A DNA stretch of 64,000 bases from Nostoc sp. TH1S01 (GTDB lineage Bacteria; Cyanobacteriota; Cyanobacteriia; Cyanobacteriales; Nostocaceae), in contig JAGKSW010000019.1 in NCBI GenBank assembly GCA_018993265.1, positions 1-64,000 of the forward strand, in the 5' to 3' direction. Each line of letters opens with the position of its first letter. Position 1 is the stretch's first letter. Below, in pieces: positions 1 to 64,000 of the stretch. The position numbers and the translations under genes are program-made. The notes beneath the pieces were generated by a model, which was given only the letters and a program-made list of their open reading frames with translations, was not told the origin of the DNA and made no database searches.

Positions 1-29
1 TTTATTCAATCTCTATCCTGTTGTAATTC

Positions 30-422
30 TTATCGAGACTGACTTTTATCTGTAGCAGTATCATCAGTAGAAGAATCAGTATCAGTATTTGATATACCGT
101 TGGCCTGGCCTGAGCTTTGAGGTACGACAGTTTTAGAAGTATTAGCTTTACTTCCGTCTACAGGATTATCAGTATTCTTATCTTTCTGAGGAGTAGTTTG
201 TGATCCTGAATTTAAAGACTGTTGAGGTGGAACAGTTATATTAATGTCTGGTTGAGAAGGTATATTTACAGGTGGTACTTGCTGTTGAGGAACTACAACT
301 GGATATATGCAGTTATTAGCTGTTGTATCAAAATGGTCAACTTCCCAGGAGAGAGGGAACAGGGAATGGGCAAGCAGAGGGAGCAGAGGAAGTACTTCAC
401 CATACGCAGTACCAATTCCCTG
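30..422 (-). pseudogene. possible C-terminal gene remnant, start lost
   Basis: The minus strand is open for about 130 codons between a TAA at 423-425 and a TAA at 30-32, but has no ATG, GTG or TTG that gives a sensible start. The last ~105 codons look like real protein: a short stretch with WEVDHFDTTANNC, then a low-complexity tail rich in Pro, Gln, Ser, Thr and Asp. The first ~25 codons fall in a G/A-rich intergenic-type repeat (about 345-435), suggesting that the repeat replaced or interrupted the upstream part. I do not recognise the family. It may be a decayed gene or the tail of a gene disrupted by repeat insertion. Confidence 0.3.
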
Positions 423-437
423 TTACCTGTTCCCTTT
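344..437. repeat. GGGAACAGGGAAT-type short repeat
   Basis: A purine-rich block built from degenerate units such as GGGAACAGGGAATGGG and its complement near 412-435 (TTCCCTGTTACCTGTTCCC). Similar blocks recur in this window (about 4720-4860, 48545-48575) and belong to the heptamer-type short tandem repeats typical of filamentous cyanobacteria. Confidence 0.5.
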
Positions 438-460
438 TAAAAGCGCATACTAAAAAATAG

Positions 461-1570
<1,110 letters not shown>

Positions 1571-1602
1571 AACTACTGCTATTATATTTATGCTTCGTAG
1601 TT

Positions 1603-1676
1603 GGGGCTGTAGCTCAGTTGGATAGAGCGAGCGCCTCCTAAGCGCTAGGTCGTGCGTTCGAGACGCACCAGTCCCG
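1603..1676 (+). tRNA. tRNA-Arg (anticodon CCT)
   Basis: A complete cloverleaf can be folded: acceptor stem GGGGCTG/CAGTCCC (one G-T pair), D arm with AGCTCAGTTGGATAGAGC, anticodon stem AGCGC/GCGCT around loop CTCCTAA giving anticodon CCT (reads AGG), T arm GTGCG-TTCGAGA-CGCAC, discriminator G. The 3' CCA is not encoded. It lies 32 bases after the tocopherol cyclase stop and may be transcribed separately. Confidence 0.95.
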
Positions 1677-1907
1677 TCGTATATAAAAATTACCAAAAAC
1701 CTAGTCGGCAGTTTTTACGGAACCTTCCGAGTTTATTTTGAAGATAACTGTAAAATCTCGCCGATAGCGTTTATGCACAATGTAACTTGTATAAACGAAA
1801 ATTTGTTTAGCCAAGATAGTGTGGGTTTGACAAAAATCTGCTACCCTAACATATATTTTTAACTTATTCAGAGAATATTACGTCTTAGTACACGAAATCA
1901 TAGAGCC

Positions 1908-2504
1908 TTGAAGAACAATTTTTTGTTTACAGGTAAATCTTTTCGGTTTATAGTTCTTGCCATATCCCTATTAATGTGGTTTGGTTACAAAGAAATCCAA
2001 AAAGAAGCTACACAACCTCAAGCCGTATTAGTTTTGGGCGGTTCCACCAAAAAACTAGAGAGAGAAAAGTTTACAGCCGAGTTTGTACGTAAGCATCCAA
2101 ATTTACCAATTTGGATTACGGGTGGGAGCCCACCTAGCTTTACCCGCAAAGTATTTGCTAAAGCTGGCATTGATCCCAAGCGTTTACACTTGGATTATGA
2201 AGCAGTAGATACAGTTACTAATTTTACCAGCTTAGTAGATGATTTAAAAGCTCACGGTATAACAAGAGTTTATTTAATTACTTCTGACTTCCATATGCGT
2301 CGTGCTTCGGTTATCGGCGAGATAGTCTTAGGTAGCCGAGGAATTGACTTTCAGCCGATATCTGTTCCTTCAAAATCGCCACCAGAGCCATTAGAAAAAT
2401 CTATCCGTGATGGAGCTAGAGCTTTAGTGTGGGTAGCAACTGGTTATACAGGTGCAAATGATCCTAGCAAAGGTGGAAAACCCAGAATTGAAAGCAGAAG
2501 ATAA
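1908..2504 (+). CDS. YdcF-like DUF218 family membrane-anchored protein
   Basis: A 198-residue protein with one N-terminal hydrophobic segment (residues ~10-25) and a DUF218/YdcF-type domain. The visible marks are an AVLVLGG strand near residue 37, an ITGG turn near 68, and the conserved ITSDFHMRRA block near 123-132 that usually lines the active site. Family members include SanA and ElyC, linked to envelope integrity; the reaction is not settled. The start given is a TTG that includes the whole membrane anchor; an ATG 22 codons in would cut it. Possible peptidoglycan or envelope role is inference. Confidence 0.75.
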   Translation: MKNNFLFTGKSFRFIVLAISLLMWFGYKEIQKEATQPQAVLVLGGSTKKLEREKFTAEFVRKHPNLPIWITGGSPPSFTRKVFAKAGIDPKRLHLDYEAVDTVTNFTSLVDDLKAHGITRVYLITSDFHMRRASVIGEIVLGSRGIDFQPISVPSKSPPEPLEKSIRDGARALVWVATGYTGANDPSKGGKPRIESRR

Positions 2505-2560
2505 AAAGTAAAAAATCAATTTTTGCTCTTTTACTTTTTACTTTTTACTTTTTTATTTGC

Positions 2561-2854
2561 TTAGGCAGCCATTTCTTGTACTAAAACAAAGGGCTGTACA
2601 ATTAGAGTGTTGAAGCGTTTTTGCCGATCGCAGTTCCATTGTCCTACTTGTTCTAAAGAAGGTTTGGTAATTAATTGCTCATCAATCCACTGCTGTACAG
2701 ATTGAGTGTTATCATTAGCGATCGCTTCTCCTACATCTAATAAGTTTAGTCCTGGTGCTACCAAAATCACTGCATCACGCTGTGCATGGGGAATCAACCA
2801 GTCCCATTCCGCTTCATCTAAACCTTCTGTTAACTCTGCTCGTAAATCTGACAT
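2561..2854 (-). CDS. DUF2288 family small protein
   Basis: A 97-residue acidic protein with the pattern I associate with DUF2288: N-terminal MSDLRAELTEGLDEAEW, a central VILVAPGLNLLDVGEAIA strand-helix, and C-terminal FNTLIVQPFVLVQE. No signal peptide or catalytic motif is visible and the function is unknown. It is followed on the same strand by the AI-2E family permease but reads away from it, with an 86-base gap. It is probably a soluble cytoplasmic protein. Confidence 0.7.
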   Translation of the reverse strand: MSDLRAELTEGLDEAEWDWLIPHAQRDAVILVAPGLNLLDVGEAIANDNTQSVQQWIDEQLITKPSLEQVGQWNCDRQKRFNTLIVQPFVLVQEMAA

Positions 2855-2940
2855 AATTGCACGTTTTTCTTGGTATATATTCGATTTTACATGAGAGCTT
2901 AGAGGCGAGGAAATAAATACAAATAACCAATAGCTACTGA

Positions 2941-3978
2941 CTAAACCTCAGCTTTCATCTCATCAATTTCAAATAAAGATACTATTACTCCGGTAATTGG
3001 AATAGAAATAAAAACTCCTAATAATCCTGCTACTCTCGCACCTACTAATAAGGCGAAAAATACCACAACAGGATTAAGATTTAGCGCACCTTGCATAATC
3101 CGCGGAGCAATGAGATTGTCTTGAATTTGCTGAAGGATAATACAAGCAATTAATACTTTTAATGCTAGCCAAACATTCTGAGATAAAACAATTAAAGTAA
3201 TTGTGCTAACACCTAAAGTTGCTCCTATTCCTGGAATAATATCTAAAAAGCCAATAATTACAGATAATAATAAAGCAAAAGGTACCTGCAATATTACAAA
3301 GACAATAAAAGTAGTTGTTGTTAAAAACAAACTTAATAACAACTGACCGCGAAAGAAACCTAAAAAGCTGCGTCTGATGATATTTGTAAATCTGATGCGG
3401 CGTTGTTTAGGTACTATTTTTAAAATAAAATTCCACAGCTTATCGCCATCTAACAGCATGAAGAATGCTACAACAGCAATCAAAATAAAAGTAACAAAAT
3501 TAGTCAATAACTGTTGTAAAAAAGTTAGGCTCGTGACTAAACCTGATATAGCCTGATTCCGTAATTGTTCTTCAATTACACTTAAATCTATTTGCAGATT
3601 GCGGTTGCGGAGAAATTCTTCTACTCTTTCTAAAAAGGGTGCAAGAGAAGTTAAAAATCCCGAAATACTATCTATTAATTGCTGTCCTTGGGATAAAACT
3701 GCTATACCAACTGTGATTAATAATCCTCCTAAAATCACAATGCTGATTAAGAAGACAACAATCACAGCTATCCCATGAGGTAAAAACCGCCGCAACCAAT
3801 GTACAGGATAGCTGAGTAAGAAAGCTAAAATTGCCGCAAATGTAAAAATCACAATTACAGCTTCAAAGTATGCTAAAAGTTGTACGAAAGCCCAGCCAGA
3901 AGCCACTAACAACAAAAAGCGGACTAACGCCGAATTATTCAAGCGATTCCAAAAATTCTTGGCATCCAAGCCGGTCAT
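2941..3978 (-). CDS. AI-2E family (PerM/UPF0118) transporter
   Basis: A 345-residue polytopic membrane protein. Hydrophobic segments appear at ~20-50, ~62-95, ~155-180, ~212-240, ~245-275 and ~290-330, the usual arrangement for the AI-2E exporter/PerM family, with the typical PFALLLSVIIGFLDIIPGIGATLG block and the DNLIAPRIMQG motif. Known members export autoinducer-2 or act as Na+/H+ antiporters, so the substrate cannot be assigned here. It is the last gene of a leftward run but is separated from plsC by about 100 bases, so co-transcription is uncertain. Confidence 0.88.
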   Translation of the reverse strand: MTGLDAKNFWNRLNNSALVRFLLLVASGWAFVQLLAYFEAVIVIFTFAAILAFLLSYPVHWLRRFLPHGIAVIVVFLISIVILGGLLITVGIAVLSQGQQLIDSISGFLTSLAPFLERVEEFLRNRNLQIDLSVIEEQLRNQAISGLVTSLTFLQQLLTNFVTFILIAVVAFFMLLDGDKLWNFILKIVPKQRRIRFTNIIRRSFLGFFRGQLLLSLFLTTTTFIVFVILQVPFALLLSVIIGFLDIIPGIGATLGVSTITLIVLSQNVWLALKVLIACIILQQIQDNLIAPRIMQGALNLNPVVVFFALLVGARVAGLLGVFISIPITGVIVSLFEIDEMKAEV

Positions 3979-4078
3979 ATAATATTTAAAAAATAAGTTA
4001 GTTTAGCGATCGCTAGTAGACATTAGCAACATATAAAAATACAGTGGCGATCGCTACTACCTAAAAGCATATTTCTCA

Positions 4079-4717
4079 TCAACGTCCTAAATCGTGCATT
4101 TCGTTGATTACCTGTGTACACTTTTGGGTTACACGGTCTAATTCATCCTTATTAGTAGAACTTGGCGGGTCTATTACTTGTCCAATTCTGATAGTTAAGG
4201 GAACAGCACGCGGTATCGATGAGCCTTTTTCTAAAATCCCTTCACTACCCCATAAACTTACAGGTAAAATCGGTGCTTGTGCTTTTGCGGCTAAGAGTGC
4301 TGCACCTTTTTTCGGGTCAGTAATTTTGCCATCGGGTGTGCGAGTCCCTTGTAAAAAAACTCCCACAGCCCAACCATTTTCTAAACATTCTAAAGCGGCA
4401 CGAATTGCATTGCGATCGGCACTTCCTCGGCTAACTGGGTAAGCACCATACAACTTAATAGCTTGTGCCAAAACGGGAATTTCAAACAACTCTTGTTTAG
4501 CCATATATGCTACCGGACGGCGCACACAATTGGAAACAATTGGCGGGTCAAAGTAACTAGCATGATTACTAACTACTACCAAAGGATCTGATTGCGGTAC
4601 ATTCTCAACCCCATAAATCTTGCCACGAAAGTAAGCATGAAGCACAGGGCTGACAATAGACCATTTGAAAGCGTGGTAAAGTGCCAGACTAATAAACGGT
4701 TCACGACTGCGAGACAT
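4079..4717 (-). CDS. plsC: 1-acyl-glycerol-3-phosphate acyltransferase
   Basis: Transfers an acyl chain to the sn-2 position of lysophosphatidate in membrane lipid synthesis. The acyltransferase motif I is NHASYFD (HX4D, residues ~50-56), and a block reading FLQGTRTPDG replaces the usual FPEGTR. The open frame extends 25 codons upstream, but those codons are a Pro/Leu/Thr string coded by an intergenic repeat, so I chose the ATG at 4717, giving 212 residues beginning MSRSREPF. It follows fabD, fabH and plsX on the same strand, forming a fatty-acid to phospholipid operon. The Glu to Gln change in motif III is notable but may be normal for this cyanobacterial subfamily. Confidence 0.85.
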   Translation of the reverse strand: MSRSREPFISLALYHAFKWSIVSPVLHAYFRGKIYGVENVPQSDPLVVVSNHASYFDPPIVSNCVRRPVAYMAKQELFEIPVLAQAIKLYGAYPVSRGSADRNAIRAALECLENGWAVGVFLQGTRTPDGKITDPKKGAALLAAKAQAPILPVSLWGSEGILEKGSSIPRAVPLTIRIGQVIDPPSSTNKDELDRVTQKCTQVINEMHDLGR

Positions 4718-4721
4718 AGGA

Positions 4722-4859
4722 AATTGGGGAGTGGTGAGTGGTGAGTTGGGAGTGGGGAGTAGGAAGTAGGGAATGGGAATTAATAAATTCAAAATGAGTA
4801 GATTCTTTAACTTTTGATTTCTTCGTCGTCCCTATTCCCTATTCCCCACTCCCTATTCC
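4722..4859. repeat. short tandem repeats between fabD and plsC
   Basis: Degenerate heptamer-like units such as GGGAGTG and GGTGAGT on one side, and CCCTATT and CCCACTC on the other (about 4722-4780 and 4829-4859). They are typical of short tandemly repeated repetitive sequences in heterocystous cyanobacteria. They sit inside what looks like a lipid operon and create the false N-terminal extension of plsC. Confidence 0.6.
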
Positions 4860-5741
4860 CTAGTTTGGTAATTCAGCAGCATTACGGACGTTCTTTAAGA
4901 TTAAATCAGTAGTGGTGCGTTTAATTAACCCAGTTAAAACATTGCCAGGGCCAATTTCTATGACTTGTCCAATGTTGTTAGCTGGTAATTGCAAGGAAAT
5001 TTCTCGCCAACGTACTGAACCAGTCATTTGCTGAGTAAGACGCTGTTTTAAAACTTGTGCGTCAGTTGCAGGTACAGGTTCAACATTAGACATTACAGGT
5101 ACAGTTGCAGGCTGAAATTCTACCGTTTCCAGAATTTCTTGGAACTCCGCCGCAGCCGCCGACATCAAATGTGAGTGAAACGCGCCAGAAACTTTTAAGG
5201 GCATGGCACGTTTAGCTTTAACTTGCGACATCACCGCTTGCACAGCATCAGGAGTCCCAGATATCACCACTTGCGCTGGACTGTTATCATTTGCCAAAAC
5301 GACATCTGGTGTTTCAGCTATAACTGCATCTAATTGTTCCCGGTCAAAGTTCATTAAAGCCGCCATCATTCCACCTGCGGCACTATCCATCAGTTCAGCA
5401 CGGCGTTTAACTAAACGCAAACCCGCCGACCACTCAAAAACCCCAGCAACGTAAAGGGCAATATACTCACCTAAACTATGGCCAGCGACCAAATCGGGTT
5501 GATGTCCCCGTTCCTGCATCAAATCAGCGAAAATACTTTCTACTACGTAAAGACAGGGCTGAGTGTAAAGTGTCTGCCCTAGCTTTTCTTCTTGGTTTTG
5601 GCAGATGTCGCTGACAGACCACCCTAAGATTTCTTCAGCCTGAGTAAATTTTGCTTTAGCACCTGGTATATCTAATAAGTCTGTTCCCATTCCCAGTGCT
5701 TGGGAACCTTGTCCGGGAAACACCCATGCGGTTTTAGTCAT
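4860..5741 (-). CDS. fabD: malonyl-CoA:ACP transacylase
   Basis: Moves malonyl groups from CoA to acyl carrier protein to feed fatty acid elongation. The 293-residue protein has the N-terminal FPGQGSQ motif, the nucleophile motif GHSLGEY (Ser ~89), an active-site His in the GAFHSHLM block near 195, and the usual GNVLTGLIKR C-terminal segment. It lies between fabH (upstream) and plsC on the same strand. The 94-base gap to fabH is filled with heptamer repeats, so the operon is interrupted by repeat expansion rather than by a gene. Confidence 0.96.
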   Translation of the reverse strand: MTKTAWVFPGQGSQALGMGTDLLDIPGAKAKFTQAEEILGWSVSDICQNQEEKLGQTLYTQPCLYVVESIFADLMQERGHQPDLVAGHSLGEYIALYVAGVFEWSAGLRLVKRRAELMDSAAGGMMAALMNFDREQLDAVIAETPDVVLANDNSPAQVVISGTPDAVQAVMSQVKAKRAMPLKVSGAFHSHLMSAAAAEFQEILETVEFQPATVPVMSNVEPVPATDAQVLKQRLTQQMTGSVRWREISLQLPANNIGQVIEIGPGNVLTGLIKRTTTDLILKNVRNAAELPN

Positions 5742-5835
5742 TGGTCAATAGTCAAGAGTCAATGGTCAAGAGTCAATTGTCAATGGTCAATAGTCATTTA
5801 CAAAGGACAAATGACTATTGACCATTGACAAATAT
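5742..5835. repeat. STRR heptamer array (TCAATAG / TCAATGG type)
   Basis: The whole fabH-fabD gap consists of tandem degenerate units: GGTCAATAGTCAAGAGTCAA and relatives, then the reverse-complement set GACTATTGACCATTGACAAA, so the array is also a weak inverted repeat. This is the classic short tandem repeat of Nostoc-type genomes. Confidence 0.7.
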
Positions 5836-6828
5836 TTATCTTCCCCACTGGAAGATGGCTGCACCCCAGGTTAAACCTGCGCCAAAGCCGGATGCAGCAA
5901 TGATGTCATTGGGTTTAATTTTGCCTTGTTGTACTGCTTCATCTAAAGCCAGAGGAATAGAAGCAGCAGATGTATTGCCGTAATTGGCAAGATTACTAAT
6001 AACTTTGTGTTCGGGAATTTCTAGACGTTGGGCGACAGCATCTAGGATGCGTTGATTGGCTTGATGTAAGACTAGCCAATCTATTTGTTCAACAGTCAAG
6101 TTGGCTTCAAATAAAGCTTTATCAATAATTTCTGGCACTTTTTGGACAGCAAAGCGGTATACTTCTTTACCATTCATTGTGATGGGTTGGTAAGTGCCTT
6201 GAGAAACATTGAGACCTGGGAGTAATTCTTGAGCAGAAGCAGCATAGCCAAGGTTAAGCTGATGATTTAGATTACCATCACTTTTGAGTGCAAAGCCCAA
6301 CAAGCGATCGCTCTCGGCAGCTTGGAGAACGACAGCACCCGCCCCATCGCCAAATAACACGCAAGTTTTCCGGTCTTGCCAATCTACCCAACGAGAGAGG
6401 ATGTCTGCCCCGATCAACAGTACATTCTGATATACCCCTGTTCTGATATATTGGGCAGCTGTTACCAGCCCAAATACAAAGCCAGAACAAGCAGCGGTTA
6501 AATCAAACGCTACTGCTTTGGTAGCTCCTAACTGGGCTTGTACTTGACAAGCAGTGCCGAACAAATCATCTGGGGTAGATGTTGCCAGCAAAATAAGATC
6601 CAGGTCAGTGGCTTGAATCCCGGCGGCTGCGATCGCTCTTTCCCCCGCTGCCGTTGCCAAGGAACTTAAAGAACCCGACGGAAGTGATACTCGTCTTTGA
6701 CGAATTCCCGTTCTTGTGGTAATCCACTCATCTGATGTTTCAACCAGTGCTGTTAGTGCCTGGTTGTCAAGGGAAGTTTCGGGAACTGCCGAGCCACTTC
6801 CTGTAAATGCTATGCCTAACTTTTGCAC
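5836..6828 (-). CDS. fabH: 3-oxoacyl-ACP synthase III (KAS III)
   Basis: Starts fatty acid synthesis by condensing acetyl-CoA with malonyl-ACP. The 330-residue protein shows the thiolase fold marks: nucleophile Cys in DLTAACSGFVFGL (Cys ~114), the catalytic His in LVLHQANQRI (~257) and Asn in NYGNTSAAS (~287), plus the GAVVL and GFGAGLTWG blocks. It sits downstream of plsX and upstream of fabD on the same strand, the gene order seen in many bacteria. A nearly full-length match in length and motifs leaves little doubt. Confidence 0.97.
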   Translation of the reverse strand: MQKLGIAFTGSGSAVPETSLDNQALTALVETSDEWITTRTGIRQRRVSLPSGSLSSLATAAGERAIAAAGIQATDLDLILLATSTPDDLFGTACQVQAQLGATKAVAFDLTAACSGFVFGLVTAAQYIRTGVYQNVLLIGADILSRWVDWQDRKTCVLFGDGAGAVVLQAAESDRLLGFALKSDGNLNHQLNLGYAASAQELLPGLNVSQGTYQPITMNGKEVYRFAVQKVPEIIDKALFEANLTVEQIDWLVLHQANQRILDAVAQRLEIPEHKVISNLANYGNTSAASIPLALDEAVQQGKIKPNDIIAASGFGAGLTWGAAIFQWGR

Positions 6829-6905
6829 TCCTGCTCTCCCAAGCTCTCAGCGTTTTAATCATTTATCCTTCTCAGGACAAATAACGGATGACAATTAAAC
6901 TATGA

Positions 6906-7931
6906 CTAACCGTTCTCACGCTGTAGGATTTCGTACTGCGATTGAAGTCTTTGCAGCACTTGGTTATCCACTGCTTCTTTTGCCATACGTATTGCACTAA
7001 ATATTGAAGGTGCTTGCGAACTGCCGTGGCCGATAAAACAAACTCCAGCCACACCTAACAGTAAAGCACCTCCATGCTCCGCATGATCCATCCGTTGCTT
7101 AATTCGCTTGAGATTTGGTTTTAAAAGGGCAGTACCAATTTGTCCGTGCAAGCCTTGGGGCAGTTCTTCACGTAAAATTTGCAGAATTACTCCTCCCAGA
7201 GATTCGGCAAATTTCAACAACACATTACCCACAAAGCCATCACAGACAATCACATCAAATTGGCCGGAAAGTACATCACGTCCTTCGGCATTACCAATAA
7301 AATTGATACTAGAATTTTCCCGCAGTAGTTGATGGGCGCGGAGTGCTTGCTCATTACCCTTGGTATCTTCTTCGCCAATATTGAGTAAACCTACCTTGGG
7401 TGCATCCATCCCCAAAACATATTGGCTGTAAATTGAACCCATCACAGCAAACTGCTCTAAAAATTTAGGACGGCAGTCTACATTTGCACCTACATCCAGT
7501 ATTAGTACTGGCTTACCAGCCATAATCGTGGGGAAAACTGTACCAATAGCTGGGCGATCAATTCCTGGTAATCTCCCTAAACGCAGCAATGCTGATGCCA
7601 TAGCTGCCCCAGAGTGTCCAGCAGAAAATACAGCATCTGCCTGCTGATTTTTGACCAAATCCATCGCCACGTTGATAGAAGCCTTGCGTTTACGTCTGAC
7701 CGCGTTTAAAGGCTCCTCATCCATAGCGATCGCTTCTTCAGCAGGAACTATCTCCACCCGCTCCAAAGTAGTTTTTGGCGGCATGACAGCTTTAATTTGT
7801 TGGGGATCACCAACTAGCAAGACTTTCACACCCAATTCTTCACTGGCGCGTAATGCACCAGCAACGATTTCTTTGGGTGCGTGATCCCCCCCCATTGCGT
7901 CAATTGCTATCCGTGCGCTAGTCGATCCCAT
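6906..7931 (-). CDS. plsX: phosphate acyltransferase PlsX
   Basis: Converts acyl-ACP to acyl-phosphate, the donor for the first glycerolipid acylation. The 341-residue protein opens with RIAIDAMGGDHAPKEIVAGA and carries the SAGHSGAAMASAL, DVGANVDC and GFVGNVLLKF blocks expected of PlsX. It is the first gene of the leftward plsX-fabH-fabD-plsC set, coupling fatty acid and phospholipid synthesis. The start ATG at 7931 gives the usual N-terminus. Confidence 0.96.
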   Translation of the reverse strand: MGSTSARIAIDAMGGDHAPKEIVAGALRASEELGVKVLLVGDPQQIKAVMPPKTTLERVEIVPAEEAIAMDEEPLNAVRRKRKASINVAMDLVKNQQADAVFSAGHSGAAMASALLRLGRLPGIDRPAIGTVFPTIMAGKPVLILDVGANVDCRPKFLEQFAVMGSIYSQYVLGMDAPKVGLLNIGEEDTKGNEQALRAHQLLRENSSINFIGNAEGRDVLSGQFDVIVCDGFVGNVLLKFAESLGGVILQILREELPQGLHGQIGTALLKPNLKRIKQRMDHAEHGGALLLGVAGVCFIGHGSSQAPSIFSAIRMAKEAVDNQVLQRLQSQYEILQRENG

Positions 7932-8032
7932 TGCTCAGAGCTTATAGAAACCTTACAAATTTTACCAGATTGGCTTTGTTAAAAAACCTTAACTTACTGA
8001 CTGCCAACTTCTATTGTTACTATTACAACTTG

Positions 8033-8137
8033 TTTTGGCGGCAAGCCCAAGATAACACGAATAAAGTATGAATTTTGAAGTATGAATTTTGAAGTATGAA
8101 GTCTGAAAACTCATATTTCAGACTTCACACTTTAGAC
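8033..8137. repeat. tandem and inverted short repeats
   Basis: Units of TATGAATTTTGAAG and GAAGTCTGAAA followed by TTTCAGACTTCACACTT and GACTTCAGACTTC. The two halves are complementary and could fold into a long imperfect hairpin between plsX and pepA. Confidence 0.5.
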
Positions 8138-8138
8138 T

Positions 8139-9623
8139 TCAGACTTCAATTCCTAGTACCCAATCGACTAACATCCGCACGCCGTAGCCGGTTGCGCCGG
8201 GGCCGTTGTAGCCATTTTCTTTGTCTGCCCATACTGGGCCTGCGATATCTATGTGCGCCCAAGGAGTATCTTTGACGAATTGCTTGAGGAATAAAGCAGC
8301 GGTGATGGAACCACCAGGACGCGGCCCGGTGTTTTTCATATCCGCAATCCCAGATTTCAAGCCTTCAAAATATTTTTCTTCCATTGGCATCCGCCAAATT
8401 TTTTCGCCGGATGTGGCTGATGCTGTTTCTAACTGCGAAGCTAAAGCATCATCGGGAGTGTATAAACCAGCAATATCTTCGCCCAAGGCAATCACGTTAG
8501 CACCTGTGAGGGTGGCTAAATCCACGATCGCATCTAAGCCCAATTTATCTGTATATACCAAAGCATCAGCCAAGGTTAAACGCCCTTCAGCATCGGTGTT
8601 ATTCACTTCGATGGTTTTGCCGTTAGAAGCTTTGAGGATGTCGCCTGGGTGCATAGCGCGACCGCTAATCATGTTTTCGGTAACGGCAGAGATAAAGTGA
8701 ACTTCGGCATTTGGCTTAAGTTGGGCGATCGCTTTTGCCGCACCCAAGGTTGCAGCTGCACCACCCATATCAATTTTCATGGTTTCGATGCCGCTACCTG
8801 CACCTTTAATATTCAATCCCCCAGAATCGAAGGTTAAACCTTTACCAATAATCGCTAGTTTCTTTGCGGGTGTACCTTCTGGTTTGTAGGTGAGGTGAAT
8901 AAATTTGGGTGGTAAATCAGAGGCTTGGGCAACGCCTAAAAAAGCACCCATACCTAATCTTTCACAATCTTCTTTTTCCAAGATTTGTAATTGCAAGCCG
9001 TAGTCTTTAGCAATTTCTTGGGCTGTTTCTGCCATTGTAATGGGTGTAACTGTATTGGCTGGGGCGGCTACCAACTCTCTTGCTAAAATGACCCCAGATA
9101 CAATTTGGTTAGCACGCTTCAGCGCAGCTTCTTGACCTTCAAAGCCCAGTAACTCGACAGTTTCAACTTTTGCGCCTTTATCATCTGGTTCTGATTTAAA
9201 GCGCACATCTTGATATAAAGCTAACTCTACACCTTCAGCGATCGCTTGGGCTGTGGCTGCTGGGTCGTCGTTCCACAAAGGAAAGCTAAATCCGAGCGTT
9301 TTGCTTTTTTGCTTTTTAGCTACCTTCGCCGCCGCCGCTGCTGCACGCCGCAGACTATCTACTTTCAGTGCGTCTGGTTTTCCTAAGCCGACTAAAATTA
9401 CTTTTTTAACTGAACCACCACCACCGACACGAGTAAAGACAGTGCTGTTGGCTTTGGCTGTAAATTCTTCTTCGGCAATGACTTCTTTTAAGATGCCAGC
9501 AAACTTTTCATTCAAAGTTGCCAGTTCACCTGTTAACTCTACCGCATCTTCAAATAATCCAATTGCTAAAGTATCGCCTGCCCACTCCAGCAGAGGCTGA
9601 GTACTAAGTTGAATTGCTGCCAT
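8139..9623 (-). CDS. pepA: leucyl aminopeptidase (M17)
   Basis: A cytosolic di-metal aminopeptidase that trims N-terminal residues from peptides; some homologues also bind DNA. The 494-residue protein has an N-terminal macro-like domain and a C-terminal catalytic domain with [14 protein letters not shown], the metal-binding signature [14 protein letters not shown] (~348-361) and a [21 protein letters not shown] tail. Length is normal. It is transcribed alone on the minus strand and diverges from the Uma2 gene at 9766. Confidence 0.96.
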
Positions 9624-9765
9624 GTTGGGATTTTGTTGAAAGATTCCTTCTTGTACCAGTATTGCTCAAAAATTTGAAGTGTGAAGAGAAGTCAGAAGTA
9701 TGAAGTATGAAAGGGCAAATCGCCAGTGACTTTTATAATTGAAACATCCCAACCTTCTGTATGGT

Positions 9766-10476
9766 ATGACTATGACCTCAGCCTTGACTCCAAATCAACG
9801 CTCAGAAGTGTTCTATCCTAGTTCCGATGGTGAACCTGTGGCAGAAAGCTATGCCCATTTATGTGTATTACTGGCGACACTAGAAATTCTGCGTCAGTAT
9901 TTAGCAGGACAACAAGCAACAGTTCTTGCCAATCAATTTCTCTACTACGCTCAAGGGTTTCCTAAGTTGCGCGTTGCCCCTGATGTGATGGTAATTTTTA
10001 ATGTCGAGCCTGGTGGTCGAGATAACTATAAAGTGTGGGAAGAAGGGGAAGTTCCATCTGTGATTTTTGAGATGACTTCGGCGGGGACGAAAAATCACGA
10101 TCAGGAATTTAAGAAGACTTTGTACGAACAACTTGGTGTAAAAGAATACTGGTTATTTGACCCCAGAGGCGAATGGGTGCAGGGACAATTGCGGGGTTAT
10201 CGGTTGCGGCAAGATTCTTATGAGTTGATTACCGATAATCGCAGTGAACCATTAGGTTTGCGGTTGCAGGTAGAAGGAGAACTGATTAGTTTTTACCGAG
10301 AAGATACAGGAGAGAAACTACTGAACCCCACAGAACAGGCACAAGCACTACGTGAAGCACAACAAAGAATAGATGCAGAAGCTTTAGCTCGACAGCAAGC
10401 TGAACAGCAAGTAGAGCAATTAAAGCAACGTCTCCGAGAACTGGGTATTGATCCTGAGCAACTTGAACAGAAATAG
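9766..10476 (+). CDS. Uma2 family (DUF820) putative nuclease with coiled-coil tail
   Basis: A PD-(D/E)XK-type fold protein of the Uma2 family, much amplified in cyanobacteria; biological role unknown. Visible marks are PDVMVIFNVEPGG (Asp ~71), the VIFEMTSAGT motif (acidic residue ~98), the FKKTLYEQLGVKEYWLFDP block, and a C-terminal Gln/Glu/Ala-rich coiled coil (~190-237) ending in LRELGIDPEQLEQK. A TTG nine codons upstream is open, but I chose the ATG at 9766; a second ATG two codons later is also possible. This is one of three Uma2 genes in the window. Confidence 0.8.
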   Translation: MTMTSALTPNQRSEVFYPSSDGEPVAESYAHLCVLLATLEILRQYLAGQQATVLANQFLYYAQGFPKLRVAPDVMVIFNVEPGGRDNYKVWEEGEVPSVIFEMTSAGTKNHDQEFKKTLYEQLGVKEYWLFDPRGEWVQGQLRGYRLRQDSYELITDNRSEPLGLRLQVEGELISFYREDTGEKLLNPTEQAQALREAQQRIDAEALARQQAEQQVEQLKQRLRELGIDPEQLEQK

Positions 10477-10493
10477 AGGCTAGGGACTGGAGG

Positions 10494-11645
10494 CTAGAGG
10501 CTAGTTTCTGATTCAGAAGTATTAACTATTGACTCGACTTCAGTGGTGCCAATGTCAAATTTATTGGCGATCGCATTAATTATTTCTTGCTCTACTCCTG
10601 TGGTGCGCTGGTCAAGTTTAGCAATTCTTTGGCATTGTGCTAACAGGGGAATAGCAAAATCACGGTTGAGTTGATTGAGTAGTGTATCTAAAGGTTGGGG
10701 TGATTTGATATTGTTGGCGATCGCATTCAAGGAATTGGGGCTGAGGTTCAATGCTTGTAACTCTGGTAAAATCTCTTCCCAAGTTTTTTCGGGATGGCTG
10801 GCGAGAATCATGTGAACGAGAATTTTATCCATGATGGCTTGTTGAGCGATCGCAGTTTCTAAGTAATTTTCACTTTCGGCTTTCAAGTTCGCCAAAGTTT
10901 CTGGTGATGTCAGGGAAACAGACTCATCTAGTTTGGCTTCGTAAAATCGACAAGCTGCATAGCCTAAAGAGTAGCTTAAGGCAGCATTAGAACTAGTGGC
11001 GATCGCTGCACCCGCAAACGGCACATTTCGCAGTAACGCCAATCCGGCGGCTTTCAACAAACGATTACCACCCAATCCCAAACCAAAAATTGTCAAAACT
11101 TCGCCCTTCCTCGCTGGATCTTTTAAATCTAAGCCGTAGGCAGCCGCAATTTTATACAGCATTTCCGATTGCAATTTCAGCGTCGCAGCTAAATCAACTG
11201 CTAATAATGCTGCTGCTACCCCTGGTAAGATACTACTGGCGAATCCAATCCCCCCAGCTTTTGTGGCAGTGTCTAGCATGATGCGGTGAGAAATCTGGCT
11301 AGGCGATTCCTGTGGATGCTGTTGCTTGAGTTTTTTGACAGTGGCTGCTGCTTTTTCTAGGTCAACATTTTCACTAGCACCAATCAGCCAATTCAGATTT
11401 AAAAATCCAGATAGCCGTCTTATCAGCCAATTTTGACTGAGGCGATCAACTACTTGACCAGTAGTTTGAGTTGCTTGTCCAAATAACTTATGTGTTTGTT
11501 GTGCTGCGGCTACTCCCACTCCCAAGGCTGTATCAAAAAATGTCTTACCAGTTGTCGCCAAAGAGTCTAATAAGGATGATTTATCGTTAGCGGATGTTTG
11601 ATTGGTAATTTCTACTTCGGGTTGTTTTTGGGGTTGGTTTGTCAT
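10494..11645 (-). CDS. EcsC-like family protein
   Basis: A 383-residue protein with no signal peptide. The middle (about 125-250) is Ala/Gly/Leu-rich with amphipathic and hydrophobic helices, including GGIGFASSILPGVAAALLAVDL and a GLGLGGNRLLKAAGLALL block, which resembles the EcsC family in layout. The N-terminal ~90 residues are polar and helical, and the C-terminal third is a helical soluble region. No catalytic motif stands out. EcsC proteins are of poorly known function; the assignment is by pattern only. It could equally be called a conserved cyanobacterial hypothetical. Confidence 0.5.
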   Translation of the reverse strand: MTNQPQKQPEVEITNQTSANDKSSLLDSLATTGKTFFDTALGVGVAAAQQTHKLFGQATQTTGQVVDRLSQNWLIRRLSGFLNLNWLIGASENVDLEKAAATVKKLKQQHPQESPSQISHRIMLDTATKAGGIGFASSILPGVAAALLAVDLAATLKLQSEMLYKIAAAYGLDLKDPARKGEVLTIFGLGLGGNRLLKAAGLALLRNVPFAGAAIATSSNAALSYSLGYAACRFYEAKLDESVSLTSPETLANLKAESENYLETAIAQQAIMDKILVHMILASHPEKTWEEILPELQALNLSPNSLNAIANNIKSPQPLDTLLNQLNRDFAIPLLAQCQRIAKLDQRTTGVEQEIINAIANKFDIGTTEVESIVNTSESETSL

Positions 11646-11711
11646 TGTTGTGCCAGTCGCTCTAGTCTGGTTGTAGCGAAACCAAGACTAAGTTGACATC
11701 TTCCAACAAGT

Positions 11712-11900
11712 ACAAGTTTGAGTACTGAGTTTTGAGTTTTGAGTGCTGAGTGCTGAGTGAAAAACTTTTCGTCTACTCCCTGCCTCAAGCGCGTAGCGGT
11801 AAGTAAAAAGGCAAAAATGAAGAATACTTTTGACCGAAGCAATTTTAGATTTTAGATTTTAGATTTTGGATTAAATGAAAATTTAAAATCTAAAATATTT
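11712..11900. repeat. short tandem repeats (GAGTTTT, GAGTGCT, GATTTTA)
   Basis: About 11712-11760 repeats the units GAGTTTT and GAGTGCT. About 11845-11900 repeats AGATTTT and its complement TAAAATCT, forming a weak hairpin. No gene is seen between the EcsC-like gene and the hydrolase apart from these repeats. Confidence 0.5.
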
Positions 11901-12040
11901 GGTCTCAAGCAGTGGGTTAACCCAGAAGAAAAACAAAAATTTTTCAATATTTAAGCCTCTTCTTTATAAGGAGAGGTTAATCCAAAATCGTAAATCCAAA
12001 ATCCAAAATTGAGTGACTTTTGATTTTTTACTTTTGACTT

Positions 12041-12057
12041 CTCCGGCTTTGCCGGAG
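12041..12057. repeat. hairpin CTCCGGC-TTT-GCCGGAG
   Basis: A perfect 7-bp GC stem with a TTT loop, 17 bases downstream of the hydrolase stop on the minus strand. It could end hydrolase transcription, but no clean T-run follows in that direction, and the same motif is a widespread cyanobacterial repeat core. Confidence 0.45.
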
Positions 12058-12074
12058 TGCCTTCTGCTGTCAGC

Positions 12075-12902
12075 TCACCCTAATTCCTTCACTGGTAGTT
12101 TGTATACCTTTTGATCCGGAGTTTCCAAAAAGTTGTTGTTTTTGAGAATCTCATAGAGACTGATATCTTTTTCTAGCAAACAGGCGTGGCCGCTATTTGG
12201 CAGTATTAACACATGAGATTTAGGTAATATAGCAGCTATACGCCTGACTTCGGTGACAGAAGGTAAAAGCCGATCGCCTGCACCAGCAATTAACAATACT
12301 TGTTGCGTCAGGCGGCGTAATTGGTTATCGTCCACTGCAAATTCTCGCAATAAAGCCAATCGCCAATTCACTGTTTCTGATGGTACAGAACGCATGGTTT
12401 TTAGCAGTTCGTGGCGATCGCTTCTGGTCAAGCGTTCTAAAGATGCCAGAAACGGCAATAAACCTAATGCACCGATATCATAAAGAGATTCTGGCACTAA
12501 GTATGATAGCTGGGATGCCCAATCTAAAAATGGACGCAAGCGAAAAGCTGAGGCTGGGTTGATCAGAATAATCCGTTTAAACAGATGCGGGGCTTTGGTG
12601 GCTACTTTCATCGCCAAACAGCCACCAAAGGATTCTCCACACAAATAAACTGACCTTTGGGAACATTTCTCTAATTCTGGATGAATTAAGTCCAAGACAT
12701 TGTTAGTCAAATCTTCCCAAGTTGTTAAGTCTTTTCTGGGGATCGCCAAACAGCGAACATCAAAGCCAGCTTCTAGTCCAGATGTTTGCGATCGCAATAA
12801 TTCACCAGTGCCATCCATTCCTGGTAAATAAACAAACAGCGGATACTTTGGTTGGACTCGTTTCGGAGTCAGAAAACACGGCTTTAGCTCAACTTCTGGC
12901 AT
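12075..12902 (-). CDS. alpha/beta hydrolase (esterase/acyltransferase-like)
   Basis: A 275-residue soluble alpha/beta hydrolase. The oxyanion region is YLPGMDGTGEL (~26-36), the nucleophile elbow is LCGESFGG (Ser ~92), an acid is likely in the AGAGDRLLPS loop (~208), and the catalytic His is in NSGHACLLE (~236). The PGMDGTG lead resembles the hydrolase half of plant phytyl ester synthases (PES), and the next gene upstream on the same strand encodes an LPLAT acyltransferase, the other half of PES. That pairing is suggestive only. The substrate is unknown. Confidence 0.75.
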   Translation of the reverse strand: MPEVELKPCFLTPKRVQPKYPLFVYLPGMDGTGELLRSQTSGLEAGFDVRCLAIPRKDLTTWEDLTNNVLDLIHPELEKCSQRSVYLCGESFGGCLAMKVATKAPHLFKRIILINPASAFRLRPFLDWASQLSYLVPESLYDIGALGLLPFLASLERLTRSDRHELLKTMRSVPSETVNWRLALLREFAVDDNQLRRLTQQVLLIAGAGDRLLPSVTEVRRIAAILPKSHVLILPNSGHACLLEKDISLYEILKNNNFLETPDQKVYKLPVKELG

Positions 12903-13293
12903 TGTAAAATTTCAATTTCTTTGATAATTTTTATTGATTTACCTGCATATAATCATTATCTTTGGATACTAATTTCAAAGATGATTTCCACAAACGGATC
13001 AATAGAAACTAGATGTATACAGCAATTTTCAATTCCAAATCTATGACTTGGGCGATCGTTTAATAGCTTTAATACAGTATTACAGGTAAAAGTCTGTTAA
13101 AATCATAACTCAACTAATAAAAACTTACTTATATCTCTAATTTAGTTCTCGTCAATCTCCGCCAATCTTATGAGGAGATTATATCAACCAAACTTGAGCA
13201 AGATAAATCAAAAATCAGCAAAAAATTCCAAAAAACTCACGCTAAAGTTATCTAAAAATTCCCACTATTTATTTTTTTCTGTGGCATTTTATA
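12903..13293. other. gene-free AT-rich spacer
   Basis: About 390 bases between the acyltransferase stop (13294) and the hydrolase start (12902). It is AT-rich with scattered A-tracts (13190-13265). Short open frames here have no coding character. It presumably holds the hydrolase promoter, but I cannot place one. Confidence 0.5.
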
Positions 13294-14019
13294 TCAATAA
13301 CATCCTTGTTGTAGTAAATTTGCTATTTCACTGTGGCAGTGTTCGGTTAGCTCAGATATAACTTTTTTGGCTTGTTTTCCATGATATTGACGTTGATGAT
13401 CGTCTGTAATCCAATAAGGGCGACCAATTAACACAGCTACCCGTTGATATATTACTAATGGATGCCATCCATATTGGTTAAATAAAGGTTCGGAAGGATC
13501 AAACAAACTCAACAGTTTTAGGGGAAAAGCTGTGGTGTTGACTTCTTCTAAAGAGGCGATCGCAATTGGTAAAATTGCTAAGTCTGGTACACCCGCCCGC
13601 AACGCTAAATGGGCAAATCCGCGCTGAAATTCCCCCACAACAGACGCTGGAGTCGATTGCACCATCGGTTCAGCCCCTTCCGGAAATACCCCTACCATCT
13701 GCTTAGACTTTAAGAGCATCTGTGATTGAGCAAAAAAGCTTTGCTGACGGTTCTCGACTTTCTCTAAAGGAAAACAACCTAATTGTCCTGTGACAATTTC
13801 TCGCAAAATTGGCACTTGTCCCATGTAATGATGGCAAGCAAAACGAATAGGACTTGATAACGCTGCCATTAAAATCATCGCATCCATAAAACTGCGGTGA
13901 TTGCTCACTATTAACAAACTTGCATCACGAGGAATGCGATCCTCGTAATAACGAAACATCCGAGTGGAAAACGTCGTTAATAGTAAGCGAGAAATGTCCA
14001 AAGGACTATTTAGACTCAT
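13294..14019 (-). CDS. LPLAT-type acyltransferase (PlsC-like)
   Basis: A 241-residue acyltransferase of the lysophospholipid acyltransferase/DGAT2-like superfamily. Motif I is NHRSFMD (HX4D, ~40-46) and motif III is FPEGAEP (~114-120); a PILPIA-like block (LAILPIAIAS) follows. It has no clear membrane-spanning helix. It is distinct from the plsC of the lipid operon, which has QGTR in motif III. It lies upstream of the alpha/beta hydrolase on the same strand, an arrangement that mirrors the two halves of PES-type phytyl ester/triacylglycerol synthases. Acceptor unknown. Confidence 0.8.
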   Translation of the reverse strand: MSLNSPLDISRLLLTTFSTRMFRYYEDRIPRDASLLIVSNHRSFMDAMILMAALSSPIRFACHHYMGQVPILREIVTGQLGCFPLEKVENRQQSFFAQSQMLLKSKQMVGVFPEGAEPMVQSTPASVVGEFQRGFAHLALRAGVPDLAILPIAIASLEEVNTTAFPLKLLSLFDPSEPLFNQYGWHPLVIYQRVAVLIGRPYWITDDHQRQYHGKQAKKVISELTEHCHSEIANLLQQGCY

Positions 14020-14393
14020 ATCTAAATATAGTTTTAGGAAAATATCGTAGTTTATCTTGATTTAATTTTTACATTTCTTTACTAATGTTACGACCGTCTT
14101 AAGATAGAAATGTCTTATTTATAAAAGCAGACGATTTTTCTATGTTTGGAGCGTTGTAATTTTAGTCACAATATATGGAATAAACAGCAGCAGATAAAAC
14201 TTATTAAATGCCACTTTTGGTCTTTAGAGCTGAAATTTGCCAGATATGTACTTATTACAAAACATTTCTCAACTCTATAAATTTGCTAATATTAAGGTGA
14301 ACTTTGAAAAAGCGATAGTAATGTTATATAATTGCTTGGTTTTGCCCTCATAATTAAGTATAAAACGTTTTAATAATTTATTTTTTATTCTGC
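14020..14393. other. divergent intergenic region upstream of metG
   Basis: About 370 AT-rich bases between divergently transcribed acyltransferase and metG. It must contain both promoters; I see no convincing operator, riboswitch or T-box-like structure. Confidence 0.4.
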
Positions 14394-15995
14394 ATGAACC
14401 TAGTGGATAAAACAGACAACACATTTGCACTGACAACACCCCTCTACTATGTAAACGATGTCCCTCATATTGGAAGTGCTTATACAACGATCGCCGCAGA
14501 CGTAGTGGCTCGGTTTCAGAGACTCAAGGGACATCGTGTCCTGCTGATTACAGGTACAGATGAACATGGGCAAAAAATTCAACGTTCGGCGGAGTCTTTA
14601 GGAAAAGCACCCCAAGAGTTTTGCGATGCTATTGTCCCAAGTTTCGTCAGCTTATGGGAGAAATTAAACATTCAATATGATCGCTTTAGTCGGACAACTG
14701 CGCCGCGCCATGAAGCGATTGTGAAAGAATTTTTTGGGCGAGTGTGGCAAAAAGGCGATATCTACCAAGGGCAACAAAAAGGTTGGTACTGCGTAGCCTG
14801 CGAAGAATTTAAAGAAGAAAGAGAATTATTAGACGACAAGCGTTGCCCTATACATACTAATAAACAAGTTGAGTGGCGAGACGAACAAAATTATTTCTTT
14901 CGCTTATCCAAATACCAGACCCAGCTAGAAGAATTTTACCAATCGCACCCAGACTTTATTCAGCCAGAAAGCCGTCGCAATGAAGTCTTGAGCTTTGTCA
15001 GTCGGGGTTTACAAGACTTTTCCATTTCCCGGATTAATCTCGACTGGGGTTTCCCGGTACCAACTGACCCTCAACAAACCCTATACGTCTGGTTTGATGC
15101 ACTACTAGGTTATGTCACAGCATTATTAGAACCTGATGCAGAACCAACCTTAACCAACGCTTTAGCCAAATGGTGGCCAATTAACTTGCATTTAATTGGC
15201 AAAGATATTCTGCGCTTTCATGCAGTTTACTGGCCAGCAATGTTATTGTCAGCAGACTTACCTTTGCCAGATAGAGTATTTGGGCATGGTTTTTTGACCA
15301 AAGATGGTCAGAAAATGGGGAAAGCACTGGGTAATACCCTCGATCCGATCGCTCTGGTTGAAAAATATGGTAGCGATGCGGTTCGTTATTACTTTCTTAA
15401 GGAAATCGAATTTGGCAAAGATGGAGATTTTAATGAAAGTAGATTCATCAATGTTCTAAATGCAGATTTGGCAAATGATTTAGGTAATTTGCTGAATCGC
15501 TCCTTGAACATGGTGAAGAAATACTGTGCTGGCAATGGATTATCAATTTCAGATGAAGCCATTTCTGCGGCAAATCCTTTGAAAACCATTGGTTTACGTC
15601 TAGGGGAACAGGTACAACAAGCATATCAAGCACTAGCTTTCAATCAAGCCTGCGAAGCTGTTTTGTCATTGGTGCAAGCCAGTAATAAGTTTATTGATGA
15701 ACAAGCACCTTGGTCACTATATAAACAAGGACAGCAGCAGGAAGTAGAAAAAGTGCTTTACGCAGTTTTGGAATCAGTCAGACTGTCAGCTTATCTTCTT
15801 GCACCAATTATTCCCAATATCAGTAGCGAGATTTATCAACAACTGGGTTTTGGAATTAACTTTAACGAACAAAATCAAACAGCAAATTATGCCCCATTTT
15901 CAATTCATTCCCAATGGGGGTTACTATCTAATAAACAACAGTTGGGAAATCCTCAACCTATTTTTAAACGCATAGAACCTCCGAAAAACGATTAG
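14394..15995 (+). CDS. metG: methionyl-tRNA synthetase
   Basis: Charges tRNA-Met. The 533-residue protein has the class I marks: TTPLYYVNDVPHIGSAYTTI with HIGS in place of HIGH (~25-28), the zinc-region cysteines in GWYCVACEEF and DKRCPIH, the VWFDALLGYVTAL block, and a KMGKA variant of KMSKS (~306-310). It lacks the C-terminal tRNA-binding extension of the long E. coli type, as usual in cyanobacteria and plastids. The hairpin at 16052-16081 may end its transcript. Confidence 0.96.
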   Translation: MNLVDKTDNTFALTTPLYYVNDVPHIGSAYTTIAADVVARFQRLKGHRVLLITGTDEHGQKIQRSAESLGKAPQEFCDAIVPSFVSLWEKLNIQYDRFSRTTAPRHEAIVKEFFGRVWQKGDIYQGQQKGWYCVACEEFKEERELLDDKRCPIHTNKQVEWRDEQNYFFRLSKYQTQLEEFYQSHPDFIQPESRRNEVLSFVSRGLQDFSISRINLDWGFPVPTDPQQTLYVWFDALLGYVTALLEPDAEPTLTNALAKWWPINLHLIGKDILRFHAVYWPAMLLSADLPLPDRVFGHGFLTKDGQKMGKALGNTLDPIALVEKYGSDAVRYYFLKEIEFGKDGDFNESRFINVLNADLANDLGNLLNRSLNMVKKYCAGNGLSISDEAISAANPLKTIGLRLGEQVQQAYQALAFNQACEAVLSLVQASNKFIDEQAPWSLYKQGQQQEVEKVLYAVLESVRLSAYLLAPIIPNISSEIYQQLGFGINFNEQNQTANYAPFSIHSQWGLLSNKQQLGNPQPIFKRIEPPKND

Positions 15996-16051
15996 TTTTT
16001 TTAATCTCTTTCAGAACATTTTCTAATCTCTCACATCTCTCAAAAAGTTTA

Positions 16052-16081
16052 TCGGGGCTGAACTTAAATCATTAGCCCCGA
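16052..16081 (+). terminator. candidate terminator after metG
   Basis: An 8-bp perfect stem TCGGGGCT/AGCCCCGA with a 14-base loop, 56 bases after the metG stop. No T-run follows, only AAAAATTATC, so a rho-independent role is uncertain. Confidence 0.4.
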
Positions 16082-16157
16082 AAAATTATCATAAAACTCT
16101 CTCACTAAAAGTCAAAATTGGAAATTCGTATCAAAAATATCAAGATAAAAATGAGGT

Positions 16158-16799
16158 ATGACAACAATGTTGAATAATTTAGAAAATGACTCGATATTTA
16201 CGCCAGAACAAGTTTTAGAGAATCGAGGTCGAGTCGCCATATTTATTGATGGCTCAAATCTATTTTACGCTGCTTTGCAATTAGGAATTGAAATTGATTA
16301 CACCAAGTTATTATGTCGTTTAACAGGTGGATCGCGACTGTTACGGGCTTTTTTCTACACTGGTGTAGATAGAACCAATGAAAAACAACAAGGTTTTTTG
16401 TTGTGGATGCGTCGTAATGGTTATCGCGTCATCGCCAAAGACTTAGTACAGCTACCAGATGGTTCCAAAAAAGCTAACTTAGATGTCGAAATCGCAGTTG
16501 ATATGATGGCTTTGGTCGATTCCTATGATACTGCGGTGTTGGTAAGTGGTGATGGCGATTTAGCCTACGCTGTCAATTCTGTAAGCTATCGTGGTGTAAG
16601 GGTAGAGGTTGTGAGTTTACGCTCCATGACCAGTGATAGTTTAATTAATGTGAGCGATCGCTATATTGATTTAGAAGCTATCAAAGAAGATATCCAAAAA
16701 ACACCACGCCAAAGTTACCCATATCGCCCCTTATCAGGAATGGGTTTTTTGGATGACCCAACAGACCATGACGGACATCTAGAAATTCAAGATACATGA
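16158..16799 (+). CDS. NYN domain protein (LabA/DUF88-like)
   Basis: A 213-residue PIN-like NYN domain protein. The metal-binding acidic residues are visible: FIDGSNLFYAA (Asp ~30), DVEIAVDMMAL (Asp ~112-118), and VSGDGDLAYAV (Asp ~132-134). The C-terminal ~45 residues are polar. LabA of Synechococcus, of this family, affects circadian gene expression; other NYN proteins are RNases. It overlaps the next gene by four bases (ATGA), so the two are probably co-translated. Whether this is the LabA orthologue or a paralogue cannot be decided here. Confidence 0.85.
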   Translation: MTTMLNNLENDSIFTPEQVLENRGRVAIFIDGSNLFYAALQLGIEIDYTKLLCRLTGGSRLLRAFFYTGVDRTNEKQQGFLLWMRRNGYRVIAKDLVQLPDGSKKANLDVEIAVDMMALVDSYDTAVLVSGDGDLAYAVNSVSYRGVRVEVVSLRSMTSDSLINVSDRYIDLEAIKEDIQKTPRQSYPYRPLSGMGFLDDPTDHDGHLEIQDT

Positions 16800-18061
16800 G
16801 GCATCAGCAAGACAGGCAAATAGCAAAAATAAATTTAAGATTCATGGGGGGAACAACAAATCAATCCCCCCACTTTCATTACTTAAGTTTTTTGAGTTTT
16901 AAACTAATAAAATCAAAATGGTATTACCTGCCTTTAACTCTAATTTTGATGATGAGTTTAGCGGCTTGTAGCGGTAAATCTCTAAAAAATTCTCAGCAAA
17001 ATAATCAAGGTACATCAGCAGGAGATTCAGAAAGTAACTTAACTTTTTTTGATGTAACTTTAGAACAAGCTGATGAAGTAGGACAACCACTTTGGAAAGT
17101 CAAAGCAAAAAAAGCAAGATACACGAAAGAAAAAGAAATTGGTCAAGCTGAAAGCCCTTATGGAGAATTATATCAAGATGGTAAAATAGTTTATCAAATT
17201 AAAGCCGACCAAGCGGATATTGAACAAGATGGTAAACGGCTGTTTCTCAAAGGCAAAATATTAGCCACAGACCCTAATAATGGGGTAGTTCTGCAAGGCA
17301 ATGAAATGGAATGGCGGCCGAAAGAATATTTATTAATTGTCCGTAATCAAATCAACGGTAAGCATAAACAATTACGGGCAGTAGCACAAGAAGCACGCGT
17401 TAATACCCGCAAGCAAGTTGTAGATTTTGTTGGCAAAGTTGTAGCAAATTCTACTGAACCCCAATTACAAATGCGGACAGAGCATTTAATTTGGCAGATT
17501 AAACAAGAAAAATTAATTGGCGATCGCCCGTTACAATTTGAACGTTATAAAAATAATCAAATCACAGATCGTGGCCGAGGTAACTCTGCTGAAGTTAACT
17601 TAAAAACGCAGATTGCTACGATTAAACAAAATGCTCAAGCAGATTTATTAGACCCACCAGTACAAATCCTAAGTAATACCATGACTTGGGATATGAATAC
17701 AGAAAACGTCAAGACAAATTCTCCGGTGCGTGTGTTTCATCGGGTGGAAAAATTGACCGTAACTGGTAATCAAGCCGAGATGAAAATTCCGCAAAAAACG
17801 GTTTATTTAGTAGGGAATGTTAACGCCGTTGGTCAGCGTCGCCAGTCCTTAAAGTCTCAGAATTTAACTTGGTATCTAGATAAAAAATTGCTAGAAGCAC
17901 AGGGAAATGTAGTTTATCGACAAGCCAGCCCAGCCTTAACTTTTAATGGAGACACCGCTGTCGGTAATCTGGAAACAGAAAACATTGTTGTGAGTGGTGG
18001 TAAAACAGGTGGTCGAGTGGTTACAGAAATTATTCCTGAATCACCAAAACCGAAGAATTAA
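16796..18061 (+). CDS. LptC-type LPS export periplasmic lipoprotein
   Basis: Likely the periplasmic partner of the LptBFG transporter that moves lipopolysaccharide to the outer membrane. It has a hydrophobic segment PLTLILMMSLAAC with a lipobox (LAAC, Cys ~58 from the ATG), then two tandem LptC/OstA-like beta-repeat regions rich in V-x-G-x-V and N-x-W patterns. At 421 residues it is about twice the E. coli LptC length, normal for cyanobacteria. The ATG at 16796 overlaps the previous stop; the ~40 residues before the signal segment are unusually long, so a downstream start (ATG at 16844 or a TTG close to the hydrophobic segment) is possible. Confidence 0.8.
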   Translation: MRHQQDRQIAKINLRFMGGTTNQSPHFHYLSFLSFKLIKSKWYYLPLTLILMMSLAACSGKSLKNSQQNNQGTSAGDSESNLTFFDVTLEQADEVGQPLWKVKAKKARYTKEKEIGQAESPYGELYQDGKIVYQIKADQADIEQDGKRLFLKGKILATDPNNGVVLQGNEMEWRPKEYLLIVRNQINGKHKQLRAVAQEARVNTRKQVVDFVGKVVANSTEPQLQMRTEHLIWQIKQEKLIGDRPLQFERYKNNQITDRGRGNSAEVNLKTQIATIKQNAQADLLDPPVQILSNTMTWDMNTENVKTNSPVRVFHRVEKLTVTGNQAEMKIPQKTVYLVGNVNAVGQRRQSLKSQNLTWYLDKKLLEAQGNVVYRQASPALTFNGDTAVGNLETENIVVSGGKTGGRVVTEIIPESPKPKN

Positions 18062-18074
18062 TACCATTTTATTA

Positions 18075-18210
18075 TTTAACGCAGAGGTACGCGGAGGTTA
18101 ACGCAGCGAAAAGTTGAGCCAGTGCGTTGGGCGGGTTCCCCGCGTTGAGCAAAGTTCGGGGGGTTCCCCCCGTTGAGCAAACTTTTCAAGACAAAGTTAC
18201 ACAGAGGTTT
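18075..18210. repeat. GC-rich palindromic repeat cluster
   Basis: Contains ACGCAGAGGTACGCGGAGG, then the palindromes GCGGGTTCCCCGC and GGGGGGTTCCCCCC, each followed by GTTGAGCAAA. A related unit (CGGAGGGAACCTCCG with CTTGAGCAAACTGGCG) lies near 60030-60070. The base composition is much richer in GC than the surrounding spacer. It is probably a mobile or structural repeat of Nostoc-type genomes. Confidence 0.55.
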
Positions 18211-18263
18211 TCTTCAATATTTGCTAATAATTAGGTGCATGTTCATAGAGAATTGGTATTAGC

Positions 18264-19076
18264 TCAATTTCTGGAAGGACAACGCACTGGAATTTTTGTA
18301 ACATTATAAATTTGTTGAGCTAGCACGCATAAGTCTTCACTGCTGACACATCTAAGCTGTTGGTAAGCATCATTACTCGATGCTTCGATGTGATTACCTC
18401 TAGCATCTAACTGTCGAACTAAGACGCGGGGACGAGAAGGAGTGTTGAGTTGAATTTCGTCGGGTAAAAGACGTTGGATAAATTGAATGTAATCTTGCAA
18501 AATATCTGGTTTCCAAAGGGATAACACCATCGTTTGAACAGCTAGATGACCTTGGTATTCTTGACGAAATTCTTCAATTCCCGTCAGGATTTCTGGTAAA
18601 TCAATTGTCGCTACAGGTTGGTTCACGCGTTGTAGTTGCTTTGCTGAAATAGCATCTAGTTTCACCGCCACAATGTCTGCTAATTTCAAAGCACTGCGTA
18701 CTTTATAATCGCCTAGCAAAGTACTGTTAGTTAAAACTATGATTGGTCTTTGTGTGATTGTTTTCACACAGGCGAGTATTTCTGCTAAATTCAGGGCTAA
18801 GGTCGGTTCGCCACTACCGCTAAGAGTAACTACATCTATATCTTCCCAGTTTGTAATCGCTTGTAGATCACAGAGTATATGGTCGGTAGGTACAAAAATT
18901 TGCCGCTGATGCGTATGTTTTTGAATGTTCCCTAATTGGCAGTATACACAGTTAAAGGAGCAAGTAGACACCATACCAATAGGATCGATGCCTAGAGATT
19001 TACCATATCGCCAAGATTTTACAGGGCCATATACAGAATCAAAACTTTGATTTGACAATGATTGTATTGCATTCAT
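18264..19076 (-). CDS. radical SAM protein
   Basis: A 270-residue radical SAM enzyme. The iron-sulfur motif is CSFNCVYCQLG (CX3CX2C, Cys ~39, 43, 46), followed by a GSGEPTLALN glycine-rich SAM-contact motif near 95. The TPSRPRVLVRQLDARGNH block and C-terminal helical tail are typical of the small cyanobacterial/archaeal radical SAM group related to wybutosine-type enzymes, but I cannot name the substrate. There is no extra cysteine cluster. It stands alone on the minus strand. Confidence 0.8.
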   Translation of the reverse strand: MNAIQSLSNQSFDSVYGPVKSWRYGKSLGIDPIGMVSTCSFNCVYCQLGNIQKHTHQRQIFVPTDHILCDLQAITNWEDIDVVTLSGSGEPTLALNLAEILACVKTITQRPIIVLTNSTLLGDYKVRSALKLADIVAVKLDAISAKQLQRVNQPVATIDLPEILTGIEEFRQEYQGHLAVQTMVLSLWKPDILQDYIQFIQRLLPDEIQLNTPSRPRVLVRQLDARGNHIEASSNDAYQQLRCVSSEDLCVLAQQIYNVTKIPVRCPSRN

Positions 19077-19352
19077 ATTTTTTTATTACCTACAGTCAGA
19101 GCCTTCACTATAGGTCATACGGTCATCAATGAAATTGATTTATAGCTATTAAGTTATGATAATTGGAATGTTTTGACCTACCTTCTTTACATTCCGTTAG
19201 TAAACTTTGAGATGCTCCATATCTTCTTTTCAGGACTTATCATGAAGACCGTAAAAGGGAGCATGGGTGCAAGTTTTTAAAATCCCAAGACGAATTAACA
19301 ACCCTAAATTAGAATGGCATGATGGAAATGGTGTCAGTCCTAGGAGATTAAG

Positions 19353-19901
19353 TTGGAACAGTCATCAGAGACAATCGACCTTAATGCTTATTTTCAAAGA
19401 ATAGGCTATAAAGGCGATCGCACTGCCACACTCAAAACCCTACAAGCAATACACTTATGCCATACAAAGTCCATTGCGTTTAAAAATCTTAATTCATTGC
19501 TCAAACAACCAGTTTCTCTCAACCTAAAATCTTTAGAGAAAAAACTGATCTATGAGGGGCGGGGTGGTTATTGTTTTGAGCAAAATCTGTTACTGCGCTC
19601 AGTTTTGCTGACACTTGGCTTTCAAGTCAAAAATTTAGCAGCCCGTGTATTGTGGAATATTCCCGAAGGGAGAATTATGCCCCGCACTCACATGCTACTT
19701 TGTCTGGATATTGATGGACAGAAATACATTGCAGATGTGGGATTTGGAGGCATCACACTCACCGCACCTTTGTCTGTTATTTTCATTAACCTCAGTTACG
19801 AGATCATTCGTAAGGTTAACTTTTTTTCTAGCGAATCTACTTATAATAATTGCAGCATTTACCACTTACCCCCCAATTACCTATGGCAATACTTCAACTG
19901 A
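19353..19901 (+). pseudogene. truncated arylamine N-acetyltransferase
   Basis: Starts at a TTG preceded by TAGGAG with a 6-base spacer. Residues 1-145 match the N-terminal two domains of arylamine N-acetyltransferases and keep the full catalytic triad: Cys ~74 (GGYCFEQN), His ~113 (PRTHMLL) and Asp ~128 (IADVGFGG), with normal spacing. Family members are about 270 residues; here the third domain is missing and is replaced by ~37 unrelated residues that run into the start of the pirin gene. A deletion joining this gene to sequence upstream of the pirin is the simplest reading. It may be dead or partly active. Confidence 0.7.
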
Positions 19902-20767
19902 TTGAACCTGAAGTGAAAGATTTGGGTGGGTTTGTTGCCCGCCGCAGTTTGCCATATCCTCAACGCCAAATGGTCGGGCCGTTTATTTTTTTCGATCATC
20001 TAGGGCCTTCCGTTTTGCCAGCTAACAAAGGTATTGATGTCCGACCACATCCTCATATCAATCTGGCAACATTAACTTACTTATTTGATGGTGCGATTAT
20101 GCACCGTGATAGTTTAGGCATTGTACAAGAAATTCAACCAGGTGCAGTCAACTGGATGACAGCGGGAAAAGGAATTGTACATTCAGAGCGATCGCCTGAC
20201 TTTGATCGTCACAACGAAGTTACCATTCATGGTATTCAAACTTGGATTGCTTTACCTGTTGAGTACGAAGAAGTTGATCCTTGGTTCGTACACTATACTG
20301 CTGACACCCTTCCTAGTTGGGAAGAAAATGGCGCTGTCATCAAATTGATTGCGGGAGAAGCATTTGGGCATACCTCACCTGTAAAGGTGTTTTCTCCGAT
20401 TCTTTATCTAGATGTGGTACTTGCTGCCAATGCTCACTTTACTATCCCGACTGGTTATTCAGAAAGGGCAGTATACAGCGTTACAGATGAATTAAGTATT
20501 AATGATGAACCGTTAGAACCCTATCGCCTCGCTATTCTAGAGCCAGGTAATGAAGTCAAAGTTTCTGCTAGTACTGCGGCTCGGTGTATTGTGATTGGTG
20601 GTGAGCCTTTGGGACAACGCTACAAATGGTGGAATTTTGTCTCTAGCCGACCAGAGCGAATAGAACAAGCAAAAGCAGATTGGCGCAATCACCGCTTTGC
20701 TGATGTGCCGAATGAAACAGAATTTATTCCCCTACCAGAAGTAGTGACAGAGGCTAATCCTTTGTAA
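19883..20767 (+). CDS. pirin family bicupin protein
   Basis: A pirin-type bicupin of 294 residues. The N-terminal cupin has RPHPHINLATLTYLFDG, MHRDSLG and KGIVHSER, giving the usual His/His/His/Glu metal site. Homologues include quercetin dioxygenase-active and regulatory proteins; the substrate here is unknown. The ATG at 19883 (MAILQLIEPEVKDLGGF) fits the family; an in-frame TTG at 19850 lies inside the preceding broken acetyltransferase and is rejected. It overlaps the tail of that pseudogene by 19 bases in another frame. Confidence 0.88.
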   Translation: MAILQLIEPEVKDLGGFVARRSLPYPQRQMVGPFIFFDHLGPSVLPANKGIDVRPHPHINLATLTYLFDGAIMHRDSLGIVQEIQPGAVNWMTAGKGIVHSERSPDFDRHNEVTIHGIQTWIALPVEYEEVDPWFVHYTADTLPSWEENGAVIKLIAGEAFGHTSPVKVFSPILYLDVVLAANAHFTIPTGYSERAVYSVTDELSINDEPLEPYRLAILEPGNEVKVSASTAARCIVIGGEPLGQRYKWWNFVSSRPERIEQAKADWRNHRFADVPNETEFIPLPEVVTEANPL

Positions 20768-20987
20768 GCGATATTGTAGAGCGATCGCTCTCACCAAACC
20801 ATTAACAAATATCTCGCAAAATTTTCAATAACTGTAGGGTGAACATTTTCAGCCAAACTCTCTATCAACCGAGAATTTAGTCATTAATACCCACCTTACA
20901 GATAGCTAAATTTTTTCAAAAATCAAATATAGCAGTTTTCATCTATATGAGCTGACTGTGAACCCAGTCCAATAAATGCTATTGGGT

Positions 20988-21254
20988 TTAACCTGCTTGA
21001 ACTCGATTTTCAAATTCCTCACGAGTTTGTTCCACTACAGCCACACAAGCAGGATAGATATCTTCATGTTCCTGTTTCAACCAGCCTAAAAGACTGGCCA
21101 TTTGGGCATTTCTTAAATCCAAGTCTGTTTGAAAAATAATGGAAGTTGCCATCAGTTTTGCATATTCAGGTTTATGACCTTGACTGACGAAATGAGCAAT
21201 TAGTCCCTCTAAGGCTTCTAGCCTTACTGGATCAGTATTAGCTTCTTTAGACAT
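20988..21254 (-). CDS. conserved small hypothetical protein
   Basis: An 88-residue, mainly helical acidic protein with no signal or membrane segment: RLEALEGLIAHFVSQGHKPE, then LMATSIIFQTDLDLRNAQM, then a charged C-terminal helix. No motif is recognised. The start ATG at 21254 is sensible and codon use looks genuine. It diverges from the gas vesicle cluster that begins 450 bases away; a link with it is not shown. Confidence 0.6.
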   Translation of the reverse strand: MSKEANTDPVRLEALEGLIAHFVSQGHKPEYAKLMATSIIFQTDLDLRNAQMASLLGWLKQEHEDIYPACVAVVEQTREEFENRVQAG

Positions 21255-21707
21255 AGTTTTTGCCTCAAGTTAATTGTTGAAAATATCCTATGTTATTTCC
21301 TCAAGAAATTAGTAGCCGTAATCTCACGTAATTTAATAAGTGAATTAAAAAAGAATTGCTGTAGATTTACTGATATAATTATCTTTTAATGAGAGTGAAT
21401 TATCAAACTCAAACCGAATAAAAAATAATTGTAAAGACTGACTATTTTTTAAAGTTTACATTAAAGTATACAAAACAAACAACATTATCTTTCAAAACTT
21501 ACATTTGTCTCGCAAAACTACCGAAATCAAACATATATTCAACCCTAAATCCATCATTTTTTGTTCAATATGGTTTGTTTTTACATTTCTTTATACTGAT
21601 CAGCTATTTACATCTAGAAAACGTATGTTTAATATTTATTCAGTAGCAAGCGAAGCTAAGGCAAAGCTTAATACTAAACAATCAACAATGAGTAAAGGTG
21701 TAAAATC
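21255..21707 (+). promoter_or_regulatory. leader region of the gas vesicle cluster
   Basis: About 450 AT-rich bases with no credible gene, between the divergent small hypothetical gene and gvpA. It must carry the gvpA promoter. I cannot place the -10/-35 elements with confidence. The ribosome site is clear: AAGGTG at 21695-21700, seven bases before the gvpA ATG. An open frame here (21505-21768) overlaps gvpA out of frame and is not credible. Confidence 0.5.
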
Positions 21708-21923
21708 ATGGCAGTCGAAAAAACTAACTCTTCTTCAAGCTTGGCAGAAGTTATTGACCGTATCTTAGACAAAGGTATCGTTGTAGATGCTTGGGTACGC
21801 GTTTCTTTAGTTGGTATTGAATTACTAGCAATTGAAGCTCGCATCGTGATTGCTTCCGTTGAAACCTACTTGAAATATGCAGAAGCTGTAGGTCTAACAC
21901 AATCAGCTGCAATGCCTGCTTAA
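21708..21923 (+). CDS. gvpA: gas vesicle structural protein GvpA, copy 1
   Basis: The main rib-forming subunit of the gas vesicle wall. The 71-residue protein reads [20 protein letters not shown], then [20 protein letters not shown], and ends [12 protein letters not shown], essentially the canonical cyanobacterial GvpA with its two hydrophobic beta strands. It has a good ribosome site (AAGGTG). A second copy with an identical protein follows 96 bases later, and a perfect hairpin lies between them. Confidence 0.98.
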
Positions 21924-21939
21924 TTATTGTCTAGATTAG

Positions 21940-21967
21940 GTCGTAATTAATAATAGTTAATTACGAC
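21940..21967 (+). promoter_or_regulatory. perfect hairpin between the two gvpA genes
   Basis: An 11-bp perfect stem GTCGTAATTAA/TTAATTACGAC with loop TAATAG, 17 bases after the first gvpA stop. No T-run follows. It may act as a partial terminator or an mRNA-stabilising 3' end that favours short gvpA transcripts over longer ones. Confidence 0.6.
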
Positions 21968-22019
21968 ATTGTACTCCCAACAAATAAACGTTAAACCAAC
22001 TACTTTAAGGTGCAAAACA

Positions 22020-22235
22020 ATGGCAGTCGAAAAAACTAACTCTTCTTCAAGCTTGGCAGAAGTTATTGACCGTATTTTAGACAAAGGTATCGTTGTAGAT
22101 GCTTGGGTACGTGTTTCTTTAGTTGGTATTGAATTACTAGCAATCGAAGCTCGCATCGTGATTGCTTCCGTTGAAACCTACCTGAAATATGCAGAAGCTG
22201 TAGGTCTAACACAATCAGCTGCAATGCCTGCTTAA
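22020..22235 (+). CDS. gvpA: gas vesicle structural protein GvpA, copy 2
   Basis: Encodes a 71-residue protein identical to copy 1. The two genes differ at four positions, all third-base or Leu first-base synonymous changes (ATC/ATT, CGC/CGT, ATT/ATC, TTG/CTG). The true start is the ATG at 22020, with the same AAGGTG ribosome site (22007-22012) as copy 1; an upstream ATG at 21969 is out of step with the family start. Duplicated gvpA is known in Calothrix and Anabaena and raises subunit output. Confidence 0.98.
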
Positions 22236-22255
22236 TCATTACATAGGTGGTAATC

Positions 22256-22288
22256 AAATCAGAATTACTAATTTAGTAATTCTGATTT
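22256..22288 (+). promoter_or_regulatory. 16-bp palindrome between gvpA2 and gvpC
   Basis: A perfect AT-rich inverted repeat, AAATCAGAATTACTAA and its complement around one central T, 20 bases after the second gvpA stop. It is followed by ATATCCC rather than a T-run. It probably limits read-through from gvpA into gvpC or protects gvpA mRNA; similar structures are known between gvpA and gvpC in cyanobacteria. Confidence 0.6.
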
Positions 22289-22427
22289 ATATCCCATTAT
22301 TTGTTAATGATTTAGATACTGAGTAATCAGGCATAAATTTTAGGTCTTGTTTTAGCTACATTTACCAGATTTAATTTTTGGGTGAATGTAGTTTCTTGAC
22401 TGTTTTAATAATATTGCGGAGAAACTC

Positions 22428-22817
22428 ATGACGGCTTTAATGGTAAGAATCCGGCAAGAGCATCGGTCGATAGCTGAGGAAGTCTCTCAACTATTTAGAG
22501 AGACTCATGAATTCTTGTCTGCTACAACAGCACATAGACAAGAGCAAGCCAAAAAGCAAGCACAACAGTTACATCAGTTCCATCAAAACTTGGAACAAAC
22601 AACCAACAAGTTTCTCACAGAAACTACTAAAAAAAGAGCTGCTCAAGCTGAAGCACAAGCAAAGTTTTTGCGTCAGTTCTACCAAGAACTTGAGCAAACA
22701 ACCCACGAGTTTCTAGCAGAAACAGCTAAAGACAGAGCTGAGAAAGCCAAAGCTCAAAGACAAAATCTGCATCAGTTCCGTCAGGATTTGTTTGCTAGTA
22801 TTTTTGGCACATTTTAG
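22428..22817 (+). CDS. gvpC: gas vesicle outer protein GvpC
   Basis: The external strengthening protein that sets critical collapse pressure. The 129 residues resolve as a 21-residue lead, three exact-length 33-residue repeats (residues 22-54, 55-87, 88-120) and a nine-residue tail LFASIFGTF. Repeats 2 and 3 begin LEQTT and each ends in a QF(H/Y/R)Q-type helix, the classic amphipathic ladder. Three repeats is fewer than the five of Anabaena flos-aquae GvpC, as I recall. The start ATG at 22428 gives [19 protein letters not shown], the usual N-terminus. Confidence 0.95.
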
Positions 22818-23242
22818 TCATTAGTTAACACTTTTGCCAAGGAAGTGAATTCTTTTTGTTTACATCTGGACTACAGATAAGCTTCTCCTCCTCTTGGCTC
22901 TCTGCTGTCTAGCTGTATATATATGCTAGAGAATTGGTAATCTGTTGGCAAAGTACACTAAAAAGTAAAACCCCCTAATCTTACAGTTAAACAACTGGTC
23001 AGAAAGGGGGGAAAATCAACAATGAGTTTTAGTGTAAAACTTTAGATATCTTAGATGCTATTTGTTAATTTATTTTGTGGATGTTATCAAACTTAAAAGT
23101 TTTCTCCTAAGTTTGCTGTTTGTTATGAAGAAGAATTAACTTTTTATTCGATAGTTTTACTAATATAGCAGATTAAATTGCAGTTGGCAATCTAAGAATC
23201 TAAATTTTTACCTTCCAAAGCTATTTTTCATCATCGTAATCT
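22818..23242. other. gvpC-gvpN spacer with an imperfect inverted repeat
   Basis: A 425-base gap in an otherwise tight cluster. It contains an imperfect inverted repeat with outer arms ACACTAAAA (22955-22963) and TTTTAGTGT (23027-23035) and inner arms CCCCCT and AGGGGGG (about 22971 and 23004). This may be a small mobile element or an attenuator separating gvpAAC from the assembly genes. No gene is seen. Confidence 0.5.
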
Positions 23243-24481
23243 ATGACTACCGCTACAAATAACAAGAAAAGAGCTGTTCTGCGTGTCCGTCCTGGACAAT
23301 TTGTCGTTACACCTGCAATTGAGCGGGTAGCAATTCGGGCGTTGCGTTATCTGACATCAGGGTTTGCTATTCACTTACGCGGCCCAGCTGGTACAGGTAA
23401 AACAACCTTAGCTATGCATTTAGCTAACTGTCTAGATAGACCAATCATGTTGGTTTTCGGAGATGATGAATTTAAAAGTTCTGATTTGATTGGTAGTGAA
23501 TCTGGTTACACCCATAAAAAGTTACTAGACAATTACATCCACAACGTTCTGAAAGTTGAAGACGAACTAAAACAAAATTGGGTTGATTCGAGGCTAACTC
23601 TCGCTTGTCGAGAAGGCTTCACTTTGGTCTATGACGAATTTAACCGTTCCAGACCGGAAGTCAATAACGTGTTACTCTCAGCTTTAGAAGAAAAAATTCT
23701 TACCCTTCCTCCCAGTAGTAATCAGCCAGAATACCTCCACGTTAATCCTCAGTTTCGAGCTATTTTCACTTCCAATCCAGAAGAGTACTGCGGAGTTCAT
23801 TCAACTCAAGATGCTTTAATGGATCGGTTGGTAACTATTAATATGCCAGAGCCAGATGAGCAAACTCAAATCGAGATATTAGCTCAAAAAACTGGTGTTA
23901 ATAGAGCAGATGCTCAGTTAATTGTGCGGTTAGTGAAAGCATTTCGCTTAGGTACAGGCGGGGAAAAGACCTCCGGTTTACGGTCTTGTTTGATGATTGC
24001 GAAAGTATGTGCGGAACACAATATTTTAGTATTGCCAGAAAATACTGATTTCCGCGAAATTTGTGCAGATGTGCTGTTTAACCGCACAAATTGGTCTGCT
24101 AGCGAAGCTACAACGATTTTTCTAGAATTACTGAACCACTTACATGTACAGGCAATAGAGGAATCGGATAATAGTATCACAGCAGAAGCTGAAGGTACAG
24201 ATGCGATCGCCGAAAGCGGGTTTCCCACTATCATCGATTCTAATTTTGAAGCTGATCATCCTGAAGGTACAGAACAGTCAAATGTAGATAAATTTGTTCC
24301 CTTTGAGAAAGAAATTTATCACTACTTGCAACAACACAAAAGTGCAGCATTAGCTGTAATTCAACAAGAATTCAATCTCAGTCGCACTGTCACTTCCAAT
24401 GCTCTCAATGCTTTAGAGCAGAAAGGTTTAGTGAGCCAGAACAACCGTGTATATACCATTGAAGAGCCGAATCAATCGTGA
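23243..24481 (+). CDS. gvpN: gas vesicle ATPase GvpN with C-terminal winged-helix-like tail
   Basis: A MoxR-type AAA+ ATPase needed for normal vesicle growth. The start [19 protein letters not shown] is typical; Walker A is GPAGTGKTT (~47-55), Walker B lies in [14 protein letters not shown] (~130-143), and the [12 protein letters not shown] sensor block follows near 175. Residues ~352-408 ([19 protein letters not shown] onward) look like a winged helix: [20 protein letters not shown] is a plausible recognition helix unit. An acidic linker precedes it. The stop overlaps the GTG start of gvpJ by four bases, so the two are coupled. Confidence 0.95.
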
Positions 24482-24930
24482 CTACTACCCCAATACACCC
24501 AACACGCCCTCAAACTAACTCAAATCGAGTAATTCCTACTTCTACACAAGGCTCTACCTTAGCGGATATTCTCGAAAGAGTTTTAGATAAAGGAATTGTG
24601 ATTGCTGGTGATATTTCTGTGTCTATTGCTTCAACAGAACTATTACATATCCGAATTCGTCTGCTAATTTCTTCAGTTGATAAAGCCCGTGAGATGGGTA
24701 TTAATTGGTGGGAAAACGACCCCTATCTCAGTAGCAAATCTCAACGTTTAGTTGAAGAAAACCAACAACTGCAACAACGTCTCGAAAGTTTAGAAACACA
24801 GCTACGTTTACTCACATCTGCACATGTGAAAGATGAAGTGACATTAATAGCTCAAAATCAAGAAGATTTGCAGCCCCTATCTGAAGAAAATAGTCAAATA
24901 AAAAAGGATTTCCAAGTTGAAGCTGAGTAA
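24478..24930 (+). CDS. gvpJ: gas vesicle protein GvpJ
   Basis: A minor GvpA paralogue thought to seed vesicle assembly. Residues ~27-70 carry the GvpA-like core, [20 protein letters not shown] and [20 protein letters not shown], followed by NWWENDPYL and a C-terminal coiled-coil ([20 protein letters not shown]). The start is a GTG inside the gvpN stop region, giving translational coupling. At 150 residues it has the longer C-terminus usual for cyanobacterial GvpJ. Confidence 0.93.
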
Positions 24931-24998
24931 GCCGCTGGAGATATCAAGTCTGAATAATTGAATCGAATTAGCAAAATTTAGAAAAGGTAGATAGCATC

Positions 24999-25472
24999 AT
25001 GACAATGGTTTGTACTCCAATTGAAAAGTCGCCCGATTTGCTACCTACCACTTCTAAAGCTAACAATAAAGCAGGTTTAGCTCCTTTACTTTTGACTGTA
25101 GTGGAACTAGTCCGCCAGTTGATGGAAGCACAAGTAATTCGGCGCATGGAACAAGACTGTCTCAGCGAAACTGAATTAGAAAAAGCTAGTGAAAGTTTGC
25201 AAAAGTTAGAAGAACAGGTTTTAAACTTGTGTGAGATTTTTGAGGTTGATCCCGCAGAGTTGAATATAAATTTAGGAGAGATTGGTACTCTTTTGCCATC
25301 ACCTGGGTCTTATTATCCGGGTGAAGTTGGAAATCAACCTTCGGTACTGGAACTGCTAGACCGTCTATTAAATACAGGAGTTGTTGTAGATGGTGAAATA
25401 GATTTAGGTCTAGCTCAACTCAATCTCATTCATGCTAAGTTGCGGTTAGTTTTAACTTCAAGACCTTTGTAA
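24999..25472 (+). CDS. gvpK: gas vesicle protein GvpK with GvpA-like C-terminus
   Basis: Residues ~27-100 are GvpK: GLAPLLLTVVELVRQLMEAQ, VIRRMEQDCLSETELEKA and ELNINLGEIGTLLPSPG. Residues ~113-155 then repeat a GvpA/GvpJ-type core, SVLELLDRLLNTGVVVDGEI and LAQLNLIHAKLRLVL, so the protein is a GvpK plus GvpA-like fusion. I think this layout recurs in cyanobacterial GvpK. The role in assembly is essential in other systems but its mechanism is not settled. It starts 68 bases after gvpJ. Confidence 0.93.
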   Translation: MTMVCTPIEKSPDLLPTTSKANNKAGLAPLLLTVVELVRQLMEAQVIRRMEQDCLSETELEKASESLQKLEEQVLNLCEIFEVDPAELNINLGEIGTLLPSPGSYYPGEVGNQPSVLELLDRLLNTGVVVDGEIDLGLAQLNLIHAKLRLVLTSRPL

Positions 25473-25609
25473 TTACAAATAGCTTGGCATAACTAGCACT
25501 GCATAAAAAAATGAAGGTGGTTAAGAGTCAAAAGCCTAAAGTCTTGATTTTTGACAACCGCATCAAGAAATCCATAATTATTCCACTAGTTTGTATATTC
25601 TTAGTCATT

Positions 25610-26344
25610 ATGAGTTTTGGCATTTATTTATACGGTATTTTTCCTGATGTAATCCCAGAGCAATTAGGAATTCAAGGATTAGATTCTCAACCTGTTTATA
25701 GTCATGTGATTGATGGATTTAATTTCTTATATTCAGAAGCAAAACAGGAAAAATATTTGGCTTCTCGGCGCAATTTGATTAACCATGAAAAAGTGCTAGA
25801 GCAGGCTATGCACGGTGGTTATAGAAGTTTACTGCCTTTACGTTTTGGCTTAGTTGTCAAAGATTGGGAAACAGTAGTTACACAACTGCTGCAACCATAT
25901 AAAGAGCAGTTACGAGAGTTATTCCAAAAATTGGATGGTCGGCGAGAGGTCAGCGTTAAGATTTTTTGGGATACCAAGTCGGAATTACAAGCCATGATGG
26001 AAGCTCATCAAGACTTAAAGCAACAGCGCGACCAAATGGAAGGGAAAGCATTAAGTATGGATGAGGTAATTCACATTGGACAATTAATTGAAAGTAATTT
26101 AGCAAATCGCAAAGCCTCTGTGATTCAAGCCTTTTTTGATGAGTTAAAACCCTTGGCAGATGAGGTTATTGAAAGTGACCCCATGACAGAAGACATGATT
26201 TACAATGCTGCTTTTTTGATTCCTTGGGATAAAGAACCGATATTTAGTCAACAAGTAGAAACGATTGACCAAAAATTTGGCGATCGCTTACGCATTCGCT
26301 ACAACAATTTTACTGCACCTTATACATTTGCTCAAATTGCTTGA
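25610..26344 (+). CDS. gvpF: gas vesicle protein GvpF (GvpF/L family)
   Basis: An accessory protein that binds GvpA during early assembly. Family marks are YLYGIFPDVIPEQLGIQGLD, the SEAKQEKYLASRRNLINHEK block, LLPLRFGLVVKDWE and the C-terminal RIRYNNFTAPYTFAQ. I placed the start at the ATG at 25610 (MSFGIYLYGIF), giving 244 residues as in Anabaena-type GvpF. An ATG at 25511 in the same frame adds 33 residues containing a hydrophobic run (IIIPLVCIFLVIM); this would be a membrane anchor unlike the family, so I treat it as leader sequence, but it is not excluded. It abuts gvpG. Confidence 0.92.
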   Translation: MSFGIYLYGIFPDVIPEQLGIQGLDSQPVYSHVIDGFNFLYSEAKQEKYLASRRNLINHEKVLEQAMHGGYRSLLPLRFGLVVKDWETVVTQLLQPYKEQLRELFQKLDGRREVSVKIFWDTKSELQAMMEAHQDLKQQRDQMEGKALSMDEVIHIGQLIESNLANRKASVIQAFFDELKPLADEVIESDPMTEDMIYNAAFLIPWDKEPIFSQQVETIDQKFGDRLRIRYNNFTAPYTFAQIA

Positions 26345-26358
26345 TAGGAGCTAATACA

Positions 26359-26742
26359 ATGCTTGGGAAAATTTTACTATTGCCAGTCATGGGGCCGATT
26401 AATGGACTTATGTGGATTGGAGAACAAATTCAAGAGCGCACTAATACTGAATTTGATGCTCAAGAAAATCTTCATAAACAGTTATTAAGTCTGCAATTAA
26501 AATTTGATATGGGCGAAATTTCTGAAGAAGAATTTGAAATTCAAGAAGAAGAGCTTTTATTGAGAATTCAAGCTTTAGAGGAAGAAGCAAGCTTAAATGC
26601 CGAATCTGAAGAAGAAGAAGAAGAAATTCTAACTGTGCAATCTGTATTTATGACAGCATCTGATGAAAAACAAATTTACCAAGAGAAACCTGTTGCTAGT
26701 AAAGAATATGAAGATAACCAGAATTTAGTTTTATCGCCCTAA
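26359..26742 (+). CDS. gvpG: gas vesicle protein GvpG
   Basis: A small accessory protein. The start MLGKILLLPVMGPINGLMWI with GEQIQERTNTEFD and the following EEEFEIQEEELLLRI helix are diagnostic. The ATG at 26359 has a strong ribosome site TAGGAG eight bases upstream; a TTG at 26341 inside the gvpF end is less likely. The C-terminal third is highly acidic (EEEEEE near residue 88) and looks disordered. At 127 residues it is longer than the ~85 of archaeal GvpG. A hairpin 42 bases downstream may end the first transcription unit. Confidence 0.92.
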   Translation: MLGKILLLPVMGPINGLMWIGEQIQERTNTEFDAQENLHKQLLSLQLKFDMGEISEEEFEIQEEELLLRIQALEEEASLNAESEEEEEEILTVQSVFMTASDEKQIYQEKPVASKEYEDNQNLVLSP

Positions 26743-26783
26743 ATATTAGCAGGAGCTAAGTTGGTTACTTTTCACCCATGAAG

Positions 26784-26818
26784 AACTTCTGAGGAATGGT
26801 AGCTACCACTCAGAAGTT
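26784..26818 (+). terminator. candidate terminator after gvpG
   Basis: A perfect 10-bp stem AACTTCTGAG/CTCAGAAGTT whose 15-base loop holds the palindrome GGTAGCTACC, followed by TGATAGTTTAATACC. It lies 42 bases after gvpG and probably closes the gvpA-to-gvpG unit. Confidence 0.5.
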
Positions 26819-26952
26819 TGATAGTTTAATACCAGTTTTTACAGTATTATCTACAAAATTTCATTTTGTCTATCTAGGATACTGGTCTACTAAATCAAGC
26901 AGCGATAACAAAAAACCCAAAATTTAAATATGCCGAATTTTGAAAATAAATA

Positions 26953-26974
26953 ATAAAAACCCGCATTCGCGGGT
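26953..26974 (-). terminator. rho-independent terminator of gvpV
   Basis: Read on the minus strand the stem is ACCCGC/GCGGGT with loop GAAT, followed by TTTTTATT, starting eight bases after the gvpV stop. It is a textbook intrinsic terminator. Confidence 0.75.
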
Positions 26975-26981
26975 CAATATT

Positions 26982-27302
26982 TTAATATTCAAATTCAAAA
27001 GTTTGGTAACTATTGGAAGATTCAAAGATAATTTTGGGAATTGTTGACTGAGAAGAAACTTGTGGCTCAGAATTACGTAAATTTTTGATATTGGTTTCTG
27101 TAGTGCTGATTTGGTTTTCGAGTGTACCCAGCCGTTGCTTAAGTAGTATTGTTCGTTGTTCAATAAAAGCCAATTCTTGCTTAATTCTTTGACGTTCTGT
27201 AACTAATTTATAAAGTTCTAATTGGCTAGAAGCTTCTGATTTGTTACGAGGCATTGTGGTAATTTTAGGTCTGATTATGCCACGATTACGTATTTTCTTC
27301 AT
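26982..27302 (-). CDS. gvpV: GvpV-like gas vesicle accessory protein
   Basis: A 106-residue protein starting MKKIRNRGIIRPKITTMPRN, with a basic N-terminus, then a coiled coil (LVTERQRIKQELAFIEQRTI, LLKQRLGTLENQISTTETNI). This matches my memory of cyanobacterial GvpV, which has the same RPKITTMP lead and coiled coil, but I could not check it. The ATG at 27302 is chosen over an ATG 36 codons upstream whose extension looks non-coding. It is the only gene of the cluster on the minus strand, has its own terminator, and diverges from gvpW. Confidence 0.6.
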   Translation of the reverse strand: MKKIRNRGIIRPKITTMPRNKSEASSQLELYKLVTERQRIKQELAFIEQRTILLKQRLGTLENQISTTETNIKNLRNSEPQVSSQSTIPKIIFESSNSYQTFEFEY

Positions 27303-27452
27303 TGAAGATACCTGAATAATTGATAGCATTATAGCTAAGATTTTCATAATGTAAATAGTTTTCCAAAAATCAGCATTTTTTATATTTATATGCCAAGATG
27401 GTTGTGCCAATATGCGATTAGAAGTTTACAGTTTTTTAATTGGGGTTAAATA

Positions 27453-28136
27453 ATGCGATCGCCAAACTTTTATACTTATGCCTTTTTCAAAAATCATGAT
27501 TCTTCTGTGAGTTTACCAAAGGGTAATCTTGCCCCTTTATTTATAATCAAGGGCAATCAGCTATCCGCTATTGTCGAACCAGGCATATCTTTAGAATCTA
27601 GCCAAGATAATGATGAGCAAATCATTAAAATGGTATTAAATCATGACCGAGTAATTTGTGAAATATCTCATCAAATTACAGTTTTACCATTACGCTTTGG
27701 TACTTATTTTCATTCTGAAGCGGCACTGCTCAATCATATCGAGACTCATGCTCAAGAATATGAGCAAAAGCTAAATAAAATTCAAGGTAAACACGAATAT
27801 ACTTTAAAGCTGATTCCTCAAAAAATTGACGAAATTGCAATGCCTGTAGGGGCCAGTGGCAGAGATTATTTTATGGCGAAAAAACAATATTTTGAGTATC
27901 AAAAAAGCTTTATTAATGCCCAAAATGAAGAAAAAACTCATCTAATTAATTTAATTACAGTTACTTTTCCATCAGCTGTCATAATTCAACAGCATACAGA
28001 AGAAGTACGCTTGCATATTTTAGTCGATGACCATGAACAAGCTTTGCTTAAACAACAAGTAGTTACTTGGCAAGCACAATGCCCACATTGGCAATTCATT
28101 TTAAGTGAACCGCTACCTCCTTATCACTTTGTTTAA
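27453..28136 (+). CDS. gvpW: GvpW-like GvpF/L family gas vesicle protein
   Basis: A second GvpF/L-family protein, 227 residues. It begins with the FYTYAFFKN strand, has a MVLNHDRVICEISHQITVLP LRFGT block that is the family core, and ends CPHWQFILSEPLPPYHFV, as I recall for cyanobacterial GvpW. It is more divergent than gvpF. It is followed after 36 bases by the tandem ArsA-like ATPase on the same strand, so the three downstream genes are likely one unit with a promoter between gvpV and gvpW. Confidence 0.8.
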   Translation: MRSPNFYTYAFFKNHDSSVSLPKGNLAPLFIIKGNQLSAIVEPGISLESSQDNDEQIIKMVLNHDRVICEISHQITVLPLRFGTYFHSEAALLNHIETHAQEYEQKLNKIQGKHEYTLKLIPQKIDEIAMPVGASGRDYFMAKKQYFEYQKSFINAQNEEKTHLINLITVTFPSAVIIQQHTEEVRLHILVDDHEQALLKQQVVTWQAQCPHWQFILSEPLPPYHFV

Positions 28137-28172
28137 TTATTACTAACAAACTTACAAATAATTCCTAATTTT

Positions 28173-30080
28173 ATGATGAGCGATTACGATTCATTGCATC
28201 TACTTATGTTTAGTGGCAAAGGTGGGGTTGGTAAAACCACCATTTCTTGCAGTTTTGCACGTTATTGGGCCAGAAGGTTTCCTCAAGAAAAAATTCTGTT
28301 AATTTCTACAGACCCTGCACATTCTTTAGGTGATGTCTTGCAATCAGAAGTGAAAGATATTGCTTTACCACAAACAGATTTACCTAATTTGAGTGTTCAA
28401 GCCTTAGATGCTCAAAAATTGTTGTTGGAATTTAAAGCCAAATATAGTTACTTTTTAGAAATACTTGTAGAACGAGGCAGTTTAGCTGATGGAGACGATT
28501 TAGCGCCTGTATGGGATTTAAACTGGCCTGGTTTAAATGAATTAATGGGATTGCTAGAAATTGAGCGTTTGCTAGCTGAAAAAGAAGTAGATCGTGTAGT
28601 TATAGATATGGCTCCTTCTGGCCATACATTAAATTTATTACGTTTAAAAGATTTTTTAGATGTTATTTTAAATTCTTTAGAATTGTTTCAAGAAAAACAC
28701 CGAGTAATTACCCAAAGTTTTGCAGGTAGTTATACACCTGATTCAGTAGATGACTTTTTAGTAGACTTGAAAACTCAATTAGCAGAAGGTAGACGTTTAC
28801 TGCAAGATGAAAAATTTACAGGGTGTTTGGTCGTAGGGATTGCTGAACCAATGTGTTTTGCCGAAACTGAACGCTTTTTAAATAGTTTAGAAACCCTAGA
28901 AGTTCCTTACGCTGGATTATTTATTAATCACATTTTATTGAATTCAGAGTTAGAACCCGACCGTTATGCAGAACAGCAAAATTTACTTGAGAAATTCCTA
29001 AAACTGACTCCAAATCAGCCTATTTTTACTGTACCGCAACAAAGAGTAGAACCTTTGGGTGCCGTGGCATTAGATGCTTTAGCATCTCAAATTCAAAAAA
29101 TTGTCAGTGTTGAACTTACTCCACCACCAACTATTCAATGGCCTGCAAAAGTTTTACCTAGCTTTTGTGATTTTATCAATGAAGGTTGTAAATTGATTAT
29201 TGTAGGTGGTAAAGGAGGTGTAGGTAAAACAACAGTATCAGCGGCTATCGCTTGGGCTGCTTCTCAACAGCATCCAGATAAAAATATTCGGGTAATTTCA
29301 ATAGATCCAGCGCACTCTTTAGGAGATGCTTTTGGGAAAGAACTAGGTCATGAACCGATATTTTTAGCATCTAATTTGAGTGGACAAGAAATTGATGCTA
29401 ATAGAGTTTTAGAAAAATTTCGCGCCGATTATCTGTGGGAATTAGCAGATATGATTAGTGGCGAAGGTTCACAAACAGATACAACAATCAATGTTGCTTA
29501 TGTTCCAGAAGCATGGCGACAAATTATGTCTCAAGCTTTACCAGGTATCGATGAAATGTTATCTCTGGTAACTGTCATGGATTTACTCGAAAGTAACCAG
29601 CAAGATTTAATTATTTTAGATACAGCGCCAACTGGTCATCTTCTGAGCTTTTTAGAAATGCCATCAGCTTTAGGAGATTGGTTATCTTGGATATTTAAGT
29701 TGTGGATCAAATATCAAGATGTTTTGGGTCGAGTTGATTTCATTGGCAGATTGCGGCATTTACGCCAACAAGTTGTCCAAGCTCAGAAGAAGTTAAAAAA
29801 TCCAAAACATACTCAATTTATTGGGGTAATTCAAGCTGAAGCGGCAATTGTGGCTGAACATATCCGCTTAACAGAATCCCTGAAGAAGATGTCTGTGAGT
29901 CAACGTTATGTCGTGCAGAATCGCTACAGCCAAGAAGTAGAAATTGCTGACAGTTTATTTCCAGAACAAACTATGATTCGCCTACCTGGTTTACCCCGTT
30001 CTGTAGAACCTATAGCCCGCATCCAAGGGGCAGCAAATCTTTTATTTGAAGTTGAAGAATTAACTCCGAATAAAAGATGA
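28173..30080 (+). CDS. tandem ArsA/Get3-type ATPase in gas vesicle cluster
   Basis: Two complete ArsA/TRC40 ATPase halves in one 635-residue protein. Each has the deviant P-loop GKGGVGKTT (~15-23 and ~345-353), a switch I DPAHSLGD, and a switch II (DMAPSGHTL and DTAPTGHLL). No ArsB pump, ArsR or CXXC zinc motif is present, so arsenite export is unlikely. The family binds hydrophobic tail-anchored proteins in eukaryotes (Get3). Placed directly after gvpW and 47 bases before a Cdc48-type ATPase, it is a good candidate chaperone for the hydrophobic GvpA or for vesicle membrane-like surfaces; that is inference. Confidence 0.88.
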   Translation: MMSDYDSLHLLMFSGKGGVGKTTISCSFARYWARRFPQEKILLISTDPAHSLGDVLQSEVKDIALPQTDLPNLSVQALDAQKLLLEFKAKYSYFLEILVERGSLADGDDLAPVWDLNWPGLNELMGLLEIERLLAEKEVDRVVIDMAPSGHTLNLLRLKDFLDVILNSLELFQEKHRVITQSFAGSYTPDSVDDFLVDLKTQLAEGRRLLQDEKFTGCLVVGIAEPMCFAETERFLNSLETLEVPYAGLFINHILLNSELEPDRYAEQQNLLEKFLKLTPNQPIFTVPQQRVEPLGAVALDALASQIQKIVSVELTPPPTIQWPAKVLPSFCDFINEGCKLIIVGGKGGVGKTTVSAAIAWAASQQHPDKNIRVISIDPAHSLGDAFGKELGHEPIFLASNLSGQEIDANRVLEKFRADYLWELADMISGEGSQTDTTINVAYVPEAWRQIMSQALPGIDEMLSLVTVMDLLESNQQDLIILDTAPTGHLLSFLEMPSALGDWLSWIFKLWIKYQDVLGRVDFIGRLRHLRQQVVQAQKKLKNPKHTQFIGVIQAEAAIVAEHIRLTESLKKMSVSQRYVVQNRYSQEVEIADSLFPEQTMIRLPGLPRSVEPIARIQGAANLLFEVEELTPNKR

Positions 30081-30127
30081 ACCCGTTCAACAAACAATAG
30101 GATTTGCGAGATTTTTGGAGTGATGAT

Positions 30128-31966
30128 ATGAGTGAATTTTTCAAGGGATTTGAACAACTAATTGAATTAGCTAAGGCTTTAGAAGAAAAAGCGGAGAAGG
30201 GAGAACTGAAGACAGACATCCAGATTAACTCGCGTCCGATGAGTAGTATCCCTCGTCATGGAGGTATCCCTCGTCCGAATAATATGAATAATGATGTTGG
30301 CACTAGCCGGATTCGGACTCAACCTGCTCCTAATCCTAATAATGGTAATGGCGGAGATTCGGAAGTTGTACCACCTAATGGCCCTTCTGATTACTCGTTA
30401 AAAGATGTCGGAGGACTAGGTGAAGTTCTCAAAGAGCTAAAAGAACTAATTGCGATTCCCTTAAAACGTCCTGACCTGTTAGCAAAATTGGGGCTGGAAC
30501 CGACACGCGGTGTATTGTTAGTTGGGCCTCCTGGTACTGGTAAAACTCTGACGGCGCGGGCTTTAGCAGAAGAACTGGGAGTGAATTACATTGCTTTAGT
30601 AGGGCCGGAAGTTATTAGTAAATACTACGGTGAAGCTGAACAAAGACTGCGAGGCATTTTTGAGAAAGCCGCTAAAAATGCTCCTTGTATCATCTTTATT
30701 GATGAAATTGATAGTTTAGCTCCAGACCGCAGTGCAGTGGAAGGCGAAGTGGAAAAACGCCTTGTAGCCCAACTATTGAGCTTGATGGATGGTTTTTCTC
30801 AGAGTCAAGGTGTGATTGTGCTGGCGGCTACTAACCGTCCTGACCATCTAGACCCAGCGTTGCGTCGTCCTGGTCGCTTTGACCGTGAAGTTCAGTTTCG
30901 TGTCCCAGATGTGAAAGGACGCAAAGAAATTCTGCAAATTCTGACACGGGCGATGCCTTTAGAGAATACCGTTGATTTGGATGCGATCGCCGAACGTTCT
31001 GTAGGGTTTGTTGGGGCTGACTTAAAAGCTCTTTGTCAAAAAGCAGCCTATACTGCCCTACGTCGTCAGATTCCTTCGATTGACGGCGAAATTCCTGAGA
31101 ATATGACAGTTACCCAAGCAGACTTTCTCCAAGCACTCAAAGAAATCAAACCGGCTGTCTTACGCAGTGTGGAAGTAGAAGTTCCTCAAATCGCCTGGGA
31201 CGATATTGGTGGTTTGGATAACATTAAGCAAACTCTCAAAGAATCAGTAGAAGGAGCCTTACTGTATCCTGAACTATACCTGCAAACCAAAGCATTAGCA
31301 CCCAAAGGCATCTTACTGTGGGGGCCTCCAGGGACAGGCAAGACTTTATTAGCTAAAGCGGTTGCTTCCCAAGCCAGAGCGAATTTTATTGGTGTCAATG
31401 GCCCAGAATTACTTAGTCGTTGGGTAGGTGCGAGTGAACAGGCGGTGCGGGAATTATTTGCAAAGGCGCGTCAGGCAGAGCCTTGTGTCGTATTTATTGA
31501 TGAAATTGATACTTTAGCCCCAGCACGCGGTAGTTTCAATGGTGATTCCGGAGTGAGCGATCGCGTCGTTGGACAATTGCTGACAGAATTGGATGGTATT
31601 GAAGTAGGCAGCACTATCTTAGTAATTGGGGCGACAAATAGACCTGATGCCCTTGACCCAGCTTTGTTACGCGCTGGACGCTTAGATTTACAGATGAAGG
31701 TAGATTTACCCGATTTAGCTAGTCGTTTGGCAATTCTCCAAGTTCATAGTCACGGCCGACCTCTAGATAGTGTCGATTTAAACTATTGGGCAGAGATGAC
31801 CAAAGACTGGAACGGTGCAGATTTAACTTTACTCTGCAATCAAGCGGCAATAGAAGCAATTCGGCGTTTTCGCGCCGAAGGTCTGACAGACCCTGCGGAA
31901 ATCAAGATTACGACTGATGATTTCAATTACGCTTATCAAGTTCTCACAGAACAACGAGCGGATTAA
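30128..31966 (+). CDS. Cdc48/VCP-like double AAA+ ATPase
   Basis: A 612-residue ATPase with two AAA modules and no Cdc48 N domain. D1 has GPPGTGKT (~133) and IIFIDEIDSLAP; D2 has GPPGTGKT (~399) and VVFIDEIDTLAP; each has the NRPD-x-LDPAL-RPGR-type second region of homology (AATNRPDHLDPALRRPGRFD and GATNRPDALDPALLRAGRLD). The first ~35 residues form an amphipathic helix (FFKGFEQLIELAKALEEKAE), then a Pro/Asn/Gly linker to ~90. The ATG at 30128 is preceded by TTGGAG; an upstream ATG at 30104 is less likely. It probably unfolds or extracts a cluster protein. Confidence 0.9.
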   Translation: MSEFFKGFEQLIELAKALEEKAEKGELKTDIQINSRPMSSIPRHGGIPRPNNMNNDVGTSRIRTQPAPNPNNGNGGDSEVVPPNGPSDYSLKDVGGLGEVLKELKELIAIPLKRPDLLAKLGLEPTRGVLLVGPPGTGKTLTARALAEELGVNYIALVGPEVISKYYGEAEQRLRGIFEKAAKNAPCIIFIDEIDSLAPDRSAVEGEVEKRLVAQLLSLMDGFSQSQGVIVLAATNRPDHLDPALRRPGRFDREVQFRVPDVKGRKEILQILTRAMPLENTVDLDAIAERSVGFVGADLKALCQKAAYTALRRQIPSIDGEIPENMTVTQADFLQALKEIKPAVLRSVEVEVPQIAWDDIGGLDNIKQTLKESVEGALLYPELYLQTKALAPKGILLWGPPGTGKTLLAKAVASQARANFIGVNGPELLSRWVGASEQAVRELFAKARQAEPCVVFIDEIDTLAPARGSFNGDSGVSDRVVGQLLTELDGIEVGSTILVIGATNRPDALDPALLRAGRLDLQMKVDLPDLASRLAILQVHSHGRPLDSVDLNYWAEMTKDWNGADLTLLCNQAAIEAIRRFRAEGLTDPAEIKITTDDFNYAYQVLTEQRAD

Positions 31967-32007
31967 TTTAGGACTGGCCAAGCCCCGTTGGAGCGGGTGT
32001 AGGGTGT

Positions 32008-32040
32008 AGGGGTGTCAGGGTTTTGTTCTCTGACACTCCT
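32008..32040. terminator. bidirectional terminator-like hairpin closing the gas vesicle block
   Basis: An 11-bp stem with one mismatch, AGGGGTGTCAG against CTGACACTCCT, loop of about 11 bases with TTTTGTT. It lies between the convergent Cdc48-type gene and the hybrid kinase and could stop both. Confidence 0.55.
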
Positions 32041-32097
32041 AACCTTGATACTATACCTAACAACTTCTTTCCCCCACTCCCTACTCCCTACTATTCA

Positions 32098-35000
32098 TCA
32101 TTGGGGAAAGTAAATATAAAAGGCAGTACCGCGATCGCGCTCTAAAATAATGTTGCCTTTGAGTTGTCTGACTAAGTTTTTCACAATTCTTAAACCTAAA
32201 GAGTTGCCATTCTCCCAATCTAATGTTTCGGGAATACCAACACCACTATCTTGAACAATCAGAATTAATCCCTTTCCTGGTGCTGATTTCAAAGCGATTG
32301 TAATCTTGCCTTTCTTTTCCTCTGGAAATGCGTATTTCAGGCAATTAGAAACCAACTCGTTAATAATTAATCCACAGGGAATAGCATTACCTAGAGTCAA
32401 TTTAATATCATGTGTTGCTATATTGAGGACAATATTTCTTTGACTAACTCCGTAACAGCGGAATAAACTATCTGTCAAACTCTTGACGTAGCCATCAAAG
32501 TTAATTTGATGCAGATCCGCTGACTGATAAAGTTGCTCGTGAATCAAAGCCATTGACTGGACGCGGTTTTGCGATTCAGTAAATAGTAACAAAGTGGCTT
32601 CATCATCCGAACGCCGAGATTGCATCCTCAACAAACTAGAAATAATTTGCAAATTATTTTTTACCCGATGATGAATTTCTTTGAGTAATGTTTCTTTCTC
32701 TTCCAGCGATCGCTGAATTTGTTCGACGGCTTGTTTGCGATCGCTAATATCAGATAATCGCACCAAATTAATAGATTTACCTGCGACTGTAATTTGTTTA
32801 GCGGCTAAATTTCCCCAAAAAAAGTTACCTTTTTGGGTAACATATTCTATTTCCCGACTCCAATATGATTTTTGATTTAATTCTTGGATAAGTTCATCCA
32901 ATTCTTCAGGCGTAAATTGGTAACGTTGCAGTGTATATCCCTGAATATTGAGTAATTCTTCCTTATTTTTTGCCTCAAATAACTCAACTGCACGGCTATT
33001 ACAATCAAAAATCAATTGGGTATCGACATCTACTAAAAAAAGCGCATCAGCCGATTCGTTAAAAATTGCTTCTCGTAAATCACGATGGTGATTCACTTCT
33101 GACTCAATTTGTTTGCGAATAGTAATATCTGTTAGAGTGCCAATAAAACCGATAATTTGACCAATGGGGTTGGTCTCAGGGACTATCTGGATGTAGAACC
33201 AAGCGATGCTCCCATCTGGACGGACATATTTCACCTCACGCCGACAGGTTTCATTTATTTGACATCTTGTTCCACAAGGGCCAGGACAGTTCACTAGCAG
33301 GTTATGGCGGTCTTCTTCCTGGATATGTTCTAGCCATCCTTTACCCAAAGCTGCTTGTGTTGGTCTACCCGTCATTAAACTCCAACGCTCGTTAACATAG
33401 ATACAATTACTAGCACTATCAAGCCGAAAAATCGCAACTGGGGCAGCTTCGGTCAAAGTAGCATAACGGTGTTCACTCTCGCGCAAAGCTGTTTCTGCTT
33501 GTTTGCGCTCGGTAATATCATAGTTAATCCCAACCATGCGTTGTGGTTGACCTTGTTCATTGCGTTGAACTATTGCAGAGGCTTTGATAAAGCGAACACT
33601 GCCATCATTAATTACAATTCGAAATTCCGTATTAAATTCTTTGACTCCTTTTATTGCACCTTGAAAAGCGGAAACTGCTTCTTCTCGATCATCTGGATGG
33701 AGCCGATTTAACCAGTTTTGATATGGGGTAACATTCTGAGATGGTTGTAAATCATACAGTTCATACATTCGCTCATCCCATTCGGCCTCGTGAATCATAT
33801 CCCAGTCCCAGGTACCGATATTCGCTGACTTGAGCGCCAAGGTTAATCGGTCTGAAAGGTTACGTAGTTGTTCTTCAATTTGTTTACGCTTGGTAATGTC
33901 TAGGATAGTGCCAATAAACTGGGATGGTTGACCATTAATATCTAATAGGATTTCGCCGCGTGACAGTAAATAACCCAAACTGCCATCGGGGCGATAAAAG
34001 CGATACTCAATTTCATAAGGTGTCCCCTTTTCCATCGCTTGCTGCACAGCAAAATCACGGCGATCGCGATCGTCTGGATGAATGTAATCCAACATTTCGG
34101 TGTAGCTTGGTATACCAGACTCAGGATGGCGGCCAAATATGCGAAATACTTCTTCTGACCAAGTTAGCTTTTGCGTTGTTAAATCCAATTCCCAACTACC
34201 CAAATGAGCAATGCGTTGTGCCGCAGCCAAACCAGAGGCATTTTTGCGGAGTTGAGCTTCTAACTGTTTTTGCTGTGTAATATCTTTGGCGATTCCCACA
34301 CCGCCAATAGCCTGGCCGGCTCCATTACACAAGGGTTTAACCGACAAAAGCACAGGGAAGCGAGAACCGTCTTTGCGAATAAAAGTCCATTCCTCTTCAG
34401 AGCTTCCTTGCTGGATTTTGAGCATGGGAAAATCTTGAGGAGTAATTTCCTTGCCCATTGCCTGTGTGAGTTCATCAGTTCGTTGCTGGAGTTCCTCTGG
34501 CTCATGAAAAATATCTGGTGTTAATTTACCAATCACTTCATCAGCTGTATAACCCAACATTTTCTCGGCAGCAGAGTTAAAAGTTTGAATTACACCTTCA
34601 GAATTTGTAGAAATGATTGCATAATCGATGCTAGCCAGAATTGCCTGTTGCAATCCAGAAACAGCTAATAATTCAGCTTCTGTTTGCTTGCGTTGAGTGA
34701 TATCTGTTGCTGAACCACTCATCCGAATGGGATTTCCGGCTTCATCCCACAATGCTTGACCCCGGTCTAATATCCATATATAAGAGCCGTCTTTGCATTG
34801 GACGCGGTATTCTTCTTGAAAAAATGCTGTCTTGCGGGCTAAATGGTCAGCGATCGCTTTGAGGACGCGCCCAGCATCATCAGGATGAATCCGGCTTGAC
34901 CATGATTCTCGATTTTGAGTTAGTTCATGTGCGCTAAAGCCTAACATTTCTTCCCAACGAGCCGAGAAGAAAACCTCATTCGTTTTAATGTTCCTGTCCC

Positions 35001-36846
35001 AAATACCATCATTGCTACCCCGTAGCGCCAACTGCCAGCGTTCTTCACTTTCTTTTAAGGCCATTGTGCGTTCTGCAACTCTGGCTTCGAGTTCTTGATT
35101 GAGTTGTTGCAATGCTTGTTCTGCACGAATTTTGTCGCTAATATCAACTGCTACTCCACCAATTAGTAATTGCTCGTTGGTTCTCGGTAAAGGGAATTTA
35201 TAGACTAAAAAATTGCCCAACGTACCATCTAATCTAGGTGCTTTTTCAATGGTTTCTAGAATTTGTTGCGTTTGTGCCACCAGGCGAATATTATCCAAAA
35301 ACTGCTGGGCAATCTCTGTGGGATAAACATCAAAGATTTGCTTACCAATTAAATCTTCTACCCGATCAAATGGGAGTTGAAAGGTACGCAAGTAAGTCTC
35401 GCTCAGATAAACTATCCGGCCATGCTCATCAGTAATCCAAGAGGCTGACGGACTATTGTTCATAAACGCCTGAAAGCGAGCTTCACTTTCTTTAAGAGCA
35501 AACTCTGCCTGTTTGCGTTCACTTATATCAAAATCTATACCACTCATCCGCAGAGGCTGACCGTTTTGGTCATACAATACTTTGCCTCTACTGAGAGCCC
35601 AACGCAGTGTACCATCGGGTTTAACAAATCGAAATTCGATGTTGTAATCTTGTCGCTCATACACTGCTCGATTAATGGCTTGTAAAACCTTCTGCCGATC
35701 ATCTGGGTAGATCATGGCCACAATTGTTTCAAAGTTGCCATTGAAAGACCCTGGCTCCATACCAAAAAGTTTTTCTAAGTTTGTAGACCAGTGAATTTCC
35801 CCGGTAGGAATATTCCAGTCCCAATTACCCATACCAGCCGCTTCTAAAGCCAAACTCAAGCGTTCTTCGTTTTGCCGCAGAGCTTCTTCTGTACGTCGGC
35901 GTTGTGCTAGTTCTGTTTGTGCTTGCTGATAGGCACTGGCTTGCTGAATAGCGATCGCTATTTGCACCGCCAACTGATCTAACAACTCCAGTTCAAATGC
36001 TTGCCAGTTACGCGGTGCGCTACATTGATGAGCAATTAATAATCCCCATAATTGATTTGTGACTAAGATTGGTACAACCAGATTGGCTTTGACTTGAAAT
36101 TGCTCTAGTAACTGTAAATGACAGTTTGTCAGGTTTGCCTGATAAATATCGTTAATTGCGCGTTTTTCTCCTTGGTGATATTTAGTTATAGCGATTTTGT
36201 GAAAGCATCTGTCTTCAATTTGCGCTCCTAAACCTGCTGTCCAACCCTCAAGCACTGACTCAGCTACCACAGTACCACTCATATCTGGGTGAAATTGATA
36301 GACGAGTACTCTGTCTGCTTTTAAAAATTGCTGTACTTCTGTTGTGGTGGTAGCTAAAATCTCCTCTAAGTTTAAAGACTGACGAATTCGTAAAGCGATC
36401 GCCGTCATTAGTTGTTGCTGTTGCCGACTTTGTTCTAACTGTCGGGTCAGATGCATCCTATCTACTGCATGATGAATTGCACTTTGTAAGATGGTCGGCG
36501 TGAGATGATCTTTGACCAGATAATCTTGAACGCCATTTTTCATCGCCCGAACTGCGATCGTTTCATCCCCAGAACCAGTAAGCATAATCACAGCAGATTG
36601 ATGCTGATTCTGGTTGTCTTGAAGTTTTTGCAAAAATCCTAATCCATCATCGTCGGGCAATAAATAATCCAACAAAATCACATCCGGTGTCTGTGTTTGG
36701 CACCATGCCATAGCCTGTTTAGCTGTCGCCGACTGCCAAATGTTATAGGTATACAAAGTATCCTGTTGTAAATACCGACGATACATCTGGCAATCAATGT
36801 CACAATCATCAATTATGAGGATGCTGAGGAGAGAACAATCATTCAT
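32098..36846 (-). CDS. REC-GAF(CBCR)-PAS8 hybrid sensor histidine kinase
   Basis: A 1582-residue cytoplasmic sensor. Order: receiver domain (~8-130, phospho-Asp ~60 in VILLDYLLP), GAF (~155-300), about eight PAS/PAC units (~320-1370), then a HisKA_2-type kinase (LLKEIHHRVKNNLQ, His ~1393) and an HATPase domain (NELVSNCLKYAF, GLRIVKNL). The GAF has a DRCF motif (Cys ~214) and NCH (Cys ~242, His 243), 28 residues apart, the two-cysteine pattern of DXCF cyanobacteriochromes. It may therefore sense blue/green light. There is no transmembrane segment. No dedicated output regulator adjoins it. Confidence 0.9.
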   Translation of the reverse strand: MNDCSLLSILIIDDCDIDCQMYRRYLQQDTLYTYNIWQSATAKQAMAWCQTQTPDVILLDYLLPDDDGLGFLQKLQDNQNQHQSAVIMLTGSGDETIAVRAMKNGVQDYLVKDHLTPTILQSAIHHAVDRMHLTRQLEQSRQQQQLMTAIALRIRQSLNLEEILATTTTEVQQFLKADRVLVYQFHPDMSGTVVAESVLEGWTAGLGAQIEDRCFHKIAITKYHQGEKRAINDIYQANLTNCHLQLLEQFQVKANLVVPILVTNQLWGLLIAHQCSAPRNWQAFELELLDQLAVQIAIAIQQASAYQQAQTELAQRRRTEEALRQNEERLSLALEAAGMGNWDWNIPTGEIHWSTNLEKLFGMEPGSFNGNFETIVAMIYPDDRQKVLQAINRAVYERQDYNIEFRFVKPDGTLRWALSRGKVLYDQNGQPLRMSGIDFDISERKQAEFALKESEARFQAFMNNSPSASWITDEHGRIVYLSETYLRTFQLPFDRVEDLIGKQIFDVYPTEIAQQFLDNIRLVAQTQQILETIEKAPRLDGTLGNFLVYKFPLPRTNEQLLIGGVAVDISDKIRAEQALQQLNQELEARVAERTMALKESEERWQLALRGSNDGIWDRNIKTNEVFFSARWEEMLGFSAHELTQNRESWSSRIHPDDAGRVLKAIADHLARKTAFFQEEYRVQCKDGSYIWILDRGQALWDEAGNPIRMSGSATDITQRKQTEAELLAVSGLQQAILASIDYAIISTNSEGVIQTFNSAAEKMLGYTADEVIGKLTPDIFHEPEELQQRTDELTQAMGKEITPQDFPMLKIQQGSSEEEWTFIRKDGSRFPVLLSVKPLCNGAGQAIGGVGIAKDITQQKQLEAQLRKNASGLAAAQRIAHLGSWELDLTTQKLTWSEEVFRIFGRHPESGIPSYTEMLDYIHPDDRDRRDFAVQQAMEKGTPYEIEYRFYRPDGSLGYLLSRGEILLDINGQPSQFIGTILDITKRKQIEEQLRNLSDRLTLALKSANIGTWDWDMIHEAEWDERMYELYDLQPSQNVTPYQNWLNRLHPDDREEAVSAFQGAIKGVKEFNTEFRIVINDGSVRFIKASAIVQRNEQGQPQRMVGINYDITERKQAETALRESEHRYATLTEAAPVAIFRLDSASNCIYVNERWSLMTGRPTQAALGKGWLEHIQEEDRHNLLVNCPGPCGTRCQINETCRREVKYVRPDGSIAWFYIQIVPETNPIGQIIGFIGTLTDITIRKQIESEVNHHRDLREAIFNESADALFLVDVDTQLIFDCNSRAVELFEAKNKEELLNIQGYTLQRYQFTPEELDELIQELNQKSYWSREIEYVTQKGNFFWGNLAAKQITVAGKSINLVRLSDISDRKQAVEQIQRSLEEKETLLKEIHHRVKNNLQIISSLLRMQSRRSDDEATLLLFTESQNRVQSMALIHEQLYQSADLHQINFDGYVKSLTDSLFRCYGVSQRNIVLNIATHDIKLTLGNAIPCGLIINELVSNCLKYAFPEEKKGKITIALKSAPGKGLILIVQDSGVGIPETLDWENGNSLGLRIVKNLVRQLKGNIILERDRGTAFYIYFPQ

Positions 36847-38002
36847 AAACTACACGTCTGAAGGCGATCGTATGTCATCAATAAACTGAAATGTCTATTT
36901 ACTGGATGAAAAAAATTTTTTTAATCGAGTTGATCCTGAATCGACTACTCAAAACAGAGCCAATAAAATTTCCGATAATACTTACATAAGATTCTTTAAA
37001 AGAGTGCCTAAATTTTCCAGTATCTTATTGATAATGTAAATATTTTATACAAAAAACACTATATGCTGAAAAAGCAAGCAAAATCTTCTCTGAGTAGACA
37101 AATTTTGTCAGATTGATTTTGTGAAACTAACCTCTGAACAAAATCTAAATCGGTGGTAGCGACAGTTGCTATCCAATCACAGTAAAATTTTTCAATTATT
37201 AACAGTTTTGCATGGGTTATAGCGCAATACGGTTCAGTTAAAGCTAGATTTGTGAGAAATAAACTAAATCAATTAAATCCTGAATTTATCGGCATTTATC
37301 AGCGTACATCGGCGGTTAAATATTCTTATATGAACCGTATTGGGTTATAGCACAACTTTTACTTACTTATACAGTGTTGTCAAACCTCAAGAGGAAAGCA
37401 TTCAAATGAGTAGAGCTCATAATAAACACAAGATAAACGGTGAAATACTATTTAAATGAAAAATAACTATCAGTTGAAAACTTTATGCACTAGATAATGG
37501 CAAAATTTATTTACATAAAGCAAATAATCTTCATTTTTTAGATAAGAAGGTTTGAACTTTTTTAAATATTATTAAAATCTTTAAAGATAAAGTACAAATA
37601 TCAGTATATTACATAGGTAATTAGCAGCAATTAACTTTCTAACACCTAAATATTATCAAGGTCATAACATATATTTTGGATGGTAAAGATGATATAAAAC
37701 TCACTTATTCACTTATAAATAAGTAGGAATTTAAAAGATTAAACAAAAAATTAATTTCACAGATTACTAATCTAGCAAGAGTGGGAATAATTATTCATCA
37801 GCGGTTCAATTTATAGGATTCATATTTGATTTTTGAAAAAAATATGTACTCATCTAAAGTGCTTCTTTTATGTTCCCTGTTTCCCACATACATAAATAAT
37901 TTCAGTAATCAAATTGGATTCTCATATATAATAAAGTATTAACCCACAGATTAAATTTAATGTATTGTTTAATATACTAAAATAGGTAATACATCACAAG
38001 CA
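36847..38002. other. 1.16-kb gene-free AT-rich region
   Basis: The longest gene-free stretch in the window. It is very AT-rich with no open frame of coding character. It contains a MITE-like element at 37225-37342 (12-bp inverted ends) and carries the promoters of the hybrid kinase (leftward) and the response regulator (rightward). No tRNA, riboswitch or small RNA that I recognise. Confidence 0.5.
37225..37342. repeat. MITE-like element with 12-bp inverted ends
   Basis: Perfect inverted termini CAATACGGTTCA (37225-37236) and TGAACCGTATTG (37331-37342) enclose about 94 bases. A GGGTTATAG(C) motif flanks both sides as a direct repeat (37214-37222 and 37342-37350), which may be a duplicated target. 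There is no room for a transposase. Confidence 0.5.
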
Positions 38003-38647
38003 ATGACAAAAATTTTAGTAATAGAAGACCAAGAAGATGTTCGTAGCATTATTGTAGAAATCCTGAGAGCAGAAAATTTCTATGTTATAGATGCGGCTAA
38101 TGGAAAAGATGGCATTAAATTGCTACAAACAGAAATCCCTGATTTGATTATCTGTGATATTACAATGCCTGAGTTAAATGGTTATGAAGTTGTAACATGG
38201 GCACGCGAAAATCCAGAGACTGAAGCTATACCTTTTATATTTCTAACAGCTAAATCTTCTCGAATTGATATTCGTCAAGGTATAGAATTAGGTGCTAATG
38301 ATTATCTAATTAAACCTTTTACTAGAGCAGATTTGCTAGGAGCAATAACAGCTATTTTTGAGAAACAAGAAATAATCAATAGACAAACTCAAAATAAAAT
38401 TAATCAATCGTATAATTATATTAATCAATCAGTTAATAATGAATTTTTTAATCCTCTTCATCATGTTAGAAATGGCTTGAAAAAGCTGATAGACAACTAT
38501 GAATTGATGGGAAGAGAGGAAATATTAAAAAAACTTAAAGAAATTTATAGCTTAAGCGACAATTTTCAAGATATATATCCAAATAATTCAATAAATATAC
38601 TCAACCAGAAAATTAATTATGAATCCTATAAAAATTTTGATAGTTGA
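38003..38647 (+). CDS. response regulator with degenerate C-terminal helical domain
   Basis: A 214-residue protein: residues 1-122 are a complete CheY-like receiver (ILVIEDQEDV, phospho-Asp ~53 in IICDITMPELNGYE, Lys in YLIKPF ~102). After a polar linker rich in Asn/Gln, residues ~150-195 form a helix pair with FFNPLHHVRNGLKKL that resembles a degenerate histidine-kinase dimerisation helix. No DNA-binding domain is seen. The next gene starts 29 bases before its stop, so the two are translationally coupled. It probably partners the following REC-kinase. Confidence 0.85.
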   Translation: MTKILVIEDQEDVRSIIVEILRAENFYVIDAANGKDGIKLLQTEIPDLIICDITMPELNGYEVVTWARENPETEAIPFIFLTAKSSRIDIRQGIELGANDYLIKPFTRADLLGAITAIFEKQEIINRQTQNKINQSYNYINQSVNNEFFNPLHHVRNGLKKLIDNYELMGREEILKKLKEIYSLSDNFQDIYPNNSINILNQKINYESYKNFDS

Positions 38648-39776
38648 AGACGAGCAGTTAGTTGCTGATGACCTGAGAGAAACTCTAGAAGATTTGGGCT
38701 ATATTGTCCCTGCCTTAGTAGCATCAGGAGAACAAGCTATTCTGACAGCAGAAACTTTGCGACCTGATTTAGTACTAATGGACATCAGACTAGAAGGCGA
38801 AATGGATGGAATAGAAGCCTCTTCTGAAATCCAGTCTCGTTTTAATTTGCCTGTTGTTTACCTTACTGCTAATGCGGATCGAGCAACATTAGAGCGTGCA
38901 AAAACTTCACAACCCTTTGGTTATATTGTCAAACCATTTGATGAAAGAATCTTAGTCACCACAATTGAGATTGCCCTAGCGCGACACCAAACAGAAGTGA
39001 AAGTTCAAGAAGCACTCATTGTTGCTCAAAATAATCAGCAAATTGCTGAGTCTAAAAGTCAGAAGGAATCTCAGCAATTTTATATGGCAGCCCATGAGTT
39101 TCGTAACCCATTAACAACAATTAGGCTAAGTAGTGAAATGTTGAAAGCCTATGGTGGTCAGATGTCAGAGCAAAGAAAACAAAATCATCTTGACCGGATA
39201 GTATCTGCTACAGATACTTTGACAAATCTCTTAGAAAATGTACTTACACTAGGCAAATCAGAATCTAGTAATTTTGTATTCAACCCTAGAGCGATAGATG
39301 TCGTAGCTTTCTGTGAAGAAATAGTTCACTCTTGGCAGTTGACCCTGAACGAGCAATACGAAGTAACCTTTGCGGCAAATACTAAAAATTGTATTGCCTA
39401 TCTAGATGAACAGCTACTATGGCATTTACTCAATAACTTACTTTCCAACGCAGTGAAGTATTCCCCGAAAGGTAGTACTGTTTCGTTATTACTAAATTGC
39501 GAAGATAACAGTGTTTATTTACAAGTAAAAGACCAAGGGATAGGTATTCCACCAGAATTTCAAGCTAAACTATTTGAACCTTTTCAACGTGCCAGCAATG
39601 CTGCCACAATTCCTGGTACAGGTTTAGGTTTAGCAATTGTTAAACGATGTGTCGATTTGCACAAGGGTGAAATTTACGTAGATACTATTTTAAGTAAAGG
39701 AACAAGTTTTGTAGTTCAACTACCATTAAAAGCAGATACTCTATCTGTTGAATTAACAAGTTGTAATTATTTGTAA
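38619..39776 (+). CDS. REC-histidine kinase
   Basis: A 385-residue protein with an N-terminal receiver (ILIVEDEQLVADDLRETL, phospho-Asp ~55 in LVLMDIRLEGEMDGIE, Lys in YIVKPFDE ~105) and a C-terminal kinase: H-box FYMAAHEFRNPLTTIRLSSE (His ~160), N-box NNLLSNAVKYSP, G boxes DQGIGIP and GTGLGLAIV. It lacks sensory and membrane domains, so it likely takes input from its own receiver. It overlaps the upstream response regulator by 29 bases. This is a typical cyanobacterial coupled pair. The stimulus is unknown. Confidence 0.9.
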   Translation: MNPIKILIVEDEQLVADDLRETLEDLGYIVPALVASGEQAILTAETLRPDLVLMDIRLEGEMDGIEASSEIQSRFNLPVVYLTANADRATLERAKTSQPFGYIVKPFDERILVTTIEIALARHQTEVKVQEALIVAQNNQQIAESKSQKESQQFYMAAHEFRNPLTTIRLSSEMLKAYGGQMSEQRKQNHLDRIVSATDTLTNLLENVLTLGKSESSNFVFNPRAIDVVAFCEEIVHSWQLTLNEQYEVTFAANTKNCIAYLDEQLLWHLLNNLLSNAVKYSPKGSTVSLLLNCEDNSVYLQVKDQGIGIPPEFQAKLFEPFQRASNAATIPGTGLGLAIVKRCVDLHKGEIYVDTILSKGTSFVVQLPLKADTLSVELTSCNYL

Positions 39777-39808
39777 GATGTGTAATGCTCTTGCTCAAGC
39801 ATTACATC
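39777..39808 (+). terminator. candidate terminator after the REC-kinase
   Basis: Arms GATGTGTAATGCT and AGCATTACATC pair with one bulged base, starting immediately after the stop codon, followed by CTTAAAAAG. A second small hairpin, ATGGGTTA/TAACCCAT (39819-39842), lies close behind. A clear T-run is absent. Confidence 0.5.
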
Positions 39809-40148
39809 CTTAAAAAGTATGGGTTACGCTATGCTAACCCATCCTAATTACAAACATGTTTTTATTTATTCTTGAGGTAGCTTTAAATAGAGCTATCTCA
39901 TAAATTTTTAATTACACCTAAAGTTAATTTATTAGTAATAAAAATCACTAGCCAATAGTTCATGATAAGTCAAGCTTTTTCAAGCGTTTTGTCATTATTC
40001 TAGATAATTATTCATATTTATCTTCTTGTTTGGTGATATTTTTGGCAGAAATACTCAATAATATCAAAAATTGACTTGCCGCTAATTAAAAAGCTTAATA
40101 TAATTTATACCAATTAATTATTGAATGACATGAATTATTGATATTAGC
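39809..40148. other. gene-free spacer before the NACHT gene
   Basis: About 340 AT-rich bases. Apart from the ATGGGTTA/TAACCCAT hairpin (39819-39842) I see only runs of A/T and no gene; it presumably carries the NACHT gene promoter. Confidence 0.4.
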
Positions 40149-42497
40149 ATGGCCAAACGATCTCTCCAAGCGTCTGATGAAGGTATTAAAAAAGCTAAAC
40201 GGGCTTTTAATCATAAAGGTTGGACACAAGAATATCTTGCGAGTCAAGTTGGTCTAGACAGCCGCCAACCAATTTGGAAGTTTTTTACTGGTAAACCTGT
40301 TGCTCGTCAAATATTTAATGAAATTTGCTTTTGTCTAGAACTAGACCCAGAAGAAATTGTTCAAAGATTAGAATTTGAACACAATGAAGACTCACCATTT
40401 CAGCAGATACTAGAAAGTAAAAATTATCATATTGTTGACCCTTTAGTCTCTAAAGTACGGGCTGCTCACGCCGAAAAAATTCAAAATCTATGTGGTACTA
40501 TCCATTTATTAGATGTTTCTCGTACCGTCGAATTAGATGAATTATTTGTTGAAGTAAATGTAATAGAAGAAATTTCTAGCCAAAGATGGATCGATATTTC
40601 AAAATTATGTAAATTTGATCATAAAACTTTAGAAAAATTTGATTTAGAGGAAGTTACTACTAAGCGAACTACAGGTTTACAAGCTATTGAAAAATTTTCT
40701 AAGTTGGTAGTGCTTGGCAAGCCAGGTTCAGGCAAAACTACTTTTTTACAATCAGTTGCTATACTTTGTAATCAAGGTAAATTTAAGGCTCAAAAATTAC
40801 CTATTTTTGTGAGTTTGAAAAATTTTGCTGAAAATATAAATTGTGAGGATGAAAATCCTTTATTAAAGTATTTAGTTCAAGAGTTTAGCTATTGTAAAAT
40901 AACTCAACAGGAATTAGAAAACTTACTCCATGAAGGTAAAGCTTTAATTTTGTTAGATGGTTTGGATGAAGTTGCAAATAAAAATAGCGATAAAATTAAT
41001 AAAATTATTAGCAATTTTTTTGAAGTTTTTTATAAAAATATAGTAATTATTACTTGTCGAATTGGATTTAAACATCAAAAGTTTAAAGGGTTCGCAGAAG
41101 TAGAAATTGCCGAGTTTACAAAATCGCAAATTGTAAATTTTACGAATAAATGGTTTACTGCTTTTACTCAAAAAAATCTACGCTTAAAAAAAACGTTAGC
41201 ATCTAAATTTATTGAAAAAATAGCGCTTTCCGAAAATCGATTAATTCAAAATCTTCTATCTACACCTCTTTTATTAAATCTCTCCTGTTTAATTTTTCAA
41301 TGTTTAGAAGATTTTCCTACTAAACGTTCTGAAATTTACCGACAGGGATTAGAGTTATTACTGGTACGTTGGGATGAAGAAAGGGGCATAAAAAGAGATG
41401 AAGTTTATCGGAATTTAAGTTTAGCCCAAAAAATTAAGTTGCTGAGTTACATAGCTGCTACTGCCTTTGAAAAAGGTGATTACTTTTTGGAGGAAACTAA
41501 AATTTGTCAATTAATATCTGACTATCTTTATTTGCTACCTAATACAGCGCCAGATATAACTGACAATGATATAGAAGATTTATTAGTAAATAGTAAAGCC
41601 GTGCTGAAATCAATTGAGTTACAGCATGGTTTATTAATTGAAAATGCTAGAGGCATTTATTCTTTTTCTCATGTAACATTTTATGAATATTTTACAGCAA
41701 GGTTTATTGCTAATGGTGAGCAAAAAACATTAGATAAAGTTGTTTATAATATGTTTGATAAACGATGGCGCGAAGTTATTTTGCTCACCTCAGAAATGCT
41801 GAGGTCATTTGATAATTTATGTCAGTTAATGAAGCAACAAATTGAAAATTTATTTGTTGCAGATGAAAAGTTAAATCGTTGTCTCACTTGGGTGATGCAA
41901 AAATCTTCAACAGTTACATCAAATTATCACCCATCGGCTGTACGAGCTTTTTATTTTACTCTGATTCTACCTGCTGATTACTCTTTATGTCGTAACCAAA
42001 CTCTAGCTATATCTTTAGATGATCATCTTGCTGGAAAACTAGCTGATGATTTAGCTTTAGATTTAGCTTTAATGCATATTCTGGCAGTTAGTATTGCTTT
42101 AACTCCAGAGCTTTTTTGTAAGCGCATTTCTGCTATTAAATTAGCTCTTGATATTGATTATTTACTACAAGAACATTCATCTTTATCGGAATCTCTCCAC
42201 AGCCTGAAACAGGAACTGCCTAGTTCTCAACAAGAGCGAGAGGTATTAAAAGTATGGTGGCAATCTCATGGGCTATCTTGGACTACTCAATTAAAGGAAG
42301 TTATCAAAGTTCACCGTCAGATAGTTTGTGATTGGCAATTCAATGAAGGACAGTTGCAGTTAATTCAGCAATATTGGGAAGCAAACAGTTTATTAGTAGA
42401 TTGCTTCAATGTTGTTAGCAATGTAACTTCTAATTTACGAGAGATGATTGAAAACACTTTGCTGTTACCTCCCGATATAACTGAAAAATCGCTTTAA
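40149..42497 (+). CDS. HTH-NACHT NTPase (bNACHT/STAND family)
   Basis: A 782-residue STAND-type NTPase. N-terminus: a helix-turn-helix-like unit (GWTQEYLASQVGLDSRQPIW, ~24-43). A NACHT domain follows with Walker A GKPGSGKT (~190-197), Walker B LILLDGLDE (~267-275) and the FSHVTFYEYFTARF C-terminal winged segment (~500). The last ~280 residues are helical and I see no repeats, TIR, protease or nuclease domain. Bacterial NACHT proteins are known anti-phage sensors, while related cyanobacterial ones may be regulators. It stands alone, AT-rich, and could be horizontally acquired. Function is not shown. Confidence 0.85.
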   Translation: MAKRSLQASDEGIKKAKRAFNHKGWTQEYLASQVGLDSRQPIWKFFTGKPVARQIFNEICFCLELDPEEIVQRLEFEHNEDSPFQQILESKNYHIVDPLVSKVRAAHAEKIQNLCGTIHLLDVSRTVELDELFVEVNVIEEISSQRWIDISKLCKFDHKTLEKFDLEEVTTKRTTGLQAIEKFSKLVVLGKPGSGKTTFLQSVAILCNQGKFKAQKLPIFVSLKNFAENINCEDENPLLKYLVQEFSYCKITQQELENLLHEGKALILLDGLDEVANKNSDKINKIISNFFEVFYKNIVIITCRIGFKHQKFKGFAEVEIAEFTKSQIVNFTNKWFTAFTQKNLRLKKTLASKFIEKIALSENRLIQNLLSTPLLLNLSCLIFQCLEDFPTKRSEIYRQGLELLLVRWDEERGIKRDEVYRNLSLAQKIKLLSYIAATAFEKGDYFLEETKICQLISDYLYLLPNTAPDITDNDIEDLLVNSKAVLKSIELQHGLLIENARGIYSFSHVTFYEYFTARFIANGEQKTLDKVVYNMFDKRWREVILLTSEMLRSFDNLCQLMKQQIENLFVADEKLNRCLTWVMQKSSTVTSNYHPSAVRAFYFTLILPADYSLCRNQTLAISLDDHLAGKLADDLALDLALMHILAVSIALTPELFCKRISAIKLALDIDYLLQEHSSLSESLHSLKQELPSSQQEREVLKVWWQSHGLSWTTQLKEVIKVHRQIVCDWQFNEGQLQLIQQYWEANSLLVDCFNVVSNVTSNLREMIENTLLLPPDITEKSL

Positions 42498-42620
42498 TAT
42501 CTTGATTTTTGTGAAATACAGCGTTTTTCGGTTGAGTGCAGCACAAGTAGATAGAGGCTAGAGGCTAGAGATTAAAGACTAGAGAAATGTACCTTATTGG
42601 TATGAAAACTGCTGTAGTAT

Positions 42621-42774
42621 AGGACTTACGCAACGCCGATATTGTCATTGCGACCGGAACGAAGTGTAGAGAAGCAATCCCAGGTTCAGGGGAGATTACT
42701 TCCCGCCACGCCTTCGGCTCGCGGCTTCGGCTTCGCTCGTAATGACGGAGTTACGTTCTTTTTGCGTAAGTCCT
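42621..42774. repeat. MITE with AGGACTTACGCAA inverted ends
   Basis: A 154-bp non-coding element with perfect 13-bp terminal inverted repeats AGGACTTACGCAA/TTGCGTAAGTCCT. Inner arms GTCATTGCGA and TCGTAATGAC nest inside. The middle is GC-rich (CGCCTTCGGCTCGCGGCTTC) unlike its AT-rich flanks. No coding capacity. A solo copy of one end is at 58746-58758. Confidence 0.7.
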
Positions 42775-42850
42775 GATCTTGATTTTTGTGAAATAGTATA
42801 ATCATGCGGATAGGATACTACCAGTTACTTGATTGTAATTTAAAGTCAAG

Positions 42851-42898
42851 TGGGCAATGCTCAAAATTCGGTTTTGAAAGAATTTTGAGCATTGCCCA
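42851..42898. repeat. perfect 19-bp hairpin between convergent genes
   Basis: Arms TGGGCAATGCTCAAAATTC (42851-42869) and its exact complement (42880-42898) around a 10-base loop GGTTTTGAAA. Located between the convergent NACHT and pirin genes. No T-run follows on either strand, so it may be a repeat or a structural mRNA end rather than an intrinsic terminator. Confidence 0.6.
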
Positions 42899-42976
42899 AT
42901 CTCAATTTATGGAGAATGATGCAAGATACAAGGATAATTTATACAGCCAATTTTAGGTAAATCAGGCTGTTTGTAA

Positions 42977-43693
42977 TTAACCTAAATCAAATAGGAGAAT
43001 TTCTGCACTCAGGTCGGTGCTAATTTCGAGTTGTTCTTCGCCGCTGATTTGCACGCCATCGCCTGCTCTGAGTTCTTCACCGTTCAATGTTGCTATACCT
43101 TGAGCGATTTGCAACCAAGCGTAGCGATCGCGTTTCAAGTGATAATTCACCACATCACCGCTTTCTAAAACAGAGACGTATAAATCCACATCTTGATGAA
43201 TTGTCACCGCACCGTCGCGTCCATCTTTGGCTGCTATTAGGCGTAATTGACCCCGCTTTTCTTCTTCAGAAAATGCTTTTTGTTCATATCTGGGAGCCAA
43301 GCCTTGTTCATCTGGTAAAATCCAGATTTGCAGTAGGTGCAGTGGTTCAGTAGGTGAGGGATTAAACTCGCTGTGCATGATACCTGTACCAGCACTCATA
43401 ATTTGAGCATCTCCAGGACGAATGACTGAGCCTGTACCTAAACTATCTTTATGCTCGACTGCGCCAGACAGCACATAAGTGAGGATTTCCATATCTCGAT
43501 GTCCGTGGGTAGGAAAGCCCGCACCAGGCGCAATGCGATCGTCGTTAATTACGCGCAGAGAGCGGAATCCCATCCGATTGGGATCGTAAAAATGGCTGAA
43601 AGAAAATGTATGGAAACTATCTAGCCAGCCAGTTTGGCTACGACCGCGATTATTTCTATCATGAATTAGATAGTTAATTGTATTTTGAGACAT
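42977..43693 (-). CDS. pirin family protein (YhhW type)
   Basis: A 238-residue pirin/quercetinase-like bicupin, shorter than the one at 19883. Family marks: [17 protein letters not shown], the metal-binding [17 protein letters not shown] and KDSLG, and [12 protein letters not shown]. coli YhhW has quercetin 2,3-dioxygenase activity; the natural substrate in cyanobacteria is not known. It diverges from a short spacer to dps on the same strand further upstream. An isolated gene with its own promoter is likely. Confidence 0.88.
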
Positions 43694-43966
43694 AAATCCA
43701 CCTCAGTTGATTTGCTTGTTGGAATGTAAATAATCAATATTTTTGTGTGCAGAAATATGCAAAATAACGCAGTTAATCAATTACAAAACTATCAAGTTGA
43801 TGCGCTAGATTTTCACTGCAAATTAACCACTAATCTCAGAGAGAGTTTTGATTTATCTAGCTTGCTTGCGACTTATTTAAATATTAGAATATCTACCTAT
43901 AAAATGAAAAGTACGCACTAAAAAGTGGCGTACTTACCAAAAGGATACTATGAAGTATACCAGGAT

Positions 43967-44527
43967 TTATCTGACTGCCGCTGGTGTTTTAACAGTAGCA
44001 GAGCCATTCTCTGCTTTGATTTCAGCTACTTGCAGATGAGCTTCTAAGAACCACAGTCGTTTGTCAATGGTGCGAGAAATTTCTGTATAAAGGTCTGCGG
44101 TATCTGCATCACCTAAATCGTCAGTTTTAGCGATCGCTTCTCGGATATGTTTAGCGTAAGATGCAAAACGGTCTGCTAATGCTGTTACATGGTCTTTGCC
44201 ATCCAAAATATCGAGGGGATATTCTGGCAGGATGGAGTTACTAGCAGCCAGTCTAGCTGTTCCGAAAGCATAGCCACCTAAAGCGGTAACACGTTCAGCC
44301 ACCATATCAACGTATTCTTCTAATTCGCCAGCAATCTCATCAAACAATTCATGCAACTGATAGAAGTCAGTACCTTTAACGTTCCAGTGTGCTTGCTTTG
44401 TCTGGGTTTTTAAATCTAAGGTAGCTGCCAATGTTTGATTAAGAATGACTACGATTTGAGAACGTGCTTCGGCAGGAATATCAATACGAGAGGGATAAAG
44501 TCGGGATGTCTGCTTATTGTCGCTCAT
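43967..44527 (-). CDS. dps: Dps family ferritin-like DNA-protection protein
   Basis: A mini-ferritin that detoxifies iron and peroxide and may coat DNA. The ferroxidase motif is present across subunits: TKQAHWNVKGTDFYQLHELF (His ~43), DEIAGELEEYVDMVAERV (Asp/Glu ~59-63), and the LGGYAFGTARLA block. The ATG at 44527 (MSDNKQTSRLYP) gives 186 residues; a GTG eight codons upstream is also open. It has a short polar N-terminus and a C-terminal extension. Peroxide-dependent control would be expected but no operator is seen. Confidence 0.92.
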   Translation of the reverse strand: MSDNKQTSRLYPSRIDIPAEARSQIVVILNQTLAATLDLKTQTKQAHWNVKGTDFYQLHELFDEIAGELEEYVDMVAERVTALGGYAFGTARLAASNSILPEYPLDILDGKDHVTALADRFASYAKHIREAIAKTDDLGDADTADLYTEISRTIDKRLWFLEAHLQVAEIKAENGSATVKTPAAVR

Positions 44528-44712
44528 GGTTCCACGTTTTTTGATCGACACATTGAGTCTACAAATAGTGATGGAGTTTGGGGAACTTCCGGAAGACAGA
44601 TGGTTTTTACCAGCGAATGATTTATTATCTTGATCATTCTTCAGAATGCTCAGTTATTAGTGCTGAATCAGCGTACTTATTCCTAACTCAGCACTTTCAA
44701 CTCAGCACTGTT

Positions 44713-45765
44713 TTATAGGCGATGATTGTCGATCGCATTGAATGTACCACCAAACAGGCGATCGCGGATCATGTCATTCTGCAAGAAGTCATGGGGAAAA
44801 CCTAGTTCAATTTGACTAACTTCGTTGAGGCGTTGCAGATGTTCCGGCGATAAGGTGATATCTAAACAAGCCAAGTTATCTTGAAATTGGCTGAGTTTGC
44901 GTGCGCCAACAATGGGAATAATTACACCACTTTGGGCGCGTAACCAAGCTAATGCAACTTGCGAAGGTGAACGACCGATTTCCGCCGCAACTTGACTGAC
45001 TACTTCGGCGATCGCTAAACTTTTTTCTGATACTGTTCCAAACATGGGGTTTGACAGTCTACCTTGTTCTTCTCCTGGTTGCAAAGGTTTATTATACTTA
45101 CCTGTCAGTACACCACCCGCTAAGGGCGACCAAGGTGTGATAGCTAAATCAAAGGCTTTAGCCATTGGTAGCAAATCTCGTTCTGGTGTACGCTGAATTA
45201 AATTATACTCAATTTGCAAAGCAACAAATGGTGTCCAGCCTTGATATTGAGCAATGGTATTGGCTTGAGCGACAATCCAAGCTGGTGCATCGGAAATACC
45301 AATGTAAAGAACTTTACCTTGCCTGACCACATCATCAAGCGATCGCATCACCTCCTCAATCGGAGTGGTAAAGTCCCAAGCGTGTAACCAAAATAAATCA
45401 ATGTAGTCTGTATTCAGTCGTTTTAAACTACCTTCTAAAGATTGCACCAAATTCTTGCGATGGTTGCCACTACCATTGGGATTACCTGTTTGTTCACCCA
45501 TCCGCAAGGGAAAAGAATATTTAGTTGCAACTACAAAACGTTCACGGTCTTTGGCAATTAATTCACCGACAATTTTTTCACTACTACCATCAGTGTAACC
45601 ATTAGCGGTGTCAATAAAATTACCGCCTGCTTCAATGAAAGTCTCAAAAATTTTGCGGCTTTCATCACCAGAAGCACCCCAACCCCAGTCATCACCAAAG
45701 GTCATCGTTCCCAAGCAGAGTTCCGAAACTCTCAACCCACTTTTGCCTAAGAGTTTGTATCTCAT
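44713..45765 (-). CDS. aldo/keto reductase
   Basis: A 350-residue NADPH-dependent reductase of the Tas/YghZ-like group. Marks: LGTMTFGDDWGWG, active-site Asp in FIDTANGYTDGSSE (~53-58) with Tyr in the same loop, catalytic Lys in VVATKYSF (~82), His in LFWLHAWD (~129) and the C-terminal cofactor loop VGARKLSQFQDNL. The substrate is unknown. It sits between the Dps and RluA-type genes on the same strand without clear operon spacing. Confidence 0.92.
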   Translation of the reverse strand: MRYKLLGKSGLRVSELCLGTMTFGDDWGWGASGDESRKIFETFIEAGGNFIDTANGYTDGSSEKIVGELIAKDRERFVVATKYSFPLRMGEQTGNPNGSGNHRKNLVQSLEGSLKRLNTDYIDLFWLHAWDFTTPIEEVMRSLDDVVRQGKVLYIGISDAPAWIVAQANTIAQYQGWTPFVALQIEYNLIQRTPERDLLPMAKAFDLAITPWSPLAGGVLTGKYNKPLQPGEEQGRLSNPMFGTVSEKSLAIAEVVSQVAAEIGRSPSQVALAWLRAQSGVIIPIVGARKLSQFQDNLACLDITLSPEHLQRLNEVSQIELGFPHDFLQNDMIRDRLFGGTFNAIDNHRL

Positions 45766-45847
45766 ATAACTCGCAATTGGTAATTTTTAATTACCTTAGC
45801 AGTGAAAAATTACCCGTAACAAATGACCAATGGTAGATGACGTTGGT

Positions 45848-47608
45848 CTAAAAAGGTGTTGTTGCTTGTAAATGAAGAGTTTTGGCTAATTGGGGATGGT
45901 AAAAGCTGATTTCCCTGGCGTGGAGATGTAAACGATTTGCATCAGCAGTACATCCATAAAGGCAATCGCCTAATATTACCACGCCTAATCCTTCCGCCGC
46001 ATGAACCCGTAACTGATGGGTGCGTCCCGTGAGGGGGATAAATTCTACGCGGGTGTATTCATCTTCTTTGGCAATTACCTGAAACTTGGTGACGCTGGGT
46101 TTACCATATAGCCAATCAACTTGTTGATAAGGGCGATTTTGCGGATTTCCCCAAAGCGGTAATTCAATCACACCTTGATTTTGAGTCACTGCACCTGCCA
46201 GAATTGCTTCATAGACTTTATGCACCTGTCGCTGTTGGAATTGTTGACTGAGGTGATAGTGAGTATAGCGATCGCGTGCTATCAACAAAATACCAGAAGT
46301 CTCTTGATCCAAGCGATGCACAGGTACAAGATTCATCCCATCAGCTAATAAATTACGCAAACGACTCAGCACACTATCTTGGGTATCACGATAACGCCCA
46401 GGAACAGATAACAGTCCCGCAGGTTTATTCACAGCAATTAGCCATTCATCTTGATAAATGACCTCTCTGTCTGTTATGTACAAACCAGTTATCGAATTAC
46501 TACCAGTTCTGCAATTACCCCACCCTAACCCTCCCCTTGGAAAGGGGAGGGAACTAGAGCTTTTTATGTCCCCCCTTTCCAAGAGGGGAGTGTTGGGGGT
46601 ATAGGGGTTAAGTCTCATACCCGACAATAAAAACCCCATCAACGGCTGACAACGTTCTGCACAAGCTTCATAAAATTCACCCTGAATTTTGTCGCCTGAA
46701 GATTTCCCCCACCAAAATTCCGCCATTGCTAAAGGTTTGAGGTGATGGGTAGCGGCGTAATGCAACAGTTTTGGGGCGCAACAGTCGCCTGTACCCGTGG
46801 GTAAACCATCTGGCATTAATTGTTGTAAGGTTAGGGATTGACCGAAAAAATTCATCAGCGAGTAAGCGGCGTGCATTTCGGCTTGGAGTTGACGAGATAA
46901 GGTTTTACGCTGTTGTTTTAATTCCCTTATCCTGGTGTCTGCGGCGGTAATTAATTGTTGAAGTGGCTGTAAAACTCCATCTCGCTGACGTTTGAGTTGT
47001 CGTCTTTCAATCCCATCTCGGCGGCTGGCTTCGTCAAGTTCTGTAAGTGCAGTGGTGAGAACTTCGCCTGTGAGTGTTTCGCCCAGTATTTGGCGTTGGG
47101 CTTGGCGTTGATATCTGCATTCACAATGGCGATCGCTCATTACTTGCAATTGCTGTGTAAATTCAGCAGATAATATTTCATACTGCTGTCGTTCTGGTAA
47201 TTGTTGTAAAGCAATAATTTCTTGTTTAATAGCGTCTAATTTTGCTAAAGTCTCCGCTTCTGATAAAGCCACTGCTTCTCGTCCAGGAATTGGCGGAACC
47301 CAGCCATCCACAACACTTTGACTATTTAATAATCCTGAGAAAGCTTTAATAACTCGTTGTTCGCCACTGGGCAATTCCACTAATAAAACACCATACATTT
47401 TACCTTCGTTGGCATAACGCTCATCCCTAGCGAGATAGTTCATTAAACCACGGGCAATTGCTTCTATCAAAGCCGTGCGGGGTAATCTCAGCAGTTCCCC
47501 TGTTTGGGGACAATGCCCTTCATAATAATAGTTAGGAGAAAGATTATTGACGGCAAAATGACAGTCAATAAAATCTGAAATTGGCGAAAGCAACGAATAG
47601 TCAAGCAT
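45848..47608 (-). CDS. RluA-family pseudouridine synthase, repeat insert
   Basis: Isomerises uridine to pseudouridine in RNA. The C-terminal catalytic domain (~390-586) has the motif VPVHRLDQETSGILLIA (Asp ~429) and GRTHQLRVH. The N-terminal ~340 residues are a long extension with a coiled coil (~140-260) and a CAPKLLHYAATHHLKPLAMA block, known in this long RluA subgroup. Residues ~333-365 (LNPYTPNTPLLERGDIKSSS and the following PRGGLGWGN) are coded by a palindromic intergenic-type repeat at 46515-46612, inserted in frame at the domain hinge. Confidence 0.88.
   Translation of the reverse strand: MLDYSLLSPISDFIDCHFAVNNLSPNYYYEGHCPQTGELLRLPRTALIEAIARGLMNYLARDERYANEGKMYGVLLVELPSGEQRVIKAFSGLLNSQSVVDGWVPPIPGREAVALSEAETLAKLDAIKQEIIALQQLPERQQYEILSAEFTQQLQVMSDRHCECRYQRQAQRQILGETLTGEVLTTALTELDEASRRDGIERRQLKRQRDGVLQPLQQLITAADTRIRELKQQRKTLSRQLQAEMHAAYSLMNFFGQSLTLQQLMPDGLPTGTGDCCAPKLLHYAATHHLKPLAMAEFWWGKSSGDKIQGEFYEACAERCQPLMGFLLSGMRLNPYTPNTPLLERGDIKSSSSLPFPRGGLGWGNCRTGSNSITGLYITDREVIYQDEWLIAVNKPAGLLSVPGRYRDTQDSVLSRLRNLLADGMNLVPVHRLDQETSGILLIARDRYTHYHLSQQFQQRQVHKVYEAILAGAVTQNQGVIELPLWGNPQNRPYQQVDWLYGKPSVTKFQVIAKEDEYTRVEFIPLTGRTHQLRVHAAEGLGVVILGDCLYGCTADANRLHLHAREISFYHPQLAKTLHLQATTPF
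46515..46612. repeat. palindromic repeat inserted in a coding sequence
   Basis: About 98 bp of a GC-rich element with internal palindrome CCCTCCCCTTGGAAAGGGG, then CCCCCCTTTCCAAGAGGGGA and GTGTTGGGGGTATAGGGG. This kind of element is common between cyanobacterial genes; here it lies inside the RluA-type CDS in frame. Confidence 0.7.
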
Positions 47609-47778
47609 TTAAGAGACGATTTATAAAGTAAATCTTTAGTAGTGGACTGACACGACTAAAATGTTGCATTAGAGATTAAATAAAATTAACCGCAGATGGA
47701 CGCAGATAGACGCAGATGAAATTTCGATTATTGCACTATTTTAGCTGTGTCAGTCAATTACGAAAATTTTTATTTTTA

Positions 47779-48486
47779 CTATTGGTAATGTCTAACATCA
47801 ACATCAGATTTAGTTGCAACTGTCTTCATTTCCAATGTATGAGGACTCTTAAATGAAAGTTGAGCATTAGTTTTTTGGCAAGCCTGCATAGTTTTGACGT
47901 GTTCCATTTCATCATCTCGAATCGCCACAAACACATCATAAAGATTTTCGATTGTAGGGCGGCGTTCGGCGGGTGTATGAGATGTTTGAAACTCATCAAA
48001 CATATATAAATCGCCGTCACGATAGTAACTGATTGCGATGATTGGAGGCGATTTTGCTTGTAATTCATCCTCGTTTGCTGTCAAGAATTTGTGATAGCTG
48101 ATGTATGCGTGTTTCTCCACCAATTCCATAAAATGATAGGCAGAAGGAGGTTTAATGAAATACAAAAAAGTGATAATCCAGTAATAGATTAATGCTGTGG
48201 TTTTTGCTAAAAGTCGATCTCCCCAAAATGCGTCTCCACCCAAGGATTCCATAATCAATAGGTGATGCAATTCATTCCAGGATTCGGCAAAATGAACCTT
48301 CAGCCAATCAGCTTTGCGCCATAATCCCAAAGTTTCGTAGAGATGCAACACCGAGAGGTAAGAAAAGTAAGGGACACGCGCTACGGTTTCTAAAACATAA
48401 AAGCGAGGATAAGGGCGATCGCAATAAATAGTATTGATTACAAATACTAAAATATTCACAAGTAAGCCAATCATAACCGTCTCCAT
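47779..48486 (-). CDS. alternative/plastid terminal oxidase (PTOX)
   Basis: A membrane-bound di-iron quinol oxidase that passes electrons from plastoquinol to oxygen. Iron ligands are visible: Glu in FYVLETVARVPYF (~33), Glu and His in ESWNELHHLLIME (~74-80), Glu in FMELVEKHAYISYHKF, and Glu/His in IRDDEMEHVKTM. Hydrophobic segments occur near 6-20 and 95-115. The ATG at 48486 is chosen; a GTG two codons upstream is open. It lacks the mitochondrial-type N-terminus, so PTOX is the better name. It may protect against over-reduction of the plastoquinone pool. Confidence 0.85.
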   Translation of the reverse strand: METVMIGLLVNILVFVINTIYCDRPYPRFYVLETVARVPYFSYLSVLHLYETLGLWRKADWLKVHFAESWNELHHLLIMESLGGDAFWGDRLLAKTTALIYYWIITFLYFIKPPSAYHFMELVEKHAYISYHKFLTANEDELQAKSPPIIAISYYRDGDLYMFDEFQTSHTPAERRPTIENLYDVFVAIRDDEMEHVKTMQACQKTNAQLSFKSPHTLEMKTVATKSDVDVRHYQ

Positions 48487-48796
48487 TTGCACTTGAAAGG
48501 GAAGGAGTCGTTAGCATAAGTAATTGGACAAAATTAAATTCAATGCTGGAGATAGGGAACAGGGAATAGGGAACAGTAAAACGACGTTGTGTAATGAATT
48601 ATGTCTAGTTATTTAGATAAGTTCGTGATATTATCACCCGTAAAATTTTTATATAGCTAAAATTTGAGGAACTTGTGAGGAATACTGAAATTGAAGCATA
48701 GTAAAATGCGATCGCCAGATTGTGGTTCATCACATCAAGCGATCGCATTGATTTTGACTCAACTGATAGCAAATATCAAAAACTGTTTTAAAGTTC

Positions 48797-48829
48797 AGAT
48801 CCCCGACTTCTTGAAGAAGTCGGGGATCT
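48797..48829. repeat. 33-bp perfect palindrome
   Basis: Arms AGATCCCCGACTTCTT and AAGAAGTCGGGGATCT around one G. It lies just past the stop of the GHL10 gene (minus strand) and could form its terminator, though no T-run follows. The same palindrome is a common cyanobacterial repeat. Confidence 0.6.
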
Positions 48830-48860
48830 TGTTTCTCATGGCTAAATTTCAACCTAATTG

Positions 48861-50120
48861 TCAGAGTTTGGCGCGAACTACCGGATAAGGGAACAGCCGC
48901 TTAAATCCTTCCTGACGTTCTGCTACTGTTTCCGGTGCTACATCCCACAAACTTTCATAATAGAAAAAGGCTACACCTAAACCCCGTTCTTGGGCAGCCC
49001 TGACCTGAGCTTTAATTTGTTGCATTGGTACAGGGTTATTGCGTAACCCGGCCATAATTCCGATTCCGGTCGGAATTTTTTGTTGTGCTTCTTGAATTTC
49101 GCTACGGCCGATATTAGCAATAAAACTTTGCAGATTAGGACGATAAACTTGCACAACTAGTTCATCCACAATATTTAGCCGTATCCAAGTCAGCCAATCT
49201 TGCAGATGAAACTTGTAAGCAAAGTCATAATAATTTGGTGACACCGAGAAAATTGCATCAGGTTTTCTGGCTTTCACTGCTTGGTTGAGTTGTACCATAA
49301 AAGCGGTGATTTTATCTGCCCGCCATTTTACCCAAGCTGGGTCATTAGGGTCTGAAGGGGGATTGTTTTTGGTTTCTTGGGTATATAAAGCTACGGTGTA
49401 TCTGTCATAACCAAACTCATGGGGTAAACTCATGTGGTCGTCAAACTGAATACCATCAGCATCATATTGAGTGACGACTTCTAGCACCAAGTTAGTGATA
49501 AACTGTTGCACTTGGGGATGGAAAGGATTCAGCCAGACAACTTCACCCGCTGCACTAATAGAAGTTTCGCTACCATTGCGCTTTTGAGTTAACCACTCTG
49601 GATGATTTAATGCTAACTCGGATGTTGGCGGAGCCATGAACCCAAACTCGAACCAGGGTATAACTAACAAACCTTTACGATGGGCTTGATTAATTAAGTC
49701 TGCGATGATATCCTGTCCATCTAAACCACGGGAAATAAAAGGTTGAATACCAGCACTTTGGGCGGTTGCACTGGGATACATTGCATAACCAGAGTTCCAC
49801 ACCACGGGATAGATGGTGTTGAAATTGAGGCGTTGCAGGTGGGTTACAGCTTCCTGCACTTTGGCGCGATCGCGCAGAACATTAAAATCATTGTTGGTCA
49901 TCCACACACCGCGAATTTCTTGGCGTGGTAGTTGAGCGATCGCAGGTTTTAACCCATCTACTATCAATACTGCCACAAACGAAACCAACATCAGCATCGG
50001 CACCAGCCGCTTCAGCTTGCGCCGCCAACCTGGGAAAGTCAAGAGTTTCATCGGGTTGAATGATTTGTCACCTACCCACTCACGCCATCGCCTGTTTTTG
50101 TGATGGAATTTATTAGCCAT
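48861..50120 (-). CDS. GHL10 (DUF187-type) glycosyl hydrolase-like protein
   Basis: A 419-residue secreted or membrane-anchored protein. Residues ~38-55 (LVPMLMLVSFVAVLIVDG) form a hydrophobic segment, then the GHL10 domain begins at EIRGVWMTNNDF with the TIM-barrel marks FNTIYPVVWNSGY, VIPWFEFGFM, WLNPFHPQVQQFI and DGIQFDDHMSLP; the final Asp pair is the likely catalytic acid. Homologues act on polysaccharide or cell-wall glycans; substrate unknown. The long basic N-terminus suggests a type II membrane orientation. Confidence 0.85.
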   Translation of the reverse strand: MANKFHHKNRRWREWVGDKSFNPMKLLTFPGWRRKLKRLVPMLMLVSFVAVLIVDGLKPAIAQLPRQEIRGVWMTNNDFNVLRDRAKVQEAVTHLQRLNFNTIYPVVWNSGYAMYPSATAQSAGIQPFISRGLDGQDIIADLINQAHRKGLLVIPWFEFGFMAPPTSELALNHPEWLTQKRNGSETSISAAGEVVWLNPFHPQVQQFITNLVLEVVTQYDADGIQFDDHMSLPHEFGYDRYTVALYTQETKNNPPSDPNDPAWVKWRADKITAFMVQLNQAVKARKPDAIFSVSPNYYDFAYKFHLQDWLTWIRLNIVDELVVQVYRPNLQSFIANIGRSEIQEAQQKIPTGIGIMAGLRNNPVPMQQIKAQVRAAQERGLGVAFFYYESLWDVAPETVAERQEGFKRLFPYPVVRAKL

Positions 50121-50679
50121 ATAGCCTTGAAGTATTGATGTTTACTAGAGGAATGGTTAATTGGTAGTTGTTCATTCAATGCTGCACATCGAACTTCTGC
50201 ACCGGAGAAACTCAAATAGAATTCATACCGTCAATTAATGATGACGTAACCAGTATCCATTAGTGTCCAATATACATTGCGTCTAACAAGTAGTTTACCA
50301 AGTCTTTATTTTACTTGGCATCGCTAGAATCATTACCAAAATCTACTTATACGATAGTGTATTCTTAATAACTTAATATCAGAGGCAAAGGAAGCAATAT
50401 GATATCTAATTACAATAGACCACAGCAATAATACTCAGATTAATATTAAATTAGAAGATTGCTGTGATGAATTTTAATCAGCCTTTACAGGTAGTTATAT
50501 AACAACTCTAAACCCCTATACCTCTGAGTTTCTGAAAAGATGTGTTTTAGCTGAGTCCGAAATTGATCATCTCTCAATATGTCCATCAAAGCAAGTGCAT
50601 TCCACCTGAGACTGTTGTTAATGAGCTAATTCTGTGACAATGATTAACAATAAGCCGGAATACTTAATCTCAGCTACTC
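50121..50679. other. gene-free divergent region
   Basis: About 560 AT-rich bases between the GHL10 and phytyltransferase genes, which diverge. It must hold both promoters. I see no repeat array, RNA gene or recognisable operator. Confidence 0.4.
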
Positions 50680-51642
50680 ATGCGCCAGAGTTCTCAAACC
50701 CCCCCTTTAGCAAGCAAACCACAGCCATTTAATTGGTTATACGCTTTTTGGAAGTTTTCTCGTCCACACACAATTATTGGCACCAGTCTGAGTGTTTTGG
50801 GTTTATACTTCATTGCCATTGCCATTAATCATCGAATTGATTTTCTATTGCCAATTTCCAATTCCCTTTTGCCAGTTTTAGGTGCATGGATAGCTTGCTT
50901 GTGTGGCAATGTTTACATTGTCGGCTTAAATCAGCTAGAAGATGTAGAGATAGATAAAATTAACAAGCCGCATTTACCACTAGCATCTGGGGAATTTTCT
51001 CGCCGCTTAGGACAATTTATCGTCATAACTACGGGGATTTTAGCCTTAGTGATTGCCTGGTTAAATGGCCCGTTTTTGTTTGGCATGGTAGCATTAAGCT
51101 TGGCAATTGGTACAGCTTATTCTTTACCACCAATTCGCTTGAAACAGTTTCCGTTTTGGGCAGCACTGTGCATTTTTTCGGTACGGGGAACAATTGTCAA
51201 TTTAGGTTTATTTTTGCATTTTAATTGGGTACTGCAAAGCAAAGAATTAATTCCGCCAGCGGTGTGGGTACTGACGATATTTATCTTGGTGTTTACCTTT
51301 GCGATCGCCATTTTTAAAGACATCCCTGATATAGAAGGCGATCGCTTGTACAATATCTCTACTTTTACAATTCAACTTGGAGCGCAATCTGTATTTAACT
51401 TGGCACTTTGGGTACTCACCCTCTGCTACTTGGGTATGATGTTGGCGGGTGTATTGCGGCTAGAGTCTGTCAACTCAGCATTTTTGGTGATTACCCATTT
51501 AGTATTGCTGTGTGGGATGTGGTTTCGCAGTTTAACGGTAGACTTACAAGATAAACGTGCGATCGCCAGCTTCTATCAATTCATTTGGAAACTCTTTTTC
51601 TTAGAATATTTAATATTCCCCATCGCCTGTTTGTTGGCTTAA
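50680..51642 (+). CDS. homogentisate phytyltransferase
   Basis: Adds the phytyl chain to homogentisate with loss of CO2, the committed step of tocopherol synthesis, in the thylakoid or plasma membrane. The 320-residue UbiA-family protein has the first Asp-rich motif NQLEDVEIDKINKP (~88-101) and a second, KDIPDIEGD (~216-224), with about nine hydrophobic helices. It matches Synechocystis Slr1736. A TPR gene follows after only four bases, so they are probably co-transcribed. The cyclase at 485 completes the pathway. Confidence 0.88.
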   Translation: MRQSSQTPPLASKPQPFNWLYAFWKFSRPHTIIGTSLSVLGLYFIAIAINHRIDFLLPISNSLLPVLGAWIACLCGNVYIVGLNQLEDVEIDKINKPHLPLASGEFSRRLGQFIVITTGILALVIAWLNGPFLFGMVALSLAIGTAYSLPPIRLKQFPFWAALCIFSVRGTIVNLGLFLHFNWVLQSKELIPPAVWVLTIFILVFTFAIAIFKDIPDIEGDRLYNISTFTIQLGAQSVFNLALWVLTLCYLGMMLAGVLRLESVNSAFLVITHLVLLCGMWFRSLTVDLQDKRAIASFYQFIWKLFFLEYLIFPIACLLA

Positions 51643-51646
51643 CACA

Positions 51647-52111
51647 ATGCTAGACACCTATCCAGTAATTGATATTCTTGCCATTTTGGTAGTGATTGCT
51701 AGTATTTTCCTGCTAATTTATTTTGCTGGGAAAACCTTAATTACCTCCAACTATTTTCAAAAAGGCATCAATCTTTATCAGCAAAAAGACTATCCAGGCG
51801 CAGAAGCAGAGTTTCGGAAAGTGATTGCTATCAACTCTACTAATGATGTAGTGCGCCTATTTTTAGGAGATGTTTTATATCAGCAAGATAAAATTGCCGA
51901 AGCTACAGAATTATTCCAAGAAGTCATTCGTCGCAGTCCCAAAAACCCCGAAGCTTATTTACGCCTGGCTAATGTGTTAATTCAGCAAAATCAACCAGAA
52001 GCAGCTAAAACTAATCTGCAAACAGCCCAAACATTATTTCAAAAACGCCAACCAGAAAAAGCCCAAAAAGTTGCTCAGTTATTGGCAAAAATCAACTCCA
52101 AATCAACTTGA
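51647..52111 (+). CDS. membrane-anchored TPR protein
   Basis: A 154-residue protein with one N-terminal hydrophobic helix (VIDILAILVVIASIFLLIYF) and three TPR-type units: ~45-78 (GINLYQQKDYPGAEAEFRKV), ~80-112 (LFLGDVLYQQDKIAEATELF) and ~113-145 (YLRLANVLIQQNQPEAAKTN). It is four bases behind the phytyltransferase gene and is likely co-transcribed. TPRs are protein-interaction scaffolds; the partner is unknown. I would guess a link to the membrane enzyme before it. Confidence 0.85.
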   Translation: MLDTYPVIDILAILVVIASIFLLIYFAGKTLITSNYFQKGINLYQQKDYPGAEAEFRKVIAINSTNDVVRLFLGDVLYQQDKIAEATELFQEVIRRSPKNPEAYLRLANVLIQQNQPEAAKTNLQTAQTLFQKRQPEKAQKVAQLLAKINSKST

Positions 52112-52141
52112 TATTGATTAATCATTTTAAATTGAGTCTCT

Positions 52142-52711
52142 ATGGTACAAACACCAAAAAAAACATTGACCTTAGAAAAGTTTCTCACACTACCCGAAAC
52201 TCAACCAAGTTCAGAATACATCGACGGTCAAGCTATTCAAAAATCCATGTCTCAAGGAAAACATAGCACTATTCAAGGAGAACTCTGTCCCAGAATCAAT
52301 GCTGTTGTAAAAGTCAAAAAAATGGGTTGGGCTTTTCCCGAATTACGCTGTACATTTGGCGGACTTTCTCTAGTTCCCGATGTGGCTGTATTCTCTTGGG
52401 CAAGGCTTCCTGTTGATGAAAATGGTGATATTGCTAATACATTTACCATCGCACCCGATTGGCTCATCGAAATTCTTTCCCCAGAACAAAGCCATACAAA
52501 ATTTACAAAAAAAATCTTACACGCTCTCAATCACGGCACTCAAATGGGTTGGTTAATTGACACTGATGAGCGATTTATTGCTGCTTATCCTGCGGGAAAG
52601 CAACCTTTAGCATTTGAAGACATTGATAGTGTTTTGCCAGTGCCAGATTTCTGCCAAGGGTTACAGTTAAAAGTAGGGGAAATTTTTGGCTGGTTAAAGG
52701 TAATTTCGTAA
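52142..52711 (+). CDS. Uma2 family protein
   Basis: A 189-residue Uma2 (DUF820) protein. Marks: MVQTPKKTLTLEKFLTLPET, the VEYIDG-like SEYIDGQAIQKSM, the acidic PDVAVF motif (Asp ~80) and the DWLIEILSPEQSHTKFTKKI block of the PD-(D/E)XK fold. The N-terminal MSQGKHSTIQGEL block fits the subfamily. It begins 30 bases after the TPR gene on the same strand but probably has its own function. Its biological role is unknown. Confidence 0.85.
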   Translation: MVQTPKKTLTLEKFLTLPETQPSSEYIDGQAIQKSMSQGKHSTIQGELCPRINAVVKVKKMGWAFPELRCTFGGLSLVPDVAVFSWARLPVDENGDIANTFTIAPDWLIEILSPEQSHTKFTKKILHALNHGTQMGWLIDTDERFIAAYPAGKQPLAFEDIDSVLPVPDFCQGLQLKVGEIFGWLKVIS

Positions 52712-52810
52712 TCAAGATTCATAATTAATTATTCAATATTTACAAGCTTTATAGTCCTACTAAGCTAAAAAACATCTATTTTGCATATTGCAATTACATC
52801 AAACTCTTGT

Positions 52811-52833
52811 GGGGTGGACATCTTGTCCGCCCA
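52811..52833. repeat. GGGGTGGACATCTTGTCCGCCC repeat core
   Basis: A short hairpin, GGACATCTTGTCC inside GTGG/CCGCCC flanks, in the 190-base gap between two Uma2 genes. The motif GGCGGACAAGATGTCCACC is a frequent cyanobacterial repeat. Confidence 0.45.
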
Positions 52834-52899
52834 TTTGATGCAACCAATGGCAAGATGCTAATTCACAAAACTAACAAAATCATACTGTCATCAAGTCAT

Positions 52900-53487
52900 T
52901 TAATTGCGGATATCCTGAATAAATTGCTGTACAGCATCATACTGGTCAGGTATGGTTATATACTTTAGCAGTATGCTTGGATCTAAATTAGGAAAAAAAC
53001 CACTTCTTTCTACTTCCTCATATTCACCCTGTTCGCTCAGGCGGAATATTTTGATAGAGTTAGATTTCCAAAACCAAACTTGTGGGACTTTTTTAGGTTT
53101 ATATAATTCTTTTCTATTAATAGTTCCACTGGTGATGATAACTTCAATAACTATGTCTGGTACTTCTTTTTTTGTGCCAATACTATAGGATTCATCTGGT
53201 GTACCTGAAGCATATCCCGGTTCTTCCAAAGTGTAGCCACCACGACCATAAAAACGGATACCCAACTCTCTCATGTAAGCTTCTAATAAATAACCGAGAG
53301 TCCTTTTCACATATTCATGTTCTTCACCAATGGGAGACATAATTTCTAACATTCCTGCTAAATAAGACAAGCGGACATTGTGGTTGTCCAAGAGTTGGGC
53401 TTCAATTCCTTTAAACTGCTCCCAAGAAACATCCTTGAGAGTTACAAGTTTTTCTTCTGTGGAATGTTCTACCAGTGGAATACTCAT
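52900..53487 (-). CDS. Uma2 family protein
   Basis: A 195-residue Uma2 (DUF820) protein, divergent from the two other copies in this window. Marks: VSWEQFKGIEAQLLDNHNVR, the LEIMSPIGEEHEYVKRTLGY motif with acidic residues, and KKEVPDIVIEVIITSG of the PD-(D/E)XK-like core. It converges on the Uma2 gene at 52142 across a short spacer. The C-terminus ends in a helical DAVQQFIQDIRN tail. Function unknown. Confidence 0.82.
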   Translation of the reverse strand: MSIPLVEHSTEEKLVTLKDVSWEQFKGIEAQLLDNHNVRLSYLAGMLEIMSPIGEEHEYVKRTLGYLLEAYMRELGIRFYGRGGYTLEEPGYASGTPDESYSIGTKKEVPDIVIEVIITSGTINRKELYKPKKVPQVWFWKSNSIKIFRLSEQGEYEEVERSGFFPNLDPSILLKYITIPDQYDAVQQFIQDIRN

Positions 53488-53696
53488 ATCAACACTTCCT
53501 TACAAAACCAAATCAGAAGCGGTGTTACTTAACAAAACCTTCTGTAAATAGTAAGGTTATTTCTTGAGGGTTAAGGATTTTGCCTTTGCCAAAGCAATTT
53601 ATCTGTATATGAATTATTCTACGATCGCTAACTCATCGCTAATTATCTTGCCTTCTGTGATGAAATTTTTCTACCCGATCGCATTAATCTCAGATT

Positions 53697-55286
53697 ATGA
53701 CTAGACAACAGGGCAAAGTTTACCTCGTAGGTGCAGGGCCGGGAGATGTGGCGTACCTGACAGTTAAGGCTTATCATCTCTTGGCTGTGGCTGAGGTGTT
53801 GGTCTATGATGCTCTGATTGATGAGCAATTGTTGCAGTGTGTACCAACAACTTGTTTGAAGTTAGATGTGGGTAAGCGTGGTGGTAAACCGAGTACACCC
53901 CAAGGGGAAATTAACAAATTATTGGTGCAGCACTGTCAAGCTGGTCAACAAGTTGTCAGGTTAAAATCAGGCGACCCGTTTATTTTCGGCCGTTGTACTT
54001 CCGAAATTGAAGCTTTAAAAGCAGCAGGTTGTGAATTTGAAGTAGTACCGGGAATTTCTTCGGCTTTAGCCGCGCCGTTGTTTGCGGGAATTCCATTAAC
54101 AGATGCGGTGATGAGTCGGTGTTTTGCTGTGTTTACCGCCCATGAACCTTATGCTTTAGACTGGGAGGCGCTATCAAGGTTAGAGACTCTAGTAATCTTG
54201 ATGGGTGGACAAAATTTGCCAGAAATTATACATCAATTGTTGCGGCGTAAGCGATCGCCTCTCACTCCCATTGCCATTATCCGTTGGGCGGGAACGCCGA
54301 ATCAACAAATTTGGACTGGTCAATTAAACAATATTTTAGAAACCACAACTGGCTTATCTTTATCGCCAGTGGTGATTGTGATTGGTGAAGTGGTCAGGCT
54401 GCGGCAGTACTTAGAATCTGAGAAAATAAATTCTGAGGATTCCACTACAGCAATTATTCCCAGTCGTCCATTTATGTCCAACCACCTCCCTCTCGCTGGA
54501 AAAACTATTTTAGTCACTCGTTCTGTCGGACAGTCGAGCGAATTTAGCGATCGCCTCCAGGCGGTTGGTGCTAAAGTCATTGAAATGCCAGCTTTAGAAA
54601 TTGGCCCGCCTTCGAGTTGGGCAGATTTAGATCATGCGATCGCTAGTTTAGCTGACTTCGACTGGTTAATTCTGACTTCTACCAATGGTGTGGAATACTT
54701 TTTTGAGCGATTAACAGCATTGGGTAAAGATGCGCGTGCTTTAGCGAATGTAAAAATTGCCGTTGTTGGTGAAAAAACAGCCCAATGTCTCAAACAACAA
54801 GGTATACAACCAGATTTCGTCCCGCCTAACTTTGTGGCAGATTCTTTAGTAGAGCATTTTCCCGAAGCATTGTTCGGTAAAAAGATTTTATTCCCCAGAG
54901 TCGAAACGGGTGGTCGAGAAATTTTAGTTAAAGAATTAACCGCTAAAGGTGCAGAAGTTATCGAAGTTGCAGCGTATCAATCTTGCTGTCCCAGTAGTAT
55001 CCCGGAATCAGCCAAGTTAGCTTTACAAAATCATCAAGTAGATATTATTACTTTTGCCAGTTCTAAAACTGTGCAATTTTTCTGTCAAATTATCGACCGC
55101 ACATTTGCTAATACTTCTGTTGTCAATTTACAGGATGTTTGCATCGCTTCCATCGGCCCCCAAACTTCCAAAACTTGTCATGCTTTATTCGGACGGGTAG
55201 ATGTCGAGGCTGAAGAATATACATTAGAAGGATTAACTCAAGCCTTGGTTAAATGGGGAGTAGGGGAGAAAATAACTAATGACTAG
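53697..55286 (+). CDS. fused uroporphyrinogen-III C-methyltransferase and synthase
   Basis: A 529-residue bifunctional enzyme. Residues 1-~245 are the SAM-dependent methyltransferase CobA/SirA with the GAGPGDVAYLTVKA, RLKSGDPFIFGR and VVPGISSALAAP motifs, leading to sirohaem and cobalamin precursors. Residues ~265-525 are HemD uroporphyrinogen-III synthase, with the VTRSVGQSSEFSDRL, LTSTNGVEYFFERL and TFASSKTVQFF blocks. The fusion is known in several bacteria and some cyanobacteria. It is followed by a MITE-like repeat and coaE. Confidence 0.92.
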   Translation: MTRQQGKVYLVGAGPGDVAYLTVKAYHLLAVAEVLVYDALIDEQLLQCVPTTCLKLDVGKRGGKPSTPQGEINKLLVQHCQAGQQVVRLKSGDPFIFGRCTSEIEALKAAGCEFEVVPGISSALAAPLFAGIPLTDAVMSRCFAVFTAHEPYALDWEALSRLETLVILMGGQNLPEIIHQLLRRKRSPLTPIAIIRWAGTPNQQIWTGQLNNILETTTGLSLSPVVIVIGEVVRLRQYLESEKINSEDSTTAIIPSRPFMSNHLPLAGKTILVTRSVGQSSEFSDRLQAVGAKVIEMPALEIGPPSSWADLDHAIASLADFDWLILTSTNGVEYFFERLTALGKDARALANVKIAVVGEKTAQCLKQQGIQPDFVPPNFVADSLVEHFPEALFGKKILFPRVETGGREILVKELTAKGAEVIEVAAYQSCCPSSIPESAKLALQNHQVDIITFASSKTVQFFCQIIDRTFANTSVVNLQDVCIASIGPQTSKTCHALFGRVDVEAEEYTLEGLTQALVKWGVGEKITND

Positions 55287-55374
55287 ACTTCTTGCAAAAG
55301 TCACTATTTGCGAGCTTTTTTTTGCGTCTTTGCGCCTTTGCGCGAGACAAAAAAATATTTATGCAAGAGGTCTA
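55284..55374. repeat. MITE-like element with 13-bp near-perfect inverted ends
   Basis: Ends TAGACTTCTTGCA (55284-55296) and TGCAAGAGGTCTA (55362-55374), one mismatch, flanked by direct ACTAATGAC-like sequence on both sides (about 55276-55284 and 55374-55382), a possible target duplication. The interior has the TTTGCGTCTTTGCGCC repeat. It separates the CobA-HemD gene from coaE. Confidence 0.55.
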
Positions 55375-55391
55375 CTAATGACTATTGACCA

Positions 55392-55988
55392 ATGACCAAA
55401 CGCATCATCGGCTTAACTGGAGGAATTGCTACAGGTAAAACCACTGTTGCTAATTATTTAGCGAGTGCTTATCACCTGCCGATTTTTGATGCTGATATTT
55501 ATGCTAGGGATGCAGTATCTATCGGTTCACCTATTTTAAAGGCGATCGCTCAACGTTACGGTGAACAAATATTACTTTCTGATGGTAATCTCAACCGTCA
55601 ACAACTAGGCGAAATTATCTTTCAAAATCAACAAGAACGTCAATGGGTAGAAGATTTGATTCACCCTTATGTAAGTAACTGTTTTCTTCAAGCAATTACT
55701 ACATCTAGTGCGGCAACTCTGGTGTTCGTTATTCCACTGTTGTTTGAAGCACAGATGACACATTTAGTTACAGAAATTTGGGTGGTTAGTTGTTCAGAAA
55801 CACAACAATTGCAAAGATTAATCCAGCGAAATCATCTTAATCAAGTACAAGCGCAAGCCAGGATTCAAAGCCAATTACCTTTGACAAAAAAAATAGCTCG
55901 TGCAGATGTTGTGTTAGATAACTCTTCTACCCCAGAATCTCTACTGCTTCAGGTAGATATTGCTTTCAAAAAAGCTACAACTTTATAG
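55392..55988 (+). CDS. coaE: dephospho-CoA kinase
   Basis: Catalyses the last step of coenzyme A synthesis. The 198-residue protein has the P-loop GLTGGIATGKTTVANYL (~7-23), DADIYARDAV near 34, the LIHPYVSNC block, and the LVFVIPLLFEAQM and RLIQRNHLNQVQAQARI motifs with the lid arginines. Length is normal. It starts after a MITE-like spacer downstream of the CobA-HemD fusion. Confidence 0.95.
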   Translation: MTKRIIGLTGGIATGKTTVANYLASAYHLPIFDADIYARDAVSIGSPILKAIAQRYGEQILLSDGNLNRQQLGEIIFQNQQERQWVEDLIHPYVSNCFLQAITTSSAATLVFVIPLLFEAQMTHLVTEIWVVSCSETQQLQRLIQRNHLNQVQAQARIQSQLPLTKKIARADVVLDNSSTPESLLLQVDIAFKKATTL

Positions 55989-56762
55989 GTATCAATTTTG
56001 TTTGCAGCAGAATCCCAGATTTAGAAGAGTGGCAATAATCAGAAAAACTTTTGACAAATTAGTGAATTGCAGAACTCGATATAATTTCTGATTTCTGACT
56101 CTTGTGTGCTGAAGTTATTCTGACTTATACATCAATTTAATAGCCGTAAATTAAAGACTTCATGCGTTATTTCACGAATTATCTAGCCAATATTTTACAC
56201 ACGGTTAATTTTGAATCCTAGCGCCTGATTCCTGAATTGTATTTGATAATAATTCATAAAAATTACACTCAAAACTCATTTTTAATTTATATCTTCATGA
56301 ATAAGTTAAAGTCAGGTAAACAAGACTTACTCTTGAAGAGTTATCCAGGAATATTTTAGTAAATCTACTGTAGACGCTGCCGTTTATACTCCTGTATTTT
56401 ATGTAATAAATACATTTTTTAGGAGCCAAATACAGGAAACTGAATAGTTGATAGTTATTATGCTTGGCATTATCAACAACACAGACATTCTCATTAGATA
56501 AAAATTAAACAATCAAAATTCAGAATTATGTCTACAAAAAATTTATCTAGATTCTGAATCCTGCTTATAAAATTATTATTGGTATATGCAAAAAGCAGTT
56601 GGTTATTAGGCTGCTACTATTGGGTCATCTACAGCAACAGTTTTAAACAGGAGATGTGAGCTTATCTTCTGGATTTCCTGGATTGGTTATTGAAAAAGAT
56701 ATATATTCACATGACCAACCCAACTTTTATAGCAATAATTTTGACAAAATCTCAAATTTTAT
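55989..56762. other. gene-poor AT-rich spacer with a small gene relic
   Basis: About 775 bases without a clear gene. On the minus strand between 56606 and 56726 two short frames, WSCEYISFSITNPGNPED and KTVAVDDPIVAA, end in succession and would join by one frame shift, so this may be the relic of a gene end. The rest is AT-rich with no recognised structure. Confidence 0.35.
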
Positions 56763-57083
56763 ATGAAAAAAGCTATGAGTTTAAGTTTCAATCTTTTTAA
56801 TTGGTTACCGCTATTAGCTCTCTCAACAAATGAGCCAAGCCAAAAGCATAAAACACATGATTACAGCCGATTCACTACAGGTAGAGATTATGTCTTTGAA
56901 TCGCTAAATCAAGGTCTGGAAGGACAAATGACAGGAATAGGAAAAGGCATTAAGGCTTGTGATTATATTATTTTGCGACGTGGTGCTGAATTATTTCGAT
57001 ATCAAGTTGAAGAAATAGATTACTATGCCGATCCTCCAGACATGTGGATGGCTTTACTCAAAAAAGTCATAGATAATTCGTAA
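56763..57083 (+). CDS. conserved small hypothetical protein
   Basis: A 106-residue protein with a hydrophobic N-terminus (SLSFNLFNWLPLLAL) and a core reading RFTTGRDYVFESLNQGLEGQ, MTGIGKGIKACDYIILRRG and RYQVEEIDYYADPPDMWMAL. This pattern looks conserved in filamentous cyanobacteria in my memory, but I know no function. No catalytic motif is seen. The ATG at 56763 is the only plausible start. It ends close to a STRR before tldD. Confidence 0.55.
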   Translation: MKKAMSLSFNLFNWLPLLALSTNEPSQKHKTHDYSRFTTGRDYVFESLNQGLEGQMTGIGKGIKACDYIILRRGAELFRYQVEEIDYYADPPDMWMALLKKVIDNS

Positions 57084-57230
57084 TTCGTAATTACCAACTA
57101 CGAGTTATCTATTACGAATTAACTAGTACACGCAAGGCGGAAATAAAGCACACATTATCAATTGCTGAAAAGCTCACTATAAGGGTTTCTTCATTTCATA
57201 CTTCAGACTTCATACTTCAGCCTTTTTGTA

Positions 57231-58625
57231 CTAGGCTTCTCCACCTACAACTACATCTTTAATGCGGAGACTGGGGCCACCGCAACCTACAGGTAAACCA
57301 TTTTGCCCACCTTTACCACAGCCACCAGACTCATCCCAGTAGAAGTCATCGCCAATTGCTTCAATATCAGCCAGGGTTTGAAAAACATTACCCGAAAGTG
57401 TCACATCCTTAACGGGTTCAGCGATTTTGCCGTTTCTAATCATCCATGCTTCCCCCGCACTAAAGGTGAACATTTCGCCATTAGTCATCCCACCGAGCCA
57501 GTTACGAGCATAAACTCCTTCTTTGATATCCGTAAATAAATCTGCTACAGGCGTTTTGCCCGATTCTATCCAAGTATTGGTCATGCGGACAATCGGGCTA
57601 AAGTGATAATTAAGACAACGGGCGTTACCAGTGGGCGTTTCGTCTAATTTGCCTGCGGTTTCCCGCGAATGCAGCCTTCCCACCAAAATCCCATCTTGGA
57701 TAAGTTGGGTGGTGGTGGCGGGTGTACCTTCATCATCATAGAAATAACTACCACGGTGTCCGGCTGGGGCTGCACCATCAAAAATTTGCAGTTCTTCTGG
57801 CCCAAACCGTCGCCCAATGGTCATAACTTCAAGTAAGTCGGGATTTTCGTAAGCCATATCTGCTTCGGAAAGATGCCCAAAAGCTTCATGAACAAATAAA
57901 CCTGTGAGAATGGGGTCAATAACTACGGTGTAAGTATTACCTTTAACTGATGGGAGAGATAAAGCCGCCACTGCTCTTTGGGCTGCATTTTTGACTTGTT
58001 CATCTAAATTCATTAAATCTTCGTAGGCTTTGCGCGAGCCTGTAGTTTCTCTGCCAGTTTGAACAGTTTCACCATTTCTCGCAGTGGCGGCGAAGCGCAT
58101 TTCCATATCTACCCAAGATTGGCCAATCAGTGTACCTTCTGAGGTAGCAATAATGATTCTTTGGGCGCTGTCACCGTAGCGGACAGAAGTTGTCGTGATT
58201 TGAGGGTCAACACTTTTTAATAGTTGAGTGTAGCGATCGCACAATTCTTTTTTCTGCGATAAGCTGATTTTACGCGGATCTGTACCCGTTAGAGGTAATT
58301 GACAGACTGCTTGCACTGGGTCGATGGGAGCTAGTAAAGTTTCTTCATCACCTACCATTCGAGCAGCGGCGATCGCTTCTTCAATCCGTTCTTTAATAGT
58401 AGAAAGCTGGTTAAAACTGCTCAAACCCCAGCCACCTTTATAACAAGCACGAATATGTCCACCAATAGAAATACCTTCACTGAGGGTTTCTACCTTGTCG
58501 CCCCGCAACAAGATATCAGTCCCTTCTGCTTCCTCTAGGCGAATCATCAAATAGTCTACACGGGATGAGTAGCGGGAGATGAGGTCAGAAACTAAATTTT
58601 GTGCGTCAGCAAGTGTAGTTGGCAT
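57231..58625 (-). CDS. tldD: TldD family metalloprotease
   Basis: Partner of TldE/PmbA in a heterodimeric metalloprotease; it cleaves modified or unfolded peptides. The 464-residue protein (ATG at 58625, MPTTLADAQNLVSDL) has the zinc motif HEAFGHLSEAD (HExxxH, near 255), the GRRFGPEELQIFDGAAP block and the GGCGKGGQNGLPVGCGGPS C-terminal glycine/cysteine stretch. The open frame extends 35 codons upstream, with Arg/Tyr-rich unlikely residues, so the internal ATG is preferred. No pmbA gene is in the window. Confidence 0.88.
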   Translation of the reverse strand: MPTTLADAQNLVSDLISRYSSRVDYLMIRLEEAEGTDILLRGDKVETLSEGISIGGHIRACYKGGWGLSSFNQLSTIKERIEEAIAAARMVGDEETLLAPIDPVQAVCQLPLTGTDPRKISLSQKKELCDRYTQLLKSVDPQITTTSVRYGDSAQRIIIATSEGTLIGQSWVDMEMRFAATARNGETVQTGRETTGSRKAYEDLMNLDEQVKNAAQRAVAALSLPSVKGNTYTVVIDPILTGLFVHEAFGHLSEADMAYENPDLLEVMTIGRRFGPEELQIFDGAAPAGHRGSYFYDDEGTPATTTQLIQDGILVGRLHSRETAGKLDETPTGNARCLNYHFSPIVRMTNTWIESGKTPVADLFTDIKEGVYARNWLGGMTNGEMFTFSAGEAWMIRNGKIAEPVKDVTLSGNVFQTLADIEAIGDDFYWDESGGCGKGGQNGLPVGCGGPSLRIKDVVVGGEA

Positions 58626-58745
58626 TTGTTGGTAGTTACCACAACGAACTACATTTATTGTGCAATATCTCGTAGGTGATAGGTAACGTTCTACCCTGCG
58701 GGAAGCTGCTGTGCGTCTACGATAAATCAAGCTTTTTGCTGATTT

Positions 58746-58758
58746 TTGCGTAAGTCCT
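58746..58758. repeat. solo end of the AGGACTTACGCAA element
   Basis: TTGCGTAAGTCCT, identical to the right terminus of the 42621-42774 MITE, occurs here alone just upstream of tldD. It may be a decayed or partial copy. Confidence 0.5.
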
Positions 58759-58851
58759 GTTTACAAAGGACAAGGAACAAATGACATTCTCAACCAAATA
58801 ATTTAAATTGTGAATGTACATTAGCTGATTAATTTATTGAGAATCGATATT

Positions 58852-59889
58852 TTAGACCACCATATTAATATTTGAAACAATGCGATTGCGTCCTGCTTCT
58901 TTTGCTTGATAAAGTGCCTTATCTGCATCCACAATTAAATCCATCGGTGAAGATGCCCAAGTAGGAACTACCGTTGCTATTCCTAAGCTCAAAGTAACGT
59001 ACTGACTAATTAAAGACCCATCATGAATAATTTCTAAATTTCTGATTTCAGATTGGATTAAATGGCCAATATGAACAGCGCCAGCCGCATGGGTATTAGG
59101 CATAATAACGGCAAATTCTTCTCCACCATAACGAGCAACTAAATCTTGATATTTTTGAACTGTAGAATGTAACGCATTACCTACTTTTTGTAAACAAATA
59201 TCTCCCATAGGATGACCATATTTATCGTTATATAATTTAAAAAAGTCAATATCACAAAGAATTAGAGATAAAGGAGATGCTTGTTGGACTAAATTAATCC
59301 ACTGAGTATTGAGATAATCATCAAAACGACGACGATTAGCCAAGCCAGTTAAACTGTCAACGTTTGCTAGTTCTTGTAAAGCTTGATTAGCAGCCTCTAA
59401 CTGTTTGTAAACTTGTGCTTGTTTGAGCAATTGTCGCAACTGTCTACGTAATACTGTGAGTTGAATCGGCTTGGTAATAAAGTTGATTGCTCCTGCATCA
59501 AAAGCACGATTGATCGAATCTTCATCATCTAAATTCGTAATCATCAATATTGGAGTATGTTTCCAAAGTTTGGAAATCACAATATCATGTATCTCTAAAT
59601 CAGTGTTAAACTTTGTCAATGCTGATTTCAACTTATTTCTGTTAATTTGCAATAACTGTTGACAACAAGTGAAACCATCCATCACAGGCATGACAGCATC
59701 TAGCAAAATGATATCTGGCTTAACAGTCTCATAAGCATCTAAACATTGCTTACCATTAGAAACCTCAACTACTTGATAGCCGTCATTTTCCATAATTCTC
59801 CGCAATGTCACTCGGATGACGGGATCGTCATCAGCTACTAGAATGACGGGAGACTTTTGAGAAAGAGAAAGTGAGCTTATACTTGTCAT
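58852..59889 (-). CDS. REC-GGDEF response regulator (diguanylate cyclase)
   Basis: A 345-residue response regulator making cyclic di-GMP. Residues ~16-160 are a receiver with phospho-Asp in DIILLDAVMPVMDGF (~61) and a ~25-residue insertion (NRNKLKSALTKFNTDLEIHD) before the FITKP strand. The GGDEF domain (~185-345) has DSLTGLANRRRF, CDIDFFKLYNDKYGH and the active-site RYGGEEFAVIMP, so it is probably active. The inhibitory site RxxD is KYQD (K in place of R). The ATG at 59889 (MTSISSL) is chosen over one three codons upstream. Confidence 0.88.
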   Translation of the reverse strand: MTSISSLSLSQKSPVILVADDDPVIRVTLRRIMENDGYQVVEVSNGKQCLDAYETVKPDIILLDAVMPVMDGFTCCQQLLQINRNKLKSALTKFNTDLEIHDIVISKLWKHTPILMITNLDDEDSINRAFDAGAINFITKPIQLTVLRRQLRQLLKQAQVYKQLEAANQALQELANVDSLTGLANRRRFDDYLNTQWINLVQQASPLSLILCDIDFFKLYNDKYGHPMGDICLQKVGNALHSTVQKYQDLVARYGGEEFAVIMPNTHAAGAVHIGHLIQSEIRNLEIIHDGSLISQYVTLSLGIATVVPTWASSPMDLIVDADKALYQAKEAGRNRIVSNINMVV

Positions 59890-60645
59890 GAGTCGCATTC
59901 TACAAGTTGTATCTGGATGGTTTGTCTTGTAATATTGTGTCCGGCGAAAGACTGATCATTAAGGGCGCAGAAGGCAAGAAGAGGAGCCAGTTGCGTGGGC
60001 TGGCCTCCCACGCCAGTCGCTACAACGGAGGGAACCTCCGCAACGCGCTGGCTCGACTTGAGCAAACTGGCGTGAGCAGGGGATAGGGTTTTAACATTCC
60101 TGCACAGATGCACAGAATCATAACTGATTACCCGGACATGATATGAACAGCTAGAAATGCAGTTGACGATGCTTAAATTATTCCCAAAATACTCAAAAGA
60201 CTTTATGTCTATTTCTGGTTTTTTATTCTATATATAAAATAAATATTAAGTAGGGTGTGTTTGGCTGAAGCCATAACGCACCGCCAGATAATGATGCTAC
60301 GAATACGTCCTTGTATATTTTCCTCACAAGTTCCTCAAGTTTTTACTCTAATTTTGAGTTAGAAACAGCAAAGTCTAGAAGAAAGAGAGGCTAGGGGCGA
60401 GAGGTTAGAGGCTAGTACCGCTACGCGGAAGTCAAAAGTCAAAAGCCAAAAAGCTCATATCATCAGCTTTTCACTAACTTGAAATGGTATCTTTATTTCC
60501 GCCGCGTTGTACTAGTATTTTTACTCAGTAATTTTCAGTTACTAAACTGATGGAAAAAACCTATAACCAAAAATAAAAAATTTATTCTCTAGCCCCTAGC
60601 CTCTAGTCCCTAGCCTCTCTTCTCAACTCAGGGGAACGGAGCAAA
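59890..60645. other. repeat-rich spacer upstream of nifJ
   Basis: Holds a GC-rich repeat (59968-60085; palindrome CGGAGGGAACCTCCG with CTTGAGCAAACTGGCG, related to 18075-18210), a partial GTAGGGTGTGTT/TAACGCACC repeat (60250-60285), and two heptamer tracts (60390-60430, 60585-60625). No gene. It presumably contains the nifJ promoter. Confidence 0.55.
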
Positions 60646-63600
60646 ATGAATAAGAGAACCTTTGCAACCATCGATGGTAACGAAGCTGTTGCCCAAGTTG
60701 TCTATAAACTGAATGAAGTTATCGCAATTTATCCAATTACTCCTTCTTCACCAATGGCTGAATGGGCAGATGCTTGGGCGAGTGAAAGTAAACCAAATAT
60801 TTGGGGAACTGTACCGACAGTAGTGCAGATGCAGAGTGAAGGCGGCGTGGCGGGTGCAGTGCATGGTGCTTTACAAACAGGTTCTTTAACAACCACATTC
60901 ACCGCATCTCAGGGATTATTATTGATGATCCCGAATATGTACAAAATAGCGGGAGAACTCACACCTACAGTATTTCATATTGCCGCGCGATCGCTCGCCG
61001 CCCAAGGTCTATCTATTTTTGGCGACCATAGTGATGTTATGGCTTGTCGTGGTACTGGTTTTGCGATGTTATGCGCCGCTTCTGTGCAAGAAGCTCATGA
61101 TTTTGCTTTAATTTCTACCAGAGCAAGTTTAGAATCTCGCCTTCCTTTTTTACATTTTTTTGATGGTTTTCGCACTTCCCACGAAGTTGATAAATTAGAA
61201 CTTTTAGATGAAGCAGATTTACGCGCCTTCATTCCCAATGAATTAGTATTTGCCCATCGTTCCCGCGCCTTAACTCCCGATAAACCAGTGTTACGGGGTA
61301 CAGCCCAAAACCCTGATGTTTATTTTCAAGCCAGAGAAACGGTTAATTCCTATTACAATAATTGCCCAGAAATCACCCAAACAATTATGGATGAGTTCGC
61401 CCAAATGACAGGGCGACAATATCAATTATTTGAATATTATGGCGACCCCACCGCCGAAAGAATCATCGTCATCATGGGTTCTGGTTGCGAAGCCGTCCAA
61501 GAAACTGTAGATTATCTCAATGCCCGTGGTGAAAAAGTTGGTGTAGTCAAAGTGCGGCTTTATCGTCCCTTTGATATTCAAAGATTTGTTGATGTCTTAC
61601 CCGCCACTACTCGCAGAATTGCCGTTTTAGACCGCACCAAAGAACCTGGCGCATCCGGTGAACCGCTTTATTTGGATGTTGTTACAGCTTTAACTGAACA
61701 CCCACTCAGCACTCAGCACTCAGCACTCAGCACTCTCAAAGTTATTGGCGGAAGATATGGTTTATCTTCCAAAGAATTTACACCAGCGATGATTAAAGCT
61801 GTGTTTGATAATTTGGCAGAGACTACACCCAAAAATCATTTCACTATTGGGATTAACGATGATGTTACCCACACCAGCTTAGATTATGACCCAGATTTTC
61901 ACATCGAACCAGATAATATAGTTCGAGCAATTTTTTACGGCTTGGGTTCCGATGGGACTGTTGGTGCAAATAAAAACTCCATCAAAATTATTGGGGAAGA
62001 CACCAATAATTACGCCCAAGGTTATTTCGTCTATGACTCGAAAAAATCTGGTTCGGTGACGGTTTCGCATCTGCGTTTTGGTTCTCAACCTATCCACTCT
62101 ACTTATTTAATTAGCCAAGCCAACTTTGTCGCCTGTCACCAATGGGGATTTTTAGAACAGTTTGATATGTTGGCGCATATTATTCCTGGTGGAACTTACT
62201 TATTAAATAGTCCTTACAATGTAGAAGATATTTGGCAGAAATTACCGAGATTAGTACAAACACAAATTATCGAGAAACAACTCCAATTTTATGTAATTAA
62301 CGCTTATAAAGTTGCCCGCGAAGCCGGGATGGGCGGCAGAATTAATACGGTTATGCAAGTATGCTTTTTTGCATTGTCTGGTGTGCTGCCACGAGAAGAA
62401 GCGATCGCCCAAATCAAGCAATCTATCACTAAATCTTACGGTAAAAAGGGCAATGAAATCGTGCAAATGAACCTCAACGCCGTAGACCGCACCTTAGAGA
62501 ACCTCTATCAAGTCCAGGTTCCTGCAAGTGTAGATAGTAACATTGAATTGCGCCAGCCTGTACCCGATACTGCACCAGCTTTTGTGCGGGAAGTGTTGGG
62601 TAAAATGATTGCTAAATGTGGCGATGATTTACCTGTGAGTGCGTTACCTGTGGATGGAACTTACCCCACCGGCACAGCCAAATGGGAAAAACGCAACATT
62701 ACCCAGGAAATTCCCGTCTGGGATGCAGATGTCTGCGTACAGTGTGGCAAATGTGTCATGGTATGTCCTCACAGCGTCATCCGCAGCAAGGTTTACGAAC
62801 CCCAAGAACTGGAAAATGCACCGCCAACTTTTAAGAGTACCAATGCCAAAGACCATGATTGGCAAGGCTTAAAATACACTATCCAAGTAGCAGCCGAAGA
62901 TTGTACAGGTTGCGGTATTTGTGTAGATGTGTGTCCGGCGAAGAATAAAAGCGAAACGCGCAAAAAAGCCATCAATATGGAACCGCAGCGTCCATTGCGG
63001 GAAGCTGAACGGCAAAATTGGGATTTCTTTTTGAATCTTCCCAACCCCGACAGGCGCAACTTGAAGCTAAATCATATCAACCAACAGCAAATGCAAGAAC
63101 CGCTATTTGAATTTTCTGGTGCTTGCGGCGGTTGTGGGGAAACTCCCTATATTAAATTAGCAACACAGTTGTTTGGCGATCGCATGGTGGTAGCTAACGC
63201 CACTGGTTGTTCTTCGATTTATGGCGGTAACTTACCCACCACACCTTGGACACAAAACGCCGAAGGACGCGGCCCGGCTTGGTCTAACAGTTTATTTGAA
63301 GATAACGCCGAATTTGGGTTAGGTTTTCGCATTTCCATTGATAAACAAGCCCAATTCGCCGCCGAATTGCTGACTTTACTTGCACCAGTCGTTGGTGAAG
63401 AACTAGCAAATAGCATTCTTAATGCGGTGCAGAAAGATGAAGCCGATATTTGCGAACAACGCGATCGCATTGCTATTCTCAAACAACGGTTAGAAGTAAT
63501 TGACAATCCAACTGCCAAGCAACTGCTGAGTATTGCCGACTACCTGGTTAAAAAGAGTGTCTGGATTATTGGCGGTGATGGTTGGGCGTATGATATCGGA

Positions 63601-64000
63601 TTTGGCGGACTGGATCACGTCTTAGCCAGTGGTCGGAATGTGAATATTTTGGTTCTCGATACAGAGGTATATTCTAACACTGGTGGGCAAATGTCCAAAT
63701 CTACGCCAAAGGGAGCAGTTGCTAAATTCGCGGCTGGTGGTAAAGCTGCACCTAAAAAAGACTTAGGCTTAATGGCCATGACTTACGGTAACGTCTACGT
63801 TGCGAGTGTAGCAATGGGCGCGAAAGATGAACATACACTTAAAGCATTTTTAGAAGCTGAGGCTTATCCTGGGACATCACTAATTATCGCCTACAGTCAT
63901 TGCATTGCCCACGGCATAGATTTGAGTACAGCTATGCACAATCAAAAAGCCGCTGTAGATTCAGGCAGATGGCTACTGTATCGCTACAACCCAGAACTCC
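60646..64000 (+). CDS. nifJ: pyruvate:ferredoxin (flavodoxin) oxidoreductase, 3' end cut
   Basis: Oxidises pyruvate to acetyl-CoA and passes electrons to ferredoxin or flavodoxin, feeding nitrogenase and fermentation. The frame stays open from the ATG at 60646 (ribosome site ACGGAG) to the window edge, 1118 codons of an expected ~1200. In order: pyruvate/TPP-type domain at the N-terminus (IDGNEAVAQVVYKLNEVIAI), CoA and gamma domains, a ferredoxin-like double 4Fe-4S domain with CVQCGKCVMVCPH (~704) and CTGCGICVDVCPA (~757), and the TPP domain with GDGWAYDIGFGGLDHVLASG. A STRR near 61703-61735 is inside the gene. Confidence 0.95.
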   Translation, partial: MNKRTFATIDGNEAVAQVVYKLNEVIAIYPITPSSPMAEWADAWASESKPNIWGTVPTVVQMQSEGGVAGAVHGALQTGSLTTTFTASQGLLLMIPNMYKIAGELTPTVFHIAARSLAAQGLSIFGDHSDVMACRGTGFAMLCAASVQEAHDFALISTRASLESRLPFLHFFDGFRTSHEVDKLELLDEADLRAFIPNELVFAHRSRALTPDKPVLRGTAQNPDVYFQARETVNSYYNNCPEITQTIMDEFAQMTGRQYQLFEYYGDPTAERIIVIMGSGCEAVQETVDYLNARGEKVGVVKVRLYRPFDIQRFVDVLPATTRRIAVLDRTKEPGASGEPLYLDVVTALTEHPLSTQHSALSTLKVIGGRYGLSSKEFTPAMIKAVFDNLAETTPKNHFTIGINDDVTHTSLDYDPDFHIEPDNIVRAIFYGLGSDGTVGANKNSIKIIGEDTNNYAQGYFVYDSKKSGSVTVSHLRFGSQPIHSTYLISQANFVACHQWGFLEQFDMLAHIIPGGTYLLNSPYNVEDIWQKLPRLVQTQIIEKQLQFYVINAYKVAREAGMGGRINTVMQVCFFALSGVLPREEAIAQIKQSITKSYGKKGNEIVQMNLNAVDRTLENLYQVQVPASVDSNIELRQPVPDTAPAFVREVLGKMIAKCGDDLPVSALPVDGTYPTGTAKWEKRNITQEIPVWDADVCVQCGKCVMVCPHSVIRSKVYEPQELENAPPTFKSTNAKDHDWQGLKYTIQVAAEDCTGCGICVDVCPAKNKSETRKKAINMEPQRPLREAERQNWDFFLNLPNPDRRNLKLNHINQQQMQEPLFEFSGACGGCGETPYIKLATQLFGDRMVVANATGCSSIYGGNLPTTPWTQNAEGRGPAWSNSLFEDNAEFGLGFRISIDKQAQFAAELLTLLAPVVGEELANSILNAVQKDEADICEQRDRIAILKQRLEVIDNPTAKQLLSIADYLVKKSVWIIGGDGWAYDIGFGGLDHVLASGRNVNILVLDTEVYSNTGGQMSKSTPKGAVAKFAAGGKAAPKKDLGLMAMTYGNVYVASVAMGAKDEHTLKAFLEAEAYPGTSLIIAYSHCIAHGIDLSTAMHNQKAAVDSGRWLLYRYNPEL
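61703..61735 (+). repeat. CACTCAG heptamer tract inside nifJ
   Basis: Four full copies plus a partial of CACTCAG in tandem, coding HPLSTQHSALST in frame within a surface loop of nifJ just before KVIGGRYGLSS. The same heptamer type fills intergenic gaps in this window. It is in frame, so the gene is presumably still functional. Confidence 0.75.

Follow-up and report, generated by a model that had tools for sequence, protein, structure and literature searches.

How the very hydrophobic protein shell of gas vesicles (GVs) is handled, repaired and recycled is the question on which two ATPase genes at the end of a gvp cluster of Nostoc sp. TH1S01 bear. One encodes a tandem Get3/ArsA-type ATPase (arsA) and the other a double-AAA ATPase of Cdc48 kind, and both were analysed within the window, that is, the whole stretch of 64,000 nucleotides under study. 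Our preferred reading, to which we assign a probability of about 0.5, is that the two proteins form a GV-dedicated protein-handling module, consisting of a shielding ATPase and a helix-tethered unfoldase, that would act in quality control or turnover.

Gene layout at the end of the gvp cluster

The gene content of the cluster, established directly from the sequence, is detailed in Table 1. The first-pass annotation had placed an ArsA and a double-AAA gene directly after gvpW on the same strand, 47 bases apart; the open reading frames, with two PF02374 and two PF00004 stretches, bear out this placement, and the distance from the arsA stop to the ATG of the AAA gene is indeed 47 bases, while 36 bases separate the end of gvpW from the start of arsA. 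An alternative TTG start at 30104 would lengthen the AAA protein to 620 aa. The ORF at the gvpV position, between gvpG and gvpW, is the only gvp gene upstream of arsA on the minus strand, and gvpV is opposite in strand to gvpW in 27 of the 30 fetched loci with matches to both. A terminator-like hairpin had also been noted after the AAA gene: the hairpin is present, and a 100-base stretch of this region folds with a z of -3.19, but its role as a terminator is unproven: it is without a T tract, and beyond 31966 the terminator scan gave no site on the plus strand. Convergent with the AAA gene and just 3' of it, the window holds a gene for a PAS/GAF sensor histidine kinase.

Table 1. Features of the gvp cluster and the appended ATPase genes (window coordinates).
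Feature	Position	Strand	Basis
gvpA copy 1	21708..21923	+	71 aa ORF; 89-100% matches in related cyanobacterial gvp loci
gvpA copy 2	22020..22235	+	Internal ATG of ORF 21969-22235; start placed by comparison with copy 1
gvpC	22428..22817	+	PF01304 1.6e-40; three repeat stretches
gvpN, AAA+ ATPase of the known gvp set	23243..24481	+	PF07728; matches annotated gvpN in plasmid records
gvpJ	24478..24930	+	PF00741 2.6e-16
gvpK with C-terminal GvpA-like stretch	24999..25472	+	PF05121 1.4e-31, PF00741 1.3e-13
gvpF	25511..26344	+	PF06386 1.8e-67
gvpG	26341..26742	+	PF05120 4.7e-24
gvpV	26982..27410	-	Assigned from position and conservation; no Pfam match
gvpW (GvpL/F family)	27453..28136	+	PF06386 1.5e-32
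arsA, GV-type tandem Get3/ArsA ATPase, 635 aa	28173..30080	+	PF02374 x2, 1.5e-97
GV-type double-AAA ATPase, 612 aa	30128..31966	+	PF00004 x2, 1.6e-93; Cdc48-like D1 + D2
GvpH-like N-terminal helix of the AAA protein, about residues 1-26	30128..30205	+	GvpH N-terminus profile, structure model
Hairpin 3' of the AAA gene	32007..32041	+	14 pairs, no T tract

Co-occurrence of the two ATPase genes with gas vesicle genes

We analysed the presence of both genes across a first sample of 386 genomes from the phylum of the window, 56 with GvpL/F and 330 without. The AAA gene was found in 55 and the tandem ArsA in 51 of the 56 GvpL/F-bearing genomes, and neither occurred in any of the 330 others. These presence/absence counts reject a chance linkage to gvp: the tie of both genes to gas vesicles is real, and the Cdc48-type gene has the distribution of a core partner of the organelle. 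The five GvpL/F-bearing genomes without tandem ArsA and the one without the AAA gene count against the preferred reading. Among the 50 genomes with both genes, the pair is adjacent on the same strand in 27, adjacent and divergent in 6, and more than 3 kb apart in 17; in 14 of the 50, the 12 kb on either side of the best gvpF match hold neither gene, for which contig breaks perhaps account in some cases. The first-pass annotation had held that the link would be chance if the genes were widespread apart from gvp clusters. In some genomes they do lie at a distance from gvp, but neither was found in a GvpL/F-negative genome, and pairs associated with gvp genes also occur in other phyla.

A second phylum-level sample of 118 genomes was searched with thresholds of >300 bits for the GV-type ArsA and >900 bits for Cdc48, and genomes with single GvpL/F-like matches but no GvpA were scored as GvpA-negative. 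Both genes were present in the identical 10 genomes, which are 10 of the 11 that bear GvpA, and they are adjacent in 9 of these 10; the remaining genome (G455) has GvpA with neither ATPase, which counts against the preferred reading. Because genome-wide presence tracks GV genes in both samples, we regard both genes as putative gas vesicle accessory genes.

Beyond cyanobacteria, a Cdc48-type AAA gene was found in 13 of 24 loci holding gvp genes together with ArsA; this count leaves out L171 (Halobacillus; ArsA at 27% identity, about 5 kb from gvp genes) and L132 and L163, where these queries gave no gvp cluster. Several observations weigh against the preferred reading: the 11 of these 24 loci with no AAA gene, the plasmid gvp clusters of Octadecabacter and Spartinivicinus, with neither gene in the stretches read, and the gvp clusters of Methylocella and Methylosinus, with Cdc48 and no annotated ArsA.

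The ArsA-gvp link is not new, having been published in 2010 by Castillo & Saier (PMC2963123) and reported also in PMC5464585. Clusters 4 and 6 of Castillo & Saier likewise comprise two-domain ArsAs with a mean length of about 637 aa; their genes lie in gvp clusters of organisms such as Nostoc, Anabaena and Geobacter, several of which also hold Hsp20. In contrast to the present analysis, the parts of that paper drawn on here do not name Cdc48 (0 occurrences) and contain neither a whole-genome presence/absence test nor the helix described below, and they propose that ArsA energises a biogenesis step. For the AAA-gvp link, searches of one open-access collection returned no report, and the published gvp gene lists, in the portions covered, include no unfoldase of Cdc48 kind. 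No vesicle mutant of either ATPase gene was found in the literature searched, and of the co-evolution cluster in PMC5464585, two members that are uncharacterised could not be matched to genes here.

Family features of the two ATPases

The window's ArsA scores 325.9 bits against TIGR00345 (cutoff 135), which places it in the Get3/TRC40/ArsA family, and 165.3 bits against TIGR04291, the equivalog of arsenical pump-driving ArsAs, far under the cutoff of 650. Three alignment columns, which we take to be the metalloid-binding site, hold cysteine in 4 of 4 arsenical ArsAs, in 0 of 13 cyanobacterial and in 0 of 15 other GV ArsAs (0 of 28 together). That ArsA is an arsenite-efflux ATPase adjoining gvp genes by coincidence is suggested by its family name and by Nodularia nsp15480, numbered next after the gvp genes and placed among arsenate-related genes (PMC3610870). 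An arsenite role is rejected on the family score and the cysteines, and is extremely improbable also in view of a presence that tracks GvpL/F and of the lack of ArsB and ArsR family matches when 20 further proteins of the window were scanned with Pfam (E up to 1e-10). The first-pass argument against such a role, which had relied on the lack of a nearby ArsB or ArsR, is thereby strengthened.

Likeness to Get3/TRC40 extends to the GKGGVGKT P-loops and the family profile, and at least one CxxC occurs in 18 of 18 long non-cyanobacterial GV ArsAs. Get3 is a single-domain homodimer, whereas the GV ArsAs of cyanobacteria have their two halves in tandem and lack the Get3 zinc CxxC in 47 of 49 sequences, including the window's; the other two carry CDDC at residue 592. 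The best Foldseek matches were ArsA, algal ArsA1 and Get3/TRC40. Chlamydomonas ArsA1 (5zme/5zmf), third in Foldseek rank and the best PDB sequence match to the GV ArsA profile at 433.5 bits, is likewise a two-domain pseudodimer without CXXC (PMC11170914), but it is an algal tandem TRC40 whose clients are tail-anchored proteins of the chloroplast, and identity in the fold alignment is 23%. These results also bear on the proposal that the ArsA half places or partitions vesicles in the cell in the fashion of ParA/MinD. The proteins share a P-loop superfamily, and ParA and MinD family profiles gave weak matches below their cutoffs; nevertheless, the profile and best Foldseek matches point to Get3/ArsA, and the AAA partner would be left unexplained, making this proposal very unlikely.

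The AAA protein resembles Cdc48/VAT/p97 in its D1-D2 arrangement, and its best PDB match is the VCP-like ATPase 5g4g. The Walker residues and the KYYG and WVG loops, presumably aromatic pore loops, are invariant in an alignment of 31 AAA sequences, in agreement with two AAA domains and an intact motor. However, the protein scores 674.9 bits against TIGR01243 (CDC48), below the cutoff of 802.65, and the match begins at profile position 175, leaving the residues before 89 unmatched; the N-domain of Cdc48 is thus lacking, whereas it is present in the GV Cdc48 of Methylocella, whose match starts at profile position 3. In place of this domain, the structure model has a helix at residues 3-23 and then a linker, predicted to be disordered, that extends to about residue 87 (pLDDT under 50 for residues 27-87). 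Proteasome-linked unfoldases carry a C-terminal HbYX motif; it is absent here, the C-terminus reading QRAD. Structure alignments covered a subset of the proteins (22 ArsA and 20 AAA rows), and trees were built from 34 ArsA and 36 AAA rows. The AAA tree (16 cyanobacterial AAAs, 14 GV Cdc48s and 6 outgroup Cdc48s, with an arbitrary root) does not unite the cyanobacterial AAAs with GV Cdc48s from other phyla in a single lineage, which counts against the preferred reading.

Judged by profile comparison, the N-terminal helix of the AAA protein resembles the N-terminus of GvpH, the GV small heat-shock protein, and this is a new observation. When a profile of the AAA N-termini was run against 5005 non-cyanobacterial ORFs, Hsp20 proteins were the top 6 and 8 of the top 9 matches; conversely, when the GvpH N-terminus profile was run against 2414 cyanobacterial ORFs, all 30 among the matches listed were AAA genes. 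In its own genome the AAA protein was the only match up to E 10 (E 0.0018), and of 29 other genomes that carry the AAA gene, 25 gave it as the best match and 4 did not. All 53 AAA N-termini reached at least 8.0 bits (median 21.4), the best of 3180 shuffles being 8.1, and 7 of 12 GvpH N-termini exceeded the best of 2400 shuffles (11.2) while 5 did not. On these reciprocal matches above shuffled sequences we scored the helix as GvpH-type; the likeness spans only about 25 residues (hhalign 92%) and may stem from convergence on an amphipathic helix. The GvpH profile gave 29.9 bits for Octadecabacter, 15.0 for Halobacterium, a weak 10.7 for Methylosinus and 0.5 for Methylocella, which it does not recognise. 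The AAA profile scored the GvpH/Hsp20 proteins of all four under 1 bit, and the helix link therefore runs through GvpH of the Chlorobi/Nitrospinota type. The remainder of the two proteins differs, GvpH carrying an alpha-crystallin-type domain and the AAA protein its motor rings.

Possible roles of the pair

Our analysis suggests that gas vesicles have a quality-control crew of their own, whose clients, docking partner and direction of work we infer as follows. Through its ATP cycle, ArsA would hold and release hydrophobic Gvps, namely GvpA together with two relatives, GvpJ and the stretch of GvpK that is GvpA-like. The flexible GvpH-kind helix would dock the double ring of the AAA protein at the assembly machinery, where it may thread and unfold surplus or misassembled Gvps, or those of collapsed shells, and pass them to ArsA or to general proteases. 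The role of the module would thus be quality control and subunit recycling, not an obligatory assembly step. GvpH is reported to be absent from cyanobacterial gvp clusters, and in Haloferax it can prevent GvpM aggregation (PMC6107691). A broader scenario, which we hold tentatively and at somewhat less than even odds, is that ArsA, a Cdc48-type unfoldase and GvpH form a trio across many phyla, and that cyanobacteria lost GvpH while its helix replaced the Cdc48 N-domain on the unfoldase, such that one protein would both dock and unfold and shells would be repaired or recycled. Because the helix is a single small unit that can be removed or exchanged, docking is open to test. Gas vesicles serve as ultrasound reporters; only some of the transplanted gvp clusters function (PMC10344784), and companion genes that raise GV yield or permit controlled turnover would be of practical use.

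The co-occurrence and operon evidence also fits a role in assembly, in which ArsA would bring GvpA to the rib as it grows, the AAA protein would remodel nucleation complexes (with GvpN, GvpF, GvpJ), and both would thereby help vesicles of the native host to grow or take shape. This role accords with the known gvp ATPase GvpN being needed for enlargement (PMC9501494), with the irregular GVs produced in E. coli by Anabaena PCC 7120 gvpABC, NJKFG and VW without either ATPase gene (PMC7204071), and with the A. flos-aquae set, which in E. coli yields too little for phase contrast and whose authors allow a possible need for genes outside the annotated operons (PMC10344784). However, A. flos-aquae gvpA and gvpNJKFGWV suffice for GVs in mammalian cells without the pair (PMC10344784). 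Sets lacking the pair still produce GVs; therefore, neither gene is strictly needed for assembly in those hosts, which argues against an obligatory GvpA chaperone. GvpH, which shares the helix of the AAA protein, is itself dispensable in haloarchaeal transformants and in Serratia (PMC6107691, PMC4982088), and we consider the assembly role possible but rather unlikely.

A regulatory role, in which ATP-driven remodelling by the pair would set how much of a gvp regulator or of further Gvp accessory proteins is present, shell proteins not being the targets, appears quite unlikely. Cdc48-type unfoldases can act on many clients, the Cdc48-bearing clusters of Methylocella and Methylosinus include a sigma-54 regulator and a response regulator, and the window's sensor histidine kinase gene described above would also fit. 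Against it, the helix of the AAA protein is common to a Gvp chaperone, and the ORFs scanned from gvpA to the AAA gene include no regulator family.

Identity of the two ATPases and their surroundings

On the 3' side of gvpW, the window carries genes for a tandem Get3/ArsA-type ATPase (arsA) and a Cdc48-like double-AAA ATPase. The first-pass annotation had described a two-half ArsA protein and a double-AAA protein at this place, and the family scans agree with it on both, with 47 bases separating the two genes. It had also placed a terminator-like hairpin after the AAA gene; the hairpin is present, followed by a sensor-kinase gene in convergent orientation, but it has no T tract.

Features of the gvp cluster and the gene pair in the window
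Feature	Position	Strand	Remarks
gvpA (two copies), C, N, J, K, F, G		+	cyanobacterial gvp cluster
gvpV-position ORF	26982-27410	-	between gvpG and gvpW
gvpW		+	directly ahead of arsA
arsA	28173-30080	+	635 aa; two ArsA halves by family scan
double-AAA gene	30128-31966	+	612 aa; two AAA domains by family scan
hairpin	32007-32041		strong, 14 pairs; between AAA gene and convergent sensor-kinase gene

The gvpV-position ORF is opposite in strand to gvpW in the window and in 27 of the 30 fetched cyanobacterial loci that match both, and GvpK (24999-25472) is a fusion of two gvp families, with a C-terminal GvpA-like stretch (residues 115-153; PF00741, 51 bits). In Nostoc sphaeroides, the 35.8-kb plasmid p4 (NZ_CP031945.1) carries a gvp cluster that includes both arsA and the AAA gene. 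One cyanobacterium (locus L123:9806-11883) has the tandem ArsA split between two single-domain ORFs, and in genome G229 the halves lie on separate contigs, C254 and C297.

The window ArsA scores above the Get3/ArsA/TRC40 family cutoff and far under the arsenical ArsA cutoff. A tree built from 34 tandem proteins contains a branch with support 97/97 that splits the arsenical ArsAs (4) from those of gas vesicle clusters (28), with one Bathyarchaeota protein on the arsenical side and one Citreicoccus protein, encoded away from gvp genes, on the other. Three columns, which we take to be the metalloid site, hold Cys in 4/4 arsenical ArsAs and in none of the 13 cyanobacterial and 15 other gas vesicle ArsAs. 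The family score and the missing Cys speak strongly against an arsenical-pump ArsA, in line with the earlier claim against an arsenite role. In Nodularia spumigena CCY9414, an ArsA numbered right after the gvp genes (nsp15480) has been put among arsenate-related genes (PMC3610870).

The predicted ArsA model (mean pLDDT 84.6) has ArsA, ArsA1 and Get3/TRC40 as its structure matches, and by sequence the nearest protein of solved structure is algal ArsA1, which is a Get3 relative with two domains, has tail-anchored proteins as its cargo and lacks CXXC (PMC11170914). This motif is likewise absent from 47 of 49 cyanobacterial gas vesicle ArsAs, while at least one CxxC is found in all 18 long non-cyanobacterial ones and in 1/6 single-domain ones. 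We infer that the protein shields hydrophobic Gvp segments.

The AAA protein is probably a threading unfoldase, because both rings have Walker motifs that are invariant across 31 sequences, as are the KYYG and WVG loops, presumably the pore loops. Unlike Cdc48, it begins not with the N-domain, which is missing (the CDC48 profile match starts only at position 175), but with a conserved helix and a variable linker that is predicted to be disordered; its predicted model is weaker than that of ArsA (mean pLDDT 77.7, pTM 0.53).

Co-occurrence with gas vesicle genes

Among 386 genomes of the window's phylum, 56 were positive for GvpL/F (PF06386), by which gas vesicle status was scored. Counting matches above 400 bits as presence, the pair tracks GvpL/F genome-wide: AAA occurred in 55/56 positive genomes and tandem ArsA in 51/56, and neither in the 330 negative ones, so that the link does not look like the chance neighbourhood that the first-pass annotation had envisaged should the genes be common away from gvp clusters. 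The next-best ArsA-like matches reached about 90 bits or less, and the next AAA-like ones 310 bits (a second copy in G213), then about 210. A recheck with family profiles gave no tandem ArsA in G334, G193, G282, G346 and G050, and in G099 the CDC48 matches did not exceed some 260 bits, the level of its GvpL/F-negative congener. Since Fisher p values on presence and absence ignore shared ancestry and are not to be taken literally, genera mixed for GvpL/F are a better guide; among the rows listed there are seven (g1, g2, g5, g7, g14, g28, g29), in which GvpL/F is tracked by ArsA in 7/7 and by AAA in 6/7.

Both genes are present in 50 genomes, being adjacent on one strand in 27 (28-237 bases between matches), adjacent and divergent in 6, and more than 3 kb apart in 17, four of them by no more than about 7 kb. 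Of the 50, 14 have neither gene in the 12 kb on either side of the best gvpF match, which in some may reflect a contig break; the genes therefore persist despite a scattered cluster.

Scanning genome contigs with an ArsA alignment, and taking the best 80 loci rather than a census, yielded 11 cyanobacterial and 69 other loci, 24 of the latter with gvp genes beside ArsA (tblastn). A Cdc48-type AAA was also found in 13 of these 24, in one only partly; by record titles, which may be wrong as most are MAGs, these are Chloroflexaceae, Geobacteraceae, Hydrogenedentes, Acidobacteria (3), an archaeon, Chlorobiaceae (3), Chitinophaga, Patescibacteria and Nitrospinota. The other 11 lacked it, four of them in loci shorter than 13 kb (L116, L120, L129, L139). 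A second set of 118 genomes, sampled at phylum level around a Chlorobiaceae genome, was scored by GvpA, and 11 were positive; both ATPases of gas vesicle type occurred in the same 10 and in 0/107 negatives, adjacent in nine and on different contigs in G470. G455, the remaining positive, matches GvpA and GvpF weakly and has neither ATPase. GvpL/F-like domains also occur within 889- and 980-aa open frames of two genomes without a GvpA match (G421:C1:788992-789774; G476:C12:269757-270539).

The presence of ArsA in gvp clusters is already known, having been in print since 2010 (PMC2963123) and again in a co-evolution study (PMC5464585), whereas in one open-access library we found no paper naming a Cdc48-type gene as a gas vesicle companion, or describing the GvpH-like helix.

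The N-terminal helix of the AAA protein and GvpH

At the sequence level, the AAA N-terminal helix resembles the start of GvpH, the Hsp20-type Gvp protein, as encoded by gvp clusters in other phyla. When 5005 non-cyanobacterial ORFs were searched with a profile built from 53 AAA N-termini, Hsp20 proteins made up the top six and 8 of the top nine matches (E 6e-5 to 0.65); conversely, when a profile built from 12 GvpH N-termini was run against 2414 cyanobacterial ORFs, all 30 matches listed were AAA genes, and hhalign gave 92%. None of the 53 AAA N-termini fell below 8.0 bits (median 21.4), against a maximum of 8.1 among 3180 shuffles, and 7 of the 12 GvpH N-termini, but not the other five, exceeded the best of 2400 shuffles.

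Because both ORF sets were drawn from gvp-rich loci, whole genomes are a better control. Throughout the TH1S01 genome, the AAA start was the sole GvpH-profile match up to E 10 (E 0.0018), with no other GvpH-type N-terminus. In 38 further genomes (29 AAA-bearing, G099 and eight GvpL/F-negative), it was the top match in 25 of the 29, with E <=0.032 in 23 and E 2.3 and 2.5 in two, and was missed in G157, G320, G282 and G255. The best other match within AAA-bearing genomes had E 0.107, and in G099 and the eight negatives no match went below E 1.48. Run the other way, against six whole non-cyanobacterial genomes, the AAA profile ranked the known GvpH first in four and second in one, behind a 178-aa ORF, and missed it in one. 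As the helix is short, convergence is a possible explanation of the likeness. PMC4982088 reports that A. flos-aquae lacks GvpH; one section of PMC2963123 describes Anabaena/Nostoc clusters without hsp20, and another gives its four SEED members of Cluster 4 as having it.

Possible roles in quality control or assembly of gas vesicles

GvpH prevents GvpM aggregation in Haloferax transformants, where vesicles form without it (PMC6107691), and a Serratia gvpH mutant has vesicles of unchanged shape and stability (PMC4982088). A GvpH-type helix would bring the AAA protein to the same machinery; in the simplest picture, it and the adjacent Get3-like shielding ATPase would extract faulty Gvp proteins, which would then be refolded or removed. 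The A. flos-aquae set of gvpA and gvpNJKFGWV is enough for vesicles in mammalian cells (PMC10344784), and E. coli floats with a PCC 7120 gvp set that lacks both ATPases (PMC7204071). Because such sets work without the pair, we give a probability of roughly 0.5 to quality control or recycling, which is likelier than a step indispensable for assembly, provided that host chaperones do not substitute for the pair. The same sufficiency speaks against a helping role in assembly, which we consider rather unlikely, although the PCC 7120 vesicles made in E. coli are irregular (PMC7204071) and A. flos-aquae vesicles there are too few for phase contrast (PMC10344784).

Among plasmid stretches examined, those of Methylocella and Methylosinus hold gvp genes with Hsp20/GvpH and Cdc48 and no annotated ArsA, and those of Octadecabacter and Spartinivicinus hold gvp genes with neither ATPase. 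In two haloarchaeal plasmid stretches (L192:1940-4590, L193:2204-4713), an Hsp20 gene lies directly 5' of Cdc48 with no gvp gene there, and the Hsp20-Cdc48 pairing may thus be wider than gas vesicles.
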